Positions 1 to 45,118 of a DNA stretch of 45,118 nucleotides are shown piece by piece. The DNA is from Sediminibacterium sp. (GTDB lineage Bacteria > Bacteroidota > Bacteroidia > Chitinophagales > Chitinophagaceae). The translations under genes and the position numbers were made by a program. The stretch lies in the NCBI GenBank assembly GCA_028687975.1, contig JAQTZD010000009.1:1-45118 (forward strand), in the 5' to 3' direction. How positions within the stretch are numbered: position 1 is the stretch's first letter; each line of letters opens with the position of its first letter. The notes below the pieces were generated by a model that was not told the DNA's origin, did not search any database, and saw only the letters and a list, made by a program, of their open reading frames with translations.

Positions 1-1531
1 GGTGATGGAATTTAGGCTGGTCAATGGCATCACCTACCGTCATATTGAAATCGATGATGTTCACGATGGCCTGGTAAACAGAAGTTGGGATAGTAGTACC
101 ACCTGGTGTTCCGATAACCACATATGGTTTGTTCTCTTTTAAAACCAGGGTGGGCGTCATGGAACTGAGCATGCGCTTGCCGGGTTGAATGGAATTGGCT
201 TCTCCACCAATTGCTCCATACATATTGGGTACTCCGGGTTTAACACTAAAGTCGTCCATTTCGTTGTTCAACAGAAAACCGGCTCCGCCTACCACTGTTC
301 TGCATCCGTAACTGTTGTTCAGAGTGGTGGTGATGGCCACCATGTTTCCGGCCGGATCTACAATGCTGATATGGGTGGTTTCTTCACTCTCTTTAATGAC
401 TCCGGCCTTCACTTCGGCGCTTATGCCTGCTTTTTCGGGATGATAGTCTTTCATTCTTTCTGTCAGATAAGCTTCACTCATCAGGGTTTTAACCGGCACC
501 TTAAAGAAGTCGGGATCGCCCATGTATTCTGCCCTGTCTGCATAAGCCCTGCGTTCTGCCTCAATCATCAGCTGCACGGTTTTGGGTGTTTGAAAGCCCA
601 TTTTTCCTACAGGGTATTTTTCGATCATTCCAAACATCTGTGCCAGCAATATTCCTCCGCTGCTGGGAGGAGAAAAGCTGATGATCTGGTGTCCGCGGTA
701 GTTGAATGTGAGTGGCTCTCTCAGTTTAGCTGTATAATTTTTCAAGTCATCGGCAGTCAGAATACCATTTCCCCTGTGCATTTCTTCTACAAGCAGTTCA
801 GCTGTTTTGCCTTCGTAAAAACCACGGGCGCCGTCTTTTTGTATGCGTTGCAGTGTTGCGGCCAGGTCTTTCTGCACCAGGGTGTCGCCCACTTTCCACT
901 TTACAGATGGCGCCAGCACAGTTGGCTGTGTACTGTTTTTGGCAATAGATTCTCTTACACTATTCAGGCTGCCGGCTTCTTTTTCGGTGAGCACATAGCC
1001 CTTGGATGCAATGTCTATGGCAGGCTGGATCAGTTGCTCAAATGGCAGTTTCGCGTATGGGAGCGTGGCAAAGAGCCCGGCAACCGTTCCGGGTATACCC
1101 GAAGCGAGGTGTCCGTTTTGAGAAAGGTTGAGTTGTGCGTTCCCGTTTTTATCGAGGTACATATCCCGATGCGCTTTTTCCGGCGCAGCTTCGCGATAAT
1201 CAATGCCAATGAGTTCCCCGTTTACTTTTCTTCCCAGTAAAAAACCGCCGCCACCAATATTTCCCGCATTCGGGTAAACCACGGCAAGCACCAGTTGTGT
1301 GGCAATAGCCGCATCAAAAGCATTGCCGCCTCTTTTCATCACTGCCGCTCCAACCATACTGGCCAGCGGATGTGCACTGCTTACGGCAGCCTGTTTGTAT
1401 TCTGCTCTTTTCTGAACAGTATAGCGATAGGGATTGATTTCCTTACCCGGACCAATGATAGACAATCCTGGCTGTGCCTGCAGGCTGCTAATAAGCAGTA
1501 TACTGCTGAAGAATGGGGCTAATTTTCTCAT
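1..1531 (-). CDS. ggt: Gamma-glutamyltranspeptidase, partial (C-terminus beyond left edge)
   Basis: Minus-strand translation includes TTHISIVDPAGNMVAITTTLN, GGEANSIQPGKRMLSSMTPTLVLKENKPYVVIGTPGGTTIPTSVYQAIVNIIDFNM, typical of GGT small subunit. Start ATG at 1531. Absent from the ORF track because it has no stop in the window. Confidence 0.9.
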   Translation of the reverse strand, partial: MRKLAPFFSSILLISSLQAQPGLSIIGPGKEINPYRYTVQKRAEYKQAAVSSAHPLASMVGAAVMKRGGNAFDAAIATQLVLAVVYPNAGNIGGGGFLLGRKVNGELIGIDYREAAPEKAHRDMYLDKNGNAQLNLSQNGHLASGIPGTVAGLFATLPYAKLPFEQLIQPAIDIASKGYVLTEKEAGSLNSVRESIAKNSTQPTVLAPSVKWKVGDTLVQKDLAATLQRIQKDGARGFYEGKTAELLVEEMHRGNGILTADDLKNYTAKLREPLTFNYRGHQIISFSPPSSGGILLAQMFGMIEKYPVGKMGFQTPKTVQLMIEAERRAYADRAEYMGDPDFFKVPVKTLMSEAYLTERMKDYHPEKAGISAEVKAGVIKESEETTHISIVDPAGNMVAITTTLNNSYGCRTVVGGAGFLLNNEMDDFSVKPGVPNMYGAIGGEANSIQPGKRMLSSMTPTLVLKENKPYVVIGTPGGTTIPTSVYQAIVNIIDFNMTVGDAIDQPKFHH

Positions 1532-1645
1532 GCTGTCAAATTACATCATTTTGTTGTATCCGTTCATCCAATTTTAGGAAACTAATCGGTGAAATTGAAG
1601 GCTGATTTTAGCTTTATTGGTACATTCACGCATATTTTAAGTCAT

Positions 1646-4138
1646 ATGAGAAAAATTCTAATTGCTTCATTCTTAACGATTTTCTCCGGCGTTCTCTTTG
1701 CACAAACGGTGCAAACCCCGGAGGCCTTCCTCGGGTATAAAGTAGGAACACGGTTTACCAGGCATCACCGGTTGGTAGAGTATGCCAAATACATTGCCCA
1801 GGCACGTCCGGATATGGTGAAAACCGAAAAATATGGCGAAACCAACGAAGGGAGGGAGCTCATGGTCGCCATGATCAGTTCTCCTGAAAATATGCAAAAG
1901 CTGGAATCCATTCGGCAGAACAACCTCCAACTGGCTGCAGCAGATCGGTCTGCACAGGCCGAAAATGCACCTGCCATTGTATGGCTCAGTTTTAACGTGC
2001 ATGGTAACGAAGCTTCCTCTTCCGAAGCCTTCCTGCTGACCATTCATGCGTTAACCGATCCTTCCAATGCGCAAACCAAAGAATGGCTGAAAAATACCGT
2101 GGTGATCCTGGACCCCTGCATCAACCCGGATGGCCGCGACCGTTATGTGAACTGGTACAATTCTGTGGTGAGCAAGCAATACAATGCCGACCCTGTTTCC
2201 AGAGAACATATGGAACCCTGGCCCGGTGGAAGAAGCAACCACTACAACTTCGACCTGAACCGCGACTGGGCCTGGCAAACACAGCTGGAAACCCGTCAGC
2301 GCATCAAAAAATACAGAGAATGGCTGCCACAGGTTCATGTGGATTACCATGAGCAGGGATTTAATGAACCCTATTATTTTGCACCTGCTGCTGAACCAAT
2401 TCACGAAGTAATCACTCCATGGCAGCGCGAACTGCAGGTGATGATCGGAAAGAACCACGCCCGTTATTTTGACCAGAACAACTGGCTGTTCTTTACCAAA
2501 GAGCGTTTTGATTTGTTGTATCCTTCTTACGGAGATACCTATCCCATGTACAATGGCGCCATCGGTATGACCTATGAGCAGGGCGGAATCAGAGCCGGTT
2601 TGGGTATTCTGAACGAAGACAACGACACGCTTACACTGGTAGACAGAGCTACTCACCATTTCACCACCAGTCTTTCCACCATTGAAGTGGTGGCCAAAAA
2701 CAAGCAGCGGGTAATGGCCGAGTACAAGAAGTTTTTCGAAGACAGCCGTTCCGGTAAAATCGGAGAATACAAAACCTATGTATTTACTGCTAAAGAAGAA
2801 AACAAGATTGCTGCCTTAAAACAGTTATTGCAACAAAATGGCATTGAGTTTGGCACCCTGAATACCAAAAATTTCCGCGGCTACAATTACTTCACCGGTA
2901 AGGAGGATGCTTTTTCCGATGAGGGACATCATGTTGCCATAAGCACATATCAGCAAAGCGCTGTTATGGCAAAAGTGTTGCTGGAGCCCAAAACAATGGT
3001 ATCCGATTCCAATACCTACGATATTACTGCATGGTCTGCTGCTTATGCATACGGTGTAAAAGGATATGCTGTAAAAGAGAAACTGGAAGTGAATACGGCA
3101 AACAAACAGGCTGCCGTTGTAGCTGCGGTAAACAGCAATTACGGGGTACTGATTCCGTACAATTCTTTCAGCAGCGCCAGAGTGCTTGCACATTTATTAA
3201 AGAATGGTGTTAAAGTACGTTTTGCAGAAAAACCATTTACCTACAACAGTAAAAACTTCAACAGAGGTACACTCATTGTGCTGAAAACCAGCAATGGTCA
3301 TACCAACTGGTTGCAGATTGCCAACGAAGCCTGCAGAAAAAACAATGTTACCGCGGTTGCTGTTGAAACCGGTTATATGGATAAGGGGTCCGACTTTGGT
3401 TCTTCTGATATCAAAAATATTGCTGCAATGCCTAAAGTAGCCGTTATAACCGGCGATCAGACTTCTTCGCTGGGAGCAGGTGAGGTTTGGCATTATTTTG
3501 ATCAGCAATTAGACTACCCTGTGAGCATGCTGAACGCAATGGATCTCGGAAGAATCAACCTGAAAAACTATCATGTACTGGTACTGCCAGACGGTGGTTA
3601 CAGGAACCTCAACGATAAGGCTATGACCGATAAGTTGAAAGATTTTGTAAGAAGCGGCGGTAAAATCATTGCTATGGAAAATGCAGTGTCTGTGCTTGCC
3701 GGTGCCGATTTTGGCATCAAGGCAAAAGACATCAGGGGCGATGGTAAATCTGAAGACAGCACAGTTAAGAAATATGGCGACCGTGAAAAAGATTACCTCA
3801 CCAATTCCATTCCGGGTGCTATTTACAAAGTAGAACTGGACAACACGCATCCACTTGCTTTCGGGTATCCTGATTTTTATTACACATTGAAGCAAGACAA
3901 CAGCCTGTATGAGTTCCTGAAGGATGGCTGGAATGTTGGTACCATTAAGAAAGACGCTTATGTTACCGGATTCGCCGGAGCTAAACTGAAGCCCAGATTA
4001 AAAGAAGGGTTGTTGCTGGGTGTACAGGACATGGGTGCTGGTTCTGTAGTATATATTTCCGATGATCTGCTGTTCCGTAATTTCTGGGAAAATGGCAAAC
4101 TGCTTTTTGCCAATGCCGTATTCCTGGTAGGACAGTAA
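1646..4138 (+). CDS. M14 family zinc carboxypeptidase, secreted
   Basis: ORF 1589..4138; signal-peptide-like MRKILIASFLTIFSGVLFAQ favours start 1646. Zinc motif region VWLSFNVHGNEASSSEAF and PQVHVDYHEQGFNEPYYFAP. Confidence 0.85.
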   Translation: MRKILIASFLTIFSGVLFAQTVQTPEAFLGYKVGTRFTRHHRLVEYAKYIAQARPDMVKTEKYGETNEGRELMVAMISSPENMQKLESIRQNNLQLAAADRSAQAENAPAIVWLSFNVHGNEASSSEAFLLTIHALTDPSNAQTKEWLKNTVVILDPCINPDGRDRYVNWYNSVVSKQYNADPVSREHMEPWPGGRSNHYNFDLNRDWAWQTQLETRQRIKKYREWLPQVHVDYHEQGFNEPYYFAPAAEPIHEVITPWQRELQVMIGKNHARYFDQNNWLFFTKERFDLLYPSYGDTYPMYNGAIGMTYEQGGIRAGLGILNEDNDTLTLVDRATHHFTTSLSTIEVVAKNKQRVMAEYKKFFEDSRSGKIGEYKTYVFTAKEENKIAALKQLLQQNGIEFGTLNTKNFRGYNYFTGKEDAFSDEGHHVAISTYQQSAVMAKVLLEPKTMVSDSNTYDITAWSAAYAYGVKGYAVKEKLEVNTANKQAAVVAAVNSNYGVLIPYNSFSSARVLAHLLKNGVKVRFAEKPFTYNSKNFNRGTLIVLKTSNGHTNWLQIANEACRKNNVTAVAVETGYMDKGSDFGSSDIKNIAAMPKVAVITGDQTSSLGAGEVWHYFDQQLDYPVSMLNAMDLGRINLKNYHVLVLPDGGYRNLNDKAMTDKLKDFVRSGGKIIAMENAVSVLAGADFGIKAKDIRGDGKSEDSTVKKYGDREKDYLTNSIPGAIYKVELDNTHPLAFGYPDFYYTLKQDNSLYEFLKDGWNVGTIKKDAYVTGFAGAKLKPRLKEGLLLGVQDMGAGSVVYISDDLLFRNFWENGKLLFANAVFLVGQ

Positions 4139-4169
4139 TTTATTTCTATCGGTTATCTGCGATATTTAA

Positions 4170-4203
4170 AAAGCTTCGTTCAATTAAGAACGAAGCTTTT
4201 TTT
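4170..4203. terminator. Bidirectional rho-independent terminator between convergent genes
   Basis: Perfect 13-bp stem AAAAGCTTCGTTC / GAACGAAGCTTTT with loop AATTAA and flanking A/T tracts. Confidence 0.85.
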
Positions 4204-4212
4204 GTTGGCATC

Positions 4213-4224
4213 GGGGGGGGGGGG
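4213..4224. repeat. G12 homopolymer (C12 on minus strand)
   Basis: atcGGGGGGGGGGGGagatca, 3 bp past the stop codon of the TonB receptor. Confidence 0.95.
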
Positions 4225-4227
4225 AGA

Positions 4228-6600
4228 TCAAATCTTTATATTCACAGCAAACATAAAATGTCTGCCTGCCATGGGATAATAATAGTTTTCTGTTGAAAGT
4301 GTTCCGCTGTATACATGGCTGAACGTATATCCGTTGGGTTCATATTTTTTGTTGAACAGGTTGTATACCTGAAATATGAATTGAATTTCACGGGATGTTT
4401 TTTTCTGAAGGGTGTAGATGGCCCGGATATCCTGCGTAAAATAACCATTCAGTTTTCTGTTCTCATTCTGCGTATTGTCCAGGTACTGTTTGCTTACATA
4501 TTTACCGAGCAGGCTTATTTCCGCATGCTGCACCGGTATAATGTGTATGCCTGCCGTTCCAATGGTATTGGCAGAAAAGGAGATATCTGTGTTGTTGTAC
4601 TGCCGGGTTATTTGAGTGCCGTCATCGTAATTATCAATGTACTCTGTGAAGTTTTTGATCTTGTTTTTGCTGAGGGTAAGGTTACCGGATACCTGTATCC
4701 GGGGGCTGATCACCGCAGCTCCCTGCAGTTCAACGCCCATGCGGTAACTGGAAGGAATATTGGTTCTGGTATAAGCTCCCACATCGTTGATCTTTCCGGT
4801 GAGTACCAGCTGATTCCGGTAGTCCATGTGGTAGAAAGTAACTCCATAGGAATACCTGCTCTCTTTCTTTTCTATGCCCAGTTCCCAGTCTTTCAGGGTT
4901 TCATGCGCAGGCTGTGCAAGCAGGCCGGCTTCAAAATCTTCCCTGTTGGGTTCTTTCCTTCCGATTGCCAGACTCAGGTATGCCTGCCATCCGTTTTTCT
5001 GGTAACTGAGTCCTGCTTTGGGATTGACGAAATCGAATTTCCGGGAAATGAACAGTCCGGGGTTGTTGCTGAAACCATTCATGGTATGGGATACATGCCG
5101 GTACTGCAGATCGGCAAAACCAGTAAGGTTGGTCGTTAAACGGTGCTGCCATTTGGCATAAACATTCAGGTCTTTTTTATTGGCAGGCAGGTGATAATAT
5201 TGGTAATTGTCCGGAACGGTACCCCGCTCCATCCAGGTAATTTTTCCGATGTGTTTTCCATCATATTGCGTCCATCCACCCCCAATGGTGAACTCGTTGC
5301 GGTTCGATTTATAGTGCAGGGATGCAATTTGTCCGTAGAAATAATTGTCGAGCCAGCGTTGTCTTACGAGGTTGGTGGATGTATAGGTGGTGCCACTGGT
5401 TACCAGATCCGGTAAACCGTATTTGGAATAAGCCTGGTCTGCCTTGTATTCCTCATAATATCCTTTTCCTCTGGTGAGAAAAAGGGCTGTATTGAACGAC
5501 CAGCCGCTACCCAGTGCCTGGTTCAGGAACAGCTGGTAATGTGTTTGTGTATAATTGTCTGTCTGGTTATTGTAAGGGGCATCTGATTTTTCCATCCCTG
5601 CCGGATTGAATTTTCGGTTGGTTGCAAGCGTTGCTGCATCTATACCATACCATGCCTGGTAGGTTTTTTCATGCCCCGAAAAAACATTGAAACGGAGGGC
5701 TGTTTTTTGATTGATGTATGCGGTACCCAGATAAAAAGAACGAAGCCTGCTGCTGGCCCTGTCTATATAGCCATCGCTCGAAATATTACTCAGACGCGCA
5801 TCAACCAGAAAATGTTTGCCGATTAATCCGGTCCCTGCTTTAAGGGTATTCTTCCAGGTATTGAAGGAACCATAACTGTTGTTCAGTGCAACATAGGCTT
5901 TCTCGTTGTACTCATGTGTACTCATGTTGAGTGTGGCGCCAAATGCACCGGCACCATTGGAAGAAGTACCCACCCCACGCTGCACCTGAATGCTGTTCAC
6001 GGAAGAAGAGAAGTCGGGCAGGTTCACAAAGAATGTTCCCATGCTTTCGGCATCATTGTAGGGAATACCATTCAGGGTAACATTCACCCTGGTGGCATCT
6101 GTGCCGCGAATCCGGATACCCGTATAGCCCACGCCGTTTCCGGCATCTGAGTTCACTACCACGGATGGGGTCTGATTTAATAAAAACGGAATATCCTGTC
6201 CGAGGTTTTGTTTGGCAATGGCTTCTTTCCCAATATTGGTTTTGGTAAAAGGCGCTTTGTCGGAGGCCCGGATAGATCTTACTTCGAGGGGTTGCAGAAA
6301 CAGGCTTACTGGTGTGAGTGTATAGGTTCCTGTTTCCGTTAAGTTGGCAGGTAATGGATAAGTCCTGCTGCGGTAACCCAGGCTGCTGATGGTGAAATTG
6401 CCGCCCGGCGGTTGGGTAAAATGGAACATGCCATTTTCGTTGGAGAGTGTTTGCTGGTTGCCCAGCACAACCAGTGCACCAGCGATCGGGGCATTGGTCT
6501 GCGCATCGGTAACAATGCCTTTTAAAACTTTTTTTGCCGGTAGAGCAGCCAGTGCCAGGGTGAATAGCAAAATGGCTGTTGTTCCCATCATTTTTTTCAT
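4228..6600 (-). CDS. TonB-dependent outer membrane receptor with carboxypeptidase-like regulatory N-terminal domain; likely thiamin-related
   Basis: LKGIVTDAQTNAPIAGALVVLGNQQTLSNENGMF N-terminal domain, plug domain (TPSVVVNSDAGNGVGYTGIRIRGTDATRVNVTLNGIPYND), C-terminal barrel. Preceded by a TPP riboswitch. Confidence 0.93.
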   Translation of the reverse strand: MKKMMGTTAILLFTLALAALPAKKVLKGIVTDAQTNAPIAGALVVLGNQQTLSNENGMFHFTQPPGGNFTISSLGYRSRTYPLPANLTETGTYTLTPVSLFLQPLEVRSIRASDKAPFTKTNIGKEAIAKQNLGQDIPFLLNQTPSVVVNSDAGNGVGYTGIRIRGTDATRVNVTLNGIPYNDAESMGTFFVNLPDFSSSVNSIQVQRGVGTSSNGAGAFGATLNMSTHEYNEKAYVALNNSYGSFNTWKNTLKAGTGLIGKHFLVDARLSNISSDGYIDRASSRLRSFYLGTAYINQKTALRFNVFSGHEKTYQAWYGIDAATLATNRKFNPAGMEKSDAPYNNQTDNYTQTHYQLFLNQALGSGWSFNTALFLTRGKGYYEEYKADQAYSKYGLPDLVTSGTTYTSTNLVRQRWLDNYFYGQIASLHYKSNRNEFTIGGGWTQYDGKHIGKITWMERGTVPDNYQYYHLPANKKDLNVYAKWQHRLTTNLTGFADLQYRHVSHTMNGFSNNPGLFISRKFDFVNPKAGLSYQKNGWQAYLSLAIGRKEPNREDFEAGLLAQPAHETLKDWELGIEKKESRYSYGVTFYHMDYRNQLVLTGKINDVGAYTRTNIPSSYRMGVELQGAAVISPRIQVSGNLTLSKNKIKNFTEYIDNYDDGTQITRQYNNTDISFSANTIGTAGIHIIPVQHAEISLLGKYVSKQYLDNTQNENRKLNGYFTQDIRAIYTLQKKTSREIQFIFQVYNLFNKKYEPNGYTFSHVYSGTLSTENYYYPMAGRHFMFAVNIKI

Positions 6601-6669
6601 TTTTCAATGGTTTAAAAATTTAAAAATGGGAACAGGGATTGCAAATAGGAGAGGTCTGCTATAGAAGTG

Positions 6670-6762
6670 GAACACCTTCCCTTCGCAGGAATTACCCTGT
6701 TCAGGTTCAACGGGTATTTCTCAGCCGTCACGGAAAATCCGATCCAGCACCCCGAGGACAGC
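6670..6762 (-). ncRNA. TPP riboswitch (THI element) aptamer
   Basis: Minus strand reads GTCCTCGGGGTGCTGG...GGCTGAGAAATACCCGTTGAACCTGAACAGGGTAATTCCTGCGAAGGGA, matching the hallmark CGGGGUGC, CUGAGA, ACCCGUUGAACCUGA and GCGAAGGGA elements. Confidence 0.96.
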
Positions 6763-6763
6763 G

Positions 6764-6793
6764 CAAAAATATCAAATTGTTTTAAATGTGCAA
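6764..6793 (-). promoter_or_regulatory. Bacteroidota-type promoter for the TPP riboswitch/TonB receptor transcript
   Basis: Minus strand TTG-N19-TATTTTTG, located immediately upstream of the aptamer. Confidence 0.7.
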
Positions 6794-6804
6794 CTGTAAC
6801 TTTG
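6777..6804 (+). promoter_or_regulatory. Candidate promoter for the GIN-domain protein gene
   Basis: TTG-N17-TAACTTTG, 34 bp upstream of the ATG; spacer shorter than the usual 19-21. Confidence 0.5.
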
Positions 6805-6837
6805 TTCCAACATCTTCGTTACAATAAAAAACAACGT

Positions 6838-7572
6838 ATGAAAAGGTATTTCTTGTGGATGATCTTGCTGTTCCCCGCAGCGCTTGGATTTGCTCAGGAT
6901 GAAAAAAATCTGGTATATGATGCCAATGCACAGGTCAGAAAAGTATCCGGCTTCAGTGGGATAGAAGTATCCGGCGCCATAGATCTCTATATTTCCCAGG
7001 GTAAGGAGGAAGCTGTGGCCATCAGTGCCGGCGATCCTGAACTGACCGACCGTATCCGGACAGAAGTAAAAGACAATATTCTGCATATTTATTTTGAAGG
7101 AAAGGGGCTCAACTGGAGGTCGAAGTGGTCCAATAATAAATTTAAGGCATATGTTACCTTCAGAGACCTGAATAAACTGGAAGCCGGCGGCGCCTGTAAT
7201 GTTCGCTTCACCAGCCCGGTAAAACTTTCCGAACTTAAACTGGAGTTGTCGGGTGCCAGTGACCTGTTGATGGATGCGGTGATTGATGAGCTGGTACTGG
7301 GTCTCAGCGGCGCTTCCGAGTGCAAAATGAGCGGGAAAGCCAACAATGCCAAGATCAACTGCAGCGGCGCCAGTTCACTGAAAGCCTACGACCTGAAAAT
7401 CGGTAACTGTAAAATTGATGCTTCCGGCGCCTCCGGCGTAAAGATATCTGTAACAAAGGAACTGAGTGCCAGGGCCAGTGGTGCCAGCAGCATTTCTTAT
7501 AAAGGAGAAGGGCTGATCCGCGACATCAGCAGCAGCGGTGCCTCCTCTGTAAAACATCGTTCTGCAGATTAA
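6838..7572 (+). CDS. Head GIN domain / DUF2807 family protein, secreted
   Basis: Start set at MKRYFLWMILLFPAALGFAQ (track ORF begins upstream inside the riboswitch region). Repeated SGAS motifs with roughly 20-residue spacing typical of a beta-solenoid. Confidence 0.88.
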   Translation: MKRYFLWMILLFPAALGFAQDEKNLVYDANAQVRKVSGFSGIEVSGAIDLYISQGKEEAVAISAGDPELTDRIRTEVKDNILHIYFEGKGLNWRSKWSNNKFKAYVTFRDLNKLEAGGACNVRFTSPVKLSELKLELSGASDLLMDAVIDELVLGLSGASECKMSGKANNAKINCSGASSLKAYDLKIGNCKIDASGASGVKISVTKELSARASGASSISYKGEGLIRDISSSGASSVKHRSAD

Positions 7573-7584
7573 TTAAAATAATAT

Positions 7585-7615
7585 TTGGTAGGGGACCTCC
7601 GCAGCCTTACTTTTG
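7585..7615 (+). promoter_or_regulatory. tRNA promoter
   Basis: TTG-N20-TACTTTTG, 13 bp before the tRNA 5' end. Confidence 0.65.
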
Positions 7616-7628
7616 CACCTCATTACAT

Positions 7629-7700
<72 letters not shown>

Positions 7701-7707
7701 CACATCG

Positions 7708-7731
7708 AAAAGCCTCTTTGGAGGCTTTTTT
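7708..7731 (+). terminator. Rho-independent terminator after tRNA
   Basis: AAAAGCCTC-tttg-GAGGCTTTTTT. Confidence 0.8.
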
Positions 7732-7747
7732 AGTTTAAATTACAGCT

Positions 7748-8620
7748 ATGAAATCCGGGTTTGTAAACATATTCGGCAGACCTAATGCCGGCAAAAGCAC
7801 GCTGCTCAACGCTCTGATTGGCGAGAAGATGGCGATTGTTTCGCCCAAAGTGCAGACCACGCGTCACCGGATCAAGGCTTTTTTGAACAAACCCGGCGAG
7901 TACCAGATCATTTTTTCCGACACACCGGGCATCATAGATCCCAGGTACAAGCTGCACCAGAAGATGATGGATTCCGTAAAAGGCGCCCTGGAAGATGCAG
8001 ATGTGGCCCTGCTGATGGTGGATGCCAATGAATCTTTTGAGGAAGTAGATGCCATTTTTTCGGCACTGAAGCTGAAAGTGCCTGCCCTGGTGGTACTGAA
8101 CAAAATCGACATTGCAGGCAATGGCAGAATTGCCCAGGCGGAAGCTTTTTTCAAAGACAAACCTTATTGCAAAAAACTCATTAAAATCGGAGCCCTCGAA
8201 AAGCTGCACCTGAATAAATTACTGGCTGCCATACTGGAACTGCTGCCCGAAGGGCAACCTTTTTACAGTGAAGACGATTTGAGCGATCTGCCAACGAAAT
8301 TTTTTGTTGCAGAAATGATCCGCGAAAAAATCTATGAACTGTTTGCCGATGAAATTCCTTATCACACTGCTGTGCTGGTGAATGAATTTAAAGAGAAAGA
8401 TACATTGGTAAAAATACAGGCCGATATCATTGTGCACAGAGAAACCCAGAAAGCCATCATCATTGGCGACAAGGGTAAAATGATTCGCCAGATTGGTATG
8501 GATGCCAGAAGAGACATTGAAGCTTTCCTGCAAAGGAAGGTATTTTTGGAACTGTTTGTAAAAGTTCGCCCCAAATGGCGCGACAACGATTTACAATTAA
8601 AAGAATATGGGTACCAATAA
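7748..8620 (+). CDS. era: GTPase Era
   Basis: GRPNAGKSTLLNALIGEKMAIVSPKVQTTRHRI, DTPGI, NKID, KH-type C-terminus. Confidence 0.97.
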   Translation: MKSGFVNIFGRPNAGKSTLLNALIGEKMAIVSPKVQTTRHRIKAFLNKPGEYQIIFSDTPGIIDPRYKLHQKMMDSVKGALEDADVALLMVDANESFEEVDAIFSALKLKVPALVVLNKIDIAGNGRIAQAEAFFKDKPYCKKLIKIGALEKLHLNKLLAAILELLPEGQPFYSEDDLSDLPTKFFVAEMIREKIYELFADEIPYHTAVLVNEFKEKDTLVKIQADIIVHRETQKAIIIGDKGKMIRQIGMDARRDIEAFLQRKVFLELFVKVRPKWRDNDLQLKEYGYQ

Positions 8621-8653
8621 TGGTACTGATTACCTCAAACAAGCATAAAAGAA

Positions 8654-9967
8654 ATGAGTTACACTGTTGCAATAGTAGGCCGGCCCAATGTGGGAAAGAG
8701 CACCTTCTTCAACCGTTTGCTGGAGCAGCGAAAGGCCATTGTAGATGATATCAGCGGAGTTACCCGCGACAGGCAGTATGGCGTGGCCGACTGGAACGGT
8801 AAAACGTTCAACCTGATTGATACCGGTGGTTTTGTTCCGCAGAGTGAAGATATTTTTGAAACAGAGATCCGTAAGCAGGTGAAAATTGCCATTGATGAAG
8901 CCAATGCCATCATTTTTATGGTGGATGTGGCTACGGGCATTACCGATCTGGATGAAGCCATGGCGGATCTGCTGCGCAGAAGCAGCAAGCCTGTATATGT
9001 GGTGGTGAACAAGGTAGACAACGGAACCCGAGAACTGGAAGCCACTGAGTTTTACAGCCTGGGTTTTGAACATACTTTTTTTATCAGCAGTATTTCCGGC
9101 AGCGGCACGGGTGATTTGCTGGATGCCGTAGTGGCTCCTATCAAGCCGGAAGATGCAGAAGATACGGTTCGGGAAAATACCCTGCCCAAATTTGCCATCA
9201 TTGGCCAGCCCAATGTTGGAAAGTCTTCGTTGCTGAATGCCCTGATCGGGGAGGAGCGCACCATCGTGAGCGATATTGCAGGAACTACCCGGGATACCAT
9301 TCACACCCACTATAAACTCTTTCAGAAAGAGTTTATGCTGATCGATACCGCAGGTATCCGTAAAAAGAGCAAGGAAAAAGACGACCTCGAATTTTATTCC
9401 ATCATCCGCGCCATTAAAGCAATGGATGAAGCAGATGTGTGCTTGCTGGTAATTGATGCCCACAAAGGCATCACCGCCCAGGACATCACCATTTTCAGCC
9501 TGGCAGCCCGTAAGGGTAAGGGTATTGTGGTACTGGTGAACAAATGGGACCTGGTAGAAAAGGAAACCAATACAGCAAGGGATTATGAAAGGCTGCTGAA
9601 GCAGAAACTGGCACCATTCAGTGATGTGCCGATCCTTTTTATTTCCGTAAAGGAGAAGACCCGTATTTTCAAGGCCATTGAGCTGGCTTTACAGGTATAT
9701 GAAAGCAAAACCCGGAGAATTGCGACTTCTGAACTGAATGAAGTGATGCTGAAGGCCATTGCCAATTACCATGCTCCGGTGGTACGCGGACATTCCATCA
9801 AGATTAAATTTGTGACCCAATTGCCCACTCATGTACCCTCTTTTGCCTTTTTTACCAACTTCCCGGATGATATAAAAATGCCATATAAGAATTACCTGGA
9901 GAACCAATTGAGGGCCAATTTTGACTTCAAAGGGGTGCCTTTACGCATATTTTTCAGGAAAAAGTAA
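8654..9967 (+). CDS. der: Ribosome biogenesis GTPase Der (EngA)
   Basis: Two G domains: GRPNVGKSTFFNRL and GQPNVGKSSLLNAL, NKWD, C-terminal KH-like domain. Confidence 0.97.
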   Translation: MSYTVAIVGRPNVGKSTFFNRLLEQRKAIVDDISGVTRDRQYGVADWNGKTFNLIDTGGFVPQSEDIFETEIRKQVKIAIDEANAIIFMVDVATGITDLDEAMADLLRRSSKPVYVVVNKVDNGTRELEATEFYSLGFEHTFFISSISGSGTGDLLDAVVAPIKPEDAEDTVRENTLPKFAIIGQPNVGKSSLLNALIGEERTIVSDIAGTTRDTIHTHYKLFQKEFMLIDTAGIRKKSKEKDDLEFYSIIRAIKAMDEADVCLLVIDAHKGITAQDITIFSLAARKGKGIVVLVNKWDLVEKETNTARDYERLLKQKLAPFSDVPILFISVKEKTRIFKAIELALQVYESKTRRIATSELNEVMLKAIANYHAPVVRGHSIKIKFVTQLPTHVPSFAFFTNFPDDIKMPYKNYLENQLRANFDFKGVPLRIFFRKK

Positions 9968-9984
9968 AAAAGTAACGTTAAAAT

Positions 9985-10014
9985 TTGTAAAATTCATCCT
10001 GAACGCTATCTTTG
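9985..10014 (+). promoter_or_regulatory. Promoter of small lipoprotein gene
   Basis: TTG-N19-TATCTTTG. Confidence 0.65.
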
Positions 10015-10044
10015 CGCACAGTAAAAACAAAAAAACAAGTACAA

Positions 10045-10230
10045 ATGAAAAAAGTATTCGCAATTCTGGCTGTAGCAGGTTTAATGACTGCTTGTAACAA
10101 TGCTGAAAAAACTGAAGCAACTACCGACACCGCTGCTGTGACTGTAGACACTGCTGCTGCAACTGTAGATACTGCTGCTGCTGCAGTAGACACTACTAAA
10201 GCTGCAACTGATACTGCTGCTGCTAAATAA
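10045..10230 (+). CDS. Small Ala/Thr-rich repeat lipoprotein (61 aa)
   Basis: MKKVFAILAVAGLMTACNN lipobox, then five 7-aa repeats (TTDTAAV TVDTAAA TVDTAAA AVDTTKA ATDTAAA) and terminal Lys. Own promoter and terminator. Confidence 0.85.
   Translation: MKKVFAILAVAGLMTACNNAEKTEATTDTAAVTVDTAAATVDTAAAAVDTTKAATDTAAAK
10120..10224 (+). repeat. Five tandem 21-bp coding repeats
   Basis: Units at 10120, 10141, 10162, 10183 and 10204, consensus actgtagacactgctgctgca. Confidence 0.85.
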
Positions 10231-10276
10231 GTTAATACTAAGTACTCGTTACTTTATATTACTTCTTGCAAGAAGG

Positions 10277-10308
10277 TCCTCCCGATAGAATCGGGAGGAT
10301 TTTTTTTG
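10277..10308 (+). terminator. Rho-independent terminator
   Basis: TCCTCCCGA-tagaa-TCGGGAGGA followed by a T tract. Confidence 0.85.
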
Positions 10309-10429
10309 TGCCAGTTTGTACCAGTTTTTTTGTTTTGGCCCAATGGCATTAAAATTGTCCTTATCAGGGAAAGACTCTTGTACCCCTGTTTGAGACAGGA
10401 ATGGTGACATTTTGACTAAAGAAATAGCT

Positions 10430-12832
10430 ATGTTGAAAGATAAATTCAGATTCAGGGCCGACGATGATACCGATTTCATGCCGATTATTCCGATGAATGA
10501 GCAGGAGAGTGAGCAGGACAAGGCTATAGTGATCCCTGATGAACTGCCGATTTTACCGTTGCGCAATACCGTATTGTTCCCGGGAGTAGTTTTGCCGATC
10601 ACTGTAGGCAGGGATAAAAGCATCAAAGCAGTAACTGATGCTTATAAAGCGGATAAACTGATTGGGGTAATTGCCCAGAAAGATTCCAATATCGAAGAGC
10701 CGGAACCCAAGGATCTTTGTAAAATAGGTACCGTGGCCAAGGTGGTGAAGCTCATCAAAATGCCCGACGGGGGTACCACCATCATTATCCAGGGTAAGAA
10801 AAGATTTGAGTGGCTGGAGATGCTGAGTGAAGATCCTTATTTTAAAGCATCCATTCGTTTACTGGCAGAAGATGAAGCGCCGCAGACACCCGATTTTGAA
10901 GCTTATGTCAGCACCATTAAAGACCTTGCTACACAAATCATACAGTTGTCTCCCAATCTTCCGACAGAAGCTGCCATCATATTGAAAAATATTGAGCAGC
11001 CTGCCTTCCTGATCAATTTTGTGAGCAGCAACCTGAACAGTGTGCTGGAAGAAAAACAAACATTGCTGGAGATCAACGATACCAACGAACGTGCGGTAAG
11101 GCTAATTCATATTCTGCAACGGGAGCTGCAGTTTGCCGAACTGAAAGACAAGGTAACCAACAAAACCAGAACAGAGCTGGATAAGCAGCAGCGGGATTAT
11201 TTTCTGCAGCAGCAACTGAAAAGCATTAAGGAAGAACTCGGGGGTGATACCAATGAAAGGGAAATTGCCGAAATGAAGAAAAAGGCGGAGGCCAAGAAAT
11301 GGCCCGAAGCCGCCAAAGCAGCCTTTCAGGCTGGTATTCAGAAGCTGGAGCGCATGCACGCTACTACTCCGGATTATTCGGTGGTATACAATCACCTCGA
11401 CCTGATGCTGGATCTGCCCTGGAACGATTACACAGCAGACAACTACGATTTAAAGAACGCCAAGAAAATACTGGATGCCGATCATTATGGTATGACCAGG
11501 ATCAAGAGCCGGATACTGGAATACCTGGCTGTACTGAAACTGAAGGGCGATATGAAGAGTCCGATACTTTGTTTTCTGGGTCCTCCCGGAATCGGTAAAA
11601 CTTCCCTGGGCCGTTCCATTGCACATGCCATCGGCAGAAAATATGTGCGCTTGAGTCTGGGCGGTCTGCACGATGAAAGTGAAATCCGCGGTCATCGTAA
11701 AACGTATATTGGTGCCATGCCCGGAAGAATTGTTCAGAATATCCGGAAGTGCAAATCTTCCAACCCGGTGATGATCCTCGACGAAATTGATAAGATTGGT
11801 TCCGATTTCAAAGGAGATCCGTCTTCTTCTTTGCTGGAGGTACTGGATCCTGAACAGAACCATACTTTTTACGATAATTACCTGGAACTGGAATACGATC
11901 TCAGTAAAGTGCTGTTTATTGCTACGGCCAATAACCTTCAAAATATTCAGCCTGCTTTAAGAGACCGCCTCGAAATCATTGACCTCAGCGGGTATGCGAT
12001 TGAAGAGAAAATAGAGATCGCAAAGCGCCACCTGGTTCCAAAGGAGAAGGAAGCGCATGGCCTTGCCAATGTGAATTTCAAGATCAGTGATAAGGTACTG
12101 GAAAAAATCATAGAACAATATACCCGCGAGAGTGGTGTTCGGGAACTCGACCGCCAGCTGGCTTCCGTTATGCGTTACCAGGCCAAGGAAATGGCCATGA
12201 AGAACAAAGTAAAGCTGAATGTTACCGCCAGGGATGTGGAGCAGATACTCGGACAACCAAAGTATACCAACGAAATTTATAAAACAGCCAATATGCCCGG
12301 CGTGGTGGTTGGTCTGGCCTGGACCTATGTGGGGGGTGATATCCTCTTTATCGAAACGATTCTGAGCGATGGCAAGGGAGAGCTGAGGCTTACCGGTAAC
12401 CTCGGCAATGTAATGAAGGAAAGTGCTACCACTGCCCTGAGCTATATACAGGCCAATGCCAAAAAACTCGGAATTGATCCGGAGCTGTTCCAAAAGAAGA
12501 ATATTCATGTGCATGTACCGGAAGGAGCTGTACCCAAGGATGGACCCAGTGCAGGTATCACCATGCTGACCTCTTTAACCTCAGCTTTTACTGGCAGAAA
12601 AGTGAAACCATTCCTGGCCATGACCGGCGAAATAACGCTGCGCGGGCAAGTGCTTCCTGTAGGAGGCATTAAGGAAAAAGTGCTGGCAGCCAAGCGGGCG
12701 GGTCTGAAGGAAATTGTACTCTGCAATATGAACCAGAAAGATGTGGAAGAGATCGATGGCAATTTCATCAAAGGACTGCATTTTCATTATGTAAAGACCA
12801 TGCAGCAGGTACTGGATTACGCATTGGTGTAA
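10430..12832 (+). CDS. lon: ATP-dependent Lon protease
   Basis: LPILPLRNTVLFPGVVLPITVGR, GPPGIGKTSLGRSIA, catalytic PKDGPSAGITM. Track start 10412 is TTG; ATG at 10430 is an alternative start. Confidence 0.97.
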   Translation: MLKDKFRFRADDDTDFMPIIPMNEQESEQDKAIVIPDELPILPLRNTVLFPGVVLPITVGRDKSIKAVTDAYKADKLIGVIAQKDSNIEEPEPKDLCKIGTVAKVVKLIKMPDGGTTIIIQGKKRFEWLEMLSEDPYFKASIRLLAEDEAPQTPDFEAYVSTIKDLATQIIQLSPNLPTEAAIILKNIEQPAFLINFVSSNLNSVLEEKQTLLEINDTNERAVRLIHILQRELQFAELKDKVTNKTRTELDKQQRDYFLQQQLKSIKEELGGDTNEREIAEMKKKAEAKKWPEAAKAAFQAGIQKLERMHATTPDYSVVYNHLDLMLDLPWNDYTADNYDLKNAKKILDADHYGMTRIKSRILEYLAVLKLKGDMKSPILCFLGPPGIGKTSLGRSIAHAIGRKYVRLSLGGLHDESEIRGHRKTYIGAMPGRIVQNIRKCKSSNPVMILDEIDKIGSDFKGDPSSSLLEVLDPEQNHTFYDNYLELEYDLSKVLFIATANNLQNIQPALRDRLEIIDLSGYAIEEKIEIAKRHLVPKEKEAHGLANVNFKISDKVLEKIIEQYTRESGVRELDRQLASVMRYQAKEMAMKNKVKLNVTARDVEQILGQPKYTNEIYKTANMPGVVVGLAWTYVGGDILFIETILSDGKGELRLTGNLGNVMKESATTALSYIQANAKKLGIDPELFQKKNIHVHVPEGAVPKDGPSAGITMLTSLTSAFTGRKVKPFLAMTGEITLRGQVLPVGGIKEKVLAAKRAGLKEIVLCNMNQKDVEEIDGNFIKGLHFHYVKTMQQVLDYALV

Positions 12833-12874
12833 CCATTTAATTTCCTTGCAGAATTGTATTAGTTTTAATACCGG

Positions 12875-13900
12875 ATGCAAAAAAGGATACTACTGCTCAT
12901 CATCATTTTATACTCTGCCACCAGGCCTGCAGCGCAGACGCTTGGTGGCAATGCTGTTTTTAATTTCCTTACGCAACCGAATACAGCACAGCTTTCTGCC
13001 CTGGGCGGTGTAAACATTTCTTCCATGGGCAACGATGTGGGCATGGCCTTTCACAATCCTGCATTGCTTCGCCAGAAAATGCACCGCCAGGTGAATACTT
13101 CCTTTAATTCCTTTGTTGCAGGTATTCGTCATTACAGTGCTACCGGGGCATTTTGGCTGGACCGGCCCGGTCTGAATATTGGCATTGGAGTTCAATACCT
13201 CAATTACGGAAGTCTGGTACAAACAGATGCTTCCGGAAATATCCTGGGTAGCATTCGGCCAAACGATTATATGGTGCAGCTGATGGCTTCCACACAATAC
13301 CTGGAGCGGTTCAGGATCGGGGTCAGTGCCAAACTGATCCGTTCCGAATACGGTGCATACCGGTCTACGGGAATGGCTGCGGATGTCGGATTAACCTATA
13401 CGGATACGGCAGCCCTGTTTCAGGCTGCCGTGGTGGTGAAGAACATGGGTGTGCAGCTTCGCACTTATGAACCGGGTAAACAGAAAGAAGAACTACCCTT
13501 TGATGTTCAGGCCGGAATCAGTAAAAAACTCGCCAATGCACCCGTACAGTTTTCTTTAACGGCACACCATCTGCACCGCCTGAACATCCGGTACAACGAC
13601 ACGGCATTTAATGCAGCAGAAGGTGATCTCAGGAGTAATGGATTGCAGAAGGTTTTTTCGCACCTGGTACTCTCTTCACAGATTGATTTATCCGAATTTG
13701 TTGAGTTGAATCTTGGCTATAATTTTCTCAGAAGGCAGGACCTGAACGTATTTGGAGCCACCGGAGGTTTGAACGGATTTACCTGTGGTGTGGGAATACT
13801 GCTGCGAAAACTGCAGATCCGTTATGCCACCGGCTTTTACCAGCAACAGATGTTTCACCAGTTTTCACTCAACTTTAATTTTTCCGGAACTCCGCTTTAA
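12875..13900 (+). CDS. porQ: Type IX secretion system protein PorQ-like
   Basis: Signal peptide, VFNFLTQPNTAQLSALGGVNISSMGNDVGMAFHNPALL; PorV/PorQ-like barrel features. Confidence 0.82.
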   Translation: MQKRILLLIIILYSATRPAAQTLGGNAVFNFLTQPNTAQLSALGGVNISSMGNDVGMAFHNPALLRQKMHRQVNTSFNSFVAGIRHYSATGAFWLDRPGLNIGIGVQYLNYGSLVQTDASGNILGSIRPNDYMVQLMASTQYLERFRIGVSAKLIRSEYGAYRSTGMAADVGLTYTDTAALFQAAVVVKNMGVQLRTYEPGKQKEELPFDVQAGISKKLANAPVQFSLTAHHLHRLNIRYNDTAFNAAEGDLRSNGLQKVFSHLVLSSQIDLSEFVELNLGYNFLRRQDLNVFGATGGLNGFTCGVGILLRKLQIRYATGFYQQQMFHQFSLNFNFSGTPL

Positions 13901-13991
13901 TGCAGCAACAACAGCGGATCCGTTGAAATAAAGTATATCGTAATCTACACTTCAATGATTAAATTGTGGGCACAATGATATATGCCCGATT

Positions 13992-15524
13992 ATGATACGT
14001 ATTGCTGTTAGTAGTTTACTGATTGTTTCTCTGGCTTCCTGCGGCATCCTAAAGCCCCGGAGTCAGGCGCCTGTTGCTTTTGCCAATAATATTGTAGTGG
14101 CCCACCGGGGCGCTTTCAAGCAAAACAAGCTTCCTGAAAATTCCATTGCAGCGCTGAAACAGGCCATTGCCTTGAAATGTACCGGCTCGGAGTTTGATGT
14201 AAGAATGACTTCGGACGATTCGCTGATCATCAATCATGATCCGCATTACAAAAAATTGCCGATTGAAGAAACCACCTATGCCGACTTGATCCGGCATCCC
14301 CTTTCCAACGGTGAAAAACTGCCCACGCTCCGGGAATATTTACTGGCCGGTATGGAAAACAATCCCGCTACCCGGCTGGTTTGTGAAATAAAACCTTCGG
14401 AAGTCAGCAAGGAAAGAGGGCAGCGCATTGCAGCAAAAGCAGTAGCCCTGGTGCACGAATTGCGTGCAAGAGAGCGGGTGGTCTACATCAGTTTTGATTA
14501 TGATATTCTGAAGAAGATAGTTGCACTGGAGCCTGGTGTTCCTACCCAGTACCTGAACGGTGACCGCTCGCCTGAACAACTGAAGGCAGATGGCATTACC
14601 GGCGCCGATTATCATTATTCTGTGTTTAAGAAATACCCCGAATGGATTACTGCTGCCAAAAAACTCGGCATTGCTTTGAATGCCTGGACGGTGAATGATG
14701 CAGAAACCATGGAGTGGCTGATGGCCAATGAGTTTGAATTCATCACCACCAATGAACCCGAGTTATTGCTGGAACTGATGCCGAAAACACTCACCAGAAA
14801 CGGATGGAAACTGGTATGGAGCGATGAATTCAATTACCAGGGTTTGCCAGACACCAGCAAATGGGGATATCATCCCGGTGCACACGGAGGCGGCAACGAT
14901 GAACTGCAATATTATACGGCCAATGATACCATGAATGCGGTGGTATCCAATGGCGTGCTCAGGATCATTGCCAGTAAGGAAAACAGGGAAAACAAATCCT
15001 ATACTTCTTCCAAGCTGCAGACCAGGAACAAGGCAGCCTTTACCTATGGCCGTTTTGAAGTGAGGGCCAAACTTCCTGCCGGAAGAGGTACCTGGCCGGC
15101 TATCTGGATGCTTGGAACCAATATAGATTCGATCAGCTGGCCGGCTTGCGGAGAAATCGACATCATGGAACATGTGGGCTATGAAAAAGACAGCATCTAT
15201 GGCACCATTCATTCCGAGGCTTACAATCACATCAAAGGAACACAAAAGAGCAAAGCCATTTATACAGCGGATCCTTATACACGCTTTCATGTATATGCAA
15301 TAGAATGGACGCCGGAGAAAATTGATTTTATCATGGATGGCGTGGTGTACAATCAAATCCGTAACGAGCACCTTACTGTAAGAGAATGGCCCTTTGATGC
15401 GCCTTTTTTCCTGATCCTGAACCTGGCCATTGGTGGGGGATGGGGTGGTAGAAAAGGGGTGGATGATGCAATCTTTCCTGCAACCATGGAAGTAGACTGG
15501 GTTCGGGTATTTCAGGCCAGATAA
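13992..15524 (+). CDS. Lipoprotein with fused glycerophosphodiester phosphodiesterase and GH16 domains
   Basis: Lipobox SLASCG; GDPD motifs VAHRGAFKQNKLPENS, SEFDVRMTSDDSLIINHD; GH16 motifs WKLVWSDEFNYQGLPDTSKW, GTWPAIWMLG, GEIDIMEHVG. One continuous ORF. Confidence 0.9.
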   Translation: MIRIAVSSLLIVSLASCGILKPRSQAPVAFANNIVVAHRGAFKQNKLPENSIAALKQAIALKCTGSEFDVRMTSDDSLIINHDPHYKKLPIEETTYADLIRHPLSNGEKLPTLREYLLAGMENNPATRLVCEIKPSEVSKERGQRIAAKAVALVHELRARERVVYISFDYDILKKIVALEPGVPTQYLNGDRSPEQLKADGITGADYHYSVFKKYPEWITAAKKLGIALNAWTVNDAETMEWLMANEFEFITTNEPELLLELMPKTLTRNGWKLVWSDEFNYQGLPDTSKWGYHPGAHGGGNDELQYYTANDTMNAVVSNGVLRIIASKENRENKSYTSSKLQTRNKAAFTYGRFEVRAKLPAGRGTWPAIWMLGTNIDSISWPACGEIDIMEHVGYEKDSIYGTIHSEAYNHIKGTQKSKAIYTADPYTRFHVYAIEWTPEKIDFIMDGVVYNQIRNEHLTVREWPFDAPFFLILNLAIGGGWGGRKGVDDAIFPATMEVDWVRVFQAR

Positions 15525-15543
15525 ACCAGCCCATAGCTAAATA

Positions 15544-15578
15544 AAAAAGCCGACCGGAACATTTTCGGTCGGCTTTTT
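15544..15578. terminator. Bidirectional rho-independent terminator
   Basis: AAAAAGCCGACCG-N9-CGGTCGGCTTTTT between convergent genes. Confidence 0.87.
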
Positions 15579-15615
15579 ATATGCATTTCCGGAAGATTGT
15601 TTCCGGAGTGGTTGA

Positions 15616-17139
15616 TTATAAATCAAATTGAATACCCTGGGCCAGTGGTAAACTGTTGCCCCAGTTAATAGTATTGGTTTGTCTGCGCATGTAGGCTTTC
15701 CAGGCATCGCTTCCGCTTTCTCTTCCACCGCCTGTTTCTTTTTCGCCTCCAAATGCACCACCAATTTCTGCCCCACTGGTACCAATATTGACGTTGGCAA
15801 TACCACAATCACTTCCCTGTGCAGAGAGGAACTGTTCTGCCTCCCGCAGGTTCAGCGTCATGATGGCCGAAGACAATCCCTGTGGAACACCGTTTTGCAT
15901 GGCAATGGCTTCATCGAGGGTGCTGTACTTCATTACATATAAAATAGGAGCAAAGGTTTCATGTTGTACAATTGCAAGGTCGTTGGTTACCTCAGCAATG
16001 CATGGTTTTACATAGCAACCACTTTCATAGCCAGGTCCTGTAACAACGCCTCCTTCTACCAGGAACTTACCACCCTGTGCCTTACACTGTTCAATAGCGC
16101 TCAGGTACATATTTACCGCTGCGGTATCGATCAACGGACCAACGTGATTTTTTGTATCCAATGGATCACCAATGCGCAGCTGTGCGTAGGCTTTAACCAG
16201 TTTTGCAGTGAATGTATCAAACACAGATTCGTGTATGATCAGTCTTCTGGTGGTGGTGCAACGCTGGCCGGCAGTACCTACCGCTCCAAACACTGCGCCA
16301 ATCAGAGACATATCGAGGTCGGCATGCTGAGAAACAATGATGGCATTGTTACCACCCAGTTCCAACAGGCTTTTGCCCAGTCTTGCTGCAACCGTTGCGC
16401 TCAGTTCCTTACCCATTCTGGTAGAACCGGTAGCTGATACCAGCGGAATCCGGGTATCCTTGCTCATCCATTCACCTACTTCCCTTGCGCCCTGTACCAG
16501 ACAGTTTACCCCTTCAGGTACATTGTTTTTTGCAAATACTTCGGCAACTATTTTTTGTACGGCAATACCGCAAAGTGGTGTTTTTTCGCTGGGCTTCCAG
16601 ATGGTGGTGTTGCCGCAAATCCAAGCCAATGCAGCATTCCAGCTCCATACAGCAACCGGAAAGTTGAATGCAGAGATGATGCTTACAATACCCAATGGAT
16701 GCCACTGCTCATACATTCTGTGTGTAGGGCGCTCACTGTGCATGGTTTGTCCGAACAACTGGCGGGATAATCCTACTGCCAGATCACAGATATCAATCAT
16801 TTCCTGTACTTCACCATATCCTTCCTGCAGGCTTTTACCCATTTCATAACTTACCAGTTTGCCCAACGGCTCTTTGTACTGGCGCAGTGCATCACCCACC
16901 TGGCGAACTACTTCACCTCTTTTAGGCGCGGGCCATTTCTGCCATTCTTTGGCAACACTCAATGACTGGTTAATCACTTGTTCGTAAGCGGCTTTATCTG
17001 CGGCTACGGTGCTGCCGATTTTTTTGCCGTCTACGGGAGAAAAAGAGTCAATGGTTGCACCATTGCTTTCGATCCATTTGGTACCTGTTGATACTCCTTT
17101 GTTGGCTGTCTGAATGCCAAGTTGTTCTAAGAATTGCAT
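15616..17139 (-). CDS. Aldehyde dehydrogenase, ALDH7 (aminoadipate-semialdehyde dehydrogenase-like) family
   Basis: ISAFNFPVAVWSWNAALAWICGNTTIWKPSEKTPL, LLELGGNNAIIV, GAVFGAVGTAGQRCTTTRRLIIH. Start MQFLEQLG at 17139. Confidence 0.9.
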   Translation of the reverse strand: MQFLEQLGIQTANKGVSTGTKWIESNGATIDSFSPVDGKKIGSTVAADKAAYEQVINQSLSVAKEWQKWPAPKRGEVVRQVGDALRQYKEPLGKLVSYEMGKSLQEGYGEVQEMIDICDLAVGLSRQLFGQTMHSERPTHRMYEQWHPLGIVSIISAFNFPVAVWSWNAALAWICGNTTIWKPSEKTPLCGIAVQKIVAEVFAKNNVPEGVNCLVQGAREVGEWMSKDTRIPLVSATGSTRMGKELSATVAARLGKSLLELGGNNAIIVSQHADLDMSLIGAVFGAVGTAGQRCTTTRRLIIHESVFDTFTAKLVKAYAQLRIGDPLDTKNHVGPLIDTAAVNMYLSAIEQCKAQGGKFLVEGGVVTGPGYESGCYVKPCIAEVTNDLAIVQHETFAPILYVMKYSTLDEAIAMQNGVPQGLSSAIMTLNLREAEQFLSAQGSDCGIANVNIGTSGAEIGGAFGGEKETGGGRESGSDAWKAYMRRQTNTINWGNSLPLAQGIQFDL

Positions 17140-17224
17140 GCAGTCGTAATTTGACGCAAAGGTAAGGATTAACCCCCTGTGGCGTTGCAAAAGCAAGAAT
17201 AAGTTTCTATGTTTTTCGGCGGAA

Positions 17225-17926
17225 TTACCCCATTTTAGAGGCGGCCATCAACTGGTCGTACACCGTATTGTAGCTGCTGCCGATCGGAATTTCCTTTCCG
17301 GCTACCACAATCTTGGTTTTGCTGAATTTTTCGACCTTGTGTATCGGTACAATAAACGACCTGTGTACCCGTAAAAAATCCCTGGAAGGCAGCTTTTCCG
17401 CTATACTTTTCAGGGTCATGAGGGTCAGTACAGGAGTTGGTTTGATGTAAACTTTGATGTAATCGTCCAGCGCTTCAATTAATTCAATGTCTTTGAGATT
17501 GATCTTCATGATCTCGTAGTTCACCTTAATGAAGATGGAATTCAGCTGCAGTTCCTGGTTGCTTAAGAATTCAAGGTATTCCTTGGTTTTATAGCAGGCT
17601 TTCAGAAAGCGGTCGTATTCGAAGGGCTTGAGCAGATAATCCACAGCATCCACCGAAAAACCTTCTACAGCATAATCCTTGTAAGCGGTCGTGAAAATGA
17701 CCACGGGTTTATCTTCGGGCAGGCTCTTGTAAAATTGCATTCCGTTGATGTCGGGCATCTGTATGTCCAGAAACAAACAGTCAATTTTGGTTTGTTTCAG
17801 GTATTCCCTGGCCTCATCTGTATTGGTAAACGTTTTTTCCAGTTTCAGAAATGAAATGCGACCACAGTATTCCTCAATTACCTGTAGTGCCAGTGGTTCG
17901 TCGTCTATTGCTATACACTTAATCAT
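17225..17926 (-). CDS. LytTR family two-component response regulator
   Basis: Receiver domain CIAIDDEPLAL, DCLFLDIQMPDINGMQF, plus LytTR domain DYIKVYIKPTPVLTLMTLKSIAEKLPSRDFLRVHRSFIVPIHKV. Confidence 0.95.
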   Translation of the reverse strand: MIKCIAIDDEPLALQVIEEYCGRISFLKLEKTFTNTDEAREYLKQTKIDCLFLDIQMPDINGMQFYKSLPEDKPVVIFTTAYKDYAVEGFSVDAVDYLLKPFEYDRFLKACYKTKEYLEFLSNQELQLNSIFIKVNYEIMKINLKDIELIEALDDYIKVYIKPTPVLTLMTLKSIAEKLPSRDFLRVHRSFIVPIHKVEKFSKTKIVVAGKEIPIGSSYNTVYDQLMAASKMG

Positions 17927-19023
17927 GATGCTGTATTGATGTGCAGATTTACGTAATAATAGCAGCCCTTTTGTTCTGTCTGCAGGGTATGCTTACCCGG
18001 ATAAAGCAGTTCCAGTCTGCGTTTAACATTGTTGATGCCTATTCCGGTATTCTCCATCATGGTGTTTTCGGATTGCACAATGAAGTTGGTTGAAGTAAAA
18101 AAAATATCGCGATCTTTTGCTTCAATCTGAATTTGAATGCTGCTCGCTTCCTTGGTACTGATTCCGTATTTAAAAGCATTTTCCACAAACGGAATAAAGA
18201 TCAGCGGGGCAATCAGCAACTCTCCGATATTGCCGGTGATCGAAAAATCCAGCTTTACCTTCTCGGTAAGCCTAACCTGTTGGAGGTCTATAAAATTGTG
18301 AATGAACTCAACTTCATTGGAAAGGGGTACGCGGTCTCTTTCTGTTTCTGTAAGTATATAGCGCATGATGGCGGAGAGCTTCATTACCGCAGGTGCTGTT
18401 TTTTCACTCCGGATAATGGCCAGCGAATAAATATTGTTCAGCGTATTGAAGAAGAAATGCGGATTAACCTGCGATTTTAAAAAGGACAGTTCGGTATTCA
18501 GTTTTTCATTTTCCGCATCTTTTCTGTGCTGCTCGGTTTTGAGCCAGCGCTGAACTACAGTAATACAGGTTCCCACCGTCATTACCAGTAAAAAGATGGC
18601 TGTATTGAAGTAGTTGTTGCTGCTTCTTCTTCTGGCCCGCATGAGTCTTTGCCGTTCCGGATCCATGGCCATTCGTTCGCCATTGGTGCCGGGTGGTGGT
18701 AGGAAATTTTCGGGTGGTACAATCAGGGTGGCAATATGTCTTGGAACAATTACAAAGAACAACAGGCAGGCAATGATCCACAACAGGTAGGGTACCCATT
18801 TTTCGTTTACCATGTATTTGGGGATCAGTACCTCTGTGTTCAGATAATAAAAGCCGATCAGCAACACATCACAGATGATGATAAACATAAGGGTATGATT
18901 GCTCATACTAAAATCGCGCAGTCCCGGAAAGAATACCAGGTAGGGCAGTGCAAAAAAGCAGACCCAGGCGGCCACATGGGCAATGACCGGAACCAGTTTC
19001 TTCTTATGACGTATAGGGGACAA
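17923..19023 (-). CDS. LytS/YehU-type sensor histidine kinase
   Basis: Four N-terminal TM segments, LSFLKSQVNPHFFFNTLNNIYSLAI, PLIFIPFVENAFKYGI; overlaps the regulator by 4 bp. Confidence 0.94.
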   Translation of the reverse strand: MSPIRHKKKLVPVIAHVAAWVCFFALPYLVFFPGLRDFSMSNHTLMFIIICDVLLIGFYYLNTEVLIPKYMVNEKWVPYLLWIIACLLFFVIVPRHIATLIVPPENFLPPPGTNGERMAMDPERQRLMRARRRSSNNYFNTAIFLLVMTVGTCITVVQRWLKTEQHRKDAENEKLNTELSFLKSQVNPHFFFNTLNNIYSLAIIRSEKTAPAVMKLSAIMRYILTETERDRVPLSNEVEFIHNFIDLQQVRLTEKVKLDFSITGNIGELLIAPLIFIPFVENAFKYGISTKEASSIQIQIEAKDRDIFFTSTNFIVQSENTMMENTGIGINNVKRRLELLYPGKHTLQTEQKGCYYYVNLHINTAS

Positions 19024-19126
19024 TGGGCGGATGTTTATGATTGATCAGTTAGTCAAATTTAACCAAGTGGCTTTATTCCCCTCCTAAAATCGGACGAAAG
19101 GTTGTTCTCTATCGGTGAAAGGAGCC

Positions 19127-20038
19127 TCAAATCTTCAAATACCTGACACCCCGGGATTCCAATTCGTAATACAGGTGCTGAACCAGTCCGTCGGCCAATC
19201 CTATTTTGGGCACATAAATGTCTTCTGCTTCTGCCCACCGCATTACATTGATGTAAATCTGCAGGGCCGGCACAATTACATCGGCCCGGTCGCGGCGCAA
19301 CTTGTACACATTGATTCTGTCTTCCAGTGAAAAGCTGGAAATTTCCTTGTAATAATCTTTCAGCAGATCCAGGGTAAGGGGTTTGCCATCCTTCTTCTTG
19401 CTGAGCGAAAAAACCTTGTTGATATTTCCTCCGGTACCAATGGCAATTATTTTTTTGTACCCCTTGGTGCCAGACTTAATGAAGTCTTTCATTTCGTTCC
19501 AGAGCGGGTCTTCTACCATATCTTTCAGCAGACGGATGGTTCCGATATTGAAAGATTTTTTGAACAACAGTCTGCCATCCGAAAAGAAGGTCAGTTCCGT
19601 ACTTCCACCGCCCACATCTATATAGAGATAGCTGTTGCTGGTATCCATATTTTCGGCAATATGGTTCTCGTAAATAATGGAGGCCTCCAGATCACCGCTG
19701 ATGATCGATATTTCCAGTCCGGTTTCGAGTTTTACCTTTCGGATGATATCGGCGCTGTTGGCTGCATCCCGCATGGCGCTGGTTGCACAGATGATCACGG
19801 AATGGTCATTGACTTCATACGCATTCAGTAAATGACGATATGCTTTCATCGTTTGCAGAATCATTCCCCTTTTCTCTTTGGAAATTTCTCCGCGCTCAAA
19901 CACATCGAAACCCAGCCGCAAAGGCACCCTTACCAGGTTGAGCTTGTTGAACAGCGGGTGGCCGTTTTTGTCGTAACCCACTTCAACAATCAGCAATCTC
20001 GCTGCGTTACTGCCTATATCAATTGCGGCTAACCTCAC
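19127..20038 (-). CDS. Ppx/GppA family exopolyphosphatase
   Basis: LAAIDIGSNAARLLI, YLYIDVGGGSTELTFF, AIGTGGNINKVF. Confidence 0.92.
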   Translation of the reverse strand: MRLAAIDIGSNAARLLIVEVGYDKNGHPLFNKLNLVRVPLRLGFDVFERGEISKEKRGMILQTMKAYRHLLNAYEVNDHSVIICATSAMRDAANSADIIRKVKLETGLEISIISGDLEASIIYENHIAENMDTSNSYLYIDVGGGSTELTFFSDGRLLFKKSFNIGTIRLLKDMVEDPLWNEMKDFIKSGTKGYKKIIAIGTGGNINKVFSLSKKKDGKPLTLDLLKDYYKEISSFSLEDRINVYKLRRDRADVIVPALQIYINVMRWAEAEDIYVPKIGLADGLVQHLYYELESRGVRYLKI

Positions 20039-22113
20039 TTTCTGGTCTGATTTTTCTTAAACAAATAATGATAAGTTTCTATTTGGGAACGAATCCTCTT
20101 TTTACCAACGGAAGGTACATAGTTGTTGGATAATTCATTGTTGAGGATTCTGGCTTTTACATTGTCTCTTAATTGAATGTGGATAATATCAATCAATTCC
20201 TGCTTAATCACTGGATCCAGAACAGGAACAGCCGCTTCAACCCGGTGATCCAGGTTCCTCACCATCCAGTCGGCACTTGAAATGAATACTTTCTCCTCTC
20301 CCTGATTGTGGAAAATGAGCACCCTTGCATGTTCCAGGTATTCGTCCACAATGCTGATGGCGCTGATGGGCTGTTTGAATTTTTTGTGCTCAATGATCGG
20401 GCAGAATATTCCCCTTACGACCATCCGGATTTCCACACCCGCAACGGCTGCATGGTATAACTTATCGATCAGCAGTGAATCGCTCAGCGAATTTACTTTG
20501 ATGATGATGCGCGCTTCTATACCGGCTTTTGCAGCTTTGATTTCCTTATCTATCAGCTGTATGATCTGACTTCTCATATTCACCGGACAAACCCACAGGG
20601 TTTTACAAAGCTGGAGATTGCGCATGCCCAGCTTCCAGTTTTCGAGGTATCGGAAGATCCGGTTGATGTCGGCCATTACTTTACCGTTGCTGGTAAGCAG
20701 ACAATGGTCTCCATAAATTTTAGCGGTCTTTTCGTTCAGGTTTCCTGTACTTACAAATCCATATTGAACAATCTTGGTCCCTTTTTTCTTTTTGATGATG
20801 CACAATTTGGCATGAATCTTCATTTTGGGAACGCCCAGCAACACTTTTACCCCTTCTTCCTCCAGTATATTCTTCCATTCCAGGTTGGCTTCCTCGTCGA
20901 AGCGGGCTTTCAGTTCCAGCATAACCACCACTTCCTTTCCGTTGCGGGAGGCATTCACCAGGGCATTGATGATTTTTGAATTCGAAGCCAGCCTGTAGGC
21001 AGTGATTTTAATGGAAAGTACATCCGGATCCATGGCGGCTTCTCTCAGCAAATCAATTAACGGATCAAAGGAGTGATAGGGAAAATGCAGCATTACATCC
21101 TGCTTCAAAATAATATCCGTAACACGTTGTGCACTCTGAAGCGCTGAAGGAATAAAGGATTCCCTGCGGGTATTCTTACTGTTGAATACATCCGGGAAAT
21201 CCATAAAGTGCCGGAAGTTGTGTATACGTCCGCCAGGAATGATATTGCTTTTCCGGTTCAGGTTCAGTCTCCTGATGAGGTATTCCAGTAGCCCCGCATC
21301 CATTTCTTTATCGTACACAAACCGAACCGGCTTTCCCTTTCTTCTGTTCTTGACGCCCTTTTCTATTTTTTCTGCAAAACTGGTGCTGATGTCGTTGTCC
21401 AGATCGATCTCCGCATCCTTGGTTACTTTGAAAATATGCGAATCAAAATAATCGTATTCAAAATAGGAGAAGATCACCGGAAGGTTAAAGCGGATGATGT
21501 CTTCGATCAGAATGATCTTTTTTTCGCCTGAAGAAGAAGGTAGTATAATAAAACGGCCAACGGCTTTGGCCGGCACTTCGATCAGGGCATATTTCTGGTG
21601 GTAGGCCGAGCTTTTTTTGCGCATGACCACACCCAGGTAGATGCTTTTATCGCGGAGATAGGGGAGTTGGGGCAAACTCTCGATCATGAGCGGAATAATA
21701 TTGGAACGAACCTGCTCATCGAAGAATTTTTTTACAAAAAGCTTTTGCTCCCTGTTCAGTTGCTTTTCGGTAACAATGCTGATTTTTTCCTTCTTTAGTT
21801 CCTGCACAATGCCTGCCCAGATACGGTTGAATTCATTCTGATGCCGCAATACAATGGTCTGAATCTGGTCGAGGATTTGTTGGGGATCCACTTCCATGTG
21901 CATGTTCAGCTTTTTCCGCTTCTCCGAAAATTCGATCATGCGTTTCAACGTGGCAACCCGCACCCGAAAAAATTCATCAGCATTGTTGGAATAAATGCCC
22001 AGAAACCGGATCCGTTCTTTCAAAGGAACCGTTGGGTCGTTGGCCTCCTGTAAAACGCGCGCATTAAAACTCAGCCAGCTGATATCTCTCTGAATCAAGG
22101 GTCTTTTAGTCAT
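20035..22113 (-). CDS. ppk1: Polyphosphate kinase 1
   Basis: QRDISWLSFNARVLQEA, NADEFFRVRVATL, LHFPYHSFDPLIDLLREAA; overlaps ppx by 4 bp. Confidence 0.96.
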   Translation of the reverse strand: MTKRPLIQRDISWLSFNARVLQEANDPTVPLKERIRFLGIYSNNADEFFRVRVATLKRMIEFSEKRKKLNMHMEVDPQQILDQIQTIVLRHQNEFNRIWAGIVQELKKEKISIVTEKQLNREQKLFVKKFFDEQVRSNIIPLMIESLPQLPYLRDKSIYLGVVMRKKSSAYHQKYALIEVPAKAVGRFIILPSSSGEKKIILIEDIIRFNLPVIFSYFEYDYFDSHIFKVTKDAEIDLDNDISTSFAEKIEKGVKNRRKGKPVRFVYDKEMDAGLLEYLIRRLNLNRKSNIIPGGRIHNFRHFMDFPDVFNSKNTRRESFIPSALQSAQRVTDIILKQDVMLHFPYHSFDPLIDLLREAAMDPDVLSIKITAYRLASNSKIINALVNASRNGKEVVVMLELKARFDEEANLEWKNILEEEGVKVLLGVPKMKIHAKLCIIKKKKGTKIVQYGFVSTGNLNEKTAKIYGDHCLLTSNGKVMADINRIFRYLENWKLGMRNLQLCKTLWVCPVNMRSQIIQLIDKEIKAAKAGIEARIIIKVNSLSDSLLIDKLYHAAVAGVEIRMVVRGIFCPIIEHKKFKQPISAISIVDEYLEHARVLIFHNQGEEKVFISSADWMVRNLDHRVEAAVPVLDPVIKQELIDIIHIQLRDNVKARILNNELSNNYVPSVGKKRIRSQIETYHYLFKKNQTRK

Positions 22114-22177
22114 GTTTCAAATTTAATTCAGTTGAACATGTTCCTGTGTTAAGAAAAATGCATCTCCGGAAAGGATA

Positions 22178-22675
22178 TTACGAATAGGAAGACTTGATTT
22201 GCTGTATGATGCCGGTGGTGGAGAATCCTTCTACGATGGGGTTGATGACCACCCTTCCGCCATTGGCCATCACTTCTTTGGCGCCTACAATCTGTTCGAT
22301 GGTATAATCGCCTCCCTTTACAATCACATCGGGCATCAGCGCCAGTATGAGCTCGAGAGGCGTGTCTTCATTGAAAATAATCACTGCGTCGACTACTTCC
22401 AGGTTGCTGAGGATCAGCGACCTGCTTTTTTCGTTATTGACCGGGCGATCCGGCCCCTTCAGTTTTTTTACGCTGGCATCGCTGTTTACGCCTAGTACCA
22501 GAAAATCCGCCTCTTTGGCGGCCTGGTTCAGCGAAAAAATATGTCCCTCATGCAGGATATCAAAACAACCATTGGTGAAGGCTATTGTTTTACCGCTCAC
22601 CCGCCAGGCTGCAATCTGTCTTTGTAAATCTGAGAGGTTGAATATTTTTTTGGGAATGGCTTCTATTGCTTTCAT
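22178..22675 (-). CDS. rfaE2: D-glycero-beta-D-manno-heptose 1-phosphate adenylyltransferase
   Basis: IAFTNGCFDILHEGHIFSLNQAA, VLGVNSDASVKKLKGPDRPVN, VIVKGGDY. Confidence 0.92.
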   Translation of the reverse strand: MKAIEAIPKKIFNLSDLQRQIAAWRVSGKTIAFTNGCFDILHEGHIFSLNQAAKEADFLVLGVNSDASVKKLKGPDRPVNNEKSRSLILSNLEVVDAVIIFNEDTPLELILALMPDVIVKGGDYTIEQIVGAKEVMANGGRVVINPIVEGFSTTGIIQQIKSSYS

Positions 22676-23676
22676 TCTGCACTTTTTTTATTGTACCAGG
22701 GTAAGAGCCCTAAACAAACAAATCCTACAATTAATATGATGATGAACTGGGCAAACCATTGCAGCGTTCCATTGGCAAATCCGATTTCGAATGAAACGCC
22801 ATTTTTTTCCAGCACTTTGGCCAGGAAAAACGCATAGGCACCAATTCCTCCGGGCGTGATGATCATGCCGATACTGGCAAATGCCAGTGAGGAAATGGCC
22901 GCAGGAAGTCCGAGCCCTTCAGTTCCGGCAGTAGCCCATAAACCAACCCAGGTGCCGCCAATATACAAGGCCCAGATGGCGCCACTGTACAACAGAAATA
23001 ATCCTTTTTGCTGCAGGTTTCTGATGCTGATCAATCCTTCCCATACGCCACGGATCATTTTTTTAACAGCGGTAACAATGCTTAAATGGTTCAGTTTTTT
23101 AAACAGGAAGAATATTGCGGTAAGGGTAAGGACCAATATACTAAGCGTGATGATGATCTTTTGTGCGGAAAACCGGCCACTCCTGCTTTCGAACGCATCG
23201 TGGAACAGCTCAAGGGCATATCCGCCAATGACATCATACTGGCTGATAAATGCCACAACAAAAACAATTCCCAGGCAGATGACGTCGAAAGCCCGCTCTA
23301 CCAGAATGGTTCCGATCAGTTTATCCGCAGGAATTTTTTCGTACCTCGACAGGATGGTGCAACGCAGCACTTCTCCCAACCGTGGGATGGCCAGATTGGC
23401 CAGGTAACCGATCATCACAGCAAAAAAAACATTGATGATTCCGGGCGAATAGCCCATGGGTTTCATCAGTATTTTCCAGCGCATGGCGCGGATAATGTGG
23501 CTGGAAGAAAGAATCAGAAAAACCGGAATCATGAGCCAGTAATTGGCAGATTTCAGGGAGCCTTTGAAATCGGCCCATTTTTCATCGGGAATCTGATGCA
23601 AACTCCACCAAACCAAAAAAATACCAATACCCAAAAAGATAATATATTGAATGACTGATATCCATTTTATTTTCAT
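22672..23676 (-). CDS. Lysylphosphatidylglycerol synthase TM region / UPF0104 family membrane protein
   Basis: Multiple TM segments, IPRLGEVLRCTILSRYEKIPADKLIGTILVERAFDV, ITPGGIGAYAFF. Start MKIKWISVIQYIIF at 23676. Confidence 0.88.
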   Translation of the reverse strand: MKIKWISVIQYIIFLGIGIFLVWWSLHQIPDEKWADFKGSLKSANYWLMIPVFLILSSSHIIRAMRWKILMKPMGYSPGIINVFFAVMIGYLANLAIPRLGEVLRCTILSRYEKIPADKLIGTILVERAFDVICLGIVFVVAFISQYDVIGGYALELFHDAFESRSGRFSAQKIIITLSILVLTLTAIFFLFKKLNHLSIVTAVKKMIRGVWEGLISIRNLQQKGLFLLYSGAIWALYIGGTWVGLWATAGTEGLGLPAAISSLAFASIGMIITPGGIGAYAFFLAKVLEKNGVSFEIGFANGTLQWFAQFIIILIVGFVCLGLLPWYNKKSAE

Positions 23677-23813
23677 GACAGCCTGCTTATTGCACTTGTG
23701 AAATGATCTGGTTTTGGGAAAATACAAAGGTAATTAAGTTCTCCGGATGACCCGGCTAATATATCAAAAATGAATTATAATTTACTGATAATCAGTCTTT
23801 AATCTCCTAATTC

Positions 23814-23843
23814 TTGCATTCCGCCTTATTTTTCGTAACTTTG
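23814..23843 (+). promoter_or_regulatory. Promoter of GT5-like gene
   Basis: TTG-N19-TAACTTTG. Confidence 0.65.
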
Positions 23844-23883
23844 CCCCCTTATTCACGGCAAGGTTTGTAAAAAAAGTGTGCTA

Positions 23884-24702
23884 ATGTCAACAAAGAAAAG
23901 GATTTTATTCATTGCCACGGAGATGTCGCCGTATCTGGAGTTAACCGAGTTTGCGGAGGTAATTAACAAACTGGCGATCAAAAGCAATGACAGTGGGTTG
24001 GAAGTGAGATGCATTATGCCCCGGTTTGGGGTCATTAATGAACGCAGGCACCGTCTGCACGAAGTGGTTCGTTTATCGGGTATTAATGTTACAGTAGACA
24101 ACGACGACTATCCGCTGCAGATTAAAGTGGCTTCACTGCCCAACGCACGCCTGCAGGTTTATTTTCTGGAGAACGAAGACTTTTTTAAGCGAAAGCAGAT
24201 TTTTCATGACGAAAACGAAGTGTGGTGCCCTGATAATGATCTGAGAACTGTTTTCTTTTGTAAGGGTGCACTCGAAACTGTAAAAAAATTCGGTTGGCCT
24301 CCGGACATCATTCATTGTAGTGGATGGATGACCGGATTAATTCCGGCATATATTAAAACAGCTTACAAAAAAGAACCCGTATTCGGAAACAGCAAAGTGG
24401 TATTTACCATTGGCTCCAATACATTCAAGGAAAAGCTGGGTGCAGATTTTCTGAAAAAGGCCATCATCAATGCCAATATTAAAGGCAAAGACCTGGAACC
24501 ATTTAAGGAAACTACCAACACCGCAATGTTCAAGGGAGGCGCTCATTTTGCAGATGCCATTTCTTTCGGGGCAGATGATATCGATAAAAAGCTGGTGGAA
24601 GAGTTCTCCAAAGTGAAGGGTAAAAAAGTAGTTCCATTCAAAGGATGGGATTCTGATTTAACAGAGTATTTAGAATTGTACAACGACCTTGCGGGTAAGT
24701 AA
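23884..24702 (+). CDS. Starch/glycogen synthase N-terminal (GT5) domain-only protein
   Basis: KRILFIATEMSPYLELTEFAEVINKLAIKS, PDIIHCSGWMTGLIPAYIKTAYK; C-terminal GT1 domain absent, KxGG motif absent. Confidence 0.75.
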   Translation: MSTKKRILFIATEMSPYLELTEFAEVINKLAIKSNDSGLEVRCIMPRFGVINERRHRLHEVVRLSGINVTVDNDDYPLQIKVASLPNARLQVYFLENEDFFKRKQIFHDENEVWCPDNDLRTVFFCKGALETVKKFGWPPDIIHCSGWMTGLIPAYIKTAYKKEPVFGNSKVVFTIGSNTFKEKLGADFLKKAIINANIKGKDLEPFKETTNTAMFKGGAHFADAISFGADDIDKKLVEEFSKVKGKKVVPFKGWDSDLTEYLELYNDLAGK

Positions 24703-24712
24703 TTTCCAGAAC

Positions 24713-26197
24713 ATGCATTCAACTTCTACACTGCGTAGTATCGCTATTTTACTAATTGTATTTACTGCTGCAGCCTGTACCAGGATCACTTCCACCGAAC
24801 TGGGAAGAGGATTAATTCCCGTTGTTGACGGGGTGAATACCTTTGATACAACGTTAGAACTCGTAACCGATAATTTCGAGCATCCCGATACTACCCGTAT
24901 TTACAAACAGGATGAACATGTACTGGGTGCAATTACCAATGATCCCTTGTTTGGTAGTACCACTGCTTCCATGAATTTTGAGCTGTTTCCCACCCAGTTC
25001 CCTTTTGCGGTTCCCGGTACCAAAGACAGCATTGTTGCAGATTCTGCAGTATTGATCCTCAGTTACAGAAGATTCTATGGAGATTCCACACAACCGCTGA
25101 TCCTGAGCGTGGAAGAAATCAGTACCAGCACACCCCTGGATCCTTATATCGTTTACCCGGCCAATTATCCTTCCCGTTACAATATTTCCACCGTTGGAGC
25201 ATTGGGGAACCCGGTTACCCTCGACATCAGGCGACTGGGTGATTCTGTAAAAAACAGGTACGAGAATGCGACTAACCAGATCCGGATTCGCCTGAACAAT
25301 CAGGTGGCTACCCGTTTCCTGAAAACCTACGACTCTACAAATGCCTATAAATCGGATACCACTTTCCGGGCCCATTTTGGTGGTTTTGCCCTTAAAGTAG
25401 CATCCTCCAACCCGGCCAATGCCCTGTTGTATGTAAACCTGCTGGATACCAATACAAAACTGTCTTTGTATTACAGTTCCAGTACTACCGGTGCCACCAC
25501 CCGCGATACCAATGTAGTGAACTTCCGCTTTAATGCCTATCTGGGCGGTGATGCCAACTTCATTACCCGCAGCCGCGGAGGAAGTGAAGTTGCTTCCAGG
25601 TTTGCTACGGCTACTACACCAAGGCCGGATTCATTGCTTTATATTCAGACCTATCCTGGTACCTATGCACGTTTGCGTGTGCCTAATCTGGATAAAATGA
25701 GTAACCGGATTATTCATCGTGCAGAACTGATCACCGAACAGGTACCGGATGATGCCAACCTGCTGACCCTCGATCGTTATATGGAAGGGCCTGGAATACT
25801 TCTGCTCAGTATCTACGACTCGGCCAACAAGTTTAACCGGAATATTCCCAACGACTATTCTATTTCTGCTTCAGGCCCCAATACCTATACTTTTGGCGGA
25901 TACCGTTTTTATAAAACCGTGCCCGGCTACGATCGGATTGCAGGGTATAATTTTGACCTGACCCGTTATGTTCAGGGAATTGTAACAAGGAAAGACACCT
26001 CGTTTACAATGCGGTTAAGTGCCCCAAGCAACGATTCGATCATGTACACGCCGGCCTATCCCAATAACAAGGTCAATCAGCTCTATTACCTCACCCCATC
26101 TTACCACAACCAGGTGGCACAGGGAAGGGTAAGGCTAGGAGGCGGCAGTCATACCCGTTTCAGAATGCGATTGAGAATTGTTTATTCCCGCCTGTAA
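24713..26197 (+). CDS. DUF4270 family lipoprotein
   Basis: Lipobox TAAACTRI; NTFDTTLELVTDNFEHPDTTRIYKQDEHVLGAITNDPLFGSTTASMNFELFP. Confidence 0.85.
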   Translation: MHSTSTLRSIAILLIVFTAAACTRITSTELGRGLIPVVDGVNTFDTTLELVTDNFEHPDTTRIYKQDEHVLGAITNDPLFGSTTASMNFELFPTQFPFAVPGTKDSIVADSAVLILSYRRFYGDSTQPLILSVEEISTSTPLDPYIVYPANYPSRYNISTVGALGNPVTLDIRRLGDSVKNRYENATNQIRIRLNNQVATRFLKTYDSTNAYKSDTTFRAHFGGFALKVASSNPANALLYVNLLDTNTKLSLYYSSSTTGATTRDTNVVNFRFNAYLGGDANFITRSRGGSEVASRFATATTPRPDSLLYIQTYPGTYARLRVPNLDKMSNRIIHRAELITEQVPDDANLLTLDRYMEGPGILLLSIYDSANKFNRNIPNDYSISASGPNTYTFGGYRFYKTVPGYDRIAGYNFDLTRYVQGIVTRKDTSFTMRLSAPSNDSIMYTPAYPNNKVNQLYYLTPSYHNQVAQGRVRLGGGSHTRFRMRLRIVYSRL

Positions 26198-26252
26198 ATT
26201 TTCATCAGGCAAACTTATATTTGCATACCTAATTATTTAAAACCCATCAATA

Positions 26253-27506
26253 ATGTCTTATTTATTTACTTCTGAGAGTGTATCTGAAGGTCATCCGGAC
26301 AAGGTAGCCGACCAGATATCGGATGCATTAATCGATAACTTTTTAGCGTTTGATGCGCAGTCTAAAGTAGCGTGTGAAACACTGGTAACCACCGGTCAGG
26401 TAGTACTGGCAGGCGAGGTGAAGTCGAAAGCGTACCTGGATGTACAGGAGATAGCGCGCGGCGTTATTCGTAAGATCGGATACACGAAGAGTGAATACAT
26501 GTTCGAAGCAAACAGTTGTGGTATTTTATCTGCGATTCACGAGCAGAGTGCCGACATCAACCAGGGTGTAGACCGTAAGAAGAAAGAGGAGCAGGGAGCA
26601 GGCGACCAGGGAATGATGTTTGGTTATGCGAACAACGAAACAGAAGACTATATGCCACTGGCACTGGATCTGGCACACAAGATCCTGTTGGAGCTGGCTG
26701 CATTGAGAAGAGAGAACAAGCAGATCAAATACCTGCGTCCAGACGCAAAGAGCCAGGTTACCCTGGAATACGACGACAACAACCGTCCTGTACGCATCGA
26801 TGCGATCGTGGTATCTACCCAGCACGATGATTTTGATACAGAAGCGAAGATGCTGGCAAAGATCAAGTCCGACATCATCAATATCCTGATTCCAAGGGTA
26901 AAGGCGAAGTACAAGAAATATGCGAAGTTGTTCAACAACAACATCACCTATCATATTAACCCTACGGGTAAGTTTGTAATCGGTGGTCCGCACGGTGATA
27001 CCGGTTTAACCGGCCGTAAAATCATCGTAGACACCTACGGTGGTAAGGGAGCACATGGTGGTGGAGCTTTTAGTGGTAAGGATCCCAGCAAGGTAGACCG
27101 TTCAGCAGCTTATGCTACGCGTCATATTGCGAAGAACCTGGTAGCAGCTGGTGTTGCAGATGAGATCCTGGTACAGGTATCCTATGCGATTGGTGTGGCC
27201 AAGCCAACTTCCATCAACGTGAACACCTATGGTACTGCCAAGGTTAAACTGACCGATGGTCAGATTGCGAAGATCGTGGAAGGCATTTTCGATATGCGTC
27301 CATACTTCATTGAGCAGCGCCTGAAACTGCGTAACCCGATCTACAGTGAAACTGCTGCTTATGGTCATATGGGCCGTAAGAGTGAAGTGGTTACCAAGAC
27401 CTTCAGAACTCCGGATGGTAAAGAGAAGAAAGTAAAAGTGGAACTGTTTACCTGGGAGAAACTGGACTATGTTTCCAAAGTGAAAAAAGCGTTTGGCTTA
27501 AAATAA
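26253..27506 (+). CDS. metK: S-adenosylmethionine synthetase
   Basis: [64 protein letters not shown] -7 element lies at 26216..26223. Confidence 0.98.
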
Positions 27507-27527
27507 TCATTCAAAGTCTATTTTCAG

Positions 27528-27558
27528 AAACCTCTGTGCATTTGTACAGAGGTTTTTT
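27528..27558 (+). terminator. Rho-independent terminator after metK
   Basis: AAACCTCTGT-N8-ACAGAGGTTTTTT. Confidence 0.82.
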
Positions 27559-27616
27559 GTTTCATTGATCAGCTGTATTTGTCTGATGAATAATCCAAAT
27601 GGGCTAATTTCATGGT

Positions 27617-28123
27617 ATGAAAAAGCAAATCTTCATTGCGGCCATTTCCTGCCTGGTGATTATTGTGCTGATGCGGGTTCAGGGCGCCGGTCTTACAAGT
27701 GCAATTACACCCCGTGGCATCCTGGATCTGGAGTTTGCCAATACACCGGCAAAGTTAACCACTGTGCTGGCCGCCTGGGAGCAGGCTACCGTTACCTGTA
27801 ATATCTGGATTGATTTCTTATTTATACCTGCTTATGTACTGTTGCTGTCCCTGTCTGTTGCTGCGGTTGCAGTCAGAAGAAACAAAGGCATTTTACGAAA
27901 TGCAGGCATGTTGTTGCAAAGAGCGGCATTTGCAGCGGGCGTACTGGATATAGCCGAAAATCTGTTGATGTTGCAGAGCATTGCGGGTAATTATACCCCG
28001 GATTCGTTGTGGCTTACTTATTACTGTGCCTTCATCAAATTTGGTATTGTTTTCTGTATCCTCCTGTACCTGCTGATTTCAACACCACTTATCTTAAAAA
28101 AAAATAAACCGGATGGAGCATAA
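27617..28123 (+). CDS. Hypothetical integral membrane protein (about 4 TM)
   Basis: Hydrophobic segments IFIAAISCLVIIVLM, IDFLFIPAYVLLLSLSVAAVAV, FGIVFCILLYLLIS; overlaps the next ORF by 11 bp. Confidence 0.75.
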   Translation: MKKQIFIAAISCLVIIVLMRVQGAGLTSAITPRGILDLEFANTPAKLTTVLAAWEQATVTCNIWIDFLFIPAYVLLLSLSVAAVAVRRNKGILRNAGMLLQRAAFAAGVLDIAENLLMLQSIAGNYTPDSLWLTYYCAFIKFGIVFCILLYLLISTPLILKKNKPDGA

Positions 28124-28667
28124 CCCCTGGCAGATAACAGGCGAGAAAAAGGTGTACGATAACCCCTGGATTCATTTAACCGAATACCAGGTGATCAATC
28201 CCTCCGGTGGCAGGGGGATTTATGGCAAAGTCCATTTTAAAAACACGGCTGTGGGAGTACTGGTGCTGGATGAAGCACTGAATACCTACCTGGTTGGTCA
28301 ATACCGGTTCACCCTGAATGCCTACAGTTGGGAAATTCCCGAAGGAGGCGCCCCGCTGGGAACGGACCCGCTGGAAGGTGGAAAAAGGGAGCTGCTGGAA
28401 GAAACCGGACTGGTGGCAGCCCGATGGGAACCCCTGCTGCAAATGCATTTGTCCAATTCCGTGAGCGACGAGTTGGCGGTGGTATACATTGCCCGGGAGC
28501 TGCGTCAGGAAAAGCCTGAACCCGAAGAAACGGAGCAGCTGGTAATCCGGAAATTACCGTTTACTGAAGCGTTGAACATGGTGGAAATGGGGCAGATCAC
28601 CGATTCCATGAGTGTAGCTGCCATATATAAAATTCAACTCTTATTGGCTCAAGGAAAATTGAAGTAA
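28113..28667 (+). CDS. NUDIX hydrolase (ADP-ribose pyrophosphatase-like)
   Basis: NUDIX box GGAPLGTDPLEGGKRELLEETGL. Confidence 0.92.
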   Translation: MEHNPWQITGEKKVYDNPWIHLTEYQVINPSGGRGIYGKVHFKNTAVGVLVLDEALNTYLVGQYRFTLNAYSWEIPEGGAPLGTDPLEGGKRELLEETGLVAARWEPLLQMHLSNSVSDELAVVYIARELRQEKPEPEETEQLVIRKLPFTEALNMVEMGQITDSMSVAAIYKIQLLLAQGKLK

Positions 28668-28678
28668 TACATTTGCAA

Positions 28679-29437
28679 ATGGCCCCGAAGAAAAGTTCAA
28701 TGATTATTGGAAGGCAACCCCTGGTTGAGGCCCTTCAGTCCGGCAAAGCAATTGATAAAATCATGCTGCAGAAAAATGCAACCGGAGACGTGCTGCATTC
28801 TATCCGTTCACTGGCAAGAGAACATCATATTCCGATACAACTGGTTCCGGTTGAAAAACTAAACGGACTTACCCGTGCCAATCACCAGGGAGTAATTGCG
28901 TTTGCAGCATTGGTACAATACCTCGATTTACAACAGGTGATTGATCATGTAGTATCTGCCGGAACAACACCTCTGTTCCTGATGCTCGACGGAGTTACGG
29001 ATGTGCGCAATATTGGCGCCATTGCCCGAACTGCTGTATGCTGCGGCGCACAGGCCATCATCATTCCCGATAAAGGAGTAGGAGCACTGAATGAGGAAGC
29101 TATGAAGAGCAGTGCGGGAGCTTTGGAAAAAATTCATATCTGCAGGGTAGGCAGTCTGCTGAAAGCAGTAGACGATCTTCACCTGAATGGCATCGCTGTG
29201 TTTACCAGCGAAATGCGGGCAGATAAAAATGTATATGAGCTGAATTTTCAGGATCCTTGTTGTGTGATCATGGGCGATGAAGGAAGGGGTGTACAGCCTT
29301 ACCTGGCCAAGGCGGCAGACGCGTTTTTTAAAATACCCATGGCAGCGCAGTTTGATTCGCTCAATGTGTCGGTAGCCACCGGAATGATACTGTATGAAGC
29401 CATGAAACAAAGAATGCTGTCATCACCTGTTCAATAA
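28679..29437 (+). CDS. rlmB: 23S rRNA (guanosine-2'-O)-methyltransferase RlmB (SpoU/TrmH family)
   Basis: IIGRQPLVEALQSGKAIDKIML, LDGVTDVRNIGAIARTA, IMGDEGRGVQPYL, LNVSVATGMILYEA. Confidence 0.92.
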   Translation: MAPKKSSMIIGRQPLVEALQSGKAIDKIMLQKNATGDVLHSIRSLAREHHIPIQLVPVEKLNGLTRANHQGVIAFAALVQYLDLQQVIDHVVSAGTTPLFLMLDGVTDVRNIGAIARTAVCCGAQAIIIPDKGVGALNEEAMKSSAGALEKIHICRVGSLLKAVDDLHLNGIAVFTSEMRADKNVYELNFQDPCCVIMGDEGRGVQPYLAKAADAFFKIPMAAQFDSLNVSVATGMILYEAMKQRMLSSPVQ

Positions 29438-29442
29438 ACACC

Positions 29443-30309
29443 ATGCATACCCCTGCTACTGATATTAAACTGGTTGAATGCCCGCGTGATGCCATGCAGG
29501 GTTGGAAAACCTTTATTCCCACCGAAGTAAAAATCAATTACCTCAACCAGTTGCTGGAAGTAGGTTTTGATGTGCTCGATTGCGGAAGTTTTGTTTCTCC
29601 CAAAGCAATCCCCCAGATGGCCGATACCGCCGATGTAATCCGGGGGCTTCGGTTAAGCAGTAGCCGTACCAAACTCCTGGTGATAGTAGCCAATATCAGG
29701 GGCGCAGAAGAAGCGGTTGTTTTTGATGAAATCCGTTCGCTCGGTTTCCCGTTTTCGCTTTCTCCCAGCTTTCAGCAAAGGAACACCAACAGCACCATGG
29801 AAGAGAGCCTGCACAGGGTGGAATCCATTCAGGAAATTTGTGTGAAGAATGGCAGGGAACTGGTGATTTACCTCAGCATGGGTTTTGGAAATCCCTATGG
29901 TGATGCCTACAGTGAAGATTTGTTGCTGAGCTGGACCGGAAAAATGGCGGCCATGGGCATTGGAACCATTTCGCTTGCCGATACGGTAGGGTTGGCTACT
30001 CCGGAACAAATTGGCCGTGCAGCGGCAACGCTGGTGCCGCAATACCCGCAGCTGGAAATAGGGGTACACCTGCATTCCACTGCATTGAACTGGCACAGTA
30101 AGCTCAACGCAGCCTGGCAGGCGGGTTGTGTTCGGTACGATGGCGCATTGAAAGGAATTGGTGGCTGCCCTATGGCACAGGACGACCTGATTGGAAATAT
30201 GGATACCGAATTAATGATTCCCTATTTTCAGGAAAAGGGATTGTTGCAAAACCTGAACAAAGAAGCGCTGGCAGCATCGTCCAGGCTGGCACTTGAAATT
30301 TTTCATTAA
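29443..30309 (+). CDS. Hydroxymethylglutaryl-CoA lyase-like protein
   Basis: HMGL-like TIM barrel: LVECPRDAMQGW, LVIVANIRGAEEAV, ISLADTVGLATPEQI, HLHSTALNWHSKLNAAWQAG, GIGGCPMAQDDLIGNMDTE. Confidence 0.8.
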   Translation: MHTPATDIKLVECPRDAMQGWKTFIPTEVKINYLNQLLEVGFDVLDCGSFVSPKAIPQMADTADVIRGLRLSSSRTKLLVIVANIRGAEEAVVFDEIRSLGFPFSLSPSFQQRNTNSTMEESLHRVESIQEICVKNGRELVIYLSMGFGNPYGDAYSEDLLLSWTGKMAAMGIGTISLADTVGLATPEQIGRAAATLVPQYPQLEIGVHLHSTALNWHSKLNAAWQAGCVRYDGALKGIGGCPMAQDDLIGNMDTELMIPYFQEKGLLQNLNKEALAASSRLALEIFH

Positions 30310-30317
30310 CCGATAGT

Positions 30318-31346
30318 ATGAAATTTCATTACGAATTTTCCATAAAAAAAATGGAACGGCCCATCAATCACCAGCAGTCTTTGCTGATGATGGGTTCCTG
30401 TTTTACCGAGAATATCGGAGACTTGCTCCGGCAATATAAGTTCAGGGTGATGGAAAATCCCAATGGAATACTGTTTAATCCGGTAAGTGTTGCGGAAGCA
30501 ATGCAGTTATACATGCGGCCCGAAAAGATTCAGGAGGCAGATTTGTTCTGCCTGAACGAAGCCTGGTACAGCTGGAAGCACCACAGTCGTTTTTCAGGAA
30601 TCACTGCAGCGGATACCATTCAGCAGATCAATACAACTGTTGCCCAAGCGCATGCATTTTTGAAGCAGGCAGATTGCCTCATGATTACATTGGGTTCTGC
30701 CTGGGTGTACGAACTTACGGAGAAAGCTCCGGGATATGTTCCGGGTAAGGTAGCAGCCAATAACCACAAAGCGCCTGCAGACTGGTTTCAGAAAAGATTG
30801 TTGGGCGCGGGTGAAACCCTGTTGCTGTTGCAGAACATGCTGGCCCGATTACTGGAGTTTAATCCCCAACTCCAGATAATTTTCACCATCAGCCCGGTGC
30901 GGCACCTGCGGGAAGGTGTGATTGAAAACAACAGAAGCAAAGCCGTGCTGATACATGCCGTTCATGACCTGGTTAGCCTCTCGGAACAATGTTATTATTT
31001 CCCGGCCTACGAACTGGTGGTTGATGATTTGCGCGATTACCGGTTTTATGCAGAAGACCTGGTGCATCCCAATTACCATGCTACCCGCTATGTTTGGGAA
31101 AAGTTTACCGAAGCATGTTTATCTGAGTCCGCCAGAGATTTGTTGAAGCTGATCCGCGAAATCAACCTCGCCCATCAGCACCGTCCATTTCATGATACCA
31201 CGGATATTCACCGCAGTTTTTTACAAAAATATGCAGGCATAACTGCGCAACTGATGGAAGCCCATCCAGAACTGGATTTTGCAGCGGAACTGCATTATTT
31301 TAAAACAGGGATAAGACAGGCATCCGGCCCGCAAGCGCATCATTAG
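30318..31346 (+). CDS. GSCFA domain-containing protein
   Basis: LLMMGSCFTENIGDLLRQYKF, LITLGSAWVYE, PVRHLREGVIENNRSKAVL. Confidence 0.9.
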   Translation: MKFHYEFSIKKMERPINHQQSLLMMGSCFTENIGDLLRQYKFRVMENPNGILFNPVSVAEAMQLYMRPEKIQEADLFCLNEAWYSWKHHSRFSGITAADTIQQINTTVAQAHAFLKQADCLMITLGSAWVYELTEKAPGYVPGKVAANNHKAPADWFQKRLLGAGETLLLLQNMLARLLEFNPQLQIIFTISPVRHLREGVIENNRSKAVLIHAVHDLVSLSEQCYYFPAYELVVDDLRDYRFYAEDLVHPNYHATRYVWEKFTEACLSESARDLLKLIREINLAHQHRPFHDTTDIHRSFLQKYAGITAQLMEAHPELDFAAELHYFKTGIRQASGPQAHH

Positions 31347-32160
31347 CAGGAACCAGCCTGCATAATTTTCTAAACTCTTTTTTCCGCAGGTAGCTGGTAA
31401 GATAGGGTTTGTGCAGCAATCCGGTTAAAATGAGAATGGTGCGGTCGCTGTTGGCATTCAACGCCATTTTTATTTTTTCGCACATGGCGTTGTTGCGTTG
31501 TTCCCAAAACTCCATACTGTTGTGGTACCATCTGCTGTATGGCTGCAGGTCGCTGTAACGGTCTGTGATGCTGCGGATAAAATTATTTTCGATCTGGTTG
31601 ATCCGGTAAATGGTATCCATCAGGGTTTCCCGGTTCATCACTTCCAGGCTGCTGTCTAATTTTTGCAGAAAGGCTCCGTTGATGGAAGCATATTCGGCGT
31701 ATTGCAGACTGTCTGCCGGTTCCAGCCGTTTGTTGCTGTACAGCTGGATCAATTTTTCCTGATAGGTCTTTTCCATCATCCGCTGATATGCAACATATTC
31801 TTTTCTGTTGGGGATATACATGTCGAAAGGGGCCAGGCATACTTCCGGATAAGCTTCCTTGTATTTTCTGGCCGTTCTGTATTCGATCGGATTGTTCCAG
31901 ATGCCCAGAAATTCCGCCAGTTTTGCACCGCTTACTTTTCGTATATCGCATTCAACCACACTGACCGAATCAAATTCGAGCAATATAATATCCGGCTTGA
32001 TTTTTTGAATTACCCTGAACAGGGTCTGGGTGGTAAGGTATTTGTTGCCATTGTGTTTGGTGCCGAGCACAACCACTTTGTTGGGCGTAGGTTCGGCCTT
32101 TGCTGCAGTATGTAACAGAACAACTGCCAGTAGTAACCATAAACTGCGTTTGCTCCTCAT
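31300..32160 (-). CDS. Secreted protein of uncertain function, possibly TraB/ChaN-like
   Basis: Signal peptide MRSKRSLWLLLAVVLLHTAAKA; VVVLGTKHNGNKYLTTQTLFRVIQKIKPDIILLEFDS. Confidence 0.6.
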   Translation of the reverse strand: MRSKRSLWLLLAVVLLHTAAKAEPTPNKVVVLGTKHNGNKYLTTQTLFRVIQKIKPDIILLEFDSVSVVECDIRKVSGAKLAEFLGIWNNPIEYRTARKYKEAYPEVCLAPFDMYIPNRKEYVAYQRMMEKTYQEKLIQLYSNKRLEPADSLQYAEYASINGAFLQKLDSSLEVMNRETLMDTIYRINQIENNFIRSITDRYSDLQPYSRWYHNSMEFWEQRNNAMCEKIKMALNANSDRTILILTGLLHKPYLTSYLRKKEFRKLCRLVPANDALAGRMPVLSLF

Positions 32161-32173
32161 CGGACTGATTTCA

Positions 32174-32671
32174 TTAAAACAGGGTCTGCACCCCATGGGC
32201 AATTTTGAATTCATGCTGCAGCAGCCATTTCTTGCGCCACATTCCTCCTGAATAACCAATCAGTGATCTGTCGCTGCCGATTACCCGATGACAGGGCACC
32301 AGGATGGCAATATTGTTTTTTCCATTGGTAGTGGCTGCAGCACGGATTACTTTGGGATCGCCCAGGCGTTTGGCAAGATCCATGTAGCTGATGGTTTTTC
32401 CATAACCAATTTCCGTTAGCTCACTCCAGACTTTTAACTGAAAATCGGTTCCGTTCTGGTGAATGGGAATATCAAAATGTTTTCTGCTTCCGTGAAAATA
32501 TTCAATCAGTTCTTCCGTGCACTGGTGCATCAATTCACTGATACCGGGCTCGCCATAGGTAAGCTGGTCCTTGTTGTCTACAAAACTCAGTTCTCCGATA
32601 TACTGATCGGTACCGCCGATTTTGATCAAACCGATCGGGCTCTCATAGTAAGTGTAAAATAATTCACTCAT
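32174..32671 (-). CDS. ogt: Methylated-DNA--protein-cysteine S-methyltransferase
   Basis: Active site IAILVPCHRVIGSDRSLIGYSGGMWRKKWLLQHE. Confidence 0.95.
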   Translation of the reverse strand: MSELFYTYYESPIGLIKIGGTDQYIGELSFVDNKDQLTYGEPGISELMHQCTEELIEYFHGSRKHFDIPIHQNGTDFQLKVWSELTEIGYGKTISYMDLAKRLGDPKVIRAAATTNGKNNIAILVPCHRVIGSDRSLIGYSGGMWRKKWLLQHEFKIAHGVQTLF

Positions 32672-32713
32672 GGTCGGCAGGCTGGTTCATAAATATAGGA
32701 ACTAAGGCCGAAT

Positions 32714-33043
32714 TCAACCAATTTTATCTCCGTTCTCTACCTTTTTATCGGGCTGCAGCAACACAACCGATCCAGTAGCATCATACACCCCCATTACCAG
32801 GCATTCACTGAAGAAATTGGCGATCTGTTTGGGTGGAAAATTCACCACTGCAATCACTTGTTTGCCGACCAGTTCTTCGGGTGAATAATGTGCGGTGATT
32901 TGGGCGGAAGACTGTTTTCTGCCGAGGGGTCCAAAGTCGATCAGCAACTGGTATGCAGGCTTTTTTGCCTTTGGAAAAGGATTGGCTTCCAATATGGTGC
33001 CAATGCGCATATCTATTTTTTCAAAATCAGTCCAACTAATCAT
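32714..33043 (-). CDS. csaA: CsaA-like tRNA-binding domain protein
   Basis: ISWTDFEKIDMRIGTILEANPFPKAKKPAYQLLIDFGPLGRKQSSAQIT, GKQVIAVVNFPPKQIANFFSECLVMG. Start MISW at 33043. Confidence 0.88.
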   Translation of the reverse strand: MISWTDFEKIDMRIGTILEANPFPKAKKPAYQLLIDFGPLGRKQSSAQITAHYSPEELVGKQVIAVVNFPPKQIANFFSECLVMGVYDATGSVVLLQPDKKVENGDKIG

Positions 33044-33050
33044 ATATTTA

Positions 33051-33065
33051 ATCAAATCATTTGAT
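33051..33065. promoter_or_regulatory. Perfect palindrome in divergent intergenic region (candidate operator)
   Basis: ATCAAAT-C-ATTTGAT, directly abutting the ATG at 33066. Confidence 0.5.
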
Positions 33066-33479
33066 ATGAAACGAAATGCAATTGCAGTTTGGAATGGCTC
33101 CGGTAAAGAGGGCCAGGGCCATCTTACCACGCAAAGTAATGTTTTAAATCAAACGCAGTATTCATTTAACTCCCGTTTTGCGGAGGGAACCGGTACCAAT
33201 CCCGAAGAGTTGATGGCTGCTGCACACGCAGGTTGCTTTTCTATGAAACTCAGTTTTGTATTGGGCATTGCAGGGTTTACCCCTGAGTACATTCAAACGG
33301 TTTGTTCCATTACACTGGAGGAAGGAATTATAAAACAATCCCATCTTTCCCTTACCGCTAAAGTGCCCGGAATTTCATTGGAGCAGCTGCAGAATTTTGC
33401 AGAGGAGGCCAAATTGAACTGCCCGGTGAGCAAGGCCCTGAATATGGAACTTACGCTCGACACCACCCTGGCAGAATAG
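33066..33479 (+). CDS. OsmC family peroxiredoxin
   Basis: GTGTNPEELMAAAHAGCFSMKLSFVLG, LNCPVSKALN. Start MKRNAIAVWNGSGKEGQG. Confidence 0.92.
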   Translation: MKRNAIAVWNGSGKEGQGHLTTQSNVLNQTQYSFNSRFAEGTGTNPEELMAAAHAGCFSMKLSFVLGIAGFTPEYIQTVCSITLEEGIIKQSHLSLTAKVPGISLEQLQNFAEEAKLNCPVSKALNMELTLDTTLAE

Positions 33480-33487
33480 CCCCCTGT

Positions 33488-34357
33488 TTAATCGAGCAAT
33501 TCAATCAGCTCGCGGAGTTCTTCTTTCTTATATATTTTTTCCGGACTGATGAAACATTGGGCAATTTCCTGTAACAGATCCCGAATGATTCGCTTATTGG
33601 GCTGTGGCATGAAATAGGAGGGGTCGGCTGAAACACCGATCTTTTTGAAATAATTTTCTACGTCCTGATGCGAAAAAGCCTGCCCGCTGGTAGCATCTAC
33701 AAAAAAATGGATCTGTTCCTGCGGATTTGCTGTTTCCTGACTGTGATCGAATTCAGAAGCGTAAAATGCCAGAATACATTGCTTGGGTATATTGATGATT
33801 CGGGCATTGATCTCCAGTTTTTCGCAAAGCAGCTGGTAAATGATTCCGTTTGCCAGCTTGTTCCCTTTTTTGCTTTCCAGCACTTTATGAATAAAAAAAT
33901 CATCGGGATTGCTATAATTTACTTCTACGCCTTTCAGGTTATAATAGTTGTAAATGATACTCGACAATACATTGGCCTGTTCCAGTGGGGTGAGGAAGCT
34001 GTTGAGTTCCAGCCATACATTTCTCCGGATTCTTTCAATTTCCTGCACTACAGGGGCGGTTTGCAGATCGGGGTATTGAAATTTGGAAACCAGTAACGCC
34101 CCAAAAAGCAGGTCGTGGTGCGCACTGTTGCGCCATTCGGTTAAATCGTTCAGCAAATCGGTAAAATGCAGCCGGTGAATGATCATTTCGATCCTTTCCT
34201 GGGTGTCTTCGTTGGGAGTGGTTTCCCAGAGATGTTCCAGGTTAGGGATGATGGGCTTTCCATACCGGACAATTCTTTCGGATACCGTGGAATAAACTTC
34301 CTCGTCCGGGTCGTCTATGAGGGTAAAAAGAGCATTCAATTCTTTGGTTTCCTGCAT
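33488..34357 (-). CDS. SirB1-like transglutaminase-related family protein
   Basis: LTPLEQANVLSSIIYNYYNLKGVEVNYSNPDDFFIHKVLESKKGNKLANGIIYQLLCEKL. Confidence 0.78.
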   Translation of the reverse strand: MQETKELNALFTLIDDPDEEVYSTVSERIVRYGKPIIPNLEHLWETTPNEDTQERIEMIIHRLHFTDLLNDLTEWRNSAHHDLLFGALLVSKFQYPDLQTAPVVQEIERIRRNVWLELNSFLTPLEQANVLSSIIYNYYNLKGVEVNYSNPDDFFIHKVLESKKGNKLANGIIYQLLCEKLEINARIINIPKQCILAFYASEFDHSQETANPQEQIHFFVDATSGQAFSHQDVENYFKKIGVSADPSYFMPQPNKRIIRDLLQEIAQCFISPEKIYKKEELRELIELLD

Positions 34358-34437
34358 AGTAGGGCTGTTATTCTAACATCAAACTAAATTATTTTTTTGT
34401 TAGGAATCAAGCAGAAGTTATTCTATTGCTGTGGATA

Positions 34438-34457
34438 TATGTATGAATAGATACATA
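34438..34457. promoter_or_regulatory. Inverted repeat, candidate operator upstream of desaturase
   Basis: TATGTAT-gaatag-ATACATA in a 210-bp divergent intergenic region. Confidence 0.35.
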
Positions 34458-34567
34458 ATAAAACCGTCATATCATCGTTCACTCCTTTCCCGGGGTCGAA
34501 AAAACGAATTTTTAACAGAATTCTACGCCCTTTAATAGCTATCTTGCCAACTTATTAAACTCACCGA

Positions 34568-35644
34568 ATGAACAATTTTGTTGCCCCCAAATTTCCTCAT
34601 GTTAAGCAACCCCTTCACCTCGAATTAAAGAAACGCGTACAGGTTTATTTCGACGAGCGTGGAATCAATGCTACCGGAAACCCTACTTTATTTACAAAGG
34701 CCATCATCATGGTATGTGCTTTTGTAGTGTTTTATATTCACCTGGTATTTTTTACCCCGGTTTGGTATATGGCCCTCCTGGAATGTATTGTTTTAGGCGG
34801 ACTGGTTGCAGCCATTGGTTTTAATGTAATGCACGACGGAAGTCACGGCAGTTTCAGCAACAACAAATGGGTGAACAGGATCGCTGCTTCTTCCATCAGC
34901 ATGCTGGGCGCCAACCACTTTATGTGGAATGTAAAACACAATATGATCCACCACAGTTTTACCAATGTAGACGGGGTGGATGATGATATCGAAATCGGTA
35001 TCCTGATGCGCATGGCGCCAACACAGCGACACGTAAAAGCACATAAGTTCCAGCACCTCTATTTCTGGGTATTGTACATGTTGCTGTATGTATTCTGGAT
35101 TTTCTTTACTGATTATAAAAAATACTTCACCCAGAAAATCGGTAATGTGCCTTTGAAGAAAATGCACATTGCAGACCATATTGAATTCTGGGGTGTAAAA
35201 CTGTATCATGCTGCGGTATTCATTGTAATCCCTATTGTATTTGTGGGCTGGGTAAACTGGATCATCGGTTTCCTGATCATGAGTATGTTTGCCGGATTTG
35301 TGCTGAGTATTGTATTCCAGCTGGCACATACCGTTGAACACACTGAATTTCCGGTAGCCAATCTTGAAACGCACCAGCTTCCGGACGAGTTTGCTGCACA
35401 CCAGATTAAAACCACAGCCAATTTTGCCACTCGTAACAAGCTGGTAAGCTGGCTGGTTGGCGGATTGAATTTTCAAATTGAGCACCACCTTTTTCCAAAG
35501 ATTTCACACGTGCATTACCCTGCCATCAGTGATATTGTCAGAAATGTATGTAAAGAATACCAGCTGCAGTATATCGAGTATCCAACTGTTCGCAGAGCAG
35601 TGGTAGCCCATGTTCGTTTTCTGAAACAAATGGGGCAAGCCTGA
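34568..35644 (+). CDS. Membrane fatty acid desaturase
   Basis: Three His boxes: HDGSH, HNMIHH, QIEHHLFP. Confidence 0.93.
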   Translation: MNNFVAPKFPHVKQPLHLELKKRVQVYFDERGINATGNPTLFTKAIIMVCAFVVFYIHLVFFTPVWYMALLECIVLGGLVAAIGFNVMHDGSHGSFSNNKWVNRIAASSISMLGANHFMWNVKHNMIHHSFTNVDGVDDDIEIGILMRMAPTQRHVKAHKFQHLYFWVLYMLLYVFWIFFTDYKKYFTQKIGNVPLKKMHIADHIEFWGVKLYHAAVFIVIPIVFVGWVNWIIGFLIMSMFAGFVLSIVFQLAHTVEHTEFPVANLETHQLPDEFAAHQIKTTANFATRNKLVSWLVGGLNFQIEHHLFPKISHVHYPAISDIVRNVCKEYQLQYIEYPTVRRAVVAHVRFLKQMGQA

Positions 35645-35681
35645 TCACCGACTGATTGGCGATACCTGCGTTAACAGCATA

Positions 35682-35732
35682 AAAAAACAGGTTATAAAGA
35701 AAAGGATCATCCTGCTTTATAACCTGTTTTTT
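35682..35732. terminator. Long bidirectional terminator
   Basis: 18-bp stem AAAAAACAGGTTATAAAG / CTTTATAACCTGTTTTTT; loop contains a small nested hairpin AGGATCATCCT. Confidence 0.85.
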
Positions 35733-35749
35733 ATTGGTGTGTTTCCGGT

Positions 35750-38353
35750 CTATTTCTTTTTTGGAGCCGCTTTTTTGGCTGCTTTTTTCGTGGCAGTGCC
35801 TGCCTTTTTCACAGCGGATTTTGTACCAGCTTTCTTCGGCGCTGCTTTTTTGGTGAAAGCGCCGGGAACCTGTTCTTCGATCATTTTCTTCACTTCTTCC
35901 AACTCAATACCGGCAATACTTTCGGCGGTATGTTTGGTGCCATCTGCCTGTTTGCCCAGTTTCAGCATTTTTTTCTGAAAACGGATAAAAGGACCCCATC
36001 TTCCATTTTCAATGGCAATTTTTTCCTGAGGCCACTGGCAGATAAACCGGTTGGCTTCCTTTTCCATTTTCTTTTCTATCAACTCATTGATATCCTGCTG
36101 AGACAGCGTATCAAAATTGTACGCCCTGGGAATATTGATGTAAAGATCGTTCCACTTAATAAATGGTCCGAACCTTCCTTTTCCTTTGGTAACCGGTAAT
36201 TCATTGTAAAAAGCAACGGGAGCGTCTGCTTCCTGTTTGGCCTTGATCAGTTCAATGGCTCTTTCCATATCCATTTCGTGCAGGTCTTCGCCTTTGGGAA
36301 TGGAAATGAACTGTTCTCCCAGTTTAATGTATGGTCCAAATCTGCCCACATTCACAGCCAATTCCTGCCCTTCAAATTCTCCGATGGTTCTTGGTAAACT
36401 GAACAACTGCATGGCTTCTTCCATCGAGATGGTTTCGATGCTCTGTGATTGCTTCAATTTGGCAAACCGCGGTTTTTCGTTTTCATCGGCAGTGTCTCCA
36501 ATCTGTACCATGGGGCCATAGCGCCCCATACGGGCAATAACGCGTTTGCCGGTGGCTTCATCTATACCCAGTTCCCGCTCGCCCTTGGCGCGCTCCGCCG
36601 TTTCCAGGGTGTGCTCAATGGTTTCATGGAAGGGTTTGTAAAAGCCATCGATCATGGCATTCCATTTCATTTTGCCTTCGGCAATTTCATCGAACTCCTG
36701 TTCAATCCTGGCAGTAAAACCAAAATCCATGACCTTATTGAAGTGCTGCTTCAGGAAGTCTGTTACTACCATCCCCAGATCGGTAGGGAAGAGTTTGCTT
36801 TTCTCTGCACCGGTATTTTCCTGAATGATTTCCTTTTCCATTTCGTTGGCAGGGGTCAGTCGCAAAATAGTTGCGGCTCTTTTTACCCCTTCTTTATCCC
36901 GCTTCTCCACATAATTCCGCTTCATGATGGTAGAAATGGTAGGAGCATAAGTAGATGGACGGCCAATGCCCAGTTCTTCCAGTTTTTTTACCAGGGAAGC
37001 TTCGGTATATCTTGGTGCAGGGCGGCTGAATTTTTCTGCAGCCAGCATTTCCACCAATTGCAGCTGGTCTCCGGATTTCAGCGGTGGGAGCATGCCCTCG
37101 TTGTTCTCTTCCTCATCTTCGTCCTTTCCCTCATTGTATACCTTCAGGAAGCCATCGAACTGCATTACTTCTCCGGTTGCCGTTAAATGCTCCTTGTTGG
37201 TGCTGATCGAAATTTTAGCAGTTGTTTTTTCGAAGGTTGCATCGCTCATCTGAGAGGCGATGGTTCTCTTCCAGATCAGTTCGTAGAGGCGTTTGGTATC
37301 TTCATCGTCTACGGTATGGTTGCCCATGTAGGTAGGCCGGATGGCCTCGTGCGCTTCCTGCGCATTTTCATTTTTATTTTTGAACTTACGGGGCTGGTGG
37401 TAATTGCTGCCGTAGCTGTTCTGTATTTCCTTACTGATATCTGCCAGCGCTGTTTCACTCAATGCAATACTGTCTGTACGCATGTAGGTGATCTTACCGC
37501 TTTCATATAATTTTTGTGCCAGTAACATGGTTCTGCTTACACTGTAGCCCAGTTTCCTGGAAGCTTCCTGTTGCAGGGTAGAAGTGGTGAAAGGAGCCGA
37601 AGGAGAACGCTTGGATGGTTTCACCTGAATGTCTCCCACCTGGTAGGTTGCCGATTTGCAACTGCTCAGAAAAGCCTGTGCATCCTGCTGCTCACGCAGC
37701 CTGGCAGGTCCTTCGGCTTTAAAAATAACCTGTTTGCCGGTAATATCCGGCGCTTTAAAGAAAGCATCTATTTTAAAGGAACTTTCCGAAATGAATTGGT
37801 TGATTTCCCTTTCCCGCTCCACAATCAGCCGCACGGCTACGCTCTGTACCCGACCGGCACTGAGGCTGCGCTGCATGCCAATCTTTCTCCACAATACAGG
37901 GCTCAGCTCAAATCCCACCAGCCTGTCCAGCACCCTTCTGGCCTGTTGGGCATTCACCAGGTTCATATTAATGATCCGGGGATTGTCTACGGCTTTACGG
38001 ATGGCAGGTGCGGTGATTTCATGAAATACGATCCGTTTAGTCGTGCCCGGGTCCAGTCCCAGCACTTCCGCCAGGTGCCAGCTGATGCTTTCTCCTTCAC
38101 GGTCCTCATCCGATGCAAGCCATACTTCTTCAGCTTTCTTTGCCAGTTGCTTCAATTCCTTTACTACCCGTTCTTTTTCTTCGGGCACTTTATAACGGGG
38201 CTGGTAATGATTGCTTACATCAATACCCATATCATCTTTCTCAAGATCTCTGATATGCCCGTAACAACTTTTTACTTCAAAATCCTTTCCAAGGATTTTT
38301 TCAATGGTTTTTGCTTTAGCGGGCGACTCTACAATCAGTAAATTTTTTGCCAT
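35750..38353 (-). CDS. topA: DNA topoisomerase I with C-terminal GRxGP repeats and Lys/Ala-rich tail
   Basis: MAKNLLIVESPAKAKTIEKILG, ITYMRTDSIALS; C-terminal repeats GRYGPMVQIG, GRFGPYIKLG, GRFGPFIKW, GRWGPFIRF; tail AVKKAGTATKKAAKKAAPKKK. Start at 38353. Confidence 0.97.
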   Translation of the reverse strand: MAKNLLIVESPAKAKTIEKILGKDFEVKSCYGHIRDLEKDDMGIDVSNHYQPRYKVPEEKERVVKELKQLAKKAEEVWLASDEDREGESISWHLAEVLGLDPGTTKRIVFHEITAPAIRKAVDNPRIINMNLVNAQQARRVLDRLVGFELSPVLWRKIGMQRSLSAGRVQSVAVRLIVEREREINQFISESSFKIDAFFKAPDITGKQVIFKAEGPARLREQQDAQAFLSSCKSATYQVGDIQVKPSKRSPSAPFTTSTLQQEASRKLGYSVSRTMLLAQKLYESGKITYMRTDSIALSETALADISKEIQNSYGSNYHQPRKFKNKNENAQEAHEAIRPTYMGNHTVDDEDTKRLYELIWKRTIASQMSDATFEKTTAKISISTNKEHLTATGEVMQFDGFLKVYNEGKDEDEEENNEGMLPPLKSGDQLQLVEMLAAEKFSRPAPRYTEASLVKKLEELGIGRPSTYAPTISTIMKRNYVEKRDKEGVKRAATILRLTPANEMEKEIIQENTGAEKSKLFPTDLGMVVTDFLKQHFNKVMDFGFTARIEQEFDEIAEGKMKWNAMIDGFYKPFHETIEHTLETAERAKGERELGIDEATGKRVIARMGRYGPMVQIGDTADENEKPRFAKLKQSQSIETISMEEAMQLFSLPRTIGEFEGQELAVNVGRFGPYIKLGEQFISIPKGEDLHEMDMERAIELIKAKQEADAPVAFYNELPVTKGKGRFGPFIKWNDLYINIPRAYNFDTLSQQDINELIEKKMEKEANRFICQWPQEKIAIENGRWGPFIRFQKKMLKLGKQADGTKHTAESIAGIELEEVKKMIEEQVPGAFTKKAAPKKAGTKSAVKKAGTATKKAAKKAAPKKK

Positions 38354-38476
38354 GTACCAGAACCGTTTGAAACGGATTTTTTCAGCTTTTTTAAATCTTT
38401 CTCCAGTTAAAATGTTCCCGCTTTCATACGATACGGATTCCATTCTATTCATGCAATATTAGGTCAAACCTTCAAA

Positions 38477-39361
38477 TCACAAAAAATCTCCCGAAGGTGC
38501 CCCCTGTAAAAAATGAATAATCTTGTTTTTGGTGGCCGGTTCCCGGTAGATTTTATTGTGGCCCAAACCCTTGGTAACAAAGAACTCCAGCGTGGAAATC
38601 TGTTCCGATAACAGGGGTTTTACATCGTTAAATAAGCAAATTGGGTCATCCTCGTCGTGCACCCAGAGGGTGCAGGCCGGCAATTGCCGGATAACCCTGG
38701 CTACCGAAAAATAGTCAATGGGCCGGTTGGCCAGTTGTTCAATATGGGCTTCAAAAGCGGTCACTACTTTGGGGGAGGCAGGGATCATCCGGAAAAACTG
38801 ATCAATGGCGGTACGGGTTTCCGTTGCAGGAGCAATCAGCACCAGTTTTCTCTTTTCTGCATCGGGCAGTTGTTCAAAAGCCAGGGCTGCCGCCAGCCCG
38901 CCCAGGGAATGTGCGATCACCGCATACAACGGACCAAAAGCCTGTTCAATAGCCAGTATGGTGTCGCGGTAGATCAAGGCATTGATTTTTCGTCCATCGC
39001 TCAGCCCATGTCCGGGTGCGTCAAAAGCCAGTACCGTAAATCCTGCTTTTTTAAGCGCCAGTACATAGCTGTCGAATTTATAGGAATAGCTGCTGAATCC
39101 GTGTACAATCAATACTTTCCGAGCCTGCGGATCAGCATTTTCCCACTCAAATCCACGAACAGTAACGCCATTCACCTCCACAGATACCGGGTTTCCCCGG
39201 TGGAAAACGGCGGGTATGTCCTTTTTTGCTCCCGGCTTTCTGGGGGTGGAAAAAAGATCAAATGCCAGTGCCGCCGCTTTTTGAGGCGATACCAATCCGA
39301 TTGTTTTCAGCTTGGTTTTGTAGTAGCCAATCAACACCCGCTGTTTCAACTGTTGCTTCAT
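38477..39361 (-). CDS. Alpha/beta hydrolase
   Basis: VLIVHGFSSYSYKFDSYVLALKKAGFTVLAFDAPGHGLSDG, nucleophile elbow AHSLGG. Confidence 0.92.
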   Translation of the reverse strand: MKQQLKQRVLIGYYKTKLKTIGLVSPQKAAALAFDLFSTPRKPGAKKDIPAVFHRGNPVSVEVNGVTVRGFEWENADPQARKVLIVHGFSSYSYKFDSYVLALKKAGFTVLAFDAPGHGLSDGRKINALIYRDTILAIEQAFGPLYAVIAHSLGGLAAALAFEQLPDAEKRKLVLIAPATETRTAIDQFFRMIPASPKVVTAFEAHIEQLANRPIDYFSVARVIRQLPACTLWVHDEDDPICLFNDVKPLLSEQISTLEFFVTKGLGHNKIYREPATKNKIIHFLQGAPSGDFL

Positions 39362-39397
39362 GCCGCAAAGATATACTGCTTCCGTTCATGGGGGCAG

Positions 39398-39435
39398 AGA
39401 ATAAAAAATCCCAGCCATAGACATGGCCGGGATAA
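39398..39435 (-). terminator. Candidate minus-strand terminator
   Basis: Minus strand ATCCCGGCCAT-gtct-ATGGCTGGGAT-TTTTTATT (one A:C mismatch). Confidence 0.6.
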
Positions 39436-39538
39436 AAAATCAGGGTACTTAAATTGCTTACGATAATCTATTGTGTACCATTTTTTGAATTGGATCGCCC
39501 ACAGCATTACCTGCGGACGGTGGTTTTTCAATACTGTA

Positions 39539-39652
39539 TTAATAGAGCAGTATCATCAGGTAACCTATAGCCAGAAGCAGGGTAACTGTTTTGCGGTCGG
39601 GAAGATGAACTGATTTCATATTTTTCTTTTTTATTGACTGATTCGGTTCCAT
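39539..39652 (-). CDS. Candidate 37-aa single-pass membrane peptide, not in supplied ORF track
   Basis: Minus strand: MEPNQSIKKKNMKSVHLPDRKTVTLLLAIGYLMILLY then TAA; positively charged N-terminus followed by a hydrophobic C-terminal segment. Confidence 0.4.
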   Translation of the reverse strand: MEPNQSIKKKNMKSVHLPDRKTVTLLLAIGYLMILLY

Positions 39653-39814
39653 GGTATAACATTCTAATACTGTACCAAAACAACAGGTTTCAATAAGCAC
39701 TTGAAAATCAATTAAATATATTTTTGATATGTGCCAGGTATTTTCCTTTTTTGGACAAACACTCCCATTTTGGGATGAAAAAGAGCTTTGTTGTATAAAC
39801 TTTTCCTTTTAGAA

Positions 39815-39843
39815 TTGTTTACATATAAATTGAAATACTTTTG
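39815..39843 (+). promoter_or_regulatory. Promoter for the fdx-iscX cluster
   Basis: TTG-N18-TACTTTTG, 18 bp before the ATG. Confidence 0.6.
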
Positions 39844-39861
39844 CATGCCAAACAGCCAACT

Positions 39862-40197
39862 ATGTATACAATCCATATAAAATTTGAGCAAAAAGACCTG
39901 GAGCCGGTAACGCTGACTAATATCGCTCCGGACCAGAGCCTGCTGGAAGTGTGTCTGGACAATGACATTGAATTGCACCACAATTGCGGGGCGGTATGCG
40001 CCTGCAGTACCTGTCATCTTTATGTAGATCAGGGCACCGCATTCATCGAAGAACTGAGCGACCGCGAAGAAGATTTCATCGACCGGGCCGTTAATCCGAG
40101 AATCAACTCCCGGCTGGGCTGCCAGTGTGTACTGCAGAACGGTTCCGGAGAAATCCATATTACTTTACCCGATCAAACCCAGTTCCTGGGCGAATAA
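39862..40197 (+). CDS. fdx: 2Fe-2S ferredoxin
   Basis: HHNCGAVCACSTCHLYV ... RLGCQCVL cysteine pattern. Start MYTIHIKFEQ at 39862. Confidence 0.92.
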   Translation: MYTIHIKFEQKDLEPVTLTNIAPDQSLLEVCLDNDIELHHNCGAVCACSTCHLYVDQGTAFIEELSDREEDFIDRAVNPRINSRLGCQCVLQNGSGEIHITLPDQTQFLGE

Positions 40198-40229
40198 TCT
40201 TAGGCAAGAATAAATAAAAGCATGTTGTT

Positions 40230-40469
40230 ATGAGTCATTATGAACCACCCATTCACTGGAGCGATCACGAGGATATTGCCATGAAGCTGTACGAGCGATT
40301 CGGGGATGATTTCAATGAAGGAAAAATTTACCGGATCCGTTTCACCGATTTGCTGGAATGGATTCTTGAAATACCCAATTTTGCCGGTACCCGTGAGCAA
40401 AGTACAGAAGGTCACCTGGAAATGATTCAGAGTGCCTGGGTATACGAGTGGAGAGACAACCAGCAATAA
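40230..40469 (+). CDS. iscX: IscX-like Fe-S assembly protein
   Basis: IHWSDHEDIAMKLYERFGDDFNEGKIYRIRFTDLLEWILEIPNFAG...LEMIQSAWVYEW. Confidence 0.82.
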   Translation: MSHYEPPIHWSDHEDIAMKLYERFGDDFNEGKIYRIRFTDLLEWILEIPNFAGTREQSTEGHLEMIQSAWVYEWRDNQQ

Positions 40470-40490
40470 TCAGCAACTTCAATACCTTCC

Positions 40491-41009
40491 ATGAGCCTGG
40501 AGAAACTTAAACATATCAGCTGCTTTATTTTTGATGTGGACGGTGTACTCACCGACGGCAGGGTTCTGGTTTTGCCCGACGGGCTGCTGGCCAGATCCAT
40601 GAACATCAAAGATGGCTATGCCTTGCAGCTTGCTGTAAAAAAAGGTTACAGGGTGGTGGTGATTTCAGGAAGTAATTCTCCGGAAGTAAAGGCAAGACTG
40701 AATAAGCTGGGAGTAAATGAAGTGCATATGCAGGTGATTGATAAAGCTGCCTTGCTTCGGTCGATAATGGAGCAGGCACAGCTGCCTGCTAAAGCCTGTC
40801 TTTACATGGGAGACGATATCCCAGATCTGCAGGTAATGCAACTCACCGGATTTCCCTGTTGCCCATCCGACGCTGTTCCGGAAATAAAGGCTGTTTCCGT
40901 TTACATTGCGCAACAGCCCGGCGGAGCGGGATGTGTGCGGGAAGTGATTGAAAAGGCAATGAAGCTGCGCGGAGACTGGAACGAGGATGTGCTGGTTCCT
41001 GCACAGTAA
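40491..41009 (+). CDS. kdsC: KdsC-type HAD phosphatase
   Basis: CFIFDVDGVLTDGRVLVLPDG, NIKDGYALQLAVKKGYRVVVISG, YMGDDIPDLQVMQLTGFPCCPSDA. Confidence 0.88.
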   Translation: MSLEKLKHISCFIFDVDGVLTDGRVLVLPDGLLARSMNIKDGYALQLAVKKGYRVVVISGSNSPEVKARLNKLGVNEVHMQVIDKAALLRSIMEQAQLPAKACLYMGDDIPDLQVMQLTGFPCCPSDAVPEIKAVSVYIAQQPGGAGCVREVIEKAMKLRGDWNEDVLVPAQ

Positions 41010-41046
41010 CTGCTGTATACATCTATTCAATTTATAAAATCGTCTT

Positions 41047-41988
41047 TTGAAACTGGTTGCCGCATTTTTCAGACTGATCAGATGGCCCAATCTGCTGTTT
41101 ATTGTTCTAACACAGCTCCTGTTTGAGGTTTGCATCTATGAGCGGATCTACCCGGATACCCGCATCAGTGATCCCGCTGAAGGGCTTCGCTTTGCAGCCC
41201 TGGTACTGGCTTCTGTTTTTATTGCTGCAGCCGGTTACATCATCAATGATTATTTCGACCAGAATATAGACCAGGTAAACAAACCCGATAAAGTGGTGGT
41301 GAACCGGATCATAGGCCGGAGATGGGTTATTTTCTGGCATATGTTTCTGAGTCTTACCGGGATTTTCTTTACCACATTTGCTTTGCCGGTAAGCCAGTAC
41401 TGGCATTTGGTATTGGCCAATATGCTCTCTGTTGTTGCACTTTGGTTTTACTCTACTACGCTCAAGAAAAAATTGCTGGTTGGGAACGTGCTGATTTCCC
41501 TGCTAACGGCATGGGTAATCGGGGTGCTGTTTTTTTCCAAATATCCTTTAAACATCAGCAACCTGCTTTCTGTACAGCAACAGGAAGCCCGGTTCTTTCG
41601 CCTGATGGTGGTGTACACGGCTTTTGCATTTGTGATCTCCCTGATCCGCGAAGTGATCAAAGACATGGAAGATATTGAAGGAGACCGGCGTTACGGGTGT
41701 ACAACCATGCCGATTGTATGGGGCATCAATGCGAGCAAAGTATTTGTTGCCGTATGGACCATCGTGCTGATTGCAGCCCTGGTGATTCTCCAGATTTATG
41801 CACTCGGCTTAGGCTGGTGGCAAAGTGTACTGTATTCTCTGGTGCTGATTGTTGCACCACTGGTGATGGTACTGCGTTTGTTGTTCCTTGCATCAAAACC
41901 CGAAGACTATCACCGAATCAGCAGCCTGGTTAAACTGGTGATGCTTACGGGCATACTGTCTATGTTGTTCTTTAAATTTTATCATTAG
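41047..41988 (+). CDS. UbiA family prenyltransferase, TTG start
   Basis: NDYFDQNIDQVNKPDKVVVNR and DMEDIEGDRRYGCTTMPIVWG Asp-rich motifs, multiple TM segments. In-frame TAA at 41035 leaves TTG 41047 as the best start. Confidence 0.9.
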   Translation: MKLVAAFFRLIRWPNLLFIVLTQLLFEVCIYERIYPDTRISDPAEGLRFAALVLASVFIAAAGYIINDYFDQNIDQVNKPDKVVVNRIIGRRWVIFWHMFLSLTGIFFTTFALPVSQYWHLVLANMLSVVALWFYSTTLKKKLLVGNVLISLLTAWVIGVLFFSKYPLNISNLLSVQQQEARFFRLMVVYTAFAFVISLIREVIKDMEDIEGDRRYGCTTMPIVWGINASKVFVAVWTIVLIAALVILQIYALGLGWWQSVLYSLVLIVAPLVMVLRLLFLASKPEDYHRISSLVKLVMLTGILSMLFFKFYH

Positions 41989-41998
41989 TTTTTAGTTC

Positions 41999-42583
41999 AT
42001 GAAGGAAATCATCTTAGCTTCCCAGTCGCCGCGCAGAAAGCAATTGCTGGAATGGGCCGAAATACCGTTTAAAGTAGTGGTTCAACCCACCGATGAACAG
42101 TTCCCTGCCAGCATGCCGGTGGAGGAAGTACCTGTTTATATTGCTTTTAACAAAGCACAGGCCGTAAGTGAGCGCCTTAAAGCCCTTCAGGAATGGGATC
42201 CGGAGCAGGTTATTCTTGCTGCCGACACCATCGTGGTACTGGGAGGGGAAGTAATCAACAAACCTGCGGACCGGGCCGAAGCCATTGCTATACTCAGCCG
42301 GTTGTCCGGTAAGGATCACCGGGTAATTACCGGTGTGGTATTGTTGCATGGTACCAACAGTTATCAGTTTGCCGTTACCACACACGTGCAGTTCCATGCA
42401 CTGAGTGCTGAGCAGATTGCTTTCTATGTAGACAAATACAAACCCTTCGATAAAGCCGGTGCTTATGCCATTCAGGAATGGATCGGGGTAACCGGTATTG
42501 CATCCATCACCGGCGACTTTTACAATGTAATGGGCCTTCCTGTAAGCACAGTGGTGCAAACCCTGCATAAAATGGGTCTGTAA
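41999..42583 (+). CDS. maf: Maf family nucleotide pyrophosphatase
   Basis: IILASQSPRRKQLLEW, ILAADTIVVLGGEVINKP, AYAIQEWIGVTGIASITGDFYNVMGLPV. Confidence 0.95.
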   Translation: MKEIILASQSPRRKQLLEWAEIPFKVVVQPTDEQFPASMPVEEVPVYIAFNKAQAVSERLKALQEWDPEQVILAADTIVVLGGEVINKPADRAEAIAILSRLSGKDHRVITGVVLLHGTNSYQFAVTTHVQFHALSAEQIAFYVDKYKPFDKAGAYAIQEWIGVTGIASITGDFYNVMGLPVSTVVQTLHKMGL

Positions 42584-42630
42584 TCAACAAATTGATACAG
42601 GCAACGGCAGCGAATGATCCGGGGTCTTGA

Positions 42631-43035
42631 TTACCAGTTGAACTTGAAATCGAGTTCCACATCGGGGTGAAGCGATCTTTCAACAGGGCAGGTACGCGCA
42701 GTTCTTTCCAGAATCTCTTTTTGTTTTTCATTGAGATTCAGTGATTGGGGAAAACTGATGTGCACAATTATTTTGCTGATCCTTCTGGGATCACTGGCCA
42801 TTACTTTGGTAACATCAGCAGTGGTTCCGTCCAGCTGAATACCCATTGTTTCGGCCTTGATACCCATAGTAGTGATCATGCAGAGTCCCAGGCCGGTAGC
42901 AACCAGATCGGTGGGTGAAAAACGAGCCCCCTTGCCCTTGTTGTCGGTTGGCGCATCGGTCTCGATAACGGTTCCGCTCTGGAGGTGTGTGGTGGCACAT
43001 CTTAAATCACCTTTATAAATAATTTGTGAAGTCAT
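42631..43035 (-). CDS. OsmC family protein
   Basis: GKGARFSPTDLVATGLGLCMITTMGIKAE, ARTCPVERSLHPDVELD. Confidence 0.9.
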   Translation of the reverse strand: MTSQIIYKGDLRCATTHLQSGTVIETDAPTDNKGKGARFSPTDLVATGLGLCMITTMGIKAETMGIQLDGTTADVTKVMASDPRRISKIIVHISFPQSLNLNEKQKEILERTARTCPVERSLHPDVELDFKFNW

Positions 43036-43074
43036 TGCATCAATTTTGCCATAAATTTACACGTAACAAATCAC

Positions 43075-43902
43075 ATGGAAGTGAAGAAACTAATTTTTGT
43101 GCTTTTCGTTTTTTGCGGAACTACTGTGCTGGCTCAGCAAAAGCCTGCATCTACCGTGCTTTCGCGCAATCAGAAGAAAGCGGAAAAGAGAGAGAAGATC
43201 AACCAGCTGATTAAGCAGGAGGAAGAGGGTGCACTGATTTATCAGAAGCAGGGTGCATTTGGTATTAAGCTGAACACCGACGGATGGGGCGCTTTCTACG
43301 AACACGGAAAATACAAGACCATTACCAAAACCAATCTCTGGTGGCTGGAATTCGGAGAGCGCAAACATCCAAAAGAAGAGCGCGTTCCAACCATTACGGC
43401 CTCTTCGGGTTTTATCATTGTATCCAGTTACATTTACGGAAAACAAAATAATTTCTACTACCTGAAGGCAGGAATAGGACAACAAAGAATGATTGGCGGC
43501 AAGGGCAATAAAAACGGTGTTGCGGTTTCCGCTATTTATGGCGGTGGTATCACTGCCGGTTTGTTGAAACCTTATTATCTTGAAATCCAGAACCCCAATA
43601 CCAACGTTCGCGAAAGCATCCGCTATACACCGGCCAACGAAAACCTGTTCCTGGATCCCACCATTATCCTGGGCAAGGGCGGGCTCACCAAGGGCATTGG
43701 TGAAACCAAAATTGTTCCGGGTGCTCATGCCAGGGCCGCCCTGCGCTTCGACTACGGTCGTTACAATGAAATGCTTTCTGCCATTGAAGTTGGGGTAAAT
43801 GCAGAATATTACAGCCAGAAAATGCCCATTTTACTGCTGAACAAGGAAAAAAGCTTCTTTTTTAATGCCTATGTGGCAATTACGTTCGGTAAAAGAAAGT
43901 AA
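43075..43902 (+). CDS. Hypothetical secreted/outer-membrane protein
   Basis: Signal peptide KKLIFVLFVFCGTTVLAQQ; alternating hydrophobic strands suggest a beta-barrel. Confidence 0.7.
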   Translation: MEVKKLIFVLFVFCGTTVLAQQKPASTVLSRNQKKAEKREKINQLIKQEEEGALIYQKQGAFGIKLNTDGWGAFYEHGKYKTITKTNLWWLEFGERKHPKEERVPTITASSGFIIVSSYIYGKQNNFYYLKAGIGQQRMIGGKGNKNGVAVSAIYGGGITAGLLKPYYLEIQNPNTNVRESIRYTPANENLFLDPTIILGKGGLTKGIGETKIVPGAHARAALRFDYGRYNEMLSAIEVGVNAEYYSQKMPILLLNKEKSFFFNAYVAITFGKRK

Positions 43903-43938
43903 CTAAATTTGCCGCTCATTTCTGAATCTGAGCTCACT

Positions 43939-44883
43939 ATGCAAGAATTACCCGTAGTACCTAAAATAGACACTGATTCAACCATTGTAACCCCATTGAA
44001 AAAACCCAACTGGTTGCGGGTTAAACTGCCTCTGGGAGAAAGTTACAAGCACGTAAGGGGTCTGGTAGACACCCATAAACTCCACACCATCTGCGAAAGC
44101 GGCAACTGCCCGAATATGGGTGAATGCTGGGGAGAGGGAACTGCAACTTTCATGATTCTGGGTAATGTTTGCACCAGAAGCTGTGGCTTTTGTGCGGTTG
44201 CAACCGGTCGTCCGGATGCAGTAGACTGGGACGAGCCCCAGCGGGTAGCTGAAGCCATTCACCTGATGAAAGTGAAGCACGCCGTGATCACCAGTGTAGA
44301 CCGGGATGAACTGAAAGACGGCGGGTCCATCATCTGGTACAACACCATTAAAGCGGTGAAAACCCTGAACCCCCATACCACCCTGGAAACCCTGATCCCC
44401 GATTTCAGGGGCTTCAAAGACCAGATACAGCGCATTGTTGATGCTGCACCGGAAGTGGTGAGCCACAATATGGAAACAGTGGAACGTATTACCAAACAGG
44501 TTCGGGTGCAGGCAAAATACCGTCGCAGCCTGGAAGTGCTGGAAACACTGAAAAAAGGAGGCATGCGTACCAAAACCGGCATCATGCTCGGACTGGGTGA
44601 AACCAAGGAAGAAGTCATCCAGACCATGAAGGACCTGGTGGAAGTGGGAACCGATGTGCTCACCCTCGGACAATACCTTCAGCCTACCAAACGCCACCTG
44701 TCTGTTCAGCGTTTTGTTCATCCCGATGAATTTGCCGAACTCAGGGAAATCGGATACAGCATTGGACTGGATTATGTAGAAAGCGGCCCGCTGGTTCGCT
44801 CTTCCTACCATAGTGAAAAGCATGTGATTCCCGGTTATGGAAAAAACAAATGGCTGTCTGAAAAACAACAGCAGCAGGCTTAA
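43939..44883 (+). CDS. lipA: Lipoyl synthase
   Basis: [36 protein letters not shown]; track start 43909 is TTG, ATG at 43939 preferred. Confidence 0.97.
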
Positions 44884-44937
44884 CCCAAATTCATTTCAAA
44901 CAACAGTTTTCGGTTTTATCTTTCCGTATGAAAAAAT

Positions 44938-45118
44938 TGATCGCCTTGCTTTTTTTGTTGCCGTTGTTTTCTGCCGCGCAACTGAAATGGACCAATGTAG
45001 ACGCTCTTTTTCAACCACTGCCAGAGGGGATGCATGTGTTTGTAACAGAGGATTCCCTGGATGGAAAACCCAATAAAGCGTATTATGTAAGCGCCAGTCT
45101 GAAGCAGCCTTCGATCCG
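44938..45118 (+). CDS. Secreted protein, partial; possibly phosphodiester glycosidase family
   Basis: MKKLIALLFLLPLFSAAQLKWTNVDALFQPLPEGMHVFVTEDSLDGKPNKAYYVSASLKQPSI, open at right edge. Confidence 0.45.

Follow-up and report, generated by a model that had tools for sequence, protein, structure and literature searches.

One gene in a 45,118-nucleotide stretch of Sediminibacterium DNA (contig JAQTZD010000009.1 of assembly GCA_028687975.1; the whole stretch is called the window here) encodes a lipoprotein in which a GDPD phosphodiesterase is fused to a GH16 beta-glucanase. Going by motifs and gene context, we think it probable, though well short of assured, that this is one lipoprotein with two active enzymes that would work on one polymer, a phosphoglycerol-bearing beta-1,3-glucan derived, for example, from Proteobacteria. 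We propose this substrate because relatives of the gene sit in PULs with GlpK, GlpF and an EEP phosphatase, because the GDPD exchanges its glucanase partner, and because a glycerophosphorylated beta-1,3-glucan is already known.

The earlier note on this DNA had described a single open reading frame with a complete-looking GDPD domain, a very short linker and a complete-looking GH16 domain, and domain searches bore this out. The match to PF03009 (89.1 bits; Pfam cut-off, 23.6 bits) covered amino acids (aa) 38 to 257 and profile positions 1 to 243 of 244, and the match to PF00722 (101.2 bits; cut-off, 22 bits) covered aa 309 to 504 and profile positions 7 to 174 of 175. Alignment to solved GH16 chains placed the start of the GH16 domain at about aa 270 to 272, and the linker measures about 14 aa. 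Both active sites, which the note likewise described as looking intact, have all of their residues: H38, R39, E67, D69, H82, E132, and K134 in the GDPD half and E388, D390, and E393 in the GH16 half (Table 1). On these motifs, the GDPD half is predicted to hydrolyze glycerophosphodiesters and the GH16 half to cleave beta-1,3-glucan internally. The signal region, MIRIAVSSLLIVSLASC, has a lipobox, read by eye as L-A-S-C with the cysteine at position 17, and none of the residues that follow (GILKPRSQ) is acidic. In Bacteroidota, non-acidic residues after the lipobox cysteine go with retention on the periplasmic side, which would suggest that the fusion lipoprotein stays at the inner, periplasmic face of the outer membrane. 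The gene encodes the sole GH16 protein of its genome, a 3.0-Mb metagenome-assembled genome (MAG), and the second GDPD of that genome is distant, with 27% identity to the GDPD of the fusion.

Table 1. Features of the GDPD-GH16 fusion gene (positions are those of the window)
Feature	Position	Strand	Basis or remark
GDPD-GH16 fusion lipoprotein, whole gene	13992..15524	+	ATG to stop, 510 aa
Lipoprotein signal peptide, lipobox LAS-C (Cys17)	13992..14042	+	Read from sequence
GDPD domain, aa 38-257	14103..14762	+	Pfam PF03009, 89.1 bits; genome search, 91.7 bits
GDPD catalytic H38-R39	14103..14108	+	Invariant in 65/65 fused homologues
GDPD E67-x-D69, presumed metal ligands	14190..14198	+	Invariant in 65/65; role taken from GDPD family
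GDPD second catalytic His, H82	14235..14237	+	Invariant in 65/65
GDPD E132-x-K134	14385..14393	+	Invariant in 65/65
Linker, about aa 258-271	14763..14804	+	Domain ends; mostly helix (model secondary structure)
GH16 laminarinase-type domain, about aa 272-508	14805..15515	+	Pfam PF00722; solved laminarinases
GH16 catalytic motif E388-I-D390-I-M-E393	15153..15170	+	E, D, E invariant in 65/65

The same fused gene was found in an independent MAG (L034; 94% identity) and in two further genomes, G170 (88%) and G195 (70%), and a homologue from Pedobacter terrae (A0A1G7XNR7; 7ww4 and 7wwc), with the same domain order over its full length, has been crystallized; it matched the window protein with 588 bits over aa 32 to 508 at 54% identity. 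The fusion is therefore no artifact, and an assembly error or read-through was ruled out by the fused homologues in many genomes, one of them solved. Strong purifying selection acts on both domains, with dN/dS values for GDPD and GH16 of 0.031 and 0.043, respectively, against L034 and of 0.044 and 0.052 against L074; the signal region is under relaxed constraint (0.40 to 0.97). An AlphaFold2 model of the fusion protein, for which 40 fused homologues were aligned, reached a mean pLDDT of 93.6 and a pTM of 0.87 and superposed on 7wwc and 7ww4 with a TM score of 0.92 and an rmsd of 1.2 to 1.4 Å.

Across an alignment of 65 fused homologues, in which one genome is counted twice, the active-site residues of both domains and the GDPD residue W232 never vary. 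Tandem and solo sequences in the tree sets retain these residues as well, and no loss of either active site was seen in fused, tandem, or solo proteins. The glutamate of the GDPD PEN motif (E49), which the earlier note had listed within an HRG...EN motif, is a glutamine in 38 of the 65 fused relatives; it is thus not to be counted as essential, and we dropped it as a catalytic requirement. All six tandem GDPDs have glutamate in this column, as do 24 of the 29 solo GDPDs in the tree set.

The 65 fused homologues are spread over five Bacteroidota families and stand beside tandem and unlinked versions, so homologues are not always encoded as separate genes. The fusion counts per genome were taken from match tables and are lower bounds: in the window's family at least 3 of 150 genomes carry a fused gene, as do at least 3 of 61 in its genus and at least 8 of 395 across the class, and in the families of genomes G518, G287, and G447 fused genes occur in at least 13 of 351, at least 27 of 201, and at least 17 of 121 genomes, respectively. 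Through genome G524, the order to which the window belongs has a second family with the fusion, and the Flavobacteriaceae (L039, Flavivirga) are among the families with the fusion, as judged by named loci. The GDPD gene directly precedes a GH16 gene in six loci, namely, L038 (Pricia), L046 and L048 (Maribacter), L139, L145, and L148; most Chitinophagaceae carry the GDPD and GH16 genes apart from each other. At L212, in the same place as L139, GDPD and GH16 lie in one frame with one stop codon and 12 bases between them, and the GH16 gene retains its own signal peptide.

The same two enzymes have been joined or parted many times. The fused state required 12 changes on the GDPD tree, where starred branches force at least 6, and 10 changes on the GH16 tree, where they force at least 5; both trees were made quickly and have many weak forks, and the change counts cannot separate fusion from fission. 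A single clade of all fused proteins was rejected by AU tests on the GDPD tree (P = 1.8e-43) and on the GH16 tree (P = 1.2e-8), and with it a single ancestral fusion followed by vertical descent. Relative to the window protein, the fusion at L131 has a close GDPD (72%) and a distant GH16 (50%), and the fusion at L103 is the reverse (56% for GDPD and 68% for GH16). Such repeated joining of GDPD and GH16 points to a joint task. One fused reading frame, at L195 (G1214:C31), is broken inside the GH16 part into 340 aa and then 154 aa on the same strand; the break may be a frameshift, a pseudogene, or a sequencing error.

We named the neighbors of the fused genes by Pfam and NCBIfam. In flavobacteria, the order GlpK-GlpF-regulator-SusC-SusD-[GDPD-GH16]-EEP-GH3 is found at L039, L221, L222, and L224, with variants at L203, L218, and L219, and some loci add a sulfatase. 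The genes around the fusion encode a SusC-type TonB receptor, SusD, a MIP-family channel, a regulator that combines propeller and Y_Y_Y domains, a GH3 protein over the BglX cut-off, a glycerol kinase GlpK over its own cut-off, and an EEP protein whose closest relatives among solved structures are 3mpr and 4c1r, the latter a mannosyl-6-phosphatase. At L212 the order on one strand is sulfatase-GlpK-GlpF-GDPD-GH16, with 12 bases from GlpF to GDPD. We compared 20-kb stretches around 48 fused or tandem, 21 solo-GH16, and 20 solo-GDPD loci. GlpK and GlpF occurred in 8, 0, and 1 of these, respectively, EEP in 16, 1, and 2, and SusD in 25, 7, and 9. By our own arithmetic, the chance of finding one glpK in a 20-kb stretch of a 4-Mb genome is about 0.5%, and 8 of 48 is far above this; the linkage is confined to a set of related flavobacteria, and the eight loci are not independent. 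One further locus, L265, has GlpK-GlpF-regulator-SusC-SusD-GDPD-EEP without the GH16 half, as if that half had been lost from a fused gene.

In several genomes, GDPDs of the same set that are not fused also belong to PULs, and some of these solo GDPDs have a different partner. A GH144 protein, identified by the Pfam Glycoamylase domain and matching the endo-beta-1,2-glucanase 5gzh with 717 bits, is present in 6 of the 20 solo-GDPD loci, and at L275 it is adjacent to the solo GDPD. No GH144 was found in the 20-kb stretches of the 48 fused or tandem loci or of the 21 solo-GH16 loci. The GDPD of this set thus goes with a cutter for either backbone, beta-1,3 or beta-1,2. Both backbones are known with phosphoglycerol: a glycerophosphorylated beta-1,3-glucan is known from Pseudomonas aeruginosa PA14 (PMC2997053), and for the OPG of Escherichia coli a beta-1,2 main chain has been described, to which OpgB adds phosphoglycerol (PMC10514313). 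What makes us prefer a shared phosphoglycerol-glucan substrate is, more than the fusion alone, this partner swap together with the two known backbones.

The window copy has a different setting. No SusC or SusD gene lies beside it; it has lon and porQ on one side and an aldehyde dehydrogenase gene on the other. The porQ gene (type IX secretion system; positions 12,875 to 13,900, plus strand; NCBIfam equivalog, 296 bits against a cut-off of 220) ends 91 bases upstream on the same strand. L034 and L198 share the order lon-porQ-GDPD-GH16, but L199, a 70% identical copy, does not. Convergent with the fusion gene is a gene for L-piperidine-6-carboxylate dehydrogenase (positions 15,616 to 17,196, minus strand; strong match, 818 bits, cut-off of 730), an enzyme of lysine catabolism. 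Elsewhere in the same genome, a beta-glucan locus (L281; G000:C44:1001-21000) has SusD, two GH30, GH144, GH3, and GH2 genes in a row, with one of the GH30 proteins 65% like an endo-beta-1,6-glucanase family member; a second GH144 gene is at L280, and one glpK is on another contig. Parts of the pathway thus exist in the window's genome, unclustered with the fusion gene. Turnover of the organism's own OPG was rejected because no MdoG/OpgG family protein (PF04349) was matched in its genome, G000; the E. coli control did match.

If the substrate is a phosphoglycerol-bearing beta-1,3-glucan, the GDPD half would hydrolyze the phosphodiester, freeing glycerol-3-phosphate, the usual product of a GDPD, or glycerol, and baring the backbone, which the GH16 half would then cut internally. 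In the related flavobacteria, SusC and SusD would take up the glucan, the EEP-family phosphatase would remove leftover phosphate, and GH3 would convert the product to glucose, while glycerol would enter via GlpF and be phosphorylated by GlpK. The earlier note had offered a glycerophosphoryl-decorated beta-glucan as an example of a substrate with both bonds. That suggestion gained from the relatives' PULs, the exchange with a beta-1,2-glucanase, and the P. aeruginosa glucan (PMC2997053), but not from the window copy, and we keep it as a proposed substrate. Indeed, the location of that copy outside a PUL, with glpK on another contig, counts against it.

GDPD enzymes usually act on phospholipid-derived glycerophosphodiesters, which also speaks against a glucan substrate. 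The two halves could instead have two substrates within one food source, the GH16 half attacking wall or storage beta-glucan of fungi, algae, or plants and the GDPD half scavenging glycerophosphodiesters of dead cells for phosphate and glycerol, with the fusion merely keeping both on the envelope. We consider this unlikely, though worth keeping in view. In six loci from the family of G287 (L204, L231, L232, L233, L235, and L237), a gene for a phosphocholine-specific phospholipase C (TIGR03396, 741 bits at L204) comes directly after the fused gene, often with a regulator-like gene next, and a two-substrate arrangement therefore stays alive; GlpK, GlpF, and the phosphatase would equally suit glycerol derived from phospholipids. 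Sphingobacterium proteins labeled both GH16 and GDPD were found among those secreted on wheat straw (PMC4666044), an observation that speaks for secretion and not for substrate. However, separate substrates leave unexplained why the GDPD is retained in SusC/SusD glycan loci of many lineages and why its partner, when not GH16, is a beta-1,2-glucanase, and none of the flavobacterial or Chitinophagaceae loci examined had the phospholipase C neighbor.

Since GDPD-fold enzymes vary in substrate, the group removed from a beta-glucan or a glucan-bound glycoconjugate might also be another phosphodiester, such as phosphocholine, phosphoethanolamine, or a fungal GPI remnant. The phospholipase C neighbor, which handles phosphocholine esters, and the likeness of the EEP phosphatase to 4c1r would fit, but the glycerol kinase and glycerol channel of the flavobacterial loci indicate glycerol as a product, and we hold such a group to be improbable. 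It is scarcely credible that two neighboring genes became joined by chance, as an incident or artifact with no shared task. Separate homologues of each half are indeed common in Chitinophagaceae, but the recurrence of the fusion, the purifying selection on both halves, the crystallized fused homologue, and the tandem pairs all contradict a chance join.

Returning to the phosphoglycerol-glucan substrate, it is quite possible, although we would not yet lean toward it, that Bacteroidota widely eat the phosphoglycerol glucans of other bacteria with a GDPD that takes off the phosphoglycerol and that recurrent fusion or clustering has brought together with a matched cutter (GH16 for beta-1,3 and GH144 for beta-1,2), and then with a phosphatase, glycerol uptake, and glycerol kinase. 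The GDPD-GH16 architecture itself is not new, being already in the PDB. A literature search by enzyme names found no paper dealing directly with PUL-borne GDPDs or with a GDPD paired with a laminarinase, and phosphoglycerol-glucan utilization with interchangeable cutters seems undescribed in the literature searched, which covered few subscription journals. Such a pathway, if real, would tell what the PUL-linked GDPDs of one clade act on and would account for a crystal structure, already deposited, that comes with no role for its GDPD half. It would also point to a food web with Bacteroidota as consumers of glucans from the periplasm and biofilms of Proteobacteria, and it would provide a source of enzymes for stripping phosphoglycerol from aminoglycoside-binding biofilm glucans; that such glucans bind aminoglycosides in biofilms is reported by Sadovskaya 2010, as cited in PMC2997053.

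Among known systems, the P. terrae protein is the closest. Both structures carry the title beta-1,3(4)-glucanase; one is called "multidomain," and the other includes laminaritriose, which in 7wwc is bound by the GH16 part. A modeling paper (PMC12448869) gives 7wwc as from P. terrae with no accompanying publication, and a literature search by PDB codes found no published role for the GDPD half. The likely relatives of that protein have a lipobox-free signal peptide and other gene neighbors, whereas the window protein is a lipoprotein. The GH144 endo-beta-1,2-glucanase (CpSGL, 5gzh) loci contain GDPDs of the same set, and the window's genome has two GH144 genes away from the fusion, but the glucanase of those loci is a protein separate from the GDPD and specific for beta-1,2-glucan. 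Relatives of the fusion gene also sit in loci like the beta-glucan PULs of Bacteroidota (SusC/SusD, GH16, GH3, and GH30); compared with the usual ones, these loci add the phosphodiesterase, phosphatase, glycerol channel, and glycerol kinase, while the window copy lies outside any PUL. The closest solved stand-alone GDPD, BDI_0402 of Parabacteroides distasonis (3no3; TM score of 0.94 by target length, 39% identity), is without GH16 and has a function assigned by family only. The laminarinase of Rhodothermus marinus (3iln) is without a GDPD domain, and its GH16 domain is 54% identical to that of the window protein, with a TM score of 0.93 by target length and the same E-D-E motif.
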